Below, piece after piece: positions 1-48,068 of a stretch of 48,068 nucleotides of DNA. The notes below the pieces were generated by a model, which saw only the letters and a list, made by a program, of their open reading frames with translations, did not search any database and was not told the DNA's origin. The DNA lies in assembly GCA_005792285.1 (NCBI GenBank), contig SXSI01000031.1, positions 1 through 48,068 on the forward strand, written 5' to 3'. The DNA is from Bacteroidota bacterium (GTDB lineage: Bacteria > Bacteroidota > Ignavibacteria > UBA10030 > UBA8401). The translations under genes and the position numbers were made by a program. How positions within the stretch are numbered: the first letter of the stretch is position 1; each line of letters opens with the position of its first letter.

Positions 1-96
1 GATCAATCGAGTAACGATTTTTTTGATATTTCATTTTATTGGTGGATAATCGGAGGATCGACAATCCTTGTATTAATTATTTATTTAATTATATAA
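1..96 (+). CDS. C-terminal end of an unknown membrane-anchored protein (partial)
   Basis: The first frame is open from base 1 to a TAA at 94-96, giving 31 residues. It begins with a polar stretch (DQSSNDFFD) and ends in about 20 strongly hydrophobic residues right before the stop, as in a C-terminal transmembrane anchor. The start and main domain lie outside the window, so no function can be given. It converges on purL with about 50 AT-rich bases between them and no GC-rich hairpin that I can see. It could also be chance coding, but the clean hydrophobic tail argues for a real gene end. Confidence 0.4.
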   Translation, partial: DQSSNDFFDISFYWWIIGGSTILVLIIYLII

Positions 97-148
97 TCTA
101 TTGATTAAAATAAATATTAGTATATAATATATGTTATGTAAAGTAGTA

Positions 149-2374
149 TTAAGTCAGTTTAGTAGCTAAACTAGATTCGTATTGATCTTTTAGTGTAGTG
201 ATTTCAACAGCTACTTCCCCATTAATTTTAATATAGTTGTCAATTACAAAGCCTAATTTTTGATATTCTTGATTTACATTTTTACACAACTTCTCAAATT
301 TCTCTTTATTTGAATCTTTAACTGTAACTACCACTCTTGATTGGCTTTCTGAAAATAATTGATGATCCAATCTATTTGATCGGTCTAAATCGACTTTAAA
401 TCCTAAATTTCGGTTATTAAATGACATTTCACATAACGTTACTAACAACCCACCTTCAGAAATATCATGTGCTGATGTAATTAAATTATTTTTATTTAAA
501 TCTGTAATCGCTTTATGAAGTATAACTTCATTTTCTAAGCTAAATTCAGGCGAATCTGTTCCTTCATCTTGCGTTCGAAATTTTAAATATAAACTTCCAT
601 TTATATTATCTGTTAATCCACCGAGCAAATAAATACGATCATTATTTGTTTGAAATTTATTAGGAATTACTTCATCAATCGAATTAATTATTCCAACCAT
701 TCCAATTACTGGTGTCGGATAAATTGCAGTATTTTGAGATTGATTATAGAAACTTACATTTCCACCAGTTACCGGAGTATCAAATGCTCGACAAGCTTCA
801 GCAATTCCTTCTATCGCATGAGAAAATTGAAAATAAACTTCCGGATTGTATGGATTTCCAAAATTTAAACAATTTGTAACACCAATCGGAGTTCCTCCGC
901 AACAAACAATATTTCTGGCAGATTCAGCAACTGAAATCATTCCACCAACTTTAGGATTTAAATAAACGTAACTACTATTACAATCTGTCGTCATTGCTAA
1001 TAATTTGTTTGTTGAAGTTATTTCAACAATTGCTGAATCTGTATTATCTACAAATGCAGTTGAAGTGAGAACCATAGAATCATATTGTTGGGTCACCCAT
1101 TTTTTTGAAGCTATTGTCGGAGATTTTAAAATTTCAATAATCATTTCAAGGTAATTATCAGGTTCCGGAAAATTTTGTAAAATTTTGAGTTTATTATTTT
1201 TAATATATTCGGGAAGTTTTTTTTCACGCACATAAACTGGTGCATCGCCTCCAAGAACTAAGCATTGAGGCGGAATATTTACAACAATTATATTTTTAAA
1301 TTGAACTACTAAGTTTTTTTTTCCTGTGGTATTACCTATTTTTATACAATGTAAATCCCACTTCTCGTAAATTTCGTTAATTCTTTTTTCACAATTTGGT
1401 TTGGCAACAAGTAACATTCTTTCTTGAGATTCAGATAACATAATCTCAAAAGAAGTCATATTTTTCTCACGTTGAGGAACTAAATCCAGATTTATTTCCA
1501 TTCCAACATTTCCTTTGGCAGACATTTCGCTCGTTGAACAAGTAATCCCTGCAGCTCCCATATCTTGTATACTATCAATTAAGTCTTCATTTATAACTTC
1601 AAGCGTGGCTTCAAGTAAGAGCTTTTCAATAAAAGAATCTCCTACTTGAACAGCTGGTCTTTTTAGTTCAGATTTTTCAGTGAGATCTTCCGAAGCAAAT
1701 GATGCTCCTTGAATTCCATCTCTACCGGTTGCCGAACCTACTATCATCACAGATCTACCAATTCCTTTAACTGATGATTTGGCAATTTTATCATGTTTTA
1801 CAATTCCAACTGCCATTGCATTTACAAGTGGATTGTCCTTATAACAATCATGAAAATAAATTTCACCACCAACTGTTGGTACACCAAAACAATTTCCATA
1901 ATCCCCTATTCCCTTTGCAACTCCTTTTAACAACTGTTTGGTTTTATTATTGTCTAAATTACCAAATCGAAGTGAATTTAAAGCAGCAATTGGTCTTGCG
2001 CCCATTGTAAAAATATCTCTCAAAATTCCGCCAACTCCAGTTGCGGCACCTTGATAAGGTTCGATTGCTGATGGATGATTATGAGATTCTATTTTAAATG
2101 CTACCGCTAAGTCGTTACCAATATTAATTAAACCGGCATTTTCCTCACCTGCTTCAACAAGCATATTTTTACCAGATCTTGGAAGTTTCTTAATTTCCAA
2201 AATAGAATTTTTATAACTGCAATGTTCACTCCACATTACACTGAAAACTCCAAGCTCAGTATAAGTTGGAACACGTTTTAATATTTCTAATACTTTTTGA
2301 TATTCGTCAGATGTAAGTCCGAGCTTTTTTGCTAATTCTTCATTTACATCAGGTTCAGAATTTTGATTTAACAT
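149..2374 (-). CDS. purL: Phosphoribosylformylglycinamidine synthase II, small type
   Basis: Cytoplasmic purine synthesis enzyme. It converts formylglycinamide ribonucleotide, ATP and glutamine-derived ammonia to formylglycinamidine ribonucleotide, normally working with PurS and PurQ. The 741 residues match the usual length of the Bacillus-type small PurL. The N-terminal EHCSYKNS box (His51) and the block KIESHNHPS (94-102) followed by QGAATGVGG are family signatures, and GGDAPVY occurs mid-protein. The rest follows the duplicated AIRS-type N and C domain layout. The ATG has no clear Shine-Dalgarno sequence. It is the last gene of a yqeY-cvpA-purL transcript, 13 bases after cvpA. PurS and PurQ are not in the window. 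Confidence 0.96.
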   Translation of the reverse strand: MLNQNSEPDVNEELAKKLGLTSDEYQKVLEILKRVPTYTELGVFSVMWSEHCSYKNSILEIKKLPRSGKNMLVEAGEENAGLINIGNDLAVAFKIESHNHPSAIEPYQGAATGVGGILRDIFTMGARPIAALNSLRFGNLDNNKTKQLLKGVAKGIGDYGNCFGVPTVGGEIYFHDCYKDNPLVNAMAVGIVKHDKIAKSSVKGIGRSVMIVGSATGRDGIQGASFASEDLTEKSELKRPAVQVGDSFIEKLLLEATLEVINEDLIDSIQDMGAAGITCSTSEMSAKGNVGMEINLDLVPQREKNMTSFEIMLSESQERMLLVAKPNCEKRINEIYEKWDLHCIKIGNTTGKKNLVVQFKNIIVVNIPPQCLVLGGDAPVYVREKKLPEYIKNNKLKILQNFPEPDNYLEMIIEILKSPTIASKKWVTQQYDSMVLTSTAFVDNTDSAIVEITSTNKLLAMTTDCNSSYVYLNPKVGGMISVAESARNIVCCGGTPIGVTNCLNFGNPYNPEVYFQFSHAIEGIAEACRAFDTPVTGGNVSFYNQSQNTAIYPTPVIGMVGIINSIDEVIPNKFQTNNDRIYLLGGLTDNINGSLYLKFRTQDEGTDSPEFSLENEVILHKAITDLNKNNLITSAHDISEGGLLVTLCEMSFNNRNLGFKVDLDRSNRLDHQLFSESQSRVVVTVKDSNKEKFEKLCKNVNQEYQKLGFVIDNYIKINGEVAVEITTLKDQYESSLATKLT

Positions 2375-2387
2375 TTCATAATCTTGT

Positions 2388-2855
2388 TTAAAAAATCTTT
2401 TCTATTTCTTTATTAAACAAAAAATTGTTGCTTGATAATAGGTTTAGAATTTTTGAGGATTTGACTAATTCGGTAACATTATAGGTAAAAACTTTTTCAC
2501 TGATTGCTAAGAATAGTGAAATAATTATGACTCCTTGAATTATACCTAAAATTACTCCAAGTATTTTGTTTAATAAGTTGTCACTTAATAATTTAAAGAT
2601 TGTCATCAATAAAATACTTTGTATTATCGAGAGTGAAATTAGAATCAAAATAAATGCAAGAAACGATCTAACTTGAGAATATGAAGTTAACCAAGCCAAA
2701 TAATTATTTCCGAATTGAGTTGCATAATTTAGTCCAAAATAAATGCCAGCAATTAAAAATACTACTTTAAGTAGTTTTTTAATTAAACCATCTTTCCATC
2801 CCCAGTATAAATTTAATAAAAAGTAACCTGCTATAGCTAAATCGGTAAAACTCAT
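2388..2855 (-). CDS. cvpA: CvpA family membrane protein
   Basis: A 155-residue inner-membrane protein with about four hydrophobic helices (residues roughly 5-22, 28-48, 60-85 and 98-120). The first helix carries the WGWKDGLIKK pattern typical of CvpA proteins (colicin V production/envelope stress family). CvpA has been linked to purF/purine operons and to envelope resistance in proteobacteria; the molecular activity is not established. Its ATG overlaps the yqeY stop as ATGA, so the two are probably translationally coupled, and purL follows 13 bases later. The purine association is therefore conserved here. The family call rests on topology, length, the helix 1 motif and context. Confidence 0.75.
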   Translation of the reverse strand: MSFTDLAIAGYFLLNLYWGWKDGLIKKLLKVVFLIAGIYFGLNYATQFGNNYLAWLTSYSQVRSFLAFILILISLSIIQSILLMTIFKLLSDNLLNKILGVILGIIQGVIIISLFLAISEKVFTYNVTELVKSSKILNLLSSNNFLFNKEIEKIF

Positions 2856-3307
2856 TTAGCGCCAGAAAGTAAGTTTTTAATAATTGTTGTTACAACTTTA
2901 CCATCAATTTTTCCTTTTAATTCTGGCATTGCTTTTGAAATTACTTTTGGGAAATCCTTATCGTCTGTTGCACCAAGTTCAGATATTATTTTTTTAATAA
3001 TTTCAGTTGCATCACTTTCAGATAACTGAGGAGGCATAAACTCAAATATTATTTTCAATTCCGCTTTTTCTTGTTCTGCTAATTCTTGTCTATTCCCTTT
3101 TTCATATAATTCTATTGCTTCTTTTCTTTTTTTAACAGAAATATTCAAAATTGCTAGTTCGTCGGCTTCTGTTAATTTTTGATCAGCACCTTTCTTTTCA
3201 AATTCAAGAATCTGTGCTTTTAGCATTCTCAGAGTTTCAGTTCTTACTTTGTCCCCTTTTTTCATTGAATATGGAAGTTGTACTACAATTTTTTCTTTTA
3301 AATTCAT
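2852..3307 (-). CDS. yqeY: GatB/YqeY domain protein
   Basis: A small soluble all-helical protein of 151 residues that resembles the C-terminal tRNA-binding tail domain of the amidotransferase subunit GatB. Recognisable blocks are the N-terminal KVRTETLRMLKA, the central LTEADELAILNISVKKRKEA, and the C-terminal KDFPKVISKAMPELKGKIDGK, all typical of YqeY. Its role is unclear; involvement in tRNA-dependent amidation is only suggested by homology. An in-frame TTG lies two codons upstream (3311-3313), but the ATG at 3305-3307 is preferred because a good promoter ends just before it (see the promoter entry). It is the first gene of the yqeY-cvpA-purL transcript. Confidence 0.9.
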   Translation of the reverse strand: MNLKEKIVVQLPYSMKKGDKVRTETLRMLKAQILEFEKKGADQKLTEADELAILNISVKKRKEAIELYEKGNRQELAEQEKAELKIIFEFMPPQLSESDATEIIKKIISELGATDDKDFPKVISKAMPELKGKIDGKVVTTIIKNLLSGAK

Positions 3308-3341
3308 TTGCAAATATACTTTTAGTTAAATTGTTAATCAA
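3308..3341 (-). promoter_or_regulatory. Sigma-70-like promoter of yqeY-cvpA-purL, possibly leaderless
   Basis: Read on the - strand, TTGATT (3336-3341) and TATATT (3313-3318) are separated by exactly 17 bases, close to the TTGACA/TATAAT consensus. Only five bases (TGCAA) lie between the -10 hexamer and the ATG of yqeY. The predicted transcript would therefore start at or next to the A of the start codon. The same stretch reads TATATTTG, which also fits the TAnnTTTG -7 box of Bacteroidota. No Shine-Dalgarno sequence could be included in such an mRNA. Seen directly from the sequence; activity is inferred. Confidence 0.5.
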
Positions 3342-3387
3342 GATTAATAATTGCACTTTAATATTTTAGAAAGTATCTTGATAGATT

Positions 3388-5031
3388 ATGACATCAATTC
3401 CATACACTAAATTTCCAAATTCATCGGAAAACTTTCCAGATTTGTTTACCGATTATATTTATTTTTACAATAAAGTTGAAAAATATTTTAATCATAATTT
3501 TCGCAATCAAGAAAGTTGGGATACTCTTTGTTTCAATCTTAGCCAACGCAAATACAACCGATCTGAATTAGTTCAAGTTTTAAGTGAACAAAATAGATCA
3601 ATTCATTGCAGCGTTTCAACCTTGGCAAATATTGATCTTCTTTATAACGATAATTGTTTTGCAGTTGTTACGGGGCAGCAAATTGGATTACTGAGTGGAC
3701 ATTTATATACAATTTATAAGTTAATTACCGCTATCAAGTTATCTGAGTCACTCAAAATTTCGCATCCTTCTTATTCTTTCGTTCCTGTATTTTGGTGCGA
3801 TACTGAAGATCATGATTTTCTTGAAATTAATAATCTAAAAGTTATAGATACTCAAAATAATATTTCAACTCTTGAATATTTTATTGGTGAAACTCCTCAG
3901 ACTAAATTCATATCTCCAACAGGGAATTTAAAATTTGATGGAAAGATCAAACAATTTATTGAACAACTAAAAGGGATGCTTGTTAGCACCGAGTTTACTC
4001 CACCTCTTTTTGCAAATATTGATAATATCTTTATTGAAGGTAAATCTTTTTATGAATCATTTGCAGAATTTTTGAATCATCTCTTTCATCAATTCGGAGT
4101 AATATTTATTAACCCAAATGCTCCTAAATTAAAACATTTAGCAAAAGATATATTTATTAAAGAATTAACCAGCGCCTCGGAAGTTTCGAAGCGCGTTATT
4201 CAAACATCTGCTGAGTTGGAAGAAATTTATCATGTTCAAATTAAATCAAAACCAATAAATTTATTTTTGTTTCATAAAGATGGACGTTACAGTATTGAAC
4301 CTCAAGGAGATCATTTCTTTTTAAAAAATTCAAGGCAAACTTTTACTTTAGAAGAAATGAAAAACCTTGCAACAAACTCCCCGGAATTGTTTTCACCAAA
4401 TGTTGTGTTAAGGCCAATTTACCAAGATACAATATTGCCAACTATAACTTACGTGGCTGGTCCTGCTGAAGTCGCTTATTTTGCACAATTAAAAGATGTA
4501 TACAATCTATTTGATATTCCAATGCCAATTATTTATCCAAGAGCATCTATTACACTGGTTGAGAAGAAAATTTCTAATATCTCAGAAAAATTTAATTTGA
4601 AACTTAAGGAAATGATTATGAATCCATCTGAAGTTCAAAATATCATTAAGGAGCAAGATGGAGATGTTGATTTAGATGAACTTTATTCTTCGTTATCCAC
4701 AAAAATAAAAAATTCAACTAATGAAATCCAATTTGCTTTACTTCAAATTGATCCTACTTTGGAAGGATCGATAAATAGTTTTATTCAAAAAACAGAATCA
4801 TTATTACAAGTTCTAAAAGAAAAAACTTTGCAAGCAAAAGCAAACCGAGATATAATTACACAGAACCAATATTTGAAATTAATGAATAATATTTTTCCAT
4901 TAACTTCACCACAAGAGCGAATTTTTAATATAACTTATTACTTAAACAAATATGGTCCGGATTTTATTAATTGGTTGTATACCGAAACTAATCCGCAACT
5001 TTTCGAGCATCAACTAATTGAGATAGATTAA
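3388..5031 (+). CDS. bshC: Bacillithiol biosynthesis cysteine-adding enzyme BshC
   Basis: Predicted cytoplasmic ligase of the last step of bacillithiol synthesis, adding cysteine to glucosaminyl-malate. The 547 residues match the usual BshC size. Signature blocks are VVTGQQIGLLSGH (93-105), PVFWCDTEDHDF (133-144) and the long segment with VLRPIYQDTILP and YVAGPAEVAYFAQL in the second half. The C-terminal third is rich in charged helices consistent with the coiled coil of this family. It is a lone + strand gene, divergent from yqeY. It converges with pnp so tightly that the stop codons overlap (5028-5031). BshA and BshB are not in the window, so the whole pathway is inferred to be encoded elsewhere. 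Confidence 0.93.
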   Translation: MTSIPYTKFPNSSENFPDLFTDYIYFYNKVEKYFNHNFRNQESWDTLCFNLSQRKYNRSELVQVLSEQNRSIHCSVSTLANIDLLYNDNCFAVVTGQQIGLLSGHLYTIYKLITAIKLSESLKISHPSYSFVPVFWCDTEDHDFLEINNLKVIDTQNNISTLEYFIGETPQTKFISPTGNLKFDGKIKQFIEQLKGMLVSTEFTPPLFANIDNIFIEGKSFYESFAEFLNHLFHQFGVIFINPNAPKLKHLAKDIFIKELTSASEVSKRVIQTSAELEEIYHVQIKSKPINLFLFHKDGRYSIEPQGDHFFLKNSRQTFTLEEMKNLATNSPELFSPNVVLRPIYQDTILPTITYVAGPAEVAYFAQLKDVYNLFDIPMPIIYPRASITLVEKKISNISEKFNLKLKEMIMNPSEVQNIIKEQDGDVDLDELYSSLSTKIKNSTNEIQFALLQIDPTLEGSINSFIQKTESLLQVLKEKTLQAKANRDIITQNQYLKLMNNIFPLTSPQERIFNITYYLNKYGPDFINWLYTETNPQLFEHQLIEID

Positions 5032-7133
5032 ATAGTAGTTGGTTCTTGTTTCTCAACCATTACAGCTTTTCTACTAAGATCCAATCTTCCTTTATCATCA
5101 ATCTTGATAAGTTTTACATCGAATACATCTCCAACTTTTACAAAATTGGCAACTTTTTCAACTCTCTTAACATCAAGTTGTGAAATATGAACTAGTCCTT
5201 CTTTGCCAGGAAGTATTTCAACAAATGCTCCAAATTCCATAATTTTTTTGACAGTTGCCTTATAAATTGCACCAACTTCTGGAAGTGCTGTAATTCCTTT
5301 AATTAATTGCAATGCTTTATCGCTTCCCTCTTTTGAAGTAGCGGCAATAGTAATTACTCCATCATCGTTAATTGTAATATCCTCAACACCTGAATCTTTT
5401 ATGATTTGACGGATATTTTTTCCACCTGGCCCAATTACTGCGCCAATTGAATCTATTGGAATTTTTATTTTAATTAGCTGTGGTGCATATTGACTAATTT
5501 CTTTGCGATGTTCGCTGAGTGAATCATTCATAATTTTCAAAATATGTAATCTTCCAGTTTTTGCTTGTGCAATTGCTTTTTCCAAAATATCAAATGAAAT
5601 ACCTTGAATTTTTATATCCATTTGGAAAGCAGTAATTCCATCAACAGTTCCCGCAACTTTGAAATCCATATCTCCTAGAAAATCTTCATTACCCAAGATA
5701 TCACTTAAAATAGCAAACCTATCTCCTTCTTTTACAAGACCCATAGCAATACCAGCTACAGCTTTTTTTAGTGCAACGCCAGCATCAAATAAAGCAAGTG
5801 AGCCTGCACAGACAGTTGCCATTGAAGATGAACCGTTTGATTCTAAAATATCGGACATAACACGGACTGTATATCCAAATTCAAGATCATATGGAATTAA
5901 ATTCTTTAAAGCACGTTCTGCTAAATTTCCATGTCCAATTTCACGACGCGATGTTCCAAGTCTTCCAACTTCACCAGTACTGAACGGAGGAAAATTATAA
6001 TGAAGCATAAATCTACGTGGTTCTTCTTCGAACATTCCATCTAGCATTTGCTCATCACGATTAGTGCCAAGTGTAACTGTTGTAAGAGATTGAGTCTCTC
6101 CTCGTGTAAATAAGGCTGAACCATGTGCTCGTGGCAACAATCCAGTTTCAACAGTTATCTGTCGAATGTCTGTTAATTTTCTTCCATCCAATCTTTTACC
6201 AGAAGAAAGAATCATTTCACGCATTTCTTCATATTCAATATTTGAAATAAGTTCTTTTACTAAATCCTCTTGTTCCGGTAAAATTTGAAGTTCCGCTATT
6301 ACTTCATTAACCAATTTATTATTTGAATCAGATCGTTCTTCCTTTTTCAATACTGAATTAACAATATTTTTCATTTTCGAACGAGCAATTGAATTAACTT
6401 TTGCTTGCAATTCGGTGTTTTGCATTGTAGCAATAAATTCTTTTTGAACTATATTTAACTTTGAAGCTAACTCAATTTGAGCTTTGCAAATATCTTTAAT
6501 TGTCGAATGAGCAAATTTCAATGCCTCAAACATATTGGCTTCAGAAATTTCTTTAGATTCCCCTTCAACCATATTAATGGAGTCATATGTTCCAGCGACT
6601 GTCATATCTATATCGCTATCTATCAGTTGTACTTTTGTTGGATTGACAACAAATGATCCGTTAATTCTGCCAATTCTAACTTCAGCAATTGGACCTTTAA
6701 AAGGAGCGCCAGAAATAAAAATTGCAGCTGATGCAGCACATGCACCTATTACATCAGAATCATTTATTTTATCTGAAGAATAAACAGTAATAATTACTTG
6801 AACTTCATGTCTGTAACCATCGGGAAATAAAGGTCTTATAGGTCTATCAATAAGGCGAGAACTAAGTACTTCTTTATCAGTTGGCCTTCCCTCTCGTTTT
6901 AAAAATCCTCCCGGAATTTTACCTGCTGCAGATAATTTTTCTCGATATTCGATTTGTAATGGAAAATAGTCAGCATCTTTTTTAGGTTCTGGAGAAACAA
7001 CAGCAGTTGCTAAAATCATAGTATCGCCATATCGAGCCATCACTGATCCATTTGCTTGTTTAGCAAACTTCCCAACTTCAAATATTAAAGTTTGTTCGCC
7101 AATTTGTACTTGTTGTGTTATTATATTATTCAT
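5028..7133 (-). CDS. pnp: Polyribonucleotide nucleotidyltransferase (PNPase)
   Basis: A 3'-to-5' phosphorolytic exoribonuclease of mRNA turnover, normally a trimer and often part of the degradosome. All 701 residues fit the family order: first RNase PH domain (about 1-150), helical linker, second RNase PH domain (about 310-540, with GDMDFKVAGTVDG), KH domain (about 553-620, with VIGPGGKNIRQI), and S1 domain (about 621-695, with GAFVEILPGKEGLVHISQL). It starts at an ATG that overlaps the rpsO stop (TAATG), so it is probably coupled to rpsO, the conserved partner in most bacteria. In other bacteria pnp is autoregulated at its leader; I see no RNase III-type hairpin in this overlap. Confidence 0.98.
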   Translation of the reverse strand: MNNIITQQVQIGEQTLIFEVGKFAKQANGSVMARYGDTMILATAVVSPEPKKDADYFPLQIEYREKLSAAGKIPGGFLKREGRPTDKEVLSSRLIDRPIRPLFPDGYRHEVQVIITVYSSDKINDSDVIGACAASAAIFISGAPFKGPIAEVRIGRINGSFVVNPTKVQLIDSDIDMTVAGTYDSINMVEGESKEISEANMFEALKFAHSTIKDICKAQIELASKLNIVQKEFIATMQNTELQAKVNSIARSKMKNIVNSVLKKEERSDSNNKLVNEVIAELQILPEQEDLVKELISNIEYEEMREMILSSGKRLDGRKLTDIRQITVETGLLPRAHGSALFTRGETQSLTTVTLGTNRDEQMLDGMFEEEPRRFMLHYNFPPFSTGEVGRLGTSRREIGHGNLAERALKNLIPYDLEFGYTVRVMSDILESNGSSSMATVCAGSLALFDAGVALKKAVAGIAMGLVKEGDRFAILSDILGNEDFLGDMDFKVAGTVDGITAFQMDIKIQGISFDILEKAIAQAKTGRLHILKIMNDSLSEHRKEISQYAPQLIKIKIPIDSIGAVIGPGGKNIRQIIKDSGVEDITINDDGVITIAATSKEGSDKALQLIKGITALPEVGAIYKATVKKIMEFGAFVEILPGKEGLVHISQLDVKRVEKVANFVKVGDVFDVKLIKIDDKGRLDLSRKAVMVEKQEPTTI

Positions 7134-7396
7134 TATTTTCTTATTCCTAGTTGTTCAACTATTTTTCTGTACCGTTCAATGTTTTTATCGATTAGATAAT
7201 CGAGTAGTTTTCTTCTTTTACTAACCATTCTTAATAACCCAAATTTTGAATGATTATCTTTTTTATGTTTTTCAATATGCAAAGTCATATATTTAATTGA
7301 ATTTGTTAATATTGCAATTTGTACTTCTGGAAGTCCTGCATCTTTTGCATTCTTGCCATATTTTAAGATTATTTCTTGTTTTGTAGTGTCAGACAT
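7133..7396 (-). CDS. rpsO: 30S ribosomal protein S15
   Basis: Primary 16S rRNA-binding protein of the small subunit platform. The 87 residues are the normal length. The family signatures are the [20 protein letters not shown] block, [25 protein letters not shown] and the ending around [13 protein letters not shown]. An AGGA sequence seven bases before the ATG is one of the clearer Shine-Dalgarno sites in this window, fitting a highly translated ribosomal protein. It sits between ribF and pnp, the conserved rpsO-pnp pair. Confidence 0.98.
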
Positions 7397-7406
7397 ATGT
7401 CATTCC

Positions 7407-8363
7407 TTATTTTAAGTTGTTATATAAATATTCTTTTTCTAAAATTTCTAGTCCATTCTTTTTATCTAAATCCATAGCTTTAATTAATTCTTCAACCGAA
7501 TTAAATTTTTTCTGTTCTCTCAAATACTTAATTAAATGTATTGTAAGTTCTTTGTCATAAATATTTTGCGTAAAGTTAAATAAATAAACTTCTACTACTA
7601 TTTTATGAGAATCGTAAAATGTAGGAAGTGTGCCAATGCTTAATAATCCAAAATAAACATGAGTCTCTAACTTAGCTTTTACTAAATAGATACCACTTTT
7701 TGGTATTAGTTTATTTACGCCATTTACTTCTAAATTTGCTGTCGGAAAACCAAGTTCTTTACCTCGATTATCACCTTTTATCACTTTTCCAGAAAATTCA
7801 TAATCTCTATTCAATAATCCATTTATTAGATTAAGATCACCATCAATTATAAGATTTCTAATAGTTGAACTTTTTGCAATATAATTACCAAAGTAAACTT
7901 GATCTATTTGCTCAACACCAAAACCAAACTTAATACCAGATTTTGCAAGAAGGTCAAATTTACCTTCTTTATCTTTTCCAAATGAGTGGTCGTAACCAAC
8001 AATTAAATGCTTAACGTGAAATTTATCGACCAAATAATTTTTAATAAATTCTGAATATGATATTTTTGAAAATTCTGTGTTAAATGGAATGATGATTATT
8101 TTATCAACTCCGAACTGTGAAAAATATTTACATCTTTCTTGAATAGTTGAAAGTAATTTTAATTTTGGCTCATTTGGTCTAATAATATCGCGTGGATGAG
8201 GATCAAATGTTACTACGATACTTTCCAAATTATTATCTTTTGCTTTGTTAACTAAGGCGCTTAATAATTTTTGATGTCCAATATGAACTCCATCAAAAGT
8301 TCCAATAGTTAAAACTGAATCTTTTTGATTTTCCAAATCTTGCAGATTTCTAATAATTATCAT
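7407..8363 (-). CDS. ribF: Bifunctional riboflavin kinase/FAD synthetase
   Basis: Makes FMN from riboflavin and then FAD by adenylylation. The 318 residues hold two modules. The N-terminal nucleotidyltransferase has TIGTFDGVHIGHQKLL (19-34) and a VTFDPHPR block. The C-terminal riboflavin kinase has GDNRGKELGFPTANLE (about 197-212) and a conserved VEVYLF segment. Its ATG overlaps the truB stop (ATGA). Placement between truB and rpsO is common in Bacteroidota-type operons. Both active-site motifs are intact. Confidence 0.96.
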   Translation of the reverse strand: MIIIRNLQDLENQKDSVLTIGTFDGVHIGHQKLLSALVNKAKDNNLESIVVTFDPHPRDIIRPNEPKLKLLSTIQERCKYFSQFGVDKIIIIPFNTEFSKISYSEFIKNYLVDKFHVKHLIVGYDHSFGKDKEGKFDLLAKSGIKFGFGVEQIDQVYFGNYIAKSSTIRNLIIDGDLNLINGLLNRDYEFSGKVIKGDNRGKELGFPTANLEVNGVNKLIPKSGIYLVKAKLETHVYFGLLSIGTLPTFYDSHKIVVEVYLFNFTQNIYDKELTIHLIKYLREQKKFNSVEELIKAMDLDKKNGLEILEKEYLYNNLK

Positions 8364-9037
8364 GAAATACTCTCAGCAACTTTTGTTCTTGATAAATTAA
8401 TAAAAGGTAATGCATTTTCAATTTCGAAAGGACCAACTTTAGTTCTTCTAAGTTCAACAACATAAGCGCCACAATTTAATATTTGTCCAATATCATGAAC
8501 CAAAGTGCGAACATAAGTTCCCTTCGAACATCTTAAGGAAAATGTTACGAAAGGTAATTTGCATTTTATTAATTCTAATTTATGAATTGTAACATCTCTC
8601 TTGCTTCTTAAAACGGTTTTACCTTTTCTCGCATATTCGTATAGTGGTTTGCCGGCATACTTCAACGCTGAATACATTGGAGGTGTTTGTAATTGATTTC
8701 CCTCAAATGTTTTAAAAGTTTCTTCAAGTTGTTTTACGGTAATACTCGAATAATCATTTGTAGTTTCAATTTTTGTTTCAGCATCAAAGCTTAATGTTGT
8801 TTCACCTAATTTCATTGTGCAAATATATTCTTTGTCATAATCAATAAAATTAGAAATTAATTTTGTGTTATCACCTGTACAAATAACAAGTAATCCAGTT
8901 GCTAATGGATCCAAAGTTCCTGCATGTCCGACTTTTTTAAAATTATATTTTTTTTTAATTTCATAAACAACTTTTGTAGATCTGACATGAATCGGCTTAT
9001 CAACAAGAATTGTATTATTTGGTTCAGTGTAATTCAT
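8360..9037 (-). CDS. truB: tRNA pseudouridine(55) synthase
   Basis: Isomerises U55 in the T-loop of tRNAs. The catalytic motif HAGTLDPLATGLL is present with the nucleophile Asp43, followed by the KEYICTMKLGETTLSFDAET block and the CSKGTYVRTLVHDIG motif. The protein is 225 residues, about 80 shorter than E. coli TruB. It ends soon after the catalytic core and so lacks the C-terminal PUA-like domain, as is common in Bacteroidota and relatives. It lies nine bases after rbfA. Confidence 0.96.
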   Translation of the reverse strand: MNYTEPNNTILVDKPIHVRSTKVVYEIKKKYNFKKVGHAGTLDPLATGLLVICTGDNTKLISNFIDYDKEYICTMKLGETTLSFDAETKIETTNDYSSITVKQLEETFKTFEGNQLQTPPMYSALKYAGKPLYEYARKGKTVLRSKRDVTIHKLELIKCKLPFVTFSLRCSKGTYVRTLVHDIGQILNCGAYVVELRRTKVGPFEIENALPFINLSRTKVAESIS

Positions 9038-9046
9038 TTTCTCTAT

Positions 9047-9391
9047 TTAATCAGATTTATGAATTTCTTTAAACAATTTTTCCAGGTGATCAACTTTTTC
9101 AAGTGTATCATCTAAATAAAAATGTATCGCAGGAGTAAACTTTGTTTGCAAATGTTTACCTAATATATGCTTAATTTCGTTTCTTTTCGATGTTATATGA
9201 TTTAAAGTTTTTTTCTTCTGATCTTCATTTCCAAAAATACTGATGTAAATTTTAGCATGCCTAATATCTGGACTTACAACTACATCCGAGACTGTTGTAA
9301 AATTATATGGAGGAGAAGTAATTTCGCGAGATAAATATTCACCAATGCAATGTCTGACAACTGATGATATTTTCTCCATTCGAATTGACAT
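9047..9391 (-). CDS. rbfA: Ribosome-binding factor A
   Basis: A KH-like ribosome maturation factor that binds the 5' helix of 16S rRNA during late 30S assembly. The 114 residues are typical. The pattern RMEKISSVVRHCIGEYLSREI at the start, VVVSPDIRHAKIYISIFG in the middle and TPAIHFYLDDTLEKVDHLEKL near the end identify it. The start ATG overlaps the infB stop (TAATG), giving likely coupling with infB. Confidence 0.95.
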   Translation of the reverse strand: MSIRMEKISSVVRHCIGEYLSREITSPPYNFTTVSDVVVSPDIRHAKIYISIFGNEDQKKKTLNHITSKRNEIKHILGKHLQTKFTPAIHFYLDDTLEKVDHLEKLFKEIHKSD

Positions 9392-12000
9392 TAGAATAAC
9401 TTTCTTTTCGTTTCAACTATTTGATATGATTCAATTACATCGCCGACTTTTAAATCATTATACCCATCTAAACCAATTCCACATTCGTAACCTTGTGCAA
9501 CTTCACGAACATCATCTTTAAATCTTCTTAAAGAAAGAATTTGACCTTCGAAAATATTTATACCATCACGAATCAGTCTTACTTTATTATTTCTAATAAT
9601 TGTACCATCATTTACATAACAACCGGCAATTGTTCCGATTTTTGGAACTTTAAATAAATCACGAACTATAATTGATGATGTAACCTCTTCGCTTACAGTT
9701 GGAGCTAATAATCCTTCGAGTGCAGATTTAATTTCTGCAATTGCGTTATAAATAATTGTGTGATAACGAATATCAATATTATGTTTATCGGCAAGTTTGC
9801 GAGCATTTAAATTTGGTCGAGCATGGAATCCAATTATTATTGCATTTGAAGTTGATGCGAGTAAAACATCACTTTCAGAAATTCCACCGACACCTTTATG
9901 AACAACTAGTATTTTTACTTCATCAGTTGAAAGTTTCATTAATGAATCTGCCAATGCTTCAACAGAACCATCAACATCTCCTTTTACAATAATTGAAAGA
10001 TCACGAACTGTTTGGCCGGCTTTAATTTGTTTTGCAATATCTTCTAAAGTTACAAATTGAATTTGCATAAAATCTTGTTCACGTTTAATTTGCTGACGTC
10101 TTGTAGAAATATCTCTGGCAACTTTATCGTTTTCAACAACAACTAATGAGTCTCCTGCTGTTGGCATTCCGTCGAAACCCAAAACTTGGATAGGAGAAGA
10201 TGGTTCAGCTACATTTTGTAAATTTCCTTCATCATCAATTATTGCTTTTATTTTTCCGCTGAAAATACCGGCAACAAAAGAATCACCGATTTTCAAAGTT
10301 CCTTTTTGAACTAAAACTGTTGCTAAAATTCCTTTTCCTTTATCTAATTTTGCTTCAACAACTACGCATCTTGCATTACGATTTGGATTTGCTTTTAATT
10401 CTAAAACTTCGGCTTCAAGAATAATTTTTTCGAGAAGAACGTCTATATTCTTTCCAGTTCGTGCAGATAATTCAACAGATTGATATTTGCCACCCCATTC
10501 TTCTACCAAAACATCACGGTCAGCGAGTTGTTGTTTAATTCTTTCAGGATTTGCTTCCGGTTTATCAATTTTATTAATTGCAATAATAATTGGAACACTC
10601 GCTGCTTTTGCATGGCTAATTGCTTCAATTGTCTGTGGCATAACACTATCTTCTGCAGCAACAACTAAAACTACAATATCAGTTAGTTCTGCACCGCGTG
10701 CTCGCATCGCTGTAAAAGCTTCATGGCCAGGAGTGTCAAGAAAAGTAATTTTTCCTTTATTTGGAATTGCAACTTGATATGCACCAATATGTTGTGTAAT
10801 TCCACCAGATTCACCTTTTGCAACGGATGCTTTACGAATGTAATCGAGCAATGAAGTTTTTCCATGATCAACATGTCCCATTACAGTTACTATAGGTGAG
10901 CGATGAATAAGCGTTTCAATTGGATCAGCAACATCAATTAAAGCATCGTCAACAAATTCAGTTACAAATTCAACTTCGAAACCAAAATCTGATGCAACTA
11001 AAATTATTTTATCTTTTTCAATTCGCTGATTTATTGAAACCATTAAACCTAAATTCATACATTTGGCAATAACTTCTCCAACTGGTTTGTTCATTAGGCT
11101 TGCAAGACTTCCAACTGTCAAATATTCTGTAACCCTAAGTACTAGTTCTTTTTGTGATTCTTCCTCTATTTGTTTTTCAACTTCGATTTCTCGTTTTTTT
11201 CTTTTATTTTTTCTAATTGAAGCACGGAAGGATGGTGCAAATAAATTATTTCCACTTATAGTTTCTTTAATTTCTTTTCCAACATTTTTTGTAGCTAAAG
11301 GACTTAATCTCGATTTTGTTTTAGAAGCAAAACTAGTTTCAGGTTTTGCGGCAGTTTCAGTTCCAAAACTTTGGGTTCTTATAATTTTCTTTTTCTTTTT
11401 TGCTTTATTAATATCTGAAATAGAATCACTTTTTTTCTGCGTTGAAGTAGTTATAGCTGGCTTTAAATCTAATTTACCTTTTATAATTAAATTAATTTTA
11501 CTTCCTCTTGAAGCTGTATCTTTTGCAGATACATATCCACCAGTCGTTTTAATTATTTTTATTTCAGGTTCAACTACTTTTGAATCTGCTTCACTTATTA
11601 TCTCTGAAGATTTACTTGAAGTAGTTTCAACTATACTTCCAGTAGCTTTAACTTCTTTTGCAGCTGGGTTCTGTTTAACTATTTGCCTTTTAGCGCGTGC
11701 TTTTTCAAGAGGAGTTGTACTTGATACTGTCGATTTTGCAATATGCTCGACATGCGCAGCAACTTCTTTTTTCTTTAACTCTTCTATATGTGCAATCTTT
11801 TTTGTATGAAGTTCTGCACTATGTCTTTCTTTTTTAAAATGTGAATATAATTCATCAACTAAATTTGGTTCGACTGCTGTTAAATAGTTTTTAGCTATGG
11901 TTCCTTTTTTAGAAAGAAAATCAATTATTGTATCACTAGAAATATTTAGCTCTTTAGCTAGATTATATATTTTTATTTTTTTATCTATTTTATCAGTCAT
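9391..12000 (-). CDS. infB: Translation initiation factor IF-2
   Basis: The GTPase that places initiator tRNA on the ribosome. It has 869 residues. The first roughly 60 form an IF2_N-type helical domain ([19 protein letters not shown]). Residues about 60-285 are a low-complexity Lys/Ser/Thr/Glu-rich linker, followed by a second IF2_N-like segment. The GTPase core has G1 GHVDHGKT (375-382), G3 DTPGH (422-426) and G4 NKID (476-479). The beta-barrel and C-terminal tRNA-binding domains follow. It overlaps the end of nusA by eight bases. The long frame on the opposite strand over the linker is a coding shadow. Confidence 0.98.
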
Positions 12001-13300
12001 TTATTTGCTTTGTGGAGTTCACATCAGAATTTACTTTTGTATCTGAATTTTCGTCAACACTTTCACTATCAATATCGGCATTTTCATATTCTGTTTTTAT
12101 TAAATCAATTATTTTTGTTAATTCTTCTCTATCCATATCCAATTCTTTTGCAAGTTTATTAAAATTGGTATCTAAAATAGATTTTGCAGAAGTATATCCT
12201 CTTTCTAAAAATTGATTTAAAACATCGTTGCCTAATTCTTCTTTAAATTCTTCAAGGTCGATATCGTATTCTGCTGCTTCCTTCATAATCTGAATGTCGA
12301 ATTTAGTTAATTTTGTTGCAAGGCGAATATTTTGTCCCCCTTTTCCAATTGCTAAAGAAGCTTGATCGTCTGAAACAAAAACTTGATATCTATTACTTTC
12401 TGCATCAAATTCAACTTTTTTTAATTTAGCTGGCGCCAAAGCTCGAGTAATAAAAATTATTGGATCAGTATTAAAATTTATTACATCAATATTTTCATTA
12501 TTTAATTCTCTCACAATTGTATGAATTCGCACACCTTTCATTCCAACGCAAGCACCAACAGCATCAATTCTGTCATCTTGTGACTCAACTGCAACTTTTG
12601 CTCTTTCACCTGGATCTCTTGCAATTGCTTTAATTTGAATTAATCCATCATACACTTCAGGAATTTCAAGTTCAAACAATCTCTCCATAAATTTATTATC
12701 AGTTCTTGAAACTATAACATATGGATTTCCAGTTGTCTTTCGCACTTCCTTTACAACTGCACGAATTGTATCGCCCTTTTTAAATCTTTCTTGTGGAATT
12801 TGTTCGCTCTTCGGTAAAATTATTTCATTTTTATTATGAATAATAAAAAGATCATTGTTTCGAAGTTGATAAACTTCTCCAACTACGATATCGCCGACCA
12901 TTGTATTGTACTCGCTAAAGATTAAATCCTTTTCAATGTCTTTTACTTTTTGAATGAAATTTTGTTTTGCCAAAATAACTGCTCTTCTACCAAAATCTTT
13001 TAAATGTAAAATTTCAACACAATCTTCACCAATATCTAAATTTTCACCGGTTAAAATTTTAGCAGTTTCTTGATCAACTTCTAAAGCTGCATTAACTACG
13101 ACTTCAACAACTTGTCGTTCAAGATAAAATTCAATATCACCTTTATCCATATTTATAACGACTTGAAATTTGGCATCGAGGCCATATTTCTTTTTTACCA
13201 TCATTCCAAAAACATCTTCCATGATGCTAATTAAAACATCTCTATCAATATTGCGTTCGCGCGCAAGTTGAGTAAATGAGTCTACGATTTCATGATTCAT
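11993..13300 (-). CDS. nusA: Transcription termination/antitermination factor NusA
   Basis: Binds RNA polymerase and modulates pausing, intrinsic termination and antitermination. The 435 residues show the N-terminal polymerase-binding domain (about 1-130), S1 (about 135-200, MVGDIVVGEVYQL) and two KH domains (about 230-350, with VGACVGMKGVRIHTIVREL and AIGKGGQNIRLATKL). A short helical segment follows, then a very acidic Asp/Glu/Ser/Asn tail (about 411-435). The acidic repeat domains of gamma-proteobacterial NusA are reduced to one helical unit. It follows rimP by 23 bases. Confidence 0.97.
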   Translation of the reverse strand: MNHEIVDSFTQLARERNIDRDVLISIMEDVFGMMVKKKYGLDAKFQVVINMDKGDIEFYLERQVVEVVVNAALEVDQETAKILTGENLDIGEDCVEILHLKDFGRRAVILAKQNFIQKVKDIEKDLIFSEYNTMVGDIVVGEVYQLRNNDLFIIHNKNEIILPKSEQIPQERFKKGDTIRAVVKEVRKTTGNPYVIVSRTDNKFMERLFELEIPEVYDGLIQIKAIARDPGERAKVAVESQDDRIDAVGACVGMKGVRIHTIVRELNNENIDVINFNTDPIIFITRALAPAKLKKVEFDAESNRYQVFVSDDQASLAIGKGGQNIRLATKLTKFDIQIMKEAAEYDIDLEEFKEELGNDVLNQFLERGYTSAKSILDTNFNKLAKELDMDREELTKIIDLIKTEYENADIDSESVDENSDTKVNSDVNSTKQIND

Positions 13301-13323
13301 AATTTTGCTCCGATATTACATCT

Positions 13324-13770
13324 TTAAAAAATAGTCTGAATATAAGTTGTTACTAAATTGCTAAATGGCAATTCAATTTTTAAATCTTTACAGTTCAAAG
13401 TTACCGATTTTTCTTCAATAGAATAAATTTCACCGATAACAGTTTTTTCAATTTCATTTTCCATATATGTTACTTTAGCTTTACGTCCGATATGTCTTTT
13501 ATACTGCCTAATATCTTTCAGTGCTTTATCTAATCCCGGCGAGGAAACTTCCAATCTATATTGCCAAGGAATATTTAATTGTTCAAGATTCGTCTGAATT
13601 TGCACTCCAACTTGCGAACATTCACCTGAAGTTATTCCTTTTTCTGAATCCATATATACTTCAATTACTCGATATGATTTATCACCACGAAAAACAAAAT
13701 CAACAATAAATAAATCCGTACCAGTAATGGATTGCTCAATTGCTTGTTTAAGTTCAGTTGATATAGTCAT
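13324..13770 (-). CDS. rimP: Ribosome maturation factor RimP
   Basis: Needed for 30S subunit maturation; the first gene of the nusA-infB operon as in most bacteria. The 148 residues include the typical GITSGECSQVGVQIQTNL block and the YRLEVSSPGLDKALKDIRQYKRHIGRKAKV block (at the domain junction), followed by the small SH3-like C-terminal domain. The ATG lies only ten bases downstream of the T-run of the preceding terminator, so its own promoter must overlap or precede that hairpin. Confidence 0.95.
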   Translation of the reverse strand: MTISTELKQAIEQSITGTDLFIVDFVFRGDKSYRVIEVYMDSEKGITSGECSQVGVQIQTNLEQLNIPWQYRLEVSSPGLDKALKDIRQYKRHIGRKAKVTYMENEIEKTVIGEIYSIEEKSVTLNCKDLKIELPFSNLVTTYIQTIF

Positions 13771-13779
13771 ATAGCACGT

Positions 13780-13806
13780 AAAAAAAAATCTCGCAACGCG
13801 AGATTT
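13780..13806 (-). terminator. Rho-independent terminator of the 1079-residue outer-membrane gene
   Basis: On the - strand a perfect nine-base-pair stem AAATCTCGC/GCGAGATTT closes a three-base loop (GTT) and is followed directly by an eight- to nine-base T run. It lies about 46 bases after the stop of the upstream gene and ten bases before the rimP ATG. It therefore separates the outer-membrane protein transcript from the rimP operon. This is the strongest intrinsic terminator I see in the window. Confidence 0.88.
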
Positions 13807-13811
13807 GAATT

Positions 13812-13840
13812 AATATAGACTTTTATCTTTACATATACAA
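13812..13840 (-). promoter_or_regulatory. Candidate promoter for the rimP-nusA-infB operon
   Basis: On the - strand, TTGTAT (13835-13840) and TATATT (13812-13817) have a 17-base spacer. A start site about seven bases on would fall at the base of the terminator hairpin at 13780-13806. Transcripts from it would then carry the hairpin and T run in their 5' end, which could attenuate them. Alternatively the true promoter is elsewhere. The match is moderate and the arrangement is unusual. Confidence 0.35.
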
Positions 13841-13851
13841 GTTGCAGCTAT

Positions 13852-16800
13852 TTAGAAAAGTAACCTCATTTCCATTCTAGCTGTATGAATTGTCGAGTTA
13901 GAATAAGTAGAATTATATCTACCAATATAATACAAACTGAATATCAAATTTGATTCCAATCTTGTATCAGCAGAAATATTTAACAAATATGTTTTTCCAA
14001 TTTGCTTTCCTTGTAAAAGATGAAAATCATTAAGATAATTATTTACATTTGAATTAATAGTTCCCTCTTCTCTTGTAAATTCAAATCGAAGTTGTCCGCT
14101 ATTAAATAATTTACTTACAATGCGAAGTGATTGTAAATTAGTAATTCCTTCAGTTTTATTATTTACTATTGATTTATCAATTCCTTCACCAAATTCCATT
14201 TTAATCCCAACTTCAATATCTTGCTCTGGTCTATATGAAATATCAGAAATAATATTTTGCAGATTTATCATTCGATTTTTATCATTCAGAATTAAGTAAA
14301 TAGTTCGATCAGATTTTTTAAGGAATTCAAAACTAAATCCAATTTCTTTAATTAGTTGAACTTGAGCTCGAACTGTATGTTCGTTTAAAAATGCAATTTC
14401 ATTTGTTCCAAGAAATGAAGTTAATCCTTCACGATACAGATGACGATATCGTAAATTAAATTCTCTATTATTTTCTTGAAAGTAAAATTGTTGTTGCGCA
14501 AATAAATTTGAATGAAGTACATTTCTTGTTGTTAAAGATGGAGAAGTAAAATAGTTACTTAACGAAGTATTATTTCCTTTTCGATCGACTCTCAATAGTA
14601 AATCGTAAGAATATTTTTTTAAAAAGGATTCAGTAATATTTAATACTGGAAGCAGTTCATTCAAACTAAATTTTGATTTCCAGGAGAATTTAGATGAATT
14701 AATTGTTTCATAATTTTCAGTTGGCAGTATTAATAAATTAAAATTCCCGTCAAATCTTGTCGGTTCAAAATCTCGCTCGTCATCAAAATCAATTGAAGCA
14801 TTTTTATTTCCATCAATCCAACGATATTTTCCTTCGCCTCTTTGAACCTCAATGAATCTCTTTTCATACTTAGCTCCCTGTTGCTGAGTATTTTCTCCAT
14901 AGAAATCTAAGTCAATACCCGATACTGGTTTAACTCTGGATTGAACTCGATAAAATAATAATTTTTGATCACTTGGATGATTTTCAAAATTATTTTCGTA
15001 ATTCAAAGTCCGATATGAAGAATTTAATTCAAACCTATTATGTTGGTTTGAATAAATTAAATTTAATTGCGACCTATTATTGGTTGAATATTTCTCAAAT
15101 ATACCTTTTTGACTTCGGTTATCTAGTTGATATTCATGTGAAATTGTTGTTGTTGTATTCGCTGCTAATTTAATATTTATTTCTGGAGTGTATTTTTGAA
15201 AATAATAACTTCCCAAATTCAGAGAATCATTTCCAAATTGCGTTATTCTGTTTTTCTCATGTTGAAATAATAGTGATGGTATAAAATATTCATATTCTTT
15301 TTTCAATAATAAATCTTCCCTTTCAGATTTCAGAAATGAGTTTCTTTCTTGGGCATTAATACTAATACTATTGAAAGTAATTTGTGCAATGTTAGATTTA
15401 TTAAAATTGAATGAATAATTTGAGTAATCTCCAAATTTATCAGAAGTAAATCGATTTAACCCTTTTTGAATTCCAACTTTAAGTGATTCAATTGGAAAAT
15501 AGAAAACAGAAATTTCATTACTTGTTGAGTTGCTTTTTTCTTGTGAGAGATTCCATTTTCTTGAATAATCAGGATCTTCAGTTCGATCAATTTCTGCAAA
15601 GTTTTTACCTTTGTATTTTCCTGAAAAGCGAAATGATATTTTCCCTAATTCATATTTTCCAATTTCTAAATTATTGTTTTCCGTTTTTCCATTAAATAAT
15701 ATATTACTTCCTTCAATTCCATTTGGATTGCCAAAAGTATTCCCATTAAATCTGGTTCCTTGATATGAAACTGATAAATCTGAAGTTTCATTTAATTTGT
15801 ATTTTGATTGAAGTGAGATAATTTCATTTTTACTCGGTTTTGGAATTAAAATAATAGGCAAATAACTTCCCTTTTTAATCCCAACAAAACGATATTCTAA
15901 ACTGGAAATCTTATCATAATCGCCTTGTAGTTTTCCTAAATATGTAAATATAATTGTAAAAAATGATTCTTTACTTCTTTGTAAAAATAAATAATAAGTG
16001 AAATTCTTTTTTTCAATTAAAGTGTCAATTTTAACATAATCACCTTTTCCTAAACCGGTCAAAGAATCTATTCCAACAATATAAATTCCACTTTTTCCAA
16101 TTAAAGAATCATTACTTGTAGAAAGTAAAACTTTATCTTCATCAGTTAAAATAAAATCAGTTGTGGAATTTACATCATCCTCTTCACGATGATATGAAGT
16201 ATTAATATTCAAATTATTAGAAAGTGAAGATTCAAAACCAATTCCATATAACGAACGAAAATAATTTCTTTCGGAATACTCGAAATCGATCACAATTCTG
16301 CTGTAATTAGTTATTAATTTTTTTGAAGTAAAAATAATTTCACCTGTTGAATAGTCGATTACATAATCATTTTGTTCTCCTCTTTTAATTATCGCACCAT
16401 CGAGATAAATTTTTTCCGAACCGGCAATGACAATAATATATTTACTATTACTTTTGCCATAAAGTTTATACGGACCTTGAACTCCTTCAATCGGTGTAAT
16501 TATATTCGAATGAAATAATCCACGATTTGCCGCTACAATTCCAACAACTTTTGTTTTATCAGATTGTTCCTGATACTCAAAAATTCCTCCTTGAACTTTT
16601 CTATTTATACTAATTCCATCAGCAATTGTATTCGAATAATATAAATCCCCAAAAGTAGTTTTGAAAGATGGACTTTTAATTGAAATAAAAACATTATCAA
16701 TTTCTCGTAAAGATTGCGTATTCCCCTGAGGTTGAATTGGAGTATTTTGATCGGTCAATGAAGCGATTACATCAATATTGTCAGACAACTTTCCGGAAAG

Positions 16801-17091
16801 ATCTAACCTGAAAGCTGAATTAATTGTTAAATCACTGTTTGTTGAAAGAGAAATTCCTCTTAAAATCATTCCCTGTTTATTTAAACGATCAGGAGTTTGA
16901 TTTACAAAACTTATTTCATTTTTATTTTGAACAAGAATTAAAGTTTTTACAGTATCGAATGAATGTAAAAAGTATTTTTTCTTTAATGAAAATTTAGAGG
17001 AAATGCTATCTGCTTCCTGACTAAATGAAGCAGTATAAATAAAGCAAAATAGAAATGTAAAAATTAATAAATAGTTAAATGTTTTTTGCAA
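13852..17091 (-). CDS. Large exported outer-membrane beta-barrel protein of unknown function
   Basis: A 1079-residue protein with a Sec signal peptide (about 1-25, ending TASFSQ) and a body rich in alternating polar/hydrophobic and aromatic strands. It ends in a phenylalanine (MRLLF), as is usual for outer-membrane barrels. Residues about 200-290 contain a compact segment with VQGPYKLYGKS, IIVIAGSEKIYLDG and KRGEQNDYVIDYSTGEIIFT. That resembles, by memory, segments in large SprA-like or TonB-type surface proteins of the FCB group, but I cannot assign a family. The start is TTG at 17089-17091; an upstream in-frame stop and the signal peptide leave no better choice. No helper gene is next to it: a tRNA lies upstream and a terminator downstream. 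Confidence 0.7.
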   Translation of the reverse strand: MQKTFNYLLIFTFLFCFIYTASFSQEADSISSKFSLKKKYFLHSFDTVKTLILVQNKNEISFVNQTPDRLNKQGMILRGISLSTNSDLTINSAFRLDLSGKLSDNIDVIASLTDQNTPIQPQGNTQSLREIDNVFISIKSPSFKTTFGDLYYSNTIADGISINRKVQGGIFEYQEQSDKTKVVGIVAANRGLFHSNIITPIEGVQGPYKLYGKSNSKYIIVIAGSEKIYLDGAIIKRGEQNDYVIDYSTGEIIFTSKKLITNYSRIVIDFEYSERNYFRSLYGIGFESSLSNNLNINTSYHREEDDVNSTTDFILTDEDKVLLSTSNDSLIGKSGIYIVGIDSLTGLGKGDYVKIDTLIEKKNFTYYLFLQRSKESFFTIIFTYLGKLQGDYDKISSLEYRFVGIKKGSYLPIILIPKPSKNEIISLQSKYKLNETSDLSVSYQGTRFNGNTFGNPNGIEGSNILFNGKTENNNLEIGKYELGKISFRFSGKYKGKNFAEIDRTEDPDYSRKWNLSQEKSNSTSNEISVFYFPIESLKVGIQKGLNRFTSDKFGDYSNYSFNFNKSNIAQITFNSISINAQERNSFLKSEREDLLLKKEYEYFIPSLLFQHEKNRITQFGNDSLNLGSYYFQKYTPEINIKLAANTTTTISHEYQLDNRSQKGIFEKYSTNNRSQLNLIYSNQHNRFELNSSYRTLNYENNFENHPSDQKLLFYRVQSRVKPVSGIDLDFYGENTQQQGAKYEKRFIEVQRGEGKYRWIDGNKNASIDFDDERDFEPTRFDGNFNLLILPTENYETINSSKFSWKSKFSLNELLPVLNITESFLKKYSYDLLLRVDRKGNNTSLSNYFTSPSLTTRNVLHSNLFAQQQFYFQENNREFNLRYRHLYREGLTSFLGTNEIAFLNEHTVRAQVQLIKEIGFSFEFLKKSDRTIYLILNDKNRMINLQNIISDISYRPEQDIEVGIKMEFGEGIDKSIVNNKTEGITNLQSLRIVSKLFNSGQLRFEFTREEGTINSNVNNYLNDFHLLQGKQIGKTYLLNISADTRLESNLIFSLYYIGRYNSTYSNSTIHTARMEMRLLF

Positions 17092-17146
17092 AGTTAGAAT
17101 TTAAATAGTATCAACGTTGCTTTACAAACCTTTCTATTTTTTTAAG

Positions 17147-17231
17147 TACCAAAGGTCGGACTCGAACCGACACTCCTTTAAGGGGAACTGGATTTTGAGT
17201 CCAGCGCGTCTACCAATTTCGCCACTTCGGC
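17147..17231 (-). tRNA. tRNA-Leu (anticodon CAA)
   Basis: An 85-base cloverleaf on the - strand. The acceptor is GCCGAAG pairing with CTTTGGT (G1-U72 and one internal G-U), and the D arm is GCG/CGC. The anticodon stem CTGGA/TCCAG has loop CTCAAAA, giving anticodon CAA for UUG codons. A long class II variable arm and a T arm GTCGG-TTCGAGT-CCGAC follow, with discriminator A. The 3' CCA is not encoded (the next bases are CTT). A TATAAT hexamer at 17236-17241 sits only four bases upstream of G1, so it may be the promoter or may be chance. Confidence 0.95.
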
Positions 17232-17306
17232 ATTTATTATAAAACAAATATAAATAATTTTCTTTGAAAAACATTTGATTAATTTTTTTTGAATAGAATA
17301 ATATAC

Positions 17307-18191
17307 TTATGCAGAAATTAATAATTGTAATTTATCAGGTTGTAAATTAATTTCTGCAATTTTAATATTCTTTCCCAATAATTCACCATCAACATGCAAT
17401 GGGACACCTTCCACACATTCGATAGTAAAATTTTTAGTTTTATTATACGTTATCAACGGATGACTTAAATGTGAACCTGTTAGCGCTCTTGGAAGCATTG
17501 TCAATAAAGTTATTGTTGATGCAGATTTTGCCAAGCAAACATCCAACGTCGAATCATCTACTTTTGCTTGAGGAGTTAAACGAAATCCACCGCCTGCAAA
17601 TTGTCCATTTCCTATTGCACAAAATATAAATTCATCATCGTATGTATTTGAATCTGTAATTATTTTTAGTCGTCTTCCTTTTGCAGAAAATATTGTTTGA
17701 ATCGAAGCAACTAAATATTTTGGAAATCCTTTAAGCCAATTAATTGTTTTTGCTCGATATGCAACTTCGGCATCTAGTCCAAAACCAATACAATTAATAA
17801 ATTTAATTTTAAGTTCATTATTTATTTTAATTTCCCAAACATCAACTTCTGTAGTAATTACAGATTGAATATTTTGAAGAAACTTTTGAAGTTGTATTTT
17901 CGGAAACATTTTAACAAAATCATTACCAGTTCCCCCAGGAATAATTCCAAATTTAGTTTTTTTAAAATCAATTAAATTGATAATATTATTACAGGTTCCA
18001 TCTCCACCAATTCCGATAATTGTATTATAATTCTTTTCAATTTCACCAATAACTTCATTTGTCGAAGCTTCTTCGTTTGTAAAAATCGGAATTGATAAAT
18101 TTTGTCGTTTGATAATATTACGAACTCTCGTCAAAGTTTGAAGAGAACTTCCGGAATATTTATTTACAAAAATTGCTGGCTTAATAATCAT
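17307..18191 (-). CDS. Diacylglycerol/sphingosine-type lipid kinase (YegS/DgkB family)
   Basis: A 294-residue cytosolic or membrane-associated kinase that phosphorylates a lipid hydroxyl using ATP. The catalytic domain carries GIGGDGTCNNII (60-71) and GIIPGGTGNDF (82-92), the nucleotide-binding signatures of the DAGK_cat family. The C-terminal beta-sandwich domain with GNGQFAGGGFRLTPQAKVDDSTLDVC is typical of YegS/BmrU enzymes. The exact substrate (diacylglycerol or another lipid) cannot be read from the sequence. It lies 15 bases after dapF and is followed by the tRNA gene. Confidence 0.88.
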   Translation of the reverse strand: MIIKPAIFVNKYSGSSLQTLTRVRNIIKRQNLSIPIFTNEEASTNEVIGEIEKNYNTIIGIGGDGTCNNIINLIDFKKTKFGIIPGGTGNDFVKMFPKIQLQKFLQNIQSVITTEVDVWEIKINNELKIKFINCIGFGLDAEVAYRAKTINWLKGFPKYLVASIQTIFSAKGRRLKIITDSNTYDDEFIFCAIGNGQFAGGGFRLTPQAKVDDSTLDVCLAKSASTITLLTMLPRALTGSHLSHPLITYNKTKNFTIECVEGVPLHVDGELLGKNIKIAEINLQPDKLQLLISA

Positions 18192-18206
18192 ATTTTTATA
18201 TTAAGA

Positions 18207-19082
18207 TTATAAACTAATTTTTTTTGAAATGGAATCATAATTCAATTCACCTTCAAATAAAATATGTGCTGAACCTTGCAATTTTATTGGACTGTCGGAA
18301 CCTTTTATTAAAACTTTTAAGACTTCCCCACTTTGGACTAAAATCGAACATTCGTTTCCAGTATATCCTAATTGATTTGAAATAAAAGCACACGCAGTTG
18401 ATCCAGTTCCGCAAGCCAAAGTTTCATCTTCAACTCCCCTTTCATAAGTTCGATTGACAATTTTTGTATCATTAATTACTTCACAAATATTTACATTTAT
18501 TCCAGCCGGAAAGTTTTTATGATATCGTATTTCTTTGCCAATATTTTTTGCATCTATATCTTTTAATAATTTTGGAAATACATTTTTGTTCTCATTTAGA
18601 AAAATAACACAATGTGGAGCTCCAGTATTTATTGAATGAAATTTAATCGGGAAATTATTTAAATTCAATTCTTGATTAAGTTCAATTTGCGATGCGGGTT
18701 TTAATTCTAAAATAACTTCATCATTTATCAATTCAGCTTTGTACACATGACCATCTGCATAAAATGATAAAGGCTTATTTTGAAATAGATTTTTGTAAAT
18801 TACAAATCGAATTGCACACCTTCCTCCATTACCGCACATCATTCCATCGGTTCCATCAGAATTAAAATAATGCATTTTAAAATCTGCGTCAGTTGAATTT
18901 TCTATAAATATACAACCATCTGCCTTTCTGAGAAAATCGGAATTATAAACTTCTTTTGTAAAATTCGATTTATCTAAAATTATAGATTCACGATTATCAA
19001 AAAAATAAAATGTATTTCCAGCTCCCGACATAAATGTAAAAGGAACTTTGAAAGTTGAAACGGTGTCGTTATGAATCGTCAT
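18207..19082 (-). CDS. dapF: Diaminopimelate epimerase
   Basis: Interconverts LL- and meso-diaminopimelate for lysine and peptidoglycan synthesis. The two catalytic cysteines are in MMCGNGGRC (Cys83) and ETLACGTGSTAC (Cys224, numbering from the ATG). The N-terminal SGAGNTF block and the central NTGAPHCV block are also conserved. The ATG at 19080-19082 is preferred over a TTG one codon upstream, giving 291 residues. The gene starts about 13 bases after the 3' end of ssrA, so it is probably read partly from the ssrA promoter. Confidence 0.96.
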   Translation of the reverse strand: MTIHNDTVSTFKVPFTFMSGAGNTFYFFDNRESIILDKSNFTKEVYNSDFLRKADGCIFIENSTDADFKMHYFNSDGTDGMMCGNGGRCAIRFVIYKNLFQNKPLSFYADGHVYKAELINDEVILELKPASQIELNQELNLNNFPIKFHSINTGAPHCVIFLNENKNVFPKLLKDIDAKNIGKEIRYHKNFPAGINVNICEVINDTKIVNRTYERGVEDETLACGTGSTACAFISNQLGYTGNECSILVQSGEVLKVLIKGSDSPIKLQGSAHILFEGELNYDSISKKISL

Positions 19083-19095
19083 CAAAATAAAAAAG

Positions 19096-19450
19096 TGGAG
19101 GTGCGGGGAATCGAACCCCGGTCCGAAAAAGAGATTATTAGACTTTCTCCATGCTCAGTCCAACATTTAACAGTTCCTTCGTTGTATACATGTCGAACAT
19201 TCTACAACAAAGTAGACGAATAAAATTTCATCGTAAAGTTCTCGTCCGGCTTTACAACAATCCTTTCAAAGTCGACACCGCCGTAACAAGGAAAGGCACT
19301 TGATACATTGATGTGCTACTTAATTACTTAAGCAGCAAGTGCGTAGTTTGAGCTAGCACATATTGTTTACCAGTTGTTTTACGTGCACCTGGAGCGCACG
19401 GCATGCTTATGTGTAACAATCTACCAATCCGTCGAAGCCATAACACCCCC
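19096..19450 (-). ncRNA. ssrA: Transfer-messenger RNA (tmRNA)
   Basis: One-piece tmRNA of about 355 bases that rescues stalled ribosomes. The 5' end GGGGGTG followed by TTATGGCTTCGACGG pairs with the 3' CACCTCC, completing a seven-pair acceptor stem. A T arm CCGGGG-TTCGATT-CCCCG and discriminator A are present; CCA is not encoded. The resume frame is read as GCT AGC TCA AAC TAC GCA CTT GCT GCT TAA, giving the tag A-S-S-N-Y-A-L-A-A. Its ending ALAA matches the ClpXP degradation signal. The gene sits between the SirB1-like gene and dapF. The bounds are set from the pairing and could be off by one or two bases. Confidence 0.95.
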
Positions 19451-19461
19451 CAGAAGAACAC

Positions 19462-19490
19462 AATTTAATACTTCCAATGGAGAATATCAA
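19462..19490 (-). promoter_or_regulatory. Candidate ssrA promoter
   Basis: On the - strand, TTGATA (19485-19490) and TAAATT (19462-19467) are separated by 17 bases. The predicted start site falls around 19455, about five bases before the mature tmRNA 5' end. The promoter overlaps the last codons of the upstream SirB1-like gene. The match to the sigma-70 consensus is good at -35 and moderate at -10. Confidence 0.45.
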
Positions 19491-20304
19491 TATACTGCAA
19501 CATGTTTTGTGCCTCCAAATTATTTTTTTGTTTTTCATAAGATGATATCATATTCCGGATCATTCTTTCAAGCATTTGTTTTACTGTTACAGGCTCAAGA
19601 TAATCTTCATGAAATTTAAATCCCGACCTCTCAACTAATATTTTACAGTCGTTTGACTTAAGTATTTTACCGTATGAAAATGGATCGATGTAAACTATTT
19701 CTCCAAAAACATCCAATGAAATAATAAAGTGTCCCGGTAAGCCAATTCCTTTTAATGGAATGTTTAAGCGTTTTGCTACAAACATATATATAAACGACAA
19801 TGAAAGAGGTATTCCTAATTTAGTTTCGAGTACTTGATCAATTAAATGATTCGAGAGATTATGATAATTTTCAGTATTTGGAATGAACTTTCTTTTTTCA
19901 AACAAATATTTGCTAATTTTTTCGAGCATATCTATCGTTAAAGTATCTGTTGCTAAAATTCCCTTCAAATCTCTTGCATATTCATTTAAAACATTTTTAA
20001 AAACATTTATTTGTAAAAGTGGATTTACAACTTGCGAAAGTAAAAATGCACCTTCTTCAAGATCAAGTTCATCGTTAGTTGATACATAATGTCTGAAATC
20101 TTTCAACATTCCAGTATGAATTATTTTAGATTTTAGTAATTCAATCCTTTTGATATATAATTCAGATTCGTTTACATATTTGGGAATATCTTTTAATACT
20201 TCAAGTCCGAATTCTAATAATTTTAATTCTACTGTGGCATATATTTCTAAATCCGGATCATCTAAAAGCTGTAATAACGATTTTATGGATGTTTGTTTAT
20301 TCAT
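19465..20304 (-). CDS. SirB1-like transglutaminase-core protein
   Basis: A soluble protein of about 279 residues resembling the SirB1/Transglut_core2 family. After an N-terminal helical repeat region comes a block like LSNHLIDQVLETKLGIPLSLSFIY, then RLNIPLKGIGLPGHFIIS and YIDPFSYGKIL, which are the conserved family segments. Members are often found next to core cell-maintenance genes; their biochemical role is not settled. The ATG at 20302-20304 is preferred over a TTG three codons upstream and overlaps the end of the LOG-like gene by eight bases, so the two are likely coupled. Confidence 0.75.
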   Translation of the reverse strand: MNKQTSIKSLLQLLDDPDLEIYATVELKLLEFGLEVLKDIPKYVNESELYIKRIELLKSKIIHTGMLKDFRHYVSTNDELDLEEGAFLLSQVVNPLLQINVFKNVLNEYARDLKGILATDTLTIDMLEKISKYLFEKRKFIPNTENYHNLSNHLIDQVLETKLGIPLSLSFIYMFVAKRLNIPLKGIGLPGHFIISLDVFGEIVYIDPFSYGKILKSNDCKILVERSGFKFHEDYLEPVTVKQMLERMIRNMISSYEKQKNNLEAQNMLQYIDILHWKY

Positions 20305-21142
20305 TTGATGCAAAATATTCAGGATAGTTTTTAATTAGATCTGTCTTAAGTTTAACAAATGCCTCTTTTGGTGAATTTACAAAACTGAATAAAGATAAAT
20401 CTTTCTTACTTATTAATTCAAGCCGAGCTAATTCTTTAAAATTTATAATTTTTTCCCAATATTCTTTTCCGTACAAAAGAACTGTAATCTTCTTTTTTAT
20501 TTTTGATGTTTGAGATAACGTTAATAATTCCATCATTTCATCAATTGTACCAAAGCCTCCAGGAAAAGCAATTAAAGCTTTTCCTAGATACATAAACCAA
20601 TATTTTCTCATGAAAAAATAGTGGAATTCAAAATTCAGATCGGGAGAGATAAATTTATTTGAATTTTGCTCAAATTCTAAACTAATGTTTAAACCAATCG
20701 ATTTACCATTTGCAAGTTTTGCACCTTTATTAGCAGCTTCCATTATTCCAGGTCCACCACCTGAACAGACATATATTCTTTTTTCCAGAGGGAGCGTTTG
20801 AGTCCATTCTGTCAACAATCTTGAAAGTTCTGTTGCATCCTCGTAGTATTTTGATAGCTCTAATAAACTTTTGTTTTGTTCTTGTAAGTTATTGTATTTT
20901 AATTTAGTTATAAGCTTTTTAGTGAAGTTATTTTTAGTATCATTAATAATCTTAAGTACTTCGTTTTTTGACTTAATTCTAGCTGAACCAAAAAAGACTA
21001 CTGTACTATGTATTCCAAATTGAATAAATCGACTTGAAGGCTCAAAAAATTCTGACAATATTCTAATTGGACGAGCGTGTCTTGAATTTAACCACGATGC
21101 ATTTTTATAAGCTTTTACAGGTTTAGTCAGCACCTTTTTCAT
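20297..21142 (-). CDS. LOG family protein (Rossmann-fold nucleotide phosphoribohydrolase-like)
   Basis: A cytosolic 281-residue protein with the two signatures of the LOG/TIGR00730-like family: GGGPGIMEAANKGA (128-141) and the PGGFGTIDE motif (194-202). Family enzymes cleave nucleoside 5'-monophosphates (for example cytokinin riboside monophosphates) to a base and ribose 5-phosphate; the natural bacterial substrate is usually unknown. The protein is about 90 residues longer than the short LOG enzymes because of an extended N-terminus with a helical insert (about 60-120). It overlaps ygfZ (ATGA) and the SirB1-like gene. Confidence 0.88.
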   Translation of the reverse strand: MKKVLTKPVKAYKNASWLNSRHARPIRILSEFFEPSSRFIQFGIHSTVVFFGSARIKSKNEVLKIINDTKNNFTKKLITKLKYNNLQEQNKSLLELSKYYEDATELSRLLTEWTQTLPLEKRIYVCSGGGPGIMEAANKGAKLANGKSIGLNISLEFEQNSNKFISPDLNFEFHYFFMRKYWFMYLGKALIAFPGGFGTIDEMMELLTLSQTSKIKKKITVLLYGKEYWEKIINFKELARLELISKKDLSLFSFVNSPKEAFVKLKTDLIKNYPEYFASNE

Positions 21143-21987
21143 CTTGCAATATGTCTAAAGGTCTTCTCTTTAACTAATTCATATTCAGTAGTTTCTAGCT
21201 TAAACTTCAAACATTCTTCCATTTTTGATGTTACCACGGCTAAATAATATATAGTTGAATCTTTTCTAAATTCTGAAATAACTTTCCCGGCAAACTCACC
21301 ATTTTCAATTTGTAACTGACGTCCCACTGTATTAAACTCTTCCTTATTACTTGATAATAGAACTAATGTCTTTGAAACTTTTTGATAACTATCCAATCTT
21401 GCTATTATTTCTTGTCCGAGATAACAACCTTTTGTAAAAGAAATATATTCCCACAAATTAAGTTCAAGCGGATTGTACTGAAGGTAAATATTCTCATTAA
21501 CAGCGATTAACCCACTTGTAATATTTAAATAAGTAAATTCTTCAGTTTTAATTTCACTTAAGATTGAATTAATATTACTGACTGAATTTATAAATAATAC
21601 TTTCCATCTTCCAGATTTAACATCCATCCCATAAGGTGAACTGAATTCAGATATAATATTTTCATCACAATTAATAAACTCTACAAAATCAAAGGAATCA
21701 TTATTCTTTGAGATCTCAACATCATCCGTTATAATATATTTTTGTAATAGTTTTATTGTTTCATCGAACTTAGTTGAACAAGAAATTAAATATATTTTTG
21801 AATTGACGTAAAACAAATCACAAATATCTACTAACTTTCCTTTATCGTTTAAGAAGCAAGTAGTTAAGAATTTAACTTCTCTTAATCTTGAACAATTATT
21901 TGTCGATATCCGTTGTAAATAATCAATTGAATCTTTACCTGTTATTATTACAGATTTAATATTTAGATGATTATAATAATATTGCAT
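21139..21987 (-). CDS. ygfZ: YgfZ/GcvT-like folate-binding Fe-S maintenance protein
   Basis: A 282-residue protein of the COG0354 family. The diagnostic motif KGCYLGQEI (186-194) with its conserved cysteine is intact. The N-terminal half resembles the GcvT fold (VIITGKDSIDYLQRISTN). YgfZ supports the activity and repair of some iron-sulfur enzymes in a tetrahydrofolate-dependent way; this is family knowledge. It is the first gene of an overlapping trio with the LOG-like and SirB1-like genes and follows the terminator of the motor-like operon. Confidence 0.88.
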   Translation of the reverse strand: MQYYYNHLNIKSVIITGKDSIDYLQRISTNNCSRLREVKFLTTCFLNDKGKLVDICDLFYVNSKIYLISCSTKFDETIKLLQKYIITDDVEISKNNDSFDFVEFINCDENIISEFSSPYGMDVKSGRWKVLFINSVSNINSILSEIKTEEFTYLNITSGLIAVNENIYLQYNPLELNLWEYISFTKGCYLGQEIIARLDSYQKVSKTLVLLSSNKEEFNTVGRQLQIENGEFAGKVISEFRKDSTIYYLAVVTSKMEECLKFKLETTEYELVKEKTFRHIAR

Positions 21988-21996
21988 ATAAATATT

Positions 21997-22018
21997 AAAA
22001 GCACCAAATGGTGCTTTT
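21997..22018 (-). terminator. Intrinsic terminator after the motor-like operon
   Basis: A nine-base-pair inverted repeat AAAAGCACC/GGTGCTTTT with a four-base loop lies between the stop at 22054 and the ygfZ start at 21987. On the - strand it ends in TTTTAATATTT, a short interrupted T run. It marks the 3' end of the five-gene operon upstream. A stem ending in A/T runs on both sides could work in either direction. Confidence 0.75.
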
Positions 22019-22053
22019 AATTATAAATTTATTAACTATAAAAAGTTAAATAA

Positions 22054-24093
22054 TTATTTCTTTTCAGTTTCACCATCAGTTGCGGTTTGTTCATCCACAG
22101 CAGATTCTGCTACCGTTTGTACTTCTTGTTGAACAGCTGCTAATGATCCAATTCCGCTCTTTACATAAGTTCGAATCATTCTTGTAATTCTTCTTCGAGC
22201 TTTTAGTTCATCCTCTGGTGCGACAGATTTCAAAGTTGCAATTCTATCTTCGAGTAATGTTCGTGCTTTGGTCGGTAATAATGACAACATTCTTTCAGCT
22301 AATTCTGGTGGAGCATTTTTAAGTGCAATTGACAATTCTTCTCCGGAAACATCACGAGCCAATTGTCGTAATAATCGATCATCTAATTTACCAATAGCTT
22401 GAAAAGCAATACGTTGACTCGATATTTCTCTGTAAAGATCTAAATTAATTGTTTTAATAAAATCTGTAATTGTTTCTTCGGATTGTTCGTCAAGATTATC
22501 AAATATATCTAGTAACATATCACTTCCTTGAACTTGAACATTATTAATAGTTGGTATTTCTGATGCTTTTGTAGCGAGTTGACCAGCTACAGATTTATAT
22601 GTCTCTGCATCCATTCTTGTTAATTTTCCAAGTTCGAGCGCCACTTCACCTTGTTGCATTGAAGGTAAATTTTTCAACATTTGACTTGCAACTGGAGTTG
22701 ATAATTGAGAAAGTATTATTGCAATAATTCCTGGAGTTTCTTCTTTCATCAACATATAAAGTTGTGACTCAGTTAATTTTTCTAAAAATGCAAATGGATT
22801 CTGTGTTTTATTTCTAGATTCCGCAAATCGTTTTACTAATATTTGAGTCTCAAAATATTGCAATGCCTGTTTTTTATCGTCTGCAGTTTTATTGAGTGGC
22901 TCTAAAGTTATTTCCTGAATTTTTTTAACTTCATCAATAGTGAAATAGTCTTTCATAACTTTTAACATACTTCCACCAAGCTGTTCAGTTACAATCGCAA
23001 GTTTATCTTTTTGTGTTGAATCAAGCATCATCTCTTTTATTACTGTTGAGGCAATATTAGATTCACCGGCACATGCAGATACAAGTTTTGAACGCATTTT
23101 CTCTAATTCAAATCCTACAGACATTTCTTGAACAGATTCTTCAAAGCTTTGACCTTTCTTTACTTGAACGCCATCAGTTAATTCTTGAACTTCTGTTCCT
23201 TGTTGCGGCAAGTATTCAACTTTTGGTTGAGCATTTTTTAATCTTGTTAAGAACATATTGATTAATAATAATGCAATTACTAAACCAAGAAATATTATTA
23301 AAAACCATTTTATAAGAGGATCAAAAGTTTCTCTTGCTTCTTGTTGCTGTTGCTGAAGTTTAATACGTTCTTCTTCAATTTTTGATTTTGTTTCAGTTAA
23401 TTGTGTAGTAAGTTCTTCGATGTTCTTTTTATATTCATCAAGTTTAGTCTGTTGCTCAACACTTAATTTTTCTTGAGTTTCTTTATTTGTTTTTTCGAGT
23501 TCTTCAATTCTTTTAACACTCTCAACTCTAATTTGTTCTTCGATTATTTTCTTTTCTTGTTCTAACTCAGCTATTTTTTTTAATGCCACACTGCTTTGTT
23601 GATCTTCTTTCGTTGAAATATTTTTTGCTTCAGGAAAAACCATTTCCTGTATTTCTACCCGATCTCCACGGCCATTGTCAAGTTTTGCTGTGTAAAACGC
23701 AATACTTTCTAAAAGTTCTTTATCCTCTTTTGCTCGGTTCTTTTCAATTAATAATTTAATTAAAACATTTTCGATTGTTTGTTTTTTAACTGTCACAATT
23801 CCTGTTGCATCAGTTCTTGATGATTCAAAACCTTGAACTCCAGGAAGGCCAATATCACGTGTATCAGTTTGCTCATCAGATTGTGGAGCAGATTCTTCAG
23901 CAAAAGTGATTTCTGCAGTTACTAAATATTTCAAGTCAGAAAAATATTTTCTTATTTCGTTTGAGATTCTACCTTCTAATTCTCTTTCGAGTTTCTTTTT
24001 ATCTGCTTCTAAATCAGTTGCAAATAAATTTGTAACTATTAAAGCTGAAATAAAAAACAAATTAATTATTTTATAATTGATATTTTTTTTCAT
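22054..24093 (-). CDS. Membrane rotor protein: FliF RBM3-like domain, coiled coil, TM helix and FliG-like module in one chain
   Basis: A 679-residue protein. It has an N-terminal signal or anchor helix (about 8-25) and a periplasmic domain (about 28-155) with IGLPGV (81-86) and GRGDRVEIQEMVFP (141-154). These look like the RBM3 ring-building domain of the flagellar MS-ring protein FliF. A long Gln/Glu/Lys coiled coil (about 162-255) and a TM helix (262-284) follow. The cytoplasmic part (about 360-648) reads as FliG N, M and C domains, with FAFLEKLTESQLYMLMKEE (434-452), LDDRLLRQLARDVSGEELSIALK (570-592) and ARTLLEDRIATL (610-621). RBM1 and RBM2 are missing. The EHPQ motif of FliG-M is replaced (EETPG, 451-455), and the MFxF motif is not recognisable. 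It overlaps the MotB-like stop (TAATG). Domain calls are by eye. Natural FliF-FliG fusions are known, but not, to my knowledge, in this form. Confidence 0.72.
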   Translation of the reverse strand: MKKNINYKIINLFFISALIVTNLFATDLEADKKKLERELEGRISNEIRKYFSDLKYLVTAEITFAEESAPQSDEQTDTRDIGLPGVQGFESSRTDATGIVTVKKQTIENVLIKLLIEKNRAKEDKELLESIAFYTAKLDNGRGDRVEIQEMVFPEAKNISTKEDQQSSVALKKIAELEQEKKIIEEQIRVESVKRIEELEKTNKETQEKLSVEQQTKLDEYKKNIEELTTQLTETKSKIEEERIKLQQQQQEARETFDPLIKWFLIIFLGLVIALLLINMFLTRLKNAQPKVEYLPQQGTEVQELTDGVQVKKGQSFEESVQEMSVGFELEKMRSKLVSACAGESNIASTVIKEMMLDSTQKDKLAIVTEQLGGSMLKVMKDYFTIDEVKKIQEITLEPLNKTADDKKQALQYFETQILVKRFAESRNKTQNPFAFLEKLTESQLYMLMKEETPGIIAIILSQLSTPVASQMLKNLPSMQQGEVALELGKLTRMDAETYKSVAGQLATKASEIPTINNVQVQGSDMLLDIFDNLDEQSEETITDFIKTINLDLYREISSQRIAFQAIGKLDDRLLRQLARDVSGEELSIALKNAPPELAERMLSLLPTKARTLLEDRIATLKSVAPEDELKARRRITRMIRTYVKSGIGSLAAVQQEVQTVAESAVDEQTATDGETEKK

Positions 24094-24758
24094 TAAACTA
24101 CTCGGCTATAATAAATTCTGATTACAACTCTTCTATTTTCGTTTCGTGCAAAATCTGAAAACATTCCCGTAACTGGATCAATTTCTTTACTAACTGGTCT
24201 TGAATCAGCAAATCCCGTAGATGACAATCTAATATGATCAATTAATACTGTATCTTCCAAATAATGTAGAACTTCTGTTGCTCTTGCAGATGACAATTCC
24301 CAATTTGAAAGAAATTTTTCTTTGCTTTTCAAACGAGTATCATCTGTATGACCTTCAACTGCGAGATACGCATTTCTTGCTTTCACAAAATAAGCTAATA
24401 TTTGTCCAATTCGATAAATTGCTTCATAACCTTCAGGTTTCATATTAGCTTCACCAGGTTGGAATAGTAAACTACTTCCGAATCTTAATTCAATTCCCTC
24501 TTCAGTCATAACAACAGATATTTGTCCTTTTAATCCCGGAGAAGTCTCAATTGTTTGTTTTAATTCCTCCGATAATGATGACAAACTAACTTGGTTTTTA
24601 TTTTTAGACGATGCAAAACTATCTAATTTTGATTGGTCAGGGACAGACATTCCTAATAATAAAACGAATGCTGCAAGTAGTGCAGTTAGCAAATCAATAT
24701 AACTAACTTGCCAGTGTTTTTCTTCTTCCCCTTTATGAAGATTAAAATGTTTTCCCAT
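24093..24758 (-). CDS. MotB-like stator subunit with OmpA peptidoglycan-binding domain
   Basis: A 221-residue inner-membrane protein. A short cytoplasmic N-terminus precedes HWQVSYIDLLTALLAAFVLLL (15-35). There Asp22 is at the position of the proton-binding aspartate of MotB (Asp32 in E. coli). A periplasmic linker (about 40-95) leads to an OmpA-like domain with FQPGEANMKPEGYEAI, VEGHTDDTR (134-142), LSSARATEVL and a closing NENRRVVIRI, the residues that contact peptidoglycan. It is shorter than flagellar MotB by some 50-80 residues. It follows the MotA-like gene by two bases. TolR/ExbD is excluded by the OmpA domain and the WxVSYxD pattern. Confidence 0.88.
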   Translation of the reverse strand: MGKHFNLHKGEEEKHWQVSYIDLLTALLAAFVLLLGMSVPDQSKLDSFASSKNKNQVSLSSLSEELKQTIETSPGLKGQISVVMTEEGIELRFGSSLLFQPGEANMKPEGYEAIYRIGQILAYFVKARNAYLAVEGHTDDTRLKSKEKFLSNWELSSARATEVLHYLEDTVLIDHIRLSSTGFADSRPVSKEIDPVTGMFSDFARNENRRVVIRIYYSRVV

Positions 24759-24760
24759 TT

Positions 24761-25597
24761 TTATCCTGTTGGTACTTGTTCCATTTTTGGAACACTTAAC
24801 ATTCTAGTTCCTGGAACATATGAAATTAATTTATCTTGAATAAATATTGGATGTTTTTTTTCTCTAATTAATACTAATCCTTCAACAATCATAGCTTTAA
24901 GCATAACCTCTTCGTCAGTTCTTTTTTTAATACGATCATGCATTGGACCGAATAGAAAATTGTTATACAATAAACCGTATAAAGTTGTGGTAAAAGCAAC
25001 AGCCATTGCATTTAAGATTGGCGTGAATCCTTTTGCAGCATCAATTGGAGTCGAGAACATTTGAATTAATCCGACGGTTGTTCCTAACATACCATAACCT
25101 GGCGCAAAGCCTTCAGCTTCTTTAAAGAAATCAACATCCTGATTATCTCTTGCCATTTCATTTTGAATTCTTGATTCAAGAGTATCCTGAAGATCTTCTT
25201 TTGAATATCCGTTTACCAATAATAATAAACCATCACGCATAATAGGATATTTTATTTGATTTGCATATTCTTCAAGAGACTCTATATCATGCGATTGAGT
25301 GTATTGAGCAATATCTTTTATAGCATCAATATAAATTGTAAAATCAATCTTATTGCCAACAAATACAAAATATAAGGTCTTCAAAGCGCGCACAATTTGA
25401 CCAGTGCTAAAACTAATAAATAATGATGCAACTGGACCAAGAGTGCACCAAATTAAACCGGGAATATGTACATAAGTTTTTAATATAGCAGGAACATAAT
25501 GTTGCAACTCTTCAGTTGACTCATAACTTCCACCGATTATAATAAGAAAGTATAACGATATTAAAAATATTACATATCCAATTAGAGTTGATACCAT
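24761..25597 (-). CDS. MotA-like stator subunit
   Basis: A 278-residue inner-membrane protein with the MotA pattern. Two N-terminal hydrophobic segments (about 2-22 and 45-63) precede a large cytoplasmic loop with IMRDGLLLLVNGYSKEDL (119-136). Two C-terminal helices follow, with AEGFAPGYGMLGTTVGLIQM (161-180) and MAVAFTTTLYGLLYNNFLF (198-216). The charged tail DRIKKRTDEEVMLKAMIVEG is typical of MotA. With the MotB-like protein it should form an ion-driven stator that turns a FliG-type rotor. The length and the tail distinguish it from ExbB and TolQ. It begins one base after the TPR gene stop. Confidence 0.9.
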   Translation of the reverse strand: MVSTLIGYVIFLISLYFLIIIGGSYESTEELQHYVPAILKTYVHIPGLIWCTLGPVASLFISFSTGQIVRALKTLYFVFVGNKIDFTIYIDAIKDIAQYTQSHDIESLEEYANQIKYPIMRDGLLLLVNGYSKEDLQDTLESRIQNEMARDNQDVDFFKEAEGFAPGYGMLGTTVGLIQMFSTPIDAAKGFTPILNAMAVAFTTTLYGLLYNNFLFGPMHDRIKKRTDEEVMLKAMIVEGLVLIREKKHPIFIQDKLISYVPGTRMLSVPKMEQVPTG

Positions 25598-25598
25598 A

Positions 25599-26423
25599 TT
25601 ATTTCATTTTAAATAAGTGAGCGCGGACATCATCCATTCCAGGATCTAATTCAAGTGCTTTTTCCCAACTTTTTTTCGCTTCAATATCTTGTCTTAGCAT
25701 ATAATAGATTGATCCTTTTAAAGCATATGACATTGCTAAATTAGGTGTAATCTGAATTGAATTATTTACTTTATCTAAAGCTTCCATATATCTTTTTCGT
25801 GAAAATAATTTTTGGCCTTCGTGAAAAAGTGCAACGCCTTTATTGTAATCAGCATCATCACGTGAATAAGTACCAAGTTTTTTTCTAACCAAACTAGTAT
25901 CTATTAAATCTTCAATTTCTAATGCTAAATCATCATCTCGGGATTTTGAAGGTGCAGCATATTGCCCGGCAGAAGTTTGTGGACGATCTGAAATTATATC
26001 TGAAAATTGTTTTTGTCTAATTAAAGAACTTAATCTTGTTTCTGCTTCTCTTAGTTGATCGAACAATTTTTGATATTGATCAGGAGGTGTGTTAGATCCG
26101 GCATTGTCAAAATCTTTTTTTGCTTTCTCGTATCTTCCTGCAGCTTCTTTAATACTACTTTCTCCTTGTTGGGCATCTAATTTTGATTCTTTTAAATTAG
26201 CTCCGCTGTAATCAATTATAAAATCGATATCCTTATTATAAAGATCTAATAATAAATCCATATTAAAAGCAGGAGTTGAAACTTTTACTTTTGTCGGAGC
26301 AGATGGTGATGCACTACGCATTTCTGATTCAGTACGAAGTGGCTCTTGAGTGTTCTCAATTCCTTGTGCAGAAATTGATTCTATTAAAATTAAACTAATT
26401 CCAAAAAAGAAAAAGTTTTTCAT
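25599..26423 (-). CDS. Exported TPR protein of the motor-like operon
   Basis: A 274-residue protein with an N-terminal signal peptide (about 1-19, ending ISAQ). A helical segment rich in charged residues (about 75-140) comes next, followed by a Ser/Arg/Asp-rich linker. The C-terminal region (about 192-264) holds two TPR-like helix pairs (GVALFHEGQKLFSRKRYMEALDKV and KGSIYYMLRQDIEAKKSWEKALELDP, each split here by family pattern). It is probably periplasmic or attached to the inner face of the outer membrane. No family name can be given. It overlaps the preceding outer-membrane protein gene (ATGA) and precedes the MotA-like gene by one base, so it belongs to the same complex or process. Confidence 0.8.
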   Translation of the reverse strand: MKNFFFFGISLILIESISAQGIENTQEPLRTESEMRSASPSAPTKVKVSTPAFNMDLLLDLYNKDIDFIIDYSGANLKESKLDAQQGESSIKEAAGRYEKAKKDFDNAGSNTPPDQYQKLFDQLREAETRLSSLIRQKQFSDIISDRPQTSAGQYAAPSKSRDDDLALEIEDLIDTSLVRKKLGTYSRDDADYNKGVALFHEGQKLFSRKRYMEALDKVNNSIQITPNLAMSYALKGSIYYMLRQDIEAKKSWEKALELDPGMDDVRAHLFKMK

Positions 26424-27532
26424 AATACAAAGTTTACTTGTGCGCCAATATTAGTGCCACCCAAATCCCATTTTAAGTTCTTGACATCAGTTGGTAGATA
26501 ATGTAGATATCCAGTAAAACCAAGATTCTTACTCATTCGGAAAGTAACTCCGAGAGTGAAAACTGATCGTAAATTATTTTTAAAGGAAACATCAAATCCT
26601 CCTCCTACATCAAGTAGAATAATTCCCGAACCCAACTGATCGGAAGAATATAAGTCGAAAGAAAATCCCGGTTGTATTAATAAGCCATAAAAATTTGAAG
26701 TGTTTGCAACAATGCGTGTATCGATGTGGAATTTAACAAATTCAATTATTGTGGCAACTTCATTAAATCTGTATCCCAATGAAACTAATCCTGTTGATAC
26801 TTCATCAGATGAATCACCAAGTGCTAAAGTTCCACCTTGAAACGAAACAGTCAAATAATTCTCGATATATCCGGTTTTAGTACGCATTATCTGTTGAGCT
26901 GCAGCAATATCTTCACCATAGTCGTAAGGCAAAACACGATAAATTGCTTTATACTCTTTTGACCATAAAGTTATACCATCTAGATCATTGATGTCGATAT
27001 AAAAAACTAATTGGTTTGGAGTGATCATCACATCACATGTTACAACTCCATCAATTTTTTTAGTCTTTGCATATTTTTTTAAATCATCGTCTGTTAAAAC
27101 ATTTCTGACTTGTACAGAACTATCAGTTGCGCGTACAACTACAGCTTTTAAATCTTGAGCTGAAACAAATGCAAATCTTTTTTCACGAGCAAAAGCTGTC
27201 TTTATTTTTTTTTCAAAGTAAGTTGTTAAAAATTGTATCTCAGCAAACCGAAGTTCTTCTTTAAAAGGCCAACGAATTTTTAATTTATAAATGAGAAGAT
27301 TTCGAATATAAGGGGAAACATCTTTTGACTCGATTGGCAACATGGACAATGCCGAATCAGAGGCAATATCAAATCTTGGGAAGACATTTAATAACTGAGT
27401 TGTACTAATATCAGGAAGAACATTTTTTTCAGTATCAGCTTCACTGTCCTGTGAATATACTTTCGGGGAAACAAAAAGAATAGCAACGAGTACTGTTATT
27501 ACTACTTTTTTATTTAGAATTATGTTATTCAA
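26420..27532 (-). CDS. Exported CsgG/FlgO-like protein with C-terminal beta-barrel, first gene of the motor-like operon
   Basis: A 370-residue protein with a signal peptide (about 1-28, ending KVYSQ). Residues about 60-215 look like the CsgG/FlgO-type nucleotide-binding-like fold found in several outer-membrane secretion and flagellar accessory proteins (RFAFVSAQDLKAV, KKIDGVVTCDVMITPNQLVFYIDINDLDG). Residues about 225-370 alternate as beta strands and end in NFVL, as in a small outer-membrane barrel. The start is a TTG at 27530-27532; an upstream in-frame stop is close and no ATG occurs before residue 60. The domain reading is tentative. It is the most upstream gene of the operon and likely the outer-membrane end of the system. 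Confidence 0.65.
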   Translation of the reverse strand: MNNIILNKKVVITVLVAILFVSPKVYSQDSEADTEKNVLPDISTTQLLNVFPRFDIASDSALSMLPIESKDVSPYIRNLLIYKLKIRWPFKEELRFAEIQFLTTYFEKKIKTAFAREKRFAFVSAQDLKAVVVRATDSSVQVRNVLTDDDLKKYAKTKKIDGVVTCDVMITPNQLVFYIDINDLDGITLWSKEYKAIYRVLPYDYGEDIAAAQQIMRTKTGYIENYLTVSFQGGTLALGDSSDEVSTGLVSLGYRFNEVATIIEFVKFHIDTRIVANTSNFYGLLIQPGFSFDLYSSDQLGSGIILLDVGGGFDVSFKNNLRSVFTLGVTFRMSKNLGFTGYLHYLPTDVKNLKWDLGGTNIGAQVNFVL

Positions 27533-27607
27533 TATTTATTTATTTGTTATATGAAATTATAGTAACCATCTAATGTAAACACTTGTTTAATTCTTATAAC
27601 TCCTCTT

Positions 27608-27635
27608 AATATATAACAAAATTTGTTTAAGTCAA
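27608..27635 (-). promoter_or_regulatory. Sigma-70-like promoter of the motor-like operon
   Basis: On the - strand, TTGACT (27630-27635) and TATATT (27608-27613) are separated by 16 bases. The start site would be near 27601, leaving a leader of about 68 bases before the TTG start at 27532. It is one of the closest consensus matches in the window. Confidence 0.6.
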
Positions 27636-27641
27636 GCAATT

Positions 27642-27676
27642 GTGCAACTTTTAGCAGAGCCACCAAAAGTGCAACT
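27642..27676 (-). repeat. Paired GTTGCAC direct repeat upstream of the motor-like operon promoter
   Basis: Two identical copies of GTTGCAC (27642-27648 and 27670-27676, - strand) are 28 bases apart start to start. The nearer one ends six bases from the -35 hexamer. Between them lies a weak inverted repeat (ACTTTT/AAAAGT). The arrangement suits an activator or repressor site, but the inverted repeat could alternatively be a weak secG terminator. Binding is not demonstrated. Confidence 0.4.
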
Positions 27677-27683
27677 CAATCTT

Positions 27684-28001
27684 TTATTTTGGCAGGTTTT
27701 GTGGTACTTGCGGAGGTGGTAAACTGGTTTGTGTAGATTGTATTATGCTTTCAGAGTCAGCGGTATTCTTTCCAGGTAGAAATAATAAATTAATAACTAA
27801 TGCCAGTACAATTAATAACGTTGCAAGTATTGTAGTGGTTTTGGTTAAAAAATCTGAAGTACGACGAACTCCAAATACTGCACCAATATTTCCCCCTCCC
27901 ATACTTGAAGCTAAACCTCCCCCTTTACTGCTTTGCACAATAATTACCAGAATTAATAAAATTGATAAAACAATTTCTACTATCATTAAAAATGTAAACA
28001 T
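27684..28001 (-). CDS. secG: Preprotein translocase subunit SecG
   Basis: A small inner-membrane subunit of the Sec translocon. The 105 residues have two TM helices (about 3-22 and 55-75) joined by the conserved loop IIVQSSKGGGLASSMGGG, which is the SecG hallmark. A Pro/Gln/Ser-rich C-terminal tail follows. An AGGA Shine-Dalgarno lies a few bases before the ATG. It is monocistronic here and divergent from tdk. About 150 bases of AT-rich DNA with the motor operon promoter and repeats follow it. Confidence 0.95.
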   Translation of the reverse strand: MFTFLMIVEIVLSILLILVIIVQSSKGGGLASSMGGGNIGAVFGVRRTSDFLTKTTTILATLLIVLALVINLLFLPGKNTADSESIIQSTQTSLPPPQVPQNLPK

Positions 28002-28130
28002 AATTATCCTTTTTTTTTAAAATACCAATATTTCGATCAAAATAAAAAGAAATGAAGTAAATTATTAAGAGTTTTTTTATTTAATTTTTAGTAATATGTG
28101 ATTATTCTAAATTAACAAAAACTAAAGAAA

Positions 28131-28700
28131 ATGGAAAATATAGCACATTCAAAACTAAATTCAGGCTGGATTGAAGTAATCTCCGGTTGTATGTTCAGTG
28201 GCAAAACTGAAGAATTAATTCGACGATTACGAAGAGCGCAAATTGCAAAACAAAATGTAATAATCTTCAAACCAATAATTGATAACCGCTACAGTAACAA
28301 TAATATAGTTTCTCATAGTGAGCAATCATTAAGTTCAACTGTTGTTGAAACTGCAGATGAAATATTTAGTTTATCTCAAAATTCTCAAATTGTCGGAATT
28401 GATGAAGGACAATTTTTTAAAGGAGATCTAGTTTCAGTTTGCATTAAACTTGCTGACCTTGGAAAAAGAATTATTGTTACAGGTTTAGATCAAGATTATC
28501 GCGGTGTTCCCTTTGAACCAATCCCACAATTGTTAGCAGTTGCTGAATATATAACCAAAACTTTAGCAATCTGTGTTGTTTGTGGAAATCCAGCTTCACG
28601 AACTCAAAGAACTTCAAATTCAAAAGAGCGAATTGTTGTTGGCGCAAAAGATTTATATGAAGCAAGATGTAGAAGTTGCCACACAGTTGCTCAAAATTAA
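28131..28700 (+). CDS. tdk: Thymidine kinase
   Basis: Phosphorylates thymidine to dTMP in pyrimidine salvage. The 189 residues carry the P-loop [11 protein letters not shown] (18-28), the catalytic glutamate in DEGQFF (91-96) and the zinc-binding cysteines in CVVCG (148-152) and CRSCH (180-184). It is the first gene of a + strand salvage operon with a nucleoside transporter and a purine nucleoside phosphorylase. The 129-base divergent gap with secG should hold its promoter; I see no convincing consensus in it. Confidence 0.97.
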
Positions 28701-28728
28701 TTCAAACACTAGTTAGGGAAAAATATTT

Positions 28729-30048
28729 ATGGACTTAATAACTATAAGTAGAGGACTTTTCGGAATTGTACTTTTAATTTTTATTGCATTTTTATTTTCA
28801 AATTCCAAAAAAAATATAAACTGGAGATTAACAATTACTGCAGTGATACTGCAAATTGTATTCGCATTATTTGTTTTAAAAACTTCAATCGGTCAAAATA
28901 TTTTTGGAACTATTAGCAAAGGATTTGTTACAATTCTACAATTTTCATCGCAAGGTGGACAATTTGTTTTTGGAAATTTAGGAATTAGTCCAGAAGGAAA
29001 TAATTCTTTAGGATTCTTTTTTGCATTTCAAGTTTTACCAACAATAATATTTTTTGCATCATTAATGGCCGTACTTTATCATTTAGGTATAATGCAAAAA
29101 ATTGTTCAGGCAATTGCTTGGTTTATGTCCAAAACTTTGGGTACAAGTGGTGCGGAATCGCTTTCTGTTGCTGCAAATGTTTTTATCGGACAAACTGAAG
29201 CTCCTCTAGTAATTCGACCTTATATCGCAACAATGACAAAATCTGAATTACTTACGATGATGACTGGTGGAATGGCGCACATTGCCGGTGGTGTAATGGC
29301 TGCGTATGTACTTCTTTTGGGAAGTGCATTTGCAAAAGCACAAGGATGGGAACTCGGAACTGCACAAGTTCAATTTGCTGGACAACTTTTGGCAGCAAGT
29401 GTAATGTCTGCTCCGGCAACAATGTTAATAGCAAAAATTTTAATTCCCGAAAATGAAGAACCAATGACACGCGGTTCAGTAAAAATTCAAGTTGAAAAAA
29501 CTCATTCAAATGTTATTGAAGCTGCCGCAAGCGGTGCAAGTGATGGTGTTCGTTTAGCAATTAATATTGCAGGAATGTTAATCGCATTTATTGCAATTAT
29601 GTCACTTTTAAATTTTATACTGGAAGTTATTGGAAACTCATCCGGCTTGAACGAATATTTATTTGCAACATTCGATAAAAATTTATCTCTTGAATTTTTG
29701 TTTGGATTAGTTTTTCAATTTATTGCATTCGGAATTGGAGTTCCTTGGAACGATGCTTTAAATGTTGGCAGCTTAATGGGAATTAAACTTGTGTTAAATG
29801 AATTCGTTGCATACTCGAGACTCTCAGAATTAATCTCACAAAACGTTTTATCAGTCAAAGCAATTACGATTGCAACTTATGCATTGTGTGGATTTGCAAA
29901 TTTCTCTTCAATAGCTATTCAAATTGGTGGAATTAGTCCACTAGCAGAAAATAGAAGAAGCGATATTGCGAAACTTGGATTAAAAGCAGTATTGGGTGGA
30001 ACACTTGCAACTTTAATGACAGCAAGTATTGCAGGAATGATCTCTTAA
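28729..30048 (+). CDS. Concentrative nucleoside transporter (CNT/NupC family)
   Basis: A 439-residue polytopic inner-membrane symporter that imports nucleosides with protons or sodium. The family core block GQTEAPLVIRPYI followed by MTGGMAHIAGGVMAAYVLLLG is intact, as is FGIGVPWNDALNVGSLMG and the C-terminal GFANFSSIAIQIGGI. Substrate range (pyrimidine, purine or both) cannot be read off safely. Its position between thymidine kinase and purine nucleoside phosphorylase supports a nucleoside salvage role. Confidence 0.93.
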   Translation: MDLITISRGLFGIVLLIFIAFLFSNSKKNINWRLTITAVILQIVFALFVLKTSIGQNIFGTISKGFVTILQFSSQGGQFVFGNLGISPEGNNSLGFFFAFQVLPTIIFFASLMAVLYHLGIMQKIVQAIAWFMSKTLGTSGAESLSVAANVFIGQTEAPLVIRPYIATMTKSELLTMMTGGMAHIAGGVMAAYVLLLGSAFAKAQGWELGTAQVQFAGQLLAASVMSAPATMLIAKILIPENEEPMTRGSVKIQVEKTHSNVIEAAASGASDGVRLAINIAGMLIAFIAIMSLLNFILEVIGNSSGLNEYLFATFDKNLSLEFLFGLVFQFIAFGIGVPWNDALNVGSLMGIKLVLNEFVAYSRLSELISQNVLSVKAITIATYALCGFANFSSIAIQIGGISPLAENRRSDIAKLGLKAVLGGTLATLMTASIAGMIS

Positions 30049-30051
30049 ATA

Positions 30052-30891
30052 ATGAGTGAAGTTTTAATTCAGCAAAATAATTTAAGCGAAGCAGTTTCAT
30101 ATCTCAAAAATTATATTAATGAAACTCCTAAAATTGCAATTGTTTTAGGTTCTGGACTTAGTCATTTTGCTGAACAACTTTCTGATAAAATTATTATCGA
30201 CAATAATGATATTCTAAATTATCCAAAATCAACAGTAGTCGGTCATTCCGGAAAAATTATTTTTGGCAGAATTAAGGATAATAAAAAAACATCTCCTTAT
30301 TTGTGTTGTTTCCAAGGACGAGTTCATTTGTACGAATCGGGAAATATTAAACTAACTTCATTTCCAATTGATGTGGCTTTTAAATTGGGAGTTGAAACTT
30401 TAATAATTACAAATGCAGCTGGCGGAATAAATAAAAATTATCATCCAGGTGACTTGATGTTAATCAAAGATTTTTTGAATCTCACTTTCTCCTCCCCTCT
30501 TCGTGGATTTTTAACTAGTAAAACTAAATCCAATTCGTTCTTCTCACAGAAATTAATTGATGTCGCAAAAAATGTTGCGAGTGAAAATAAAATTAATTTA
30601 CAAGAAGGTGTTTATTGCTGGACAAAAGGTCCATGTTACGAAACCGCTTCTGAAATTAAAATGATGAACTTTTTAGGAGCAGATGCAGTTGGTATGTCAA
30701 CAACTCCTGAAGTTATGAAAGCAAATTATTATGGAATGGAAGTACTGGGAATTTCTTGTATCACAAATATGGGAACTGGTATTTCAAAACAAAAACTTAC
30801 TCATTCTGAAGTTACTGAAGTTGCAAATAAAGTAAAGGAAAAGTTTACAACATTAATGAAAGAAATAATTCTTTCAATCGATTCTCAGTAG
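30052..30891 (+). CDS. punA: Purine nucleoside phosphorylase, trimeric type
   Basis: Cleaves purine nucleosides with phosphate to the free base and ribose 1-phosphate. The 279 residues contain the phosphate-binding GSGLSHF (38-44) and VGHSGK blocks, QGRVHLYE, NAAGGINKNYHPGD and the substrate loop GPCYETASEIKMM followed by GMSTTPEV. These define the hexosyltransferase family 2 (trimeric) PNPs. It starts three bases after the transporter stop. Its 3' end overlaps the convergent SCO gene by seven bases. Confidence 0.94.
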   Translation: MSEVLIQQNNLSEAVSYLKNYINETPKIAIVLGSGLSHFAEQLSDKIIIDNNDILNYPKSTVVGHSGKIIFGRIKDNKKTSPYLCCFQGRVHLYESGNIKLTSFPIDVAFKLGVETLIITNAAGGINKNYHPGDLMLIKDFLNLTFSSPLRGFLTSKTKSNSFFSQKLIDVAKNVASENKINLQEGVYCWTKGPCYETASEIKMMNFLGADAVGMSTTPEVMKANYYGMEVLGISCITNMGTGISKQKLTHSEVTEVANKVKEKFTTLMKEIILSIDSQ

Positions 30892-31499
30892 CGACTTTTT
30901 ACTAATTTATTAATATCCTTAACAAGTTGATTCATTGATTCGACTTCATCTGAATCGTAATATCCTCTGATATAAAATCTTTTATCAATCAAAACAAATT
31001 TTGAACTATGAATTATTGGTTCTTCCAGAGTTAAACTTTCCTCACTTACTGGCAAATTAAATCCATTTTTAATTAAAGAGTATAATTTTATTTTATCATC
31101 TCTTAAAAATAACCATTGATCTTTTGGAGCCTCGAATGCATCGGCATAAGAATTCAACGCTTCTAAATTATCTCTATCAGGATCTACCGTAATTGAAACT
31201 AATCTGACTTTGGAAGTATCAATATCCAAACTCAATTCCTTCATTGTCATTGTCATAGTTGGACAAATTCCTGCGCAATTAGTAAATATAAAATCTACTA
31301 CCCAAACTTTATTTCTAAAATGATCAAGAGTAATAGTTTTTCCACTACGTTCAGTTAATCTAAAATTTGGAAGAAGTCCGTATTTGGGAAGTTTAGGATT
31401 TGATTCAAGATACCAACTATAGAAAATGAAAAATGAAATGGAAGTAATTATAAATAGTATTAATCCATAAATCGAATATTTTTGAAATGGCGTTTTCAT
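30885..31499 (-). CDS. SCO1/SenC-type copper chaperone for cytochrome oxidase
   Basis: A membrane-anchored thioredoxin-fold protein that helps load CuA in subunit II. The 204 residues have an N-terminal TM helix (about 10-28). The copper-binding CAGIC motif (Cys75 and Cys79) and a distal histidine (His164, in IIHSSKF) complete the usual Cys-Cys-His site. It is the last gene of the 17-gene respiratory operon and overlaps the ABC permease gene (ATGA). The copper site is intact, so an active chaperone is likely. Confidence 0.93.
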   Translation of the reverse strand: MKTPFQKYSIYGLILFIITSISFFIFYSWYLESNPKLPKYGLLPNFRLTERSGKTITLDHFRNKVWVVDFIFTNCAGICPTMTMTMKELSLDIDTSKVRLVSITVDPDRDNLEALNSYADAFEAPKDQWLFLRDDKIKLYSLIKNGFNLPVSEESLTLEEPIIHSSKFVLIDKRFYIRGYYDSDEVESMNQLVKDINKLVKSRY

Positions 31500-32251
31500 A
31501 TTCTTCTTTTATTCAAAATTTTAATGGAAATAAAATAAAATATTATCGTTAGTGAAATAATTAATAAATATGAAAAATATAGCTCGGAGATATTTACATT
31601 TTGACTTTCAAACCAAATTGATTCAATTAGTTTAAAACCATAAAACAACGGATTGAAACTAATAATAGTTTGTAAAAACTGCGGTGCGGTTTGAATTGGA
31701 AATACACTTCCAGACAACAACCAAAGTGGAACTAAAATCAGATTCATTATTGCATGATAACCTTGTGTGGTTTCATACATTGTTGAAAGTGAAAATCCAA
31801 TTGTTGTAAAAAATATTGAGAGTGTAAATAAATTAACTAAACTCCAAATAATTGTGGCAATGTTCATTTCAATTCCAATTAATGGAAGAATTAGTAAACT
31901 TAATAGTGATTGAATAAACGCTAAAACTGAACCACCAATAATTTTTCCAAATGAAATCTCAGAAATCGAAGCTGGAGAAACAAACAATGATTTTAATGAT
32001 CCATTATGTCTATCGTCGATAAGAGAAATTGTAGAAAATATTGCAGAAAACATTAATTGAAGCATAATAGTTCCGGGAAAAAAATATTGAAGGTAGTTGA
32101 TACTTTTATTGTAATGTGCTAATCCAAATGAACTTCCGAAGCCGCTTCCTAAAATAAACCATAAAATTAATGGCGTTCCTGTTAATCCAATAATTCTTGC
32201 AGGTTGTCTTATAAATTTTTTTACATCGTAATATGCAATTGAAAACCACAT
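31496..32251 (-). CDS. ABC-2 type transporter permease
   Basis: A 251-residue inner-membrane permease with about six helices. It has the ABC-2 family block around DDRHNGSLKSLFVSPASISEISFGK and a following TM region, plus the FNPLFYGFKL motif near the end. It is paired with the ATPase gene one base upstream. The substrate is unknown. Its place between the heme O synthase and SCO genes suggests a role in oxidase assembly or copper/heme handling, but the sequence alone does not show it. NosFY-like pairs for metal-site assembly are a comparison, not an identification. Confidence 0.85.
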   Translation of the reverse strand: MWFSIAYYDVKKFIRQPARIIGLTGTPLILWFILGSGFGSSFGLAHYNKSINYLQYFFPGTIMLQLMFSAIFSTISLIDDRHNGSLKSLFVSPASISEISFGKIIGGSVLAFIQSLLSLLILPLIGIEMNIATIIWSLVNLFTLSIFFTTIGFSLSTMYETTQGYHAIMNLILVPLWLLSGSVFPIQTAPQFLQTIISFNPLFYGFKLIESIWFESQNVNISELYFSYLLIISLTIIFYFISIKILNKRRI

Positions 32252-32252
32252 A

Positions 32253-33149
32253 TTAATTTTTATTATTAAATGAACTTAAATAAATATCTTCGATGTCGGG
32301 ATTTTCAATTGTCATTTCTTGTAATAATTCCGGATTGTTTTGCAATATGGTTTTCAAAGAATTGAGATCATGAATTTTAAAACGATAAGTAGAATCATTT
32401 TGAGCAATTTGTTGCATAGTATATTCTAAAAAATTCTTTTTATTTGCTAAATAATAATTTTTTGGAATAGAAATTATTTTATGCGATAAGAATTTTTTAA
32501 AATTATTTATTAAATCCTGAAAGACAATCTCACCTTTTTTAATTACAATAATATTGTCAGCATATTCAACTTCCGAGAGTGAATGCGTTGAAAAGAGCAA
32601 AGTTAAATTATTACTCGCAACTTCTTTTTGAAGAATATTCCATATTTCGTTTTTGGTTTCAACATCAACATGAACAAAAGGTTCATCATAAAATAAAATT
32701 TTTGGTTTATGAATTAGTGATCTAATTATATCAACTTTTCTTTTGGAGCCACCTGATAGTTTTTTTACAAATGTATTTTTCTCATTAGTTAAGGTAAACT
32801 TCTCTAAATATTCATCAATCAACAAAGTTGTTGTATTAACATTTAATGAATAAAGTTTAGAATGAAGAAGCAGGTTTTCAAATAGAGTTAATTTTTCATC
32901 AGAAGTTGTACTTTGAAAAACTACACCAATATCTTTTGAATTTATTTTTACGGGAATTTCATTTGAATAATTAAATATTTCACCTTTCAATGGAGTAACT
33001 AATCCAACAAGAATATTAAATAAAGTTGTTTTCCCCGATCCGTTTGAACCAACAAGTGCTGTAATTTTTCCTGTTGGAATATTGCACGAAATAGAATTTA
33101 AAACTATTGATTTTCCATACGAGAATGATAGATTTGAAACTTTTATCAT
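32253..33149 (-). CDS. ABC transporter ATP-binding protein
   Basis: The cytoplasmic ATPase subunit that should work with the adjacent ABC-2 permease. The 298 residues show Walker A GSNGSGKTT (34-42), signature LSGGSKRK (131-138), Walker B ILFYDEP (151-157) and the H-loop histidine in FSTHSLSEVEY. After the nucleotide-binding domain (about 1-215) comes an extra C-terminal domain of about 80 residues, as in many ABC-2 exporters. It lies one base after the heme O synthase stop. Confidence 0.92.
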   Translation of the reverse strand: MIKVSNLSFSYGKSIVLNSISCNIPTGKITALVGSNGSGKTTLFNILVGLVTPLKGEIFNYSNEIPVKINSKDIGVVFQSTTSDEKLTLFENLLLHSKLYSLNVNTTTLLIDEYLEKFTLTNEKNTFVKKLSGGSKRKVDIIRSLIHKPKILFYDEPFVHVDVETKNEIWNILQKEVASNNLTLLFSTHSLSEVEYADNIIVIKKGEIVFQDLINNFKKFLSHKIISIPKNYYLANKKNFLEYTMQQIAQNDSTYRFKIHDLNSLKTILQNNPELLQEMTIENPDIEDIYLSSFNNKN

Positions 33150-33150
33150 T

Positions 33151-34041
33151 TTAGATTTTGTAAAAAGCCATCAGAAAAAAAACAATTGGCAAGTAAATCA
33201 ACCCAGAATAAAATAATTTACGTGCATTTTTATTTACATTGGCAATATCTTCTACTTTATATGAAATAACATATAACGAAAATTTTATTCCATAATAAAT
33301 AAAAACTGATCCAATTATTAACATTATGTAAAAATACTCAATTGAGACAAATGGAATTACTGCTGGCATTAAACTAACTGGAAAAAGTGCAAACATGTTA
33401 AACAAAATTTGCCCACCTAATGATTTCCCTGTTGAATCCGTTACTGGTAAAATTTTATAATCTGCAAGTTTATAATCTTTACGATAAAGCCAACCCAAAG
33501 AATAAAAATGTGGAATCTGCCACAAAAATAAAATCGCAAAAACAATCCAGGCACCTTGATCAATTCTATTTGTTACAGCAGTCCATCCGATAACTGGAGG
33601 AAGAGCGCCGGGAATTGCTCCAATAATAGTTGAGAAAACTGAAATTCTTTTAAATGGAGTATAAATAATTATATAACTAATTACAGTTCCAATTGCAGCA
33701 AGAAAGGAAATTGTTGAAAGATTATAAAATGAAAATAGTGTTCCGCTAATTCCTAAAACAGTTGCATAAATCCAACCAACTCGAGTTGAAATGTTATTAT
33801 TAACTAGTGGCCTTCCTTCTGTTCGCTTCATTAACGAATCGTATTTTTTTTCGATCAGTTGATTTAAGATTGAAGCACATCCCCCCAATAAAAAAGTTGA
33901 GATTACTACATTTATTAAATAGTTGTATTTAATTAAGAAATCTGTACCGACAGGAATTGCTATGTAGCAACTCATCACTGCAGTAAAAACAGAAAGAAGA
34001 GTTAACTCAGGTTTTAGGATAATCCAATAATCTTTAAGCAT
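33151..34041 (-). CDS. ctaB: Protoheme IX farnesyltransferase (heme O synthase)
   Basis: Inner-membrane UbiA-family enzyme that adds farnesyl to heme b, giving heme O for the oxidase. From the ATG at 34039-34041 it has 296 residues and about eight or nine helices. The prenyl-substrate motif is read in NQLIEKKYDSLMKRTEGRPL; the first aspartate of the usual DxxxD is replaced (E or K at that place), while MKRTxxRPL is intact. IYTPFKR and GAIPGALPPVIGW are also typical of CtaB. A longer frame to 34113 is rejected because it overlaps ctaA and adds a charged, non-conserved extension. Confidence 0.93.
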   Translation of the reverse strand: MLKDYWIILKPELTLLSVFTAVMSCYIAIPVGTDFLIKYNYLINVVISTFLLGGCASILNQLIEKKYDSLMKRTEGRPLVNNNISTRVGWIYATVLGISGTLFSFYNLSTISFLAAIGTVISYIIIYTPFKRISVFSTIIGAIPGALPPVIGWTAVTNRIDQGAWIVFAILFLWQIPHFYSLGWLYRKDYKLADYKILPVTDSTGKSLGGQILFNMFALFPVSLMPAVIPFVSIEYFYIMLIIGSVFIYYGIKFSLYVISYKVEDIANVNKNARKLFYSGLIYLPIVFFLMAFYKI

Positions 34042-34052
34042 GTTTAATTTAT

Positions 34053-35075
34053 TTATTTTAAATATGAACTTGCTTCTTTTTTCATTCTTAATAAAGATAA
34101 AGTTAATCCCCAAGTTAAGCCCAATGTTAATGCACCAAGTACAACATGAGTTGTTGTAATAAAAACAGATTTTCTAGTCAACACTGTTAATAATCCCAAA
34201 ATAAATTGAGAACAGACCATCAGAATTAAAACTAAGCTAATTGTTTTGATTTTTTTAGGAAAAATATTATTAGATGTTTTTTTCAATTTAGTAAACAGAA
34301 ATATAATTCCTATAACAACAACATAAGCCCAAGTTCGATGAATCATATGATACATTATTTGAAAGCTTGATAATGGACCATCAGCATATAATCGGATATT
34401 TTTTTCAATCTGTAGATTATTATACTTCTCAAGATTTTCAGAATTTAAAGATGGAAATATTTGTCCGTATGAAAGTGGAAAATCAGGAACAGCCAAACCA
34501 GATTCCGTATGTCTCATCCAAGCACCAAAAATAAGTTGGAAATAAATTATTCCGAAAACTATTAATGATATTTTTGAGAGCTTTGAAATTGATTCTAAAT
34601 TCGTTGAATTATCAAAACTACTTTGATTATGCCACCATTTAGTTTGGATAATATGAGTTGTAATAATCAGACAAAAAAATGTTTGAGCTAAAGTTGCGTG
34701 GAAAGTTGATATTAAATCTGGTAAAAGAAATAGTACAGTTAATCCACCAAGTAATCCTTGGAAACAAACTGTAACTAAAGCAATCCAACTTAATTTTTTC
34801 ACCCATTTTCTTTGTTCAAATTTATGTGTAAGAAAAACTAAAATTATTGTTAGAAAACCAATTCCACTTGCGATCAATCTGTGAAGATGTTCATAAAATA
34901 TTCCACCAACCCACATTGAAGGTGGAAAAGTATACATATTATATCCGTAAGTATTTGGCCAATCAGGAACTGCCAAGCCACTTTTTGTACTTGTGACTAA
35001 GCCACCAGCAATAATTAAAATTGCAACTGAGAAAATTAAAAAAGCAGTATATCGGTGAAGCAGTTTACTATACAT
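34053..35075 (-). CDS. ctaA: Heme A synthase (COX15/CtaA)
   Basis: Inner-membrane monooxygenase that oxidises the heme O methyl group to the formyl group of heme A. The 340 residues form about eight helices as two similar four-helix halves. The heme-ligand and substrate motifs are GGLVTSTKSGLAVPDWPNTYG followed by FYEHLHRLIAS in the first half and HTESGLAVPDFPLSYGQI and MIHRTWAYVV in the second. It follows coxB by ten bases and precedes ctaB. Its presence shows an A-type heme oxidase. Confidence 0.95.
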   Translation of the reverse strand: MYSKLLHRYTAFLIFSVAILIIAGGLVTSTKSGLAVPDWPNTYGYNMYTFPPSMWVGGIFYEHLHRLIASGIGFLTIILVFLTHKFEQRKWVKKLSWIALVTVCFQGLLGGLTVLFLLPDLISTFHATLAQTFFCLIITTHIIQTKWWHNQSSFDNSTNLESISKLSKISLIVFGIIYFQLIFGAWMRHTESGLAVPDFPLSYGQIFPSLNSENLEKYNNLQIEKNIRLYADGPLSSFQIMYHMIHRTWAYVVVIGIIFLFTKLKKTSNNIFPKKIKTISLVLILMVCSQFILGLLTVLTRKSVFITTTHVVLGALTLGLTWGLTLSLLRMKKEASSYLK

Positions 35076-35085
35076 TAAACAACTT

Positions 35086-36363
35086 TTATTCTGAAGCTAC
35101 TAATTCAGCTTCTTTTTCTTTCATCCAAATATCATATTCTTCTTGAGTTTGAATATTTACATATCCGCGCATTCTGTAATGACCTAATCCGCAAAGTTGC
35201 GCACAAGCCATTTCAATTGGAGTTGCTAATGCGATTGAAATATTTTTTATTCCTGCAATTTTTAATTGTTCAAGTGACAAATCGGTTACAGCAGATCCTT
35301 TAGAAATTGATGCTGAGCTATAATCTTCCCAAAAAATAAAGTAATTCAATTTTGCTTTTTGTCGAGCAGTTACTTGCGAAATATTATTTTGAAGTAATAT
35401 TGAAACAAAGTCATCAATTAATGGAGTTCCCATTGGAACAAGAATATTTCCTGTTGCATCTTCGTAATCTTCAGTTGTTAATAATGTTTGAAGTGCAGGA
35501 TTTACTTTTCTTGCTTTAACTTTCGATATTGAATTATCGACAAGAGCTTTCACATTATCTGCATCTAAAAGCATTCCGCTGTAAAGAACATCATTTCCAT
35601 TTTTAGTTGCATTTTCCATTAAAATATAATTTTTTAAATTTCCACCAGCTGAAATTGTTAATTCTTCAATTTTAGGTAAAATTATATTTTTAGTCGCAGG
35701 TAATTTTGTTAAATCATATGTTTGAATAGTTTCATTTTGAACTTCAAGTGAAGTTTTTATTGGCTTAAACCACATCGGGATTAATTGTCCAGGCATTGCG
35801 TCATGCTTCGCTCTTAAAACTGGAAAGGATAAAGAATGTATAACATCTTTCGAACCCAAATAAATTATTACAGGTTTATTTACCGGAATATTTAATTGAT
35901 TATTTGTAATCACATCATCTTTTGCATCTTCATTTTCTCTATCAATTCCAATTGGATTATCTGCACTAATTAAGGAAACATCCGTTCTTCCGAATTTGCC
36001 ATCAACTCCTGGATAATGAACATTCCAAGCAAACTGTTCTCCGATAATTCGAACGATTGTAGATTCTTCTTTTGCAGGAAACTCAACAACTCTTTCTGCC
36101 CAAAGTGGCATTGCAAATGCAGTTAATAAAATAGTTTCAAAAAATACCAGCGCAACTTCAAGCCATGTTGATGTTTTAGTGGTTACTCCTGTATAATTTG
36201 CAACTGGATTATTAGATTTACGAAATTTATAAATTGAATAATAAAAGAAAACACTCCAACCAATTGCAAGTATGAACATGATCCAATGAATAAGCGCGAG
36301 CATTTCATCTATTTTATATCCATTTTCGGATGCATCTAATGGTAAATTTAAAAATTCTCTCAT
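35086..36363 (-). CDS. coxB: Cytochrome c oxidase subunit II with a long insertion in the CuA domain
   Basis: Carries the CuA centre that receives electrons from cytochrome c. Two N-terminal TM helices (about 22-44 and 67-87) precede the periplasmic cupredoxin domain. The copper ligands are in VIHSLSFP (His176) and CAQLCGLGHYRM (Cys387, Cys391, His395, Met398), so CuA is complete. At 425 residues the protein is about 180 longer than usual. The extra residues lie inside the CuA domain, between the MWFKP strand (197-201) and the ligand loop. The insert includes three degenerate repeats of about 40 residues (about 247-287, 293-335 and 341-381). The start overlaps the preceding small gene (ATGA). 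Confidence 0.95.
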   Translation of the reverse strand: MREFLNLPLDASENGYKIDEMLALIHWIMFILAIGWSVFFYYSIYKFRKSNNPVANYTGVTTKTSTWLEVALVFFETILLTAFAMPLWAERVVEFPAKEESTIVRIIGEQFAWNVHYPGVDGKFGRTDVSLISADNPIGIDRENEDAKDDVITNNQLNIPVNKPVIIYLGSKDVIHSLSFPVLRAKHDAMPGQLIPMWFKPIKTSLEVQNETIQTYDLTKLPATKNIILPKIEELTISAGGNLKNYILMENATKNGNDVLYSGMLLDADNVKALVDNSISKVKARKVNPALQTLLTTEDYEDATGNILVPMGTPLIDDFVSILLQNNISQVTARQKAKLNYFIFWEDYSSASISKGSAVTDLSLEQLKIAGIKNISIALATPIEMACAQLCGLGHYRMRGYVNIQTQEEYDIWMKEKEAELVASE

Positions 36364-36611
36364 AAATTATTTAATTCATTTGTGATTTTTGATTTCAATT
36401 TTTTAATTCTAAACATTACAACTACAAAAAATGATATTATACTTCCAAGAACAACTCCTGTTATTCCTAATAAAGAAATAATTGACAAACTCAATGCATT
36501 TGTTGTTTGAGTTGGTTCGGTTGAACTTATACAAGTTGAACATGCAACCGAAGTTGCTTGAAATATTATTATTACAAAAAATAAAATAAAAAATAACTTG
36601 AAATTTTTCAT
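36360..36611 (-). CDS. Small membrane protein of the oxidase operon (83 residues)
   Basis: A hydrophobic protein with a signal-like N-terminus (about 5-22), a short Cys/Ser/Thr-rich segment (ACSTCISSTEPT) and a second helix (about 42-66) with a basic tail. The ATG at 36609-36611 is preferred because it overlaps the upstream stop as ATGA; a TTG two codons further up is less likely. I do not recognise the family. Its place between two oxidase genes suggests an accessory subunit or assembly factor. The CxxC pair could bind metal, but this is only a possibility. Confidence 0.65.
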   Translation of the reverse strand: MKNFKLFFILFFVIIIFQATSVACSTCISSTEPTQTTNALSLSIISLLGITGVVLGSIISFFVVVMFRIKKLKSKITNELNNL

Positions 36612-36817
36612 GACCAAATACTTATATTTTTTGATTTTCTCAAAAAATAAATTGCATACATAACAAGTGCTGGCATCATTAATAATCCAGCAATGGCAAT
36701 CAACAAATTACTTATTAAATTATTCGCCAAATAAGTTGTAATACCCCAATAAGCTAAACCAATACTTAATACTGCCGATACAGAAATAAATAATACGTGA
36801 AGTGATTTTAAAGACAT
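36608..36817 (-). CDS. Tiny two-helix membrane protein of the oxidase operon (69 residues)
   Basis: Two predicted TM helices (about 5-28 and 35-60) with a short basic C-terminal tail. There is no known motif. It starts one base after the subunit IV gene stop and overlaps the next small gene (ATGA), so it is co-translated with oxidase subunits. Small membrane subunits or assembly proteins of heme-copper oxidases often have this form. The function is not known. Confidence 0.6.
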   Translation of the reverse strand: MSLKSLHVLFISVSAVLSIGLAYWGITTYLANNLISNLLIAIAGLLMMPALVMYAIYFLRKSKNISIWS

Positions 36818-36818
36818 A

Positions 36819-37118
36819 TTAATATTTAATTGAGTCTAAAGATGAGAATAGTGGAATTAAAATTAAAAATATAAAAAAGATAATTGTTAATATTAAAGTC
36901 CAAATAATAATTTTCTTTTCACCAAACAAATGCATAAAAATACCGGCAACAAGTGTACTTTTAACTGATGCAATTATTAACGCCAAAATTATTCCAACTC
37001 CAACACTAACTGTCAAAAATGATGCGTAAACTGTTAACACTGTCAACACCATTAAAGCCAAATATACTTTTATATACTTTTTTGAATGACTTTTTACATC
37101 AACGTTATGTGTTGTCAT
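36819..37118 (-). CDS. coxD: Cytochrome c oxidase subunit IV family protein
   Basis: A 99-residue inner-membrane protein with three TM helices, typical of the prokaryotic COX4 family, including FMHLFGEKKIIIW near its second half. It is a non-catalytic subunit of the oxidase. The ATG at 37116-37118 is chosen because an AAGGA Shine-Dalgarno lies just upstream; a longer frame to 37169 would overlap coxC. It follows coxC by ten bases. Confidence 0.88.
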   Translation of the reverse strand: MTTHNVDVKSHSKKYIKVYLALMVLTVLTVYASFLTVSVGVGIILALIIASVKSTLVAGIFMHLFGEKKIIIWTLILTIIFFIFLILIPLFSSLDSIKY

Positions 37119-37128
37119 ATAATTTTCC

Positions 37129-37728
37129 TTATAAAAGATAAAGTACTGGGAATAAAAATATCCAAACAAGATCTACGAAATGCCAATAAAGTCCCGCAAT
37201 TTCAATTCTATTTTTAAATCTTTCTGGATTACTTTCCCACATTTTCGAACCAGGAAATAAAAAATAAATATTTACAATCAAACCACCAATTACGTGAAGT
37301 ACGTGCAAACCAGTCATTGTAAAATACAATCCAAGAAAAGTATTTGTTGATGGATACAAATTATGTTCAAATTTAGCAGTGTATTCAAAATATTTAACAA
37401 CTAAAAATGCACATCCGAGTAAAATTGTAAGTAGCATATATTTTCTATATGCCGAAAAATTTTTATCTACAAGTGAAAGCCACGCCATCACCATCGTAAT
37501 ACTTGAAGTAATTAGAAATACAGTATTTAACGCTGCCATTGGTACACTTAAAAAAGAACTTCCAACCGGCCAATTTATTGTACCAACTCTTAAAAAAATA
37601 TAAGTTGAAAATAATGCACCAAAGAGCATAACTTCGGAAGTTAGAAATAACCAAATTCCTAACTTCGCATTATTAACTCCAGTATCTTCTCGTTCTTCAA
37701 TTGTATATGGAATAATTTCCGTGCTCAT
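37129..37728 (-). CDS. coxC: Cytochrome c oxidase subunit III
   Basis: A 199-residue inner-membrane subunit with five TM helices, the short form found in many bacteria. The conserved segments are KLGIWLFLTSEVMLFGALFSTYIFLR, TMTGLHVLHVIGGLI (with the family histidines) and GLYWHFVDLVWIFLFPVLYL at the end. The start ATG at 37726-37728 is preceded by AAAGG and lies one base after the coxA stop. An in-frame extension to 37830 overlapping coxA is rejected. Confidence 0.95.
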   Translation of the reverse strand: MSTEIIPYTIEEREDTGVNNAKLGIWLFLTSEVMLFGALFSTYIFLRVGTINWPVGSSFLSVPMAALNTVFLITSSITMVMAWLSLVDKNFSAYRKYMLLTILLGCAFLVVKYFEYTAKFEHNLYPSTNTFLGLYFTMTGLHVLHVIGGLIVNIYFLFPGSKMWESNPERFKNRIEIAGLYWHFVDLVWIFLFPVLYLL

Positions 37729-37729
37729 A

Positions 37730-39460
37730 TTAAACCTTTTGATTTTGTGGTAAATAATCTGTTGGATGTCCTGGAACACTATATTCGTATGGACCACGAT
37801 AGACAGTTGGTGTAACTTCAAAATTTCCATGTGGAGGAGGAGTTGGTGTTGCCCATTCTAATGTTGTTGATTGCCATGGATTTTCTTCGGACTTCTTCCC
37901 TTTCCACATACTATAAAATAAATTAAAAATAAATATTAGTTGAAATAAAGCAAGCACCCAAGAAAATATCGACATAGTTTCGTTGTAACGAAATACACCT
38001 TGAGCATGAGCATATTGTTCGCCACCATCCCATAATCTTCTGGAAACTCCTGCGAGTCCAACTAAAAACATTGGAAAGAAAATTCCGTTCATACAAATAA
38101 ACGATCCGACAAAATGTATTTTTCCTAATTTTTCATTCATCTTACGACCAGTAAATTTTGGGAACCAAAAATAAATTCCTGCGAAAAGTGCAAAAATAGT
38201 TCCCGGCGCAACTACATAATGAAAATGTCCGATAACATAGTATGTATCATGAAGTGCAATATCAGTTGCATTTAATCCAAGTGGTAATCCAGTTAATCCA
38301 CCAATACCAAACATTGGTAAAAATGCTAATGCAAATAACATTGGAGTGTTAAATCGAATTGATCCTCCCCAAAGTGTAATAAATAAAGTTGTTATAATTA
38401 CAATCGATGGAACTGAAATAATCATAGTTGTTGTTTGGAAGAATGTACTAATTGTAGTTCCCATTCCAGTCATAAACATGTGATGAGCCCAAACTGCAAA
38501 TGACATAAATCCTAAAAACAAAGAAGCATAAACTAATCCACGATATCCCCAAATTGGTTTGCGTGTGTTGTTTGCAATAATTTCTGTTACAACTCCCATT
38601 GCTGGAAGAATTAAAACATAAACTTCTGGATGAGCTAAAAACCAAAATAAATGTTGCCACAAAACTGGAGAACCACCGCCAGTATATTTTAACACTTCAC
38701 CTGAAACAACTAAACCACTTGGCATAAAGAAACTTGTACCAGCAAGTCTATCCATAATTTGCATAACTGCTGCAGCTTCAAGTGCAGGAAATGCTAACAA
38801 TAATAAAAATGAAGTTATAAGCTGAGCCCAAACAAGAAATGGTAATCTAAAATAAGTTAATCCCGGAGCTCGTAGTTGAATAATTGTAACAATAATATTA
38901 ACTGCTCCAAGTAATGAAGAAGTAATTAACAGAAACATTCCAAACAACCAATAAGTTTGTCCAACAGATGCGACTACCGCAAGTGGAGCATATGAAGTCC
39001 AACCTGATGAAGCAGCACCACCGGGTAAAAAGAAACTTGACAACATTACAATACCACCTAAAAAATAAACCCAGTAACTTGCCATATTTAATTTTGGAAA
39101 AGCCATATCGGGAGCGCCAACTTGTAATGGAACTAAATAGTTTGCAAATGCTCCAACTGCTAATGGAACAATTCCAAGAAACACCATTATTGTACCATGC
39201 ATTGCTCCAAGTTGATTATAAAATTCAGGCAACATAATTCCACCAGGCGCATTTGATTCTCCAAACCAACTTCCAATAAATGGAATTGGTTGTTCAGGAT
39301 ATGCAAGTTGCCATCTCATCAACATTACTAAACAAAATCCGAAGAAGAGAAAAATTAAACTTGTTAGCCCATATTGAATTCCGATCATTTTATGATCGGT
39401 AGAAAAAATATATTTCCGCCAAAACGGAAGTTGATGGGAATGTTCGTTATGTGTGCTCAT
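37730..39460 (-). CDS. coxA: Cytochrome c oxidase subunit I (A1-type heme-copper oxidase)
   Basis: The catalytic subunit that reduces oxygen and pumps protons. The 576 residues from the ATG at 39458-39460 form about twelve helices. Ligands visible are the heme a histidine in GAMHGTIMVF, the CuB histidine and cross-linked tyrosine in AHPEVYVLILPA, the CuB pair in VWAHHMF and the heme a3/heme a histidines in YYVIGHFHYVV. HPEVY with its glutamate places it in the A1 class with a D-channel end point. The C-terminal tail has a TPTPPPHGNFEVTP segment common in cytochrome c oxidases of this group. An extension to 39520 is rejected. Confidence 0.97.
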   Translation of the reverse strand: MSTHNEHSHQLPFWRKYIFSTDHKMIGIQYGLTSLIFLFFGFCLVMLMRWQLAYPEQPIPFIGSWFGESNAPGGIMLPEFYNQLGAMHGTIMVFLGIVPLAVGAFANYLVPLQVGAPDMAFPKLNMASYWVYFLGGIVMLSSFFLPGGAASSGWTSYAPLAVVASVGQTYWLFGMFLLITSSLLGAVNIIVTIIQLRAPGLTYFRLPFLVWAQLITSFLLLLAFPALEAAAVMQIMDRLAGTSFFMPSGLVVSGEVLKYTGGGSPVLWQHLFWFLAHPEVYVLILPAMGVVTEIIANNTRKPIWGYRGLVYASLFLGFMSFAVWAHHMFMTGMGTTISTFFQTTTMIISVPSIVIITTLFITLWGGSIRFNTPMLFALAFLPMFGIGGLTGLPLGLNATDIALHDTYYVIGHFHYVVAPGTIFALFAGIYFWFPKFTGRKMNEKLGKIHFVGSFICMNGIFFPMFLVGLAGVSRRLWDGGEQYAHAQGVFRYNETMSIFSWVLALFQLIFIFNLFYSMWKGKKSEENPWQSTTLEWATPTPPPHGNFEVTPTVYRGPYEYSVPGHPTDYLPQNQKV

Positions 39461-39473
39461 GAAGAGATTTTTT

Positions 39474-40160
39474 TTATTTTGCAGAATAATTAAAATCAGC
39501 TGTGACTGGTTTATCTGCAACTGTGATTTTTAATTGTTGAGTCCCATATTTTTCGTGCCATGCTTCAAGCGTATAATTTCCTGCAGGTAATCCTTTAATT
39601 GCAAATGAACCGTTATCATTTGAAACTGCATAGTACGAATTATTTACAACTCCAACATATGCAGACATCCAATTATGAACATCGCATTTAAATTTTACCA
39701 TAACTTCCGGTTTATCAAATTTTTTATTTAACTTCATTCCTTTCATAGGTTGTGCATTATTAAACTGTGTATTACTTTTTGCGAGTGAATGAACATTATG
39801 CAAAGTTGGATCATCATTTAAAATTACAAATGGTTGACCAACTTGTGTGCCCATTACGTGCGGAGTATATTGACATCCTTTTTGACTTAATGTAACTGGC
39901 ACGGTAGGAGCAGCAGTTGGTTTTGCACCTTCTTTTACATAAATGAAAACATTTTTTAAAGTATTATTTGCATTAACAACTACTTCTTCCGATGAAACTG
40001 AAGTTGAATGCATTGCTTTACAAGTTTTATCTGCATCCATTTTCATTTTTGGCATTTTTGGAGATGCTCCTGAAAATGAAATTTTCCCGGTTACATCTGC
40101 GCTAAATACATTGATTGTAAGAACTAAAATTAAACTTACAAATTGCGTTAATCTTAACAT
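39474..40160 (-). CDS. Exported cupredoxin-like protein with a carboxypeptidase-regulatory-like C-terminal domain
   Basis: A 228-residue protein with a Sec signal peptide (about 1-20). The body contains NVFIYVKEGA, CQYTPHV and then NVHS (His124) and KCDVHNWM (Cys159, His162, Met165). That is the His-Cys-His-Met ligand set of a type 1 blue copper site. A C-terminal domain with GSFAIKGLPAGNYTLEAWHEKYG looks like a carboxypeptidase regulatory-like fold. It lies between the octaheme cytochrome and CoxA, so it may move electrons or copper between the bc complex and the oxidase. The copper site is inferred from the ligand spacing. Confidence 0.75.
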   Translation of the reverse strand: MLRLTQFVSLILVLTINVFSADVTGKISFSGASPKMPKMKMDADKTCKAMHSTSVSSEEVVVNANNTLKNVFIYVKEGAKPTAAPTVPVTLSQKGCQYTPHVMGTQVGQPFVILNDDPTLHNVHSLAKSNTQFNNAQPMKGMKLNKKFDKPEVMVKFKCDVHNWMSAYVGVVNNSYYAVSNDNGSFAIKGLPAGNYTLEAWHEKYGTQQLKITVADKPVTADFNYSAK

Positions 40161-40186
40161 GTTTATTACATCCTTTCTTTAATTGA

Positions 40187-42829
40187 TTATTTTTTATTTT
40201 TTCCTATTATAAATACATGGTCGCGAATTGCTTCCATTTGTTTTTTTGCGTCGCCTTCTAAAACATCAGGTAATGCGGTTTGTCCATCTGGCCAATATCC
40301 TGGCATCATCGTTCCTGGCTGAATTGCTTGTGGATCTTTCAACCAATCAACAACCCATTCTGGCTTTAAACGTTTTGCAGTTAATGAGAGATTTGGACCT
40401 AAACTACCAGAACTTTCACCTTTCCCTAATATATGACATTTTAAACATTGATATGAATCGAACATTAATTTTCCTTCAGCCAAAGTTGATTTATTTGGTT
40501 GGAATGCTGAATAGTCTCGAAGTCGAAGTTCTTGTTTTGAAACAGCAAGAAAATATTTTGTTAAATCATTAAGTTCATTTTCTGAAAACGAAAAAGTAGG
40601 CATTCTTACTTTTAACCAAGGTCTAATTGGTGATGGACTTTTTATAAATTCATTCAACCAAGGTTCTTGAACTTTTGCACCTTCCATTGTGATCATCGGA
40701 GGTCCCATTGAAGGATCTTCAAGTGTTGCAGAAAAATATGAACCGTGATCTTCAATTTCATGACAATTTATACAAGCGTATCTTGTAATTAATTTTTGTC
40801 CTTGATCTAAATCGCGAATTCTTTGATCAAAAGTTTGCTGATATTTTTTATTTGGTTTATCACCTCTATAACTTAAAAGCAACATTCTCAATAATTTTAT
40901 TTCTTCATCACGGAAATTAAAAACTGGCATTTTTTGTGGAATGCGTTCAGTTTGGAAAAGACGAGAATTATATAATTTTCCATAAACCCAACCATCCCAT
41001 GAATGTTGTACTGCAACTTTTCCATCTTTAATTTCAAATTCAAGTTCACCTTCTTTGTCTAATTCTTTAACATCACCGAAATCCATTTGTTCAACTTTTT
41101 TTCTTCCAAAATCAGAAAGGTTTACACTTATTTTTGATTCTCTTTCCATTCCTTCAATTGCATGACATCCATAACATCCATTTGAGCGAACTAATTTTTC
41201 TCCAAAATCAATTTTTTCTTTTTTATTAATTTCAAGTTTTCTTGAATCTTTATTTCGACTATCACTCATTGTTTGCAAATAGGCAACAATATCTCTTGCT
41301 TCACTATCAGTTAAACGAAGGTTTGGCATTTTTGTTGTCGGATTATAATGACGAGGATTTTTTATCCAATCATAAATAAAATCTGGAGATAATTTTCCGG
41401 AAACATGCGATAACTCCGGCGCAATATCATAACTGGTGTTTCGTTTTTCACGAACTTTTGTTTCGTCACCAATAACGTGACAAGCTTGACAACCAACTTC
41501 ATTAAAAATTAATTTACCTTTAGCAGATGAACCACCTTTATATGAACCATTAGAATTTGCAAATTTAAAATTACTATTTTTTGATTTGTCAAAAAGAAAT
41601 GCAGTTACAGCTTCTGCTTCTTCAGGAAGAAATTTATAATTTGGCATTCTTGTATTTGGGTTGTACGCTTTTGGATTAAGAATCCAATTATAAACCCATT
41701 CTGGTTTTACTTTTGAAGAAACATTTTTTAGTTCAGGACCAATTGGCGGTAAATTTTCATAACCGTCGATTTGGTGACAAGCATAACATCCAACTTCGAG
41801 CATAACTTGTTTTGCTTTTGTAAAATATGGTGCACTCTTTAATGCATTTTGATTTGCGTGGCAAGAATTACATGATGCATATACATCAGTTTTTTTAAGA
41901 AGGGGTGTTTCCCAATAATGATCTTCGTCGCCATGTGCATAACCTGTAGTCAATGCATTTCCTTGTCCGCGATGACAAGTTGTACATCCAAATTTTTCTG
42001 GATTATGAATTTTTAAAAGTTCTGGTAATGGATGAGTTGTAAATGGCTGTGGTGCATCTGCCATTAAAGGCTCTCTACTACCCAAATGACAAGTTTGACA
42101 TCTGTCTACTCTCGCTTTTAATTCACTAAAATTTGTTTTTTCAAAATCATCTATTACAACTTGTTTGATTTCAATTGGCGCTGCGCTAGCTCTTGTTAAT
42201 TTTAATTTAACTTTATCAGCATCAATAAATATTTTTTTAATTTCAGAATTTAATTCAGCTATTTTGTTCGTGTAAGTTGCAAGGAATTCGTTTGCTTTAT
42301 TAATTCTGTTTTGAATTGCAGAAACTGAGTCGGCATATTCGGCAATTGATCTTTCAATTTCTTTTAATTCATCTTTTAAACTTTGGCTTGGAGATCCGCC
42401 GTGAACACCTTTTTTATATTCATAATAAACTGCATCAGATTTACTTCTTGCAAAACTCCATTCACGTGTTGCATCTACATATTCTTGTTGAAGATTTCCA
42501 AGTTCCTCAACTCCATTTTTATATGCTTCATTCTCAAGTGATGACTCTGCTTTTTTTAATTCGACGTGTAAACCTGCAACTGTTGATGAATCAATAAGTG
42601 AAATTAATTCATCGTAATTAGCTTGCAATTTTTGTTGAAGCAAATAATTGTATTCTGACTGATAATCTTTCCAAGGACGACGTGTGATAATTTCATCAAT
42701 AACTGCCCAAGCTGTTGATAAAAATAAAATAATACTTATAATGAGATAAAAATTTGTATAATTTCTATTCTCAATTAGTAAATCAAGTCGTTTCTTAAAA
42801 TTGAAGAGCTCCTTCAGTTTATCCAGCAT
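40187..42829 (-). CDS. Membrane-anchored octaheme cytochrome c
   Basis: An 880-residue electron-transfer protein. One N-terminal TM helix (about 26-44) anchors a periplasmic coiled coil (about 55-215). Eight CxxCH heme motifs follow, with first cysteines at 244, 282, 320, 348, 447, 552, 686 and 795. The last five behave like consecutive class I cytochrome c modules, with repeated PEWVYNWILNP-like and MPNY/MPNL-type Met ligand segments (for example 376-386 and 395-398). It lies directly after the two cytochrome b genes, so it replaces the cytochrome c1/f subunit and can also supply the oxidase. No enzyme active site is evident. The domain borders are by eye. Confidence 0.92.
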   Translation of the reverse strand: MLDKLKELFNFKKRLDLLIENRNYTNFYLIISIILFLSTAWAVIDEIITRRPWKDYQSEYNYLLQQKLQANYDELISLIDSSTVAGLHVELKKAESSLENEAYKNGVEELGNLQQEYVDATREWSFARSKSDAVYYEYKKGVHGGSPSQSLKDELKEIERSIAEYADSVSAIQNRINKANEFLATYTNKIAELNSEIKKIFIDADKVKLKLTRASAAPIEIKQVVIDDFEKTNFSELKARVDRCQTCHLGSREPLMADAPQPFTTHPLPELLKIHNPEKFGCTTCHRGQGNALTTGYAHGDEDHYWETPLLKKTDVYASCNSCHANQNALKSAPYFTKAKQVMLEVGCYACHQIDGYENLPPIGPELKNVSSKVKPEWVYNWILNPKAYNPNTRMPNYKFLPEEAEAVTAFLFDKSKNSNFKFANSNGSYKGGSSAKGKLIFNEVGCQACHVIGDETKVREKRNTSYDIAPELSHVSGKLSPDFIYDWIKNPRHYNPTTKMPNLRLTDSEARDIVAYLQTMSDSRNKDSRKLEINKKEKIDFGEKLVRSNGCYGCHAIEGMERESKISVNLSDFGRKKVEQMDFGDVKELDKEGELEFEIKDGKVAVQHSWDGWVYGKLYNSRLFQTERIPQKMPVFNFRDEEIKLLRMLLLSYRGDKPNKKYQQTFDQRIRDLDQGQKLITRYACINCHEIEDHGSYFSATLEDPSMGPPMITMEGAKVQEPWLNEFIKSPSPIRPWLKVRMPTFSFSENELNDLTKYFLAVSKQELRLRDYSAFQPNKSTLAEGKLMFDSYQCLKCHILGKGESSGSLGPNLSLTAKRLKPEWVVDWLKDPQAIQPGTMMPGYWPDGQTALPDVLEGDAKKQMEAIRDHVFIIGKNKK

Positions 42830-42863
42830 TATTTATTTTCTTTCACAAGAGTAATAATTAAGT

Positions 42864-43769
42864 TTAAATATTGAACCATGGTGTAACCCAAAAATATTTA
42901 ATTGGATAAGCTCCAAAAATCGGAGGAAGAAGTCGTAAAGACATTTTTAAAACAACAAATCCCATTCCAAGAAAAAGTGCCGAAGTTGTCCAATATCTTA
43001 TAGGTCCCATTAATTTAAAAAGTTCTGTTTTTTTAAATTTATTGTAATGCCAACCACCGAGAATTCCAAAAAATCCAGTTACAAAAGTAAATCCAAATAA
43101 TGTAGCCCAAATATTTAAACTATTGTCGGGTAACTTAGTTGGTATTCCAATTAATTCTGAGAGATCGATATTATTTAGAACTACAACTTTGTGCGTGTCC
43201 CAAAATTCCCAAGGCAAAAAGAAATTCCATCCAGGTCCTCGTAAAAATGTTCCGAGAATAATTAACGCAATCCACAAAATTAAAAATCCAAAATAGTAAG
43301 TTAAAATTGCAAATTTTCTATCTTTAAAAGTGTAGTAGCCATTTCCTTTTGGATTAACATCAATATATGGAATTGCCATGAGACCAATAATAATTATACT
43401 TGGAAGCATAACGCCTGCAATCCAAGGATCGAAATAAACAAGTAATTCTTGAAGACCAAGAAAATACCATGGTGCTTTCGATGGATTTGGAGTTAAGGAA
43501 GGATCTGCAGCTTGTTCAAGTGGTGCATCAATTGTAATTGACCATACTGCTAGAATTGCAAATACAATTAACGTTCCTAAAAATTCAACTCGAACTAAAT
43601 ATGGCCAAACTTGAATTTTATCATCGAGTTTTGCTTCATCAGGAATTTCTTGTGAATCATTTTTTCTAGCTTTTTTAAATGCGAACCAAGTATAAAATAC
43701 AACTAAAAATAAAAGTCCAACAATTGGAATGTTGTCTGGTTTTGTAATTATCTCTAAAAAGTATTTCAT
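42864..43769 (-). CDS. Cytochrome b C-terminal subunit (subunit IV-like, extended)
   Basis: A 301-residue inner-membrane protein equivalent to the C-terminal half of cytochrome b, with an additional N-terminal helix (about 10-31). The quinol-site loop is SKAPWYFLGLQELLVYFDPW, where the usual PEWY is APWY, as seen in several bacterial bc complexes. About five more helices follow. It starts two bases after the N-terminal cytochrome b gene, and both together form the quinol-oxidising cytochrome b core. No heme ligands are in this half, as expected. Confidence 0.9.
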   Translation of the reverse strand: MKYFLEIITKPDNIPIVGLLFLVVFYTWFAFKKARKNDSQEIPDEAKLDDKIQVWPYLVRVEFLGTLIVFAILAVWSITIDAPLEQAADPSLTPNPSKAPWYFLGLQELLVYFDPWIAGVMLPSIIIIGLMAIPYIDVNPKGNGYYTFKDRKFAILTYYFGFLILWIALIILGTFLRGPGWNFFLPWEFWDTHKVVVLNNIDLSELIGIPTKLPDNSLNIWATLFGFTFVTGFFGILGGWHYNKFKKTELFKLMGPIRYWTTSALFLGMGFVVLKMSLRLLPPIFGAYPIKYFWVTPWFNI

Positions 43770-43771
43770 TT

Positions 43772-44551
43772 TTAAAAAGTTTTTTTAGTTGTATCCGGTC
43801 CTGAAATTCCACCATCTTTTCTTATTCGCCAAAAATGAACCACCATAAATATTGCAGCGATCAATGGAAGAAAAATACAATGACCTACATAAAAGCGAAG
43901 TAAAGTTGGTGGACCAACTTGAGTTCCACCAAGTAAAAGAAATCTAATATCATTATCAATTCTCATTCCGAGTTCTGGTCCGAATGGTCCTTCGTGACCA
44001 ATTAGTGGAGTTGCTCGAGCCATGTTTGTACCAACTGTTACAGCCCAAATTGAAAGTTGGTCCCACGGTAATAAATATCCTGTGAAGCTTAATAAAAAAG
44101 TTAATACTAAAAGTAAAACACCAATAACCCAATTAAATTCTCGTGGTGGTTTATATGAGCCGGTTAAAAATACTCTGAACATATGAAGCATTACTGTAAT
44201 TACCATTGCATGTGCAGCCCAACGATGCATGTTTCTTACAAATGGTCCGAATGCAACATCGTTCATTAAATATTTCATGTCCTCGTATGCATATTGCGCA
44301 GTTGGACGATAGTAAAACATTAAAATGACTCCAGTGAGTGTAAGAATTAAAAATAATAAAAATGTTATTCCACCCATTCCCCATGTAAAACCAATATTGG
44401 TAGCGTGTCTTGGAATTCTTACAGGATGTAAATGAAGAAAAACATTATCTACAATTTGAAGTGCTCTGTTACGTTGAGTATCATCGTACTTATGTCGGAA
44501 AATAGATTTGTAAATTTCCGACTCTCTAAATTTTTTCATTGGGCTTATCAT
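43772..44551 (-). CDS. Cytochrome b N-terminal subunit (b6-like)
   Basis: A 259-residue inner-membrane protein with four TM helices and two b hemes. The ligand pairs are in [18 protein letters not shown] (first and last histidines) and [18 protein letters not shown]. The latter has the longer, b6-type spacing. [20 protein letters not shown] is the conserved Qo-side block. No Cys is present at the place where b6f binds its extra covalent heme. The ATG at 44549-44551 has a GGAG Shine-Dalgarno eight bases upstream; a longer frame to 44614 would overlap the Rieske gene. Confidence 0.93.
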
Positions 44552-44574
44552 TCTAATTTCTCCTTTGCACTTAA

Positions 44575-45171
44575 TTACGCAGTAAATCCGAAATAAGAAC
44601 CTTCTTTGCCCCACTCACCCTTTTCGTAGAGGAATTTAATACTTAGGTCAACTTCAATCTCACCATCTTCAGTAATTGAAATTGAAGCTCTTTCAAGTGG
44701 ACGAGGTGTTGGACCTTCGAAGTTTACACCATTTTTATAGTAACCACTTCCATGACAAGGACATTTAAATTTTTCTTCTGTTGGAAGCCAACGTGGAGTA
44801 CAACCTAAGTGTGTACAAATTGCTATCAATGCATAAAATCCAGTTACTTCTCGTATAATCCAAATTCCCTTTTCAATATATTTTTCACTGACTTCACCAA
44901 GTACATAATCATTTGGTAAGCCAACTTTAAATTTTTTGGTAGGTTCAAATAATATTCTTGGGAACATCATTCGCAAAGTTCCGATTGTAGAAATTCCAAT
45001 GAAACCAAAAAATGCTAACCATGCGGAATATGAGAAGAAATTTTTTCTTCCCATTCGCCATAAACCAGGGTCATTTTCCGGAGTTCGATCCTGTTTTGGT
45101 TTTCGTGGTGCTGGTGTTTCTGAAATTTTTAGTTCAGGTTTATCTTCTGGTGTTTGTTCTTCAGTTGTCAT
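44575..45171 (-). CDS. Rieske iron-sulfur protein
   Basis: The 2Fe-2S subunit of the quinol-oxidising bc-type complex. The 198 residues have a charged Pro/Lys-rich N-terminus, a TM helix (about 46-68) and the cluster-binding loops CTHLGC (119-124) and CPCHGSGY (137-144). Both His ligands and the disulfide cysteines are present. It follows the ferredoxin gene by 19 bases and precedes cytochrome b by 23. Confidence 0.95.
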
Positions 45172-45190
45172 ATAAATTAAAAAATAATAT

Positions 45191-45508
45191 TTAAGCGAGA
45201 ACTTCTTCTTCGCGTTTTAACATATCAATAACATCCCATGGACAATATTTTGCGCACAATTTACAACCAATACAAACTTCTTCGTCAACAACACAGATTC
45301 CATTTACATTAATTTGGGAACCATCTAAATTTTCGGGACCGGGAGCTTTATAAATACAATCGACTGGACAAAATTCAATACAAACTTCACAACCTGTACA
45401 ACCTTCAGAATGTATAACTGCAATTAATGGTGATTTCTTTTTTTTCTTAACGGGAATTATAGGAACAACCGGAGGAGTTACAATTGGTGTTGAAGAAATC
45501 ACTTCCAT
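45191..45508 (-). CDS. 2[4Fe-4S] ferredoxin-like protein, first gene of the respiratory operon
   Basis: A 105-residue soluble protein with a Pro/Lys-rich N-terminus (about 8-27) and two four-cysteine clusters: CTGCEVCIEFCP (37-48) and CIGCKLCAKYCP (79-90). They are separated by about 30 residues with an extra loop (APGPENLDGSQINVNG). No signal peptide is seen, so it is probably cytoplasmic, perhaps docked to the membrane complex. It heads the operon for the bc-type complex and oxidase. The electron donor and acceptor are unknown. Confidence 0.9.
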   Translation of the reverse strand: MEVISSTPIVTPPVVPIIPVKKKKKSPLIAVIHSEGCTGCEVCIEFCPVDCIYKAPGPENLDGSQINVNGICVVDEEVCIGCKLCAKYCPWDVIDMLKREEEVLA

Positions 45509-45552
45509 AATTATTAGTTATTATCTTTTAGTTTTTTATTAGTACAGGTATA

Positions 45553-45581
45553 AAAATATGCATGAAATACTACAATTGCAA
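45553..45581 (-). promoter_or_regulatory. Candidate promoter of the 17-gene respiratory operon
   Basis: On the - strand, TTGCAA (45576-45581) and TATTTT (45553-45558) are separated by 17 bases and lie about 45 bases upstream of the ferredoxin ATG. The match is moderate in this AT-rich gap. No clear FNR or other regulator palindrome is evident. Confidence 0.35.
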
Positions 45582-45605
45582 TATATGTTTATAGTTTGTT
45601 TGAAG

Positions 45606-45899
45606 TCAATTTTCTAGAAGTGTTATAAATTTTTGTTTACTTCCTACACAATCAAACATTCTTTTAACTATCATATCTGTTGCTTCATCATCAGTCTCTT
45701 CAAATCGATCAAATTGTTCAACACTATCGGCAGTATATATTTCTGTAAAAGCCAATGGATTTCCTTTTTGACTAAAAACTGAATAATTCACATTTTCATT
45801 ATTCAAATATTGTGATTTCATTTCTTCTATCAATGATTTGTATTTCTCCACTTTTGAAGCCTTAATTTCATATTGAACTACCATCATAACCCGAGCCAT
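45606..45899 (-). CDS. ABM-like small alpha/beta-barrel protein
   Basis: A 97-residue soluble protein of the dimeric alpha/beta-barrel (antibiotic biosynthesis monooxygenase-like) shape. It has an N-terminal strand (MMVVQYEIKASKVEKYKSLI), a middle strand-helix unit (YSVFSQKGNPLAFTEIYTADSVEQFDRFE) and a C-terminal helix and strand. Such proteins range from monooxygenases to heme- or quinone-related proteins, so no reaction can be named. A GGAAAG Shine-Dalgarno precedes the ATG. It lies upstream of the ferredoxin gene with a gap of about 100 bases and may be a separate unit. Confidence 0.6.
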   Translation of the reverse strand: MARVMMVVQYEIKASKVEKYKSLIEEMKSQYLNNENVNYSVFSQKGNPLAFTEIYTADSVEQFDRFEETDDEATDMIVKRMFDCVGSKQKFITLLEN

Positions 45900-46020
45900 A
45901 ATACTTTCCTTTTCTAAATTAATAATTAGTTTAAGATTTTAATAAATTTAATATTTAACACAACAAATATATACATAAATCTAGACTATTTTGAATAAAA
46001 AGTTCATTTATTTTAGCTAT

Positions 46021-46722
46021 TTAAATTATTTGATTTAGAATTTTTACGGCAATAAATATTGTGATCGAAAGTGACATTAAGGCAATTATGAATGATTTCA
46101 CAAATTTAACATACCCAACGCTTCCAAATAAAGATGATATCCCAATAATTAATAAAATAAAAAAGTAAGTAATAAAAATAATAGATATTCCATAGAATAA
46201 AATTGAATTTGAAGTGATATTAGATGTGAAAGAAGAAACAAATGATATTCCCTCGATACCTAATCCAATCGGAACAAATATTACAAAATAAAATAAAAGT
46301 GGCATAGAGCTCCAACCGGTAATTGCATAGCAATTAATAAATGAGTTTTTGCTTTGAAATATTTTAGAAGTTAAATAAATTGATAATGCACAAACAAATC
46401 CCAATGGAAGAAAAGTTACAATTGATATTAATTGAATTAATAATAAATAATAAATTAAGTTATCAAAATTTTTTCCACTTGCATTGAACCAAGTTATTAT
46501 AAAAATTATCGTAGAAATTAAACCATAAAATAAAAGTAGAACAAAATTTTTATGTTCGGCTCTTAATATTTTATTAAATGCATTTGTTGGTGATTCTAAT
46601 ATCATCCAACAAGTTTGAAAAAAATCAAGATTTGCAATTTTATCTTGAAGTATAAATCCACATTTTTTACAAATTTGAAATGAATTCGAATTTAACTCAT
46701 TACAATTTGGACAAGAAATCAT
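46021..46722 (-). CDS. Zinc-ribbon Yip1-domain membrane protein
   Basis: A 233-residue protein with an N-terminal zinc ribbon, CPNCNELNSNSFQICKKCG (4-22, two CxxC pairs). A Yip1-like domain follows, with about five TM helices (about 64-84, 93-118, 134-150, 168-192 and 208-230). The segment FFQTCWMILESPTNAFNKILR before the first helix is the usual Yip1 N-terminal pattern. The function in bacteria is unknown. It lies eight bases after apt on the same strand. Confidence 0.78.
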   Translation of the reverse strand: MISCPNCNELNSNSFQICKKCGFILQDKIANLDFFQTCWMILESPTNAFNKILRAEHKNFVLLLFYGLISTIIFIITWFNASGKNFDNLIYYLLLIQLISIVTFLPLGFVCALSIYLTSKIFQSKNSFINCYAITGWSSMPLLFYFVIFVPIGLGIEGISFVSSFTSNITSNSILFYGISIIFITYFFILLIIGISSLFGSVGYVKFVKSFIIALMSLSITIFIAVKILNQII

Positions 46723-46730
46723 TTCTAATT

Positions 46731-47249
46731 TTATTGAAAATATTTTACTAACGAAAGTAATTCGTAATTCTCAACTTTTTTTCCGCCATTAAGAAATGCG
46801 AGTTCAACCACTAAACAAATTCCAGCAACTGTTGCACCAGTTTGATTAATTAATTTCAGAGCCGCTTCCAAAGTTCCTCCAGTTGCGAGAACATCATCAT
46901 GTAAAATTACTTGATCTCCCTTTTTTAATGCATCAATTTGAATTTCCATACTATCTTTTCCATATTCCAATTTATATTCTTGCGAAAAAGTTTTTCCCGG
47001 TAATTTTCCTTTTTTTCGAATTGGAACAAACCCAATTCCCAATTCATTTGCAAGTAATGAACCAAGAATAAATCCACGCGACTCAATTCCAACAACATGT
47101 GTAATATTTTTTTTTGAACTAAATTCAACAAATTTTTTAACAATATATTTTACTGCTTTATTGTCTTCCCAGATTGGTGTTAAATCTTTAAAGTAAATTC
47201 CCTTTTTAGGAAAGTCCGGAACAGTCCTAATAATTTTTTCTAAATCCAT
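46731..47249 (-). CDS. apt: Adenine phosphoribosyltransferase
   Basis: Makes AMP from adenine and PRPP in purine salvage. The 172 residues have the N-terminal TVPDFPKKGIYFKDLTPI block, GIESRGFILGSLLANELGIGFVPIRK (54-79) and the PRPP-binding loop VILHDDVLATGGT (114-126). The length is normal. It is cotranscribed with the downstream Yip1-like gene and lies 33 bases after glnN. Confidence 0.96.
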   Translation of the reverse strand: MDLEKIIRTVPDFPKKGIYFKDLTPIWEDNKAVKYIVKKFVEFSSKKNITHVVGIESRGFILGSLLANELGIGFVPIRKKGKLPGKTFSQEYKLEYGKDSMEIQIDALKKGDQVILHDDVLATGGTLEAALKLINQTGATVAGICLVVELAFLNGGKKVENYELLSLVKYFQ

Positions 47250-47282
47250 TTATTAAAGTAGAAAATTTTTGAAAGTAATCAC

Positions 47283-48068
47283 TTACAAATTAAGTAACAA
47301 ATCCTTGTATTTTGGAACTGGCCAAGTTTCATCCGGAGACATTTCTTCAAGTGAATCTACAACTGATCGGAGTTTTCCACATTGAATTTTTACATCAACA
47401 TAAATTTTTCCTCTTTTCAATAAATCGTTTGTCGAGTGACATTTATAAAGCAATTTATCAAGTTGGATAACTTCAATATGCATTTCTTCTATTCTTTTTG
47501 CATAATCTTTAATAAACAAATTCATTACAGTAGTCGTATTATTTTTACCGAGAGTTTGGCTCAACGATTGTGAAGTTTGTAAAAGTTGTTGAACATATTT
47601 ACTTGCTGTTGGATAAAATAAAGTAACTGCCATTTCTTTTGCAACTTTTGCTTCGATTTCAACATTCTTACAATAACTTTCTAAATCAACTTCGTACCGT
47701 GATTCAATTTCGCGATGGTTATATATTTTCAATTCCTCAAACAGTTTAATATTTTTCTTTTCAATTAATGCTGTTAATGAATCTGGAGTTGCTTTAATAT
47801 TTGGCAAACCTCTTTTTTCAGCGGTTTTTTCCCAATTGGATGAATAATTATCTCCTTCGAAAAATATATTTTTTGAATCATTATACATTTGTCTTAAAAC
47901 TTTTACAATTGCTTTATTTAAATTTTTGCTTTTCTTAACCTCAATATTAATTAGCTTATTCGTTTCCAATAATGTTTTTGCAATAACTCCATTCAAAACA
48001 GTTATCGGAGTAGATGGAGTTGCACTTGAACCAACAGCACGGAACTCAAATTTATTTCCTGTGAATGC
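47283..48068 (-). CDS. glnN: Type III glutamine synthetase, C-terminal part (partial)
   Basis: The C-terminal about 261 residues of a GSIII enzyme, which makes glutamine from glutamate, ammonia and ATP. The frame is open through the window edge at 48068; the start and most of the catalytic domain lie beyond it. The segment FTGNKFEFRAVGSS near the window end is the GSIII signature, and the rest (including ETWPVPKYKDLLL at the C-terminus) fits the helical C-terminal domain. GSIII is about 700 residues and common in Bacteroidota and relatives. Confidence 0.9.
   Translation of the reverse strand, partial: AFTGNKFEFRAVGSSATPSTPITVLNGVIAKTLLETNKLINIEVKKSKNLNKAIVKVLRQMYNDSKNIFFEGDNYSSNWEKTAEKRGLPNIKATPDSLTALIEKKNIKLFEELKIYNHREIESRYEVDLESYCKNVEIEAKVAKEMAVTLFYPTASKYVQQLLQTSQSLSQTLGKNNTTTVMNLFIKDYAKRIEEMHIEVIQLDKLLYKCHSTNDLLKRGKIYVDVKIQCGKLRSVVDSLEEMSPDETWPVPKYKDLLLNL

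Follow-up and report, generated by a model that had tools for sequence, protein, structure and literature searches.

The five proteins encoded by a compact operon in the window (the whole 48,068-nucleotide stretch of Bacteroidota DNA analysed here) probably form an ion-driven rotary machine that is so far undescribed. We consider it likely that the operon specifies a self-contained MotAB rotor-stator machine, separate from the flagellum, which would deliver torque to the outer membrane. An earlier note on this DNA had proposed such a motor, and both its part list and its envelope-spanning logic were upheld by profile searches and predicted folds.

The operon and its products

An ORF check of the window gave five tightly linked ORFs at 22054-27532, all on the minus strand (Table 1). 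The junctions, in operon order, are a 4-base overlap, a 1-base gap, a 2-base gap and a 1-base overlap, which confirmed the five-gene set and near-zero spacing reported before. The earlier note had also framed the set with one promoter and one terminator. A terminator-like hairpin does lie where a terminator would be expected, with three such hairpins found versus 2.3 expected by chance, whereas the promoter is undemonstrated because promoter-like sites in the scan were no commoner than in the shuffled background.

Table 1. Positions of the operon features in the window
Feature	Position	Strand	Description
Protein 5	26420..27532	-	370 aa from a TTG start; signal peptide, then a periplasmic domain resembling LpoB/TolB-N and, at the C terminus, an outer-membrane barrel of 8 strands
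LpoB/TolB-N-like domain of protein 5	26939..27367	-	residues 56-198
OmpA-type 8-strand barrel of protein 5	26423..26881	-	predicted; residues 218-370
Protein 4	25599..26423	-	274 aa, exported; TPR repeats C-terminal
MotA-type stator subunit	24761..25597	-	278 aa
MotB-type stator subunit	24093..24758	-	221 aa; single TM segment, plug and OmpA domain
MotB Asp22 codon	24693..24695	-	putative ion-binding residue, invariant in family
RBM3-TM-FliG fusion rotor protein	22054..24093	-	679 aa
FliF RBM3-like domain	23632..24030	-	residues 22-154; hhalign and fold
Helical stalk	23329..23610	-	predicted periplasmic; residues 162-255
Transmembrane helix	23242..23319	-	residues 259-284
FliG N-terminal domain-matching region	22804..23019	-	residues 359-430; whole-FliG structural alignments span 359..651
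FliG middle and C-terminal (torque) domains	22141..22800	-	residues 432-651
Terminator-like hairpin and T-rich tail	21994..22021	-	directly past last gene

The MotA-type subunit matched MotA_ExbB (Pfam, 4.8e-20) and the MotB-type subunit matched MotB_plug (1.4e-9) and OmpA (2e-13), with NCBIfam stator matches of the MotP/PomA/MotA type (1e-37 to 1e-31), in agreement with the MotA-like and MotB-like calls (the latter with Asp22 and an OmpA domain) made previously. The ion-channel residues MotB D22 and MotA P166, P218 and E109 are all retained and invariant in the family, and no reliable ion-type signature was found in the operon MotA. In a tree, the operon MotAs were separated from TolQ/ExbB with 100/100 support and from flagellar MotA only weakly (88/66). 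MotA-MotB drives rotation through contacts with FliG. The position of E. coli MotA Arg90, one such contact, is occupied by Gln, Asn or Ser in the operon MotAs, and that of FliG Asp289 by Arg or His in the fusions; because both are replaced, the stator-rotor interface differs from that of E. coli, a point against the motor proposed below. The operon MotA aligned over its full length, cytoplasmic region included, to flagellar MotA. In the flagellar-type class of stators (FIT; PMC12505986), the part of MotA that generates torque is an interface of four or five helices.

The 679-residue protein combines RBM3-like, transmembrane and FliG modules in a single chain, as first proposed, with FliG matches from 1e-15 to 1e-27 and an RBM3 fold match. 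Pfam returned FliG_M (4.3e-16) and FliG_C (1.5e-15), and NCBIfam returned fliG TIGR00207 at 7e-27, below its equivalog cut-off. The RBM3 region scored 85.5% (E 5.7e-6) against FliF of relatives in hhalign profile-profile comparison, and its predicted fold gave VIA Z values of about 11-13, up to 12.9, to solved FliF RBM3 structures (7cg7, 6scn, 6sd1); RBM1 and RBM2 were not seen in the fusion. The predicted FliG C-terminal domain superposed on MotAB-bound FliG (8ucs) with Z 15.0 and rmsd 1.5, in a fusion model with pTM 0.31 and mean pLDDT 71. The predicted stalk is longer in the window's genus than in relatives. FliG K592 and K609 are invariant across the family, and the FliM-binding EHPQ motif is replaced in the fusions, whose FliG domains split from all 24 flagellar FliGs in the tree (support 100/99).

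Both remaining proteins are predicted to be exported. Protein 4 matched TPR_2 (Pfam, 8.6e-11), confirming the exported TPR protein of the first description; its family is conserved, and in several relatives lipobox-like N-termini make it lipoprotein-like. Protein 5 had no Pfam or NCBIfam match, CsgG and FlgO profiles included. Of its previous description as CsgG/FlgO-like with a barrel, the barrel was retained (VIA Z 15-16 to OprF/OmpA barrels), and the periplasmic domain looked nearer to LpoB/TolB-N than to FlgO specifically (LpoB 4q6z: VIA Z 11.2, rmsd 3.0, 123 aligned).

Distribution and independence from flagella

The fusion is present in 12 of the 22 genomes of the window's family, and the five genes stand in the same order at every family locus whose contig extends far enough. 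In another class of the phylum, one family has 11 loci with the same five genes and the fusion at the opposite operon end; the 370-aa proteins from both families proved to be homologues (E 1.7e-7). The neighbourhood survey suggested by the earlier note thus showed a set conserved in many relatives of two classes.

Most of the genomes are MAGs, and absence of flagellar genes here means absence in profile searches for FliG, FlhA, FliM and MotA_ExbB. In such searches FlhA and FliM were found neither in the window genome nor in its 100%-complete sister species, nor in four further carriers of the family, and the fusion is the only FliG of the window genome. Neither of the two findings by which the earlier note would have been refuted was made: the fusion matches FliG profiles and the RBM3 fold, and the window genome is not one with a complete flagellar gene set that uses the operon as its sole fliG/mot source. 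The lack of an export gate noted earlier holds for the whole genome and its sister, at least for FlhA. Rod, hook and filament genes are presumably missing from the window genome too, judging from the missing FlhA and FliM.

True flagella occur in half of this family's carriers, which qualifies the picture given by the earlier note. Six other carriers have FlhA, FliM and a separate FliG; therefore, the operon neither is left over from a flagellum nor fills a gap in one. That the operon is what is left of a reduced flagellum, or supplies FliG and Mot proteins to one, is very unlikely in our judgement, and we regard this explanation as largely ruled out already. Its homology to FliG, MotA, MotB and FliF RBM3 would fit, as would the several flagellated relatives, but the flagellated carriers own FliG, FliM and FlhA, with separate MotA/MotB besides the operon in all three examined. 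Also against it are the tree position of the fusion FliGs, the loss of EHPQ, the two exported partners without flagellar counterpart, and the intact, conserved operon genes in non-flagellated genomes of several genera.

A proposed envelope-spanning machine

In the machine that we propose, MotA and MotB would form the stator unit, held on the peptidoglycan by the OmpA domain of MotB, and ion flow at MotB Asp22 would make MotA turn against the C-terminal FliG domain of the fusion protein. Many fusion subunits may assemble through RBM3 into one ring spanning the inner membrane, corresponding to S-ring and FliG ring in a single chain. Since this ring would cross the inner membrane, torque would reach the periplasm through the transmembrane helix, and the motion might be received at the outer membrane by the TPR protein and by the barrel protein, which carries the LpoB/TolB-N-like domain. 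The stoichiometry, the assembly of a ring and its rotation are inferred here from family knowledge, and conservation of the operon suggests that the rotor is coupled to proteins 4 and 5. Candidate loads may include gliding, adhesin movement and transport. A stand-alone rotor-stator motor in two classes, coexisting with flagella, would show that the motor module is separable from type III export, which bears on the evolutionary assembly of the flagellum, and would offer a five-protein system for rebuilding and testing torque transfer across the whole envelope.

Alternatively, MotAB could act on the fusion as a Tol-Pal/Ton-like energiser, pulling or cycling an outer-membrane/peptidoglycan link via the TolB-N-like domain and the TPR protein, without continuous rotation of a large ring. 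The TolB-N/LpoB-type fold of protein 5, the relation of MotA to TolQ (PF01618), the OmpA domain of MotB and protein 4, which we take to be reminiscent of CpoB, agree with this. However, Pfam showed no TolA/TonB-like puller among the five proteins, the operon does encode a torque domain of the FliG type and a ring domain of the RBM3 type, and the window genome has separate TolQ/ExbB genes, so that we find such an energiser unlikely.

The operon might also supply a motor that takes the place of GldL-GldM in type IX secretion or in gliding linked to the T9SS, a reading that we rate as quite improbable. In its favour, SprA occurred in all 34 genomes tested, window genome included, and GldL plus GldM were recognisable in only one of them, with no GldL or GldM profile match in the window genome. 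The idea was nevertheless weakened: SprA was also present in seven family genomes without detected operon or GldLM, genome G132 carries GldLM together with a second-type fusion operon, and T9SS genes were found neither in the operon nor adjoining it.

That second type, a paralogous operon in relatives, encodes the same rotor-stator motor together with DUF4402 proteins and proteins that resemble ushers and chaperones, a hint that the motor may drive pili there. DUF4402 was matched in 6 of 12 members (best 1e-10); the Usher profile (3e-4, in 1 of 11 members) and PapD_N (7e-4, in 1 of 13) were both under their cut-offs. Profile comparison with E. coli proteins gave P 0.0023 for the chaperone and 0.041 for the usher, these proteins had no usher or chaperone match in PDB, and we hold the chaperone-usher identity with only moderate confidence. 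For the window's own operon, pilus subunits as the load are unsupported because DUF4402 is absent from the window genome. Tentatively, MotAB may power a novel class of rotary machines at the cell surface, whose FliG-RBM3 rotor lineage lies apart from the flagellum and whose outer-membrane loads differ: a barrel complex in the window type and, in the paralogous operon, an usher-like rotating pilus without type III export.

Comparison with known systems

No precedent for this gene set was found in the open-access literature, in line with the earlier note, whose author knew of none; a description elsewhere is possible. To our knowledge, flagella are the only setting in which a MotAB stator has been found together with a FliG rotor, and neither Zorya (ZorAB) nor AglRQS has a FliG rotor. 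Both use MotAB-like stators for non-flagellar purposes (PMC12505986), and the operon lacks Zorya effector genes. Tol-Pal and ExbBD-TonB share the related MotA_ExbB channel family and OmpA, TolB-N-like and TPR modules with the operon, but are without a FliG/RBM3 rotor, and their TolQ/ExbB are tree-separate from the operon MotA. The GldL-GldM motor, too, is driven by ions and extends towards the outer membrane in envelopes of the Bacteroidota type; it was not recognisable in 33 of the 34 genomes, and we know of no FliG or RBM3 in it. Engineered FliF-FliG fusions of Salmonella and Vibrio (PMC6079021, PMC11481574), in which FliF is likewise covalently joined to FliG, form rings, and one fusion mutant still swims (PMC6079021). 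Those serve a flagellum, whereas the operon fusion is natural, shortened and equipped with its own stator. The flagellar motor itself shares MotA, MotB, the FliG domains, the FliF RBM3 fold and the channel residues, and the RBM3-TM-FliG topology equals that of FliF bound to FliG; in contrast, the operon places RBM3 and FliG in one chain lacking visible RBM1/RBM2, dispenses with FliM, export gate and EHPQ motif, and adds two exported partners, one of them an outer-membrane barrel.

Composition of the operon and of its fusion protein

All five open reading frames claimed by the earlier note were found at its coordinates on the - strand. Read 5ʹ to 3ʹ, they encode protein 5 (370 aa), protein 4 (274 aa, TPR), MotA (278 aa), MotB (221 aa) and an RBM3-TM-FliG fusion (679 aa). 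Neighbouring genes overlap by 4 bases at the first junction, lie 1 and 2 bases apart at the next two and overlap by a single base at the last. A hairpin with a T-rich tail lies directly 3ʹ of the last gene, as expected of the claimed terminator, but the claimed promoter is not supported, promoter-like sites being rarer than in shuffled sequences. A secG-like gene flanks the operon on one side, and ygfZ/GcvT-, LOG-family- and transglutaminase-like genes on the other, a neighbourhood at least partly conserved across three genera of the window's family.

Pfam searches matched MotA to MotA_ExbB (4.8e-20), MotB to MotB_plug (1.4e-9) and OmpA (2e-13), and the fusion to FliG_M (4.3e-16) and FliG_C (1.5e-15). 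The top NCBIfam models of the stator proteins were MotP, PomA-like and MotA, and that of TIGR00207 fliG matched the fusion at 7e-27, under the equivalog cut-off. Fusion residues 432-647 matched solved FliG chains (1.5e-25), and a profile of 22 fusions aligned with one of FliF from flagellated relatives, residues 32-153 matching FliF RBM3 (85.5%, E 5.7e-6), bearing out both claimed affinities. In the predicted model (mean pLDDT 71, pTM 0.31), residues 22-154 matched FliF RBM3 structures (Z up to 12.9) and residues 359-651 matched FliG (Z up to 16.9), the overall rmsd of the latter being large owing to hinging between the domains. Taken by itself, the C-terminal domain matched FliG bound to MotAB (8ucs) with Z 15.0 and rmsd 1.5 over 88 residues. 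Between the RBM3 and FliG parts the chain has a helical stalk and a single, strong transmembrane helix, so that it combines an S-ring domain, a membrane crossing and a whole FliG. Nearly all relatives share the N-terminal hydrophobic segment and the single TM. Engineered FliF-FliG fusions form rings, and a mutant carrying such a fusion can still move (PMC6079021). Genome G132 encodes a possible further relative, a 343-aa protein that matches the RBM3 part of the fusion and has no FliG, beside an 825-aa protein.

Protein 5 had been described as CsgG/FlgO-like with a barrel. Its model has an 8-strand OmpA-type barrel at residues 218-370 (Z 15-16), whereas residues 56-198 form an LpoB/TolB-N-type domain (Z 11.2, rmsd 3.0 over 123 against LpoB). 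Protein 4 is exported, with C-terminal TPR repeats, and several of its relatives have lipobox-like N-termini.

Independence from the flagellum and distribution

The window genome measures 1.68 Mb and is 95.6% complete; its sole FliG is the fusion, a weak second locus falling under the cut-off. FlhA and FliM were not found there, in its 100%-complete sister species or in four further carriers, in line with the earlier note's reading of a motor that lacks export genes. The fusion is carried by 12 of the 22 genomes in the window's family; six of these carriers encode FlhA and FliM as well as a FliG apart from the fusion, and the three of the six that were examined also hold flagellar MotA/MotB genes. 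Operon and flagellum are therefore independent of each other, and the reading of the operon as a flagellar remnant is largely excluded.

In trees, the fusion FliG domains separated from 24 flagellar FliGs (support 100/99); because branches are long, the deeper order is uncertain, and the position of the window's group among the fusions is tentative. Less probably, the operon is a Tol-like envelope energiser; its MotAs separated from TolQ/ExbB (100/100), and the other two MotA_ExbB genes of the window genome group with TolQ/ExbB. Separation from flagellar MotAs was weaker (88/66).

MotB Asp22 and MotA Pro166, Pro218 (E. coli P173, P222) and Glu109 (E98) are invariant, as are, in the window's family, fusion Lys592 and Lys609, which align with E. 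coli K264 and R281. The residues at E. coli MotA Arg90 and FliG Asp289 are altered, and the FliM-binding EHPQ is missing from the fusions and kept by flagellar FliGs of the same family. Judged from sequence, this pattern fits a dedicated stator-rotor pair without a switch complex, whose interface may have co-adapted.

A gene-neighbourhood survey found the five-gene linkage conserved in the window's family, in the order protein 5, protein 4, MotA, MotB, fusion at every locus with enough contig, and in a second family from another class of the same phylum, where eleven loci read fusion, protein 5, protein 4, MotA, MotB: the same five genes, one relocated. The protein 5 counterparts of the second family are homologous to protein 5 (93.8%, E 1.7e-7). 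About 23 of 395 sampled genomes of the phylum, from three families, have the full fusion, and the other matching genomes only a flagellar-size FliG; a fourth family was seen in a closer sample. Public records list carriers as Bacteroidetes or Ignavibacteriae MAGs.

Coordinates of the operon and of related features
Feature	Location	Remark
Five-gene operon	window 22054-27532	- strand
Operon with flanks	window 19465-30048	
Second operon	L105:349-10481	example; loci L105-L113, L098, L100, L045
Second-operon MotB	L105:8736-10481	
RBM3 protein without FliG	L099:9856-10887	G132
DUF4402 cluster	G021:C235:2455-11006	five genes
SprA	G000:C45:33218-39655	example

A paralogous operon in relatives

Relatives hold a second, paralogous operon encoding several small exported proteins, a 277-aa protein and a ~1000-aa outer-membrane protein with a terminal TPR domain, then a fusion, a TPR lipoprotein, MotA and MotB. 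DUF4402 matched 6 of 12 small exported proteins (best 1e-10). The 277-aa and ~1000-aa proteins moderately resemble a chaperone and an usher, and the C-terminal TPR of the usher-like protein is related to the TPR lipoprotein. The second operon is a candidate motor-driven pilus system; if the chaperone/usher reading holds, it puts the same motor to work on a pilus. DUF4402 was not found in the window genome, so this reading cannot simply be transferred to the window operon. The one second-operon MotB scanned (~580 aa) has a C-terminal SPOR domain (6.2e-9); the window MotB is short. Genome G021, with clustered DUF4402 genes, holds both operon types.

Proposed working and comparison with known systems

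Most likely, ion flow through MotA-MotB would make MotA rotate against the fusion's FliG domain. A fusion ring built by RBM3 would rotate in the inner membrane, and from there the motion may reach the outer membrane through the TPR and barrel proteins. The analysis establishes the components, their folds, their linkage and their independence from the flagellum, while ring, rotation and coupling are inferred. Less probably, the operon is a T9SS motor: SprA, the T9SS translocon, occurs in all 34 genomes tested, and GldL/GldM are recognisable by profile in G132 alone; however, SprA is also found in genomes without the operon. As the earlier note had supposed for this gene set, no description of the system was found in the open-access literature, and a 2025 survey of MotAB stators names FliG solely as a flagellar partner (PMC12505986). 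Within that literature, we rate the stator-fusion system as new in kind, made from known motor modules.

Follow-up and report, generated by a model that had tools for sequence, protein, structure and literature searches.

A cytochrome c oxidase subunit II with an insert of three BBM2-like units in its CuA domain

The oxidase locus

The window, by which is meant the whole stretch of DNA analysed (48,068 nucleotides, contig SXSI01000031.1 of assembly GCA_005792285.1), comes from a member of the class Ignavibacteria and carries genes for a bc complex and a cytochrome c oxidase on its minus strand. Their order is ferredoxin, Rieske protein, split cytochrome b, octaheme cytochrome, a secreted protein of 228 aa, coxA, coxC, coxD, two small proteins, coxB, ctaA, ctaB, an ABC pair and SCO, where the names SCO, ctaA, ctaB and ABC pair were assigned by eye. 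The features needed for what follows are these:

35086-36363, minus strand: coxB, cytochrome c oxidase subunit II, 425 aa
36819-37169, minus strand: coxD, downstream of coxA
37129-37830, minus strand: coxC, downstream of coxA
37730-39520, minus strand: coxA, subunit I
40187-42829, minus strand: octaheme cytochrome c, 880 aa with eight CxxCH motifs, a candidate electron donor
42864-45171, minus strand: bc complex, split cytochrome b and Rieske protein
42864-43769 and 43772-44614, minus strand: the two parts of the split cytochrome b
44575-45171, minus strand: Rieske protein
CoxB residues 15-49 and 64-92: two N-terminal transmembrane helices, followed by the CuA domain
35836-35838, minus strand: CuA ligand His176, invariant in 26/26
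35170-35205, minus strand: CuA ligand loop C387-AQL-C391-GLG-H395-YR-M398, ligands invariant

Directly upstream of coxB (36360-36617) lies a gene for a membrane protein of 85 aa that contains an ACSTC motif and for which a Pfam scan gave no match; fragments of an ACPxCYG type were seen at a comparable place in L042, L043, L045 and L050.

CoxB has in common with its family (PF00116, TIGR02866) the transmembrane helices, the CuA ligands and an operon with coxA, coxC and coxD, but differs from it in that an insert of about 180 residues splits the CuA domain. A preliminary description of this DNA had read the copper ligands as complete, and every one of them was found: His176, Cys387, Cys391, His395 and Met398 are invariant across the 26 of 26 aligned relatives, with Gln389 at the position of the carbonyl ligand. 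The genes for subunits I and III are neighbours of coxB. Between His176 and Cys387 lie 210 residues, where the canonical motif HX34CXEXCX3HX2M, as given in the accessible part of PMC9145763, has 34. The Pfam COX2 profile (PF00116) matches CoxB with an E of 6.4e-9 and 36.2 bits, passing its gathering score of 22, and TIGR02866 reaches 111.6 bits, under a cut-off of 147.7 that is a score threshold and no biological feature. The match to TIGR02866 falls into two stretches, probably a result of the interruption of the domain by the insert.

The insert and its three units

The insert occupies a CuA-domain hairpin that links the MWFKP strand to the Cys loop, and consists of a short linker and three beta-beta-alpha-beta units of about 46 aa each:

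35215-35763, minus strand: insert, residues 201-383, without Cys and without His
Residues 201-242: linker part of the insert, a short helix and strands
35506-35637, minus strand: unit A, residues 243-286; E 6.2e-14 with this copy included in the profile, i-E 0.0068 with the independent profile
35359-35493, minus strand: unit B, residues 291-335; E 9.7e-16 with this copy included in the profile, i-E 5.9e-7 with the independent profile
35230-35340, minus strand: unit C, degenerate, residues 342-378; E 7.1e-4 with this copy outside the profile, i-E 0.035 with the independent profile

The stretch that separates the MWFKP strand from the Cys loop measures 184 residues in CoxB and 8-13 in four unit-free relatives, which agrees with the earlier estimate of about 180 residues where a normal CoxB has about ten, and the position inside the CuA domain had also been given correctly. 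As the insert contains neither Cys nor His and shows no heme motif, it is expected to take no part in redox chemistry or in the binding of metal or heme.

Self-comparison had been proposed as the check on three repeats, and it upheld this only in part. Self-alignment shows units A and B to be repeats, with a score of 51 against 20.5 +/- 4.1 for shuffled sequences (0 of 5000 shuffles reach 51), whereas unit C is at the level of the shuffles: the B-C score of 26 (18.7 shuffled) was reached by 251 of 5000, and the A-C score of 21 (19.8 shuffled) by 1825 of 5000. Unit C fails here because the copy in this CoxB has lost about four residues. It is nevertheless counted as a unit, since a profile built from 13 one-unit relatives, and so independent of this CoxB, matches the protein three times. 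The same profile finds three tandem copies, spaced by about 47-49 residues, in all eight three-unit proteins, and the existence of three units as such is therefore borne out. Six of these proteins (L003-L008) give three matches each with i-E 5e-5 or better, while units A and C of CoxB and of the sister protein L002 give weak matches (i-E 0.007 to 0.036); no match was obtained with this profile in the unit-free L011 and L015. The place of unit C is that of the single unit in one-unit relatives.

Structure prediction of CoxB alone, which the preliminary description had suggested, points to the same arrangement, with AlphaFold2 giving three alpha/beta units whose pLDDT is about 95-98, and beta-beta-alpha-beta units in both of two models (mean pLDDT 92.0 and 94.3). 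Scans of the insert and of single units against Pfam and NCBIfam returned no curated family above its cut-off, and weak matches of rpoC type.

The insert is under purifying selection that is looser than that on the core of the protein. In three pairs of sequences its pS/pN values were 0.446/0.238, 0.636/0.100 and 0.703/0.300, those of the CoxB core in the same pairs being 0.660/0.173, 0.602/0.068 and 0.801/0.145.

Resemblance to RNA polymerase modules

The likeness to a repeated element of RNA polymerase, noticed at the outset by eye, has been confirmed by both sequence profile and predicted fold. When the unit profile was compared with 177,635 PDB sequences, the top 14 matches were RpoC (E 4.5e-5 to 2.3e-4), followed by a helicase at E 0.0011 as the first match other than RpoC, and then by further RpoC and RpoB. 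In the genomes of relatives the profile matches frames of RpoB and RpoC size, and within the same class it finds RpoB/RpoC in four proteins, named by eye from length and sequence, at i-E 1.1e-8 to 3.1e-5. A Foldseek search with the insert model gave 49 matches at E <= 0.001, and RNA polymerase stood in 50 of 50 rows among the matches listed. VIA-align, which re-examined the matches that Foldseek had listed, placed the predicted insert on E. coli RpoB 226-348 with a modest Z of 9.1 and 2.1 A over 63 residues, a region that overlaps the beta-i4 stretch (225-343). The modules BBM1 and BBM2 are said to have been defined from sequence originally by Iyer et al. According to the accessible portion of PMC2939025, residues 225-343 of E. 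coli RpoB (beta-i4) comprise two tandem BBM2 modules, and beta-i4 is predicted to hold from one to six BBM2 copies across bacteria.

We therefore describe the units as BBM2-like, in the sense that they resemble modules of the RNA polymerase large subunits in sequence profile and in predicted fold. As far as beta-i4 is described in that portion of PMC2939025 and in PDB 3lti, the likeness extends to the size of the module, its beta-beta-alpha-beta order, its repetition in tandem, its insertion into a host domain and its sequence profile; the differences are that the host there is RNA polymerase and here the periplasmic copper domain of an oxidase, and that E. coli has two copies and this CoxB three. 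Nor is the module confined to RNA polymerase, because MoeA/gephyrin (PDB 2nqn, 2fu3) matches the fold of the units at Z 8.3-8.5, almost equal to RpoB, although these are molybdenum-cofactor enzymes and have no repeat array in a respiratory protein. This closeness of MoeA, the helicase at E 0.0011 and a length of only 46 residues could mean that a short beta-beta-alpha-beta motif arose by convergence and not by homology, a reading that would be compatible with a docking role. We think it unlikely, as separate searches by sequence and by structure each rank RNA polymerase subunits first, and the unit profile recovers RpoB/RpoC within this very class. A comparison with the rpoC of the same genome is impossible, since a PF04998 search finds no RpoC in this assembly, which is 95.6% complete. 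The whole CoxB model had no match at E <= 0.001 in a viral fold library.

Distribution and evolution of the units

Relatives of the same order have three, two, one or no units, all at one site. A CoxB match at E <= 1e-5 is present in 27 of 60 near genomes, and among 26 full CoxB proteins from these (our own included) eight have three units, one has two, 13 have one and four have none. In the best 80 of 572 named records five have three units, one has two, 12 have one, 61 have none and one (L057) is left out of the unit counts as its frame is broken in the record; apart from the broken reading frame, L057 is a CoxB of three-unit type. The unit-bearing records among these 80 are titled Ignavibacteria, Bacteroidetes or Chlorobi, with one Verrucomicrobia (L062). 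Across the class, 36 of 391 genomes possess a frame of CoxB length (256-558 aa) with units, three units being present in 11; for 22 of these genomes the sequence of the protein itself was read, and the figure of 36 omits four longer frames (G013, G061, G097 and G150). The preliminary description had asked whether the insert is shared by, and commonly described for, CoxB of the group. It is common among relatives, but a literature search, with most subscription papers outside its coverage, returned no account of such an insert, nor of BBM2 within an oxidase.

Since records from Acidobacteria and Verrucomicrobia contain homologues that lack the units, the insert would seem to be a derived feature. 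In a tree of the units (46 columns) unit A of this genus groups with unit A of L003 (support 100), while in a tree of the CoxB core, for which 89 of 106 proteins were used after removal of L041, L057, L118 and 14 identical cores, this genus adjoins one-unit genomes of family f1 (100). The conflict between the trees may reflect three ancestral units followed by losses, or an exchange of inserts, and we prefer neither reading. L062, the record titled Verrucomicrobia, has a one-unit CoxB and an octaheme cytochrome of 1201 aa, and its core groups with a CoxB of Neomarinimicrobiota.

A copy number of 0-3, an insert that evolves faster than the core, the decay of unit C here and the occurrence of the module in unrelated proteins might all be expected of a mobile module that is merely tolerated on a surface loop, where it is gained, multiplied and lost as nearly neutral decoration and has no specific partner. 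Such an origin for the pattern seems improbable to us, given the purifying selection in the three pairs and the retention of units in 36 of 391 genomes of the class, as judged by frame length.

Co-occurrence with the octaheme cytochrome

Of the 22 genomes with units (our own included), 21 encode a full-length octaheme cytochrome, as does one of the four without; this count ignores shared ancestry, and among the four unit-free genomes two have a completeness of only 62% and 77%. The Fisher p of 0.006 assumes independent genomes, an assumption that does not hold here, and no weight is placed on it. Octaheme homologues of at least 46% identity and full or near full length occur in 20 of 21 searched unit genomes, as well as in this genome. 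Unit-free oxidases living with octaheme cytochromes are also found (G034, and outside the class L088 and L114), and G039 has a unit together with an octaheme match that is only partial and 32% identical. These cases, and the variation from no copies to three, indicate that the insert is not needed for pairing with an octaheme cytochrome as such. In the three-unit family f3 the bc-octaheme genes and the cox genes are at separate places. The net charges of insert (-4) and octaheme (0) gave no clear complementarity.

The octaheme is conserved while the unit copy number varies, and this could indicate that the units bind something else, with the octaheme irrelevant to them. The partner might be another oxidase complex, or else an accessory or assembly protein of the oxidase, such as one that delivers copper or the small ACxxC-type protein encoded next to coxB. 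The gene directly upstream of coxB and the similar fragments in L042, L043, L045 and L050 could be taken in the same sense. However, no partner of this kind was found, nothing ties the small membrane protein to the units, and we regard this explanation as rather unlikely.

Proposed role of the array

Docking of the octaheme cytochrome on the units is a plausible candidate role, with which the co-occurrence fits. It is proposed that the tandem BBM2-like array is a periplasmic extension of CoxB for partner binding, most likely of the octaheme of the bc complex, a proposal for which we see an about even chance. The three units would form a rigid extension of subunit II, in the surface hairpin just ahead of the Cys loop, and this would bind the octaheme of the bc complex, whose genes share the cluster with those of the oxidase, or an accessory subunit. 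Electrons could then pass from the Rieske protein to the octaheme and on to CuA in a stable assembly, and not via a diffusing cytochrome, with the number of units setting the reach or area of the contact. Docking is favoured by the series of three, two, one and no units at one site and by a pN below pS in the insert in all three pairs. The series in particular suggests that the units serve as an added surface by which partner proteins are gripped, and stable folded modules next to CuA would suit such a contact.

By analogy, the nearest precedent found for the insert is CtaC of the bcc-aa3 supercomplex of Corynebacterium glutamicum, whose charged cluster was reportedly first described in Sakamoto 2001. 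In the accessible parts of two papers, subunit II of this species is described as carrying an additional cluster of charges near the cytochrome c site, with a proposed contact to the second heme of the diheme cytochrome c1 (PMC5040959), and the supercomplex as having a static electron path through FeS, the QcrC hemes and CuA (PMC8795186). An extra segment near the cytochrome c site and a direct multiheme donor would be common to both, but the segment there is a charged loop and here an array of predicted folded modules.

More tentatively, and with more doubt than belief, it might be supposed that an insert module of RNA polymerase was recruited into the oxidase as a mobile clamp of 0-3 copies which holds the bc-octaheme on CuA, giving Ignavibacteria a supercomplex without mobile cytochrome c, and that it was recruited into other surface proteins also. 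Apart from this reading, the insert would already place a module best known from the transcription machinery outside the cytosol, in a respiratory enzyme. The natural series of 0, 1, 2 and 3 units beside CuA makes a possible coupling of bc complex and oxidase without soluble cytochrome c directly testable.

The module in other proteins

BBM2-like units were also seen away from CoxB. This genome encodes a TonB-dependent receptor (L123/L205, named by eye, at about 23140-25990 of contig C33) with such a unit, and its homologue in another genome of the family (L203, in G013) has one in the same loop. L137 and L147 are small proteins of about 116-122 aa with one unit each, beside genes that we take to be of HDOD type, and in L204 (G097, contig C23), a transposase-like protein named by eye, a BBM2-like unit lies near the end.
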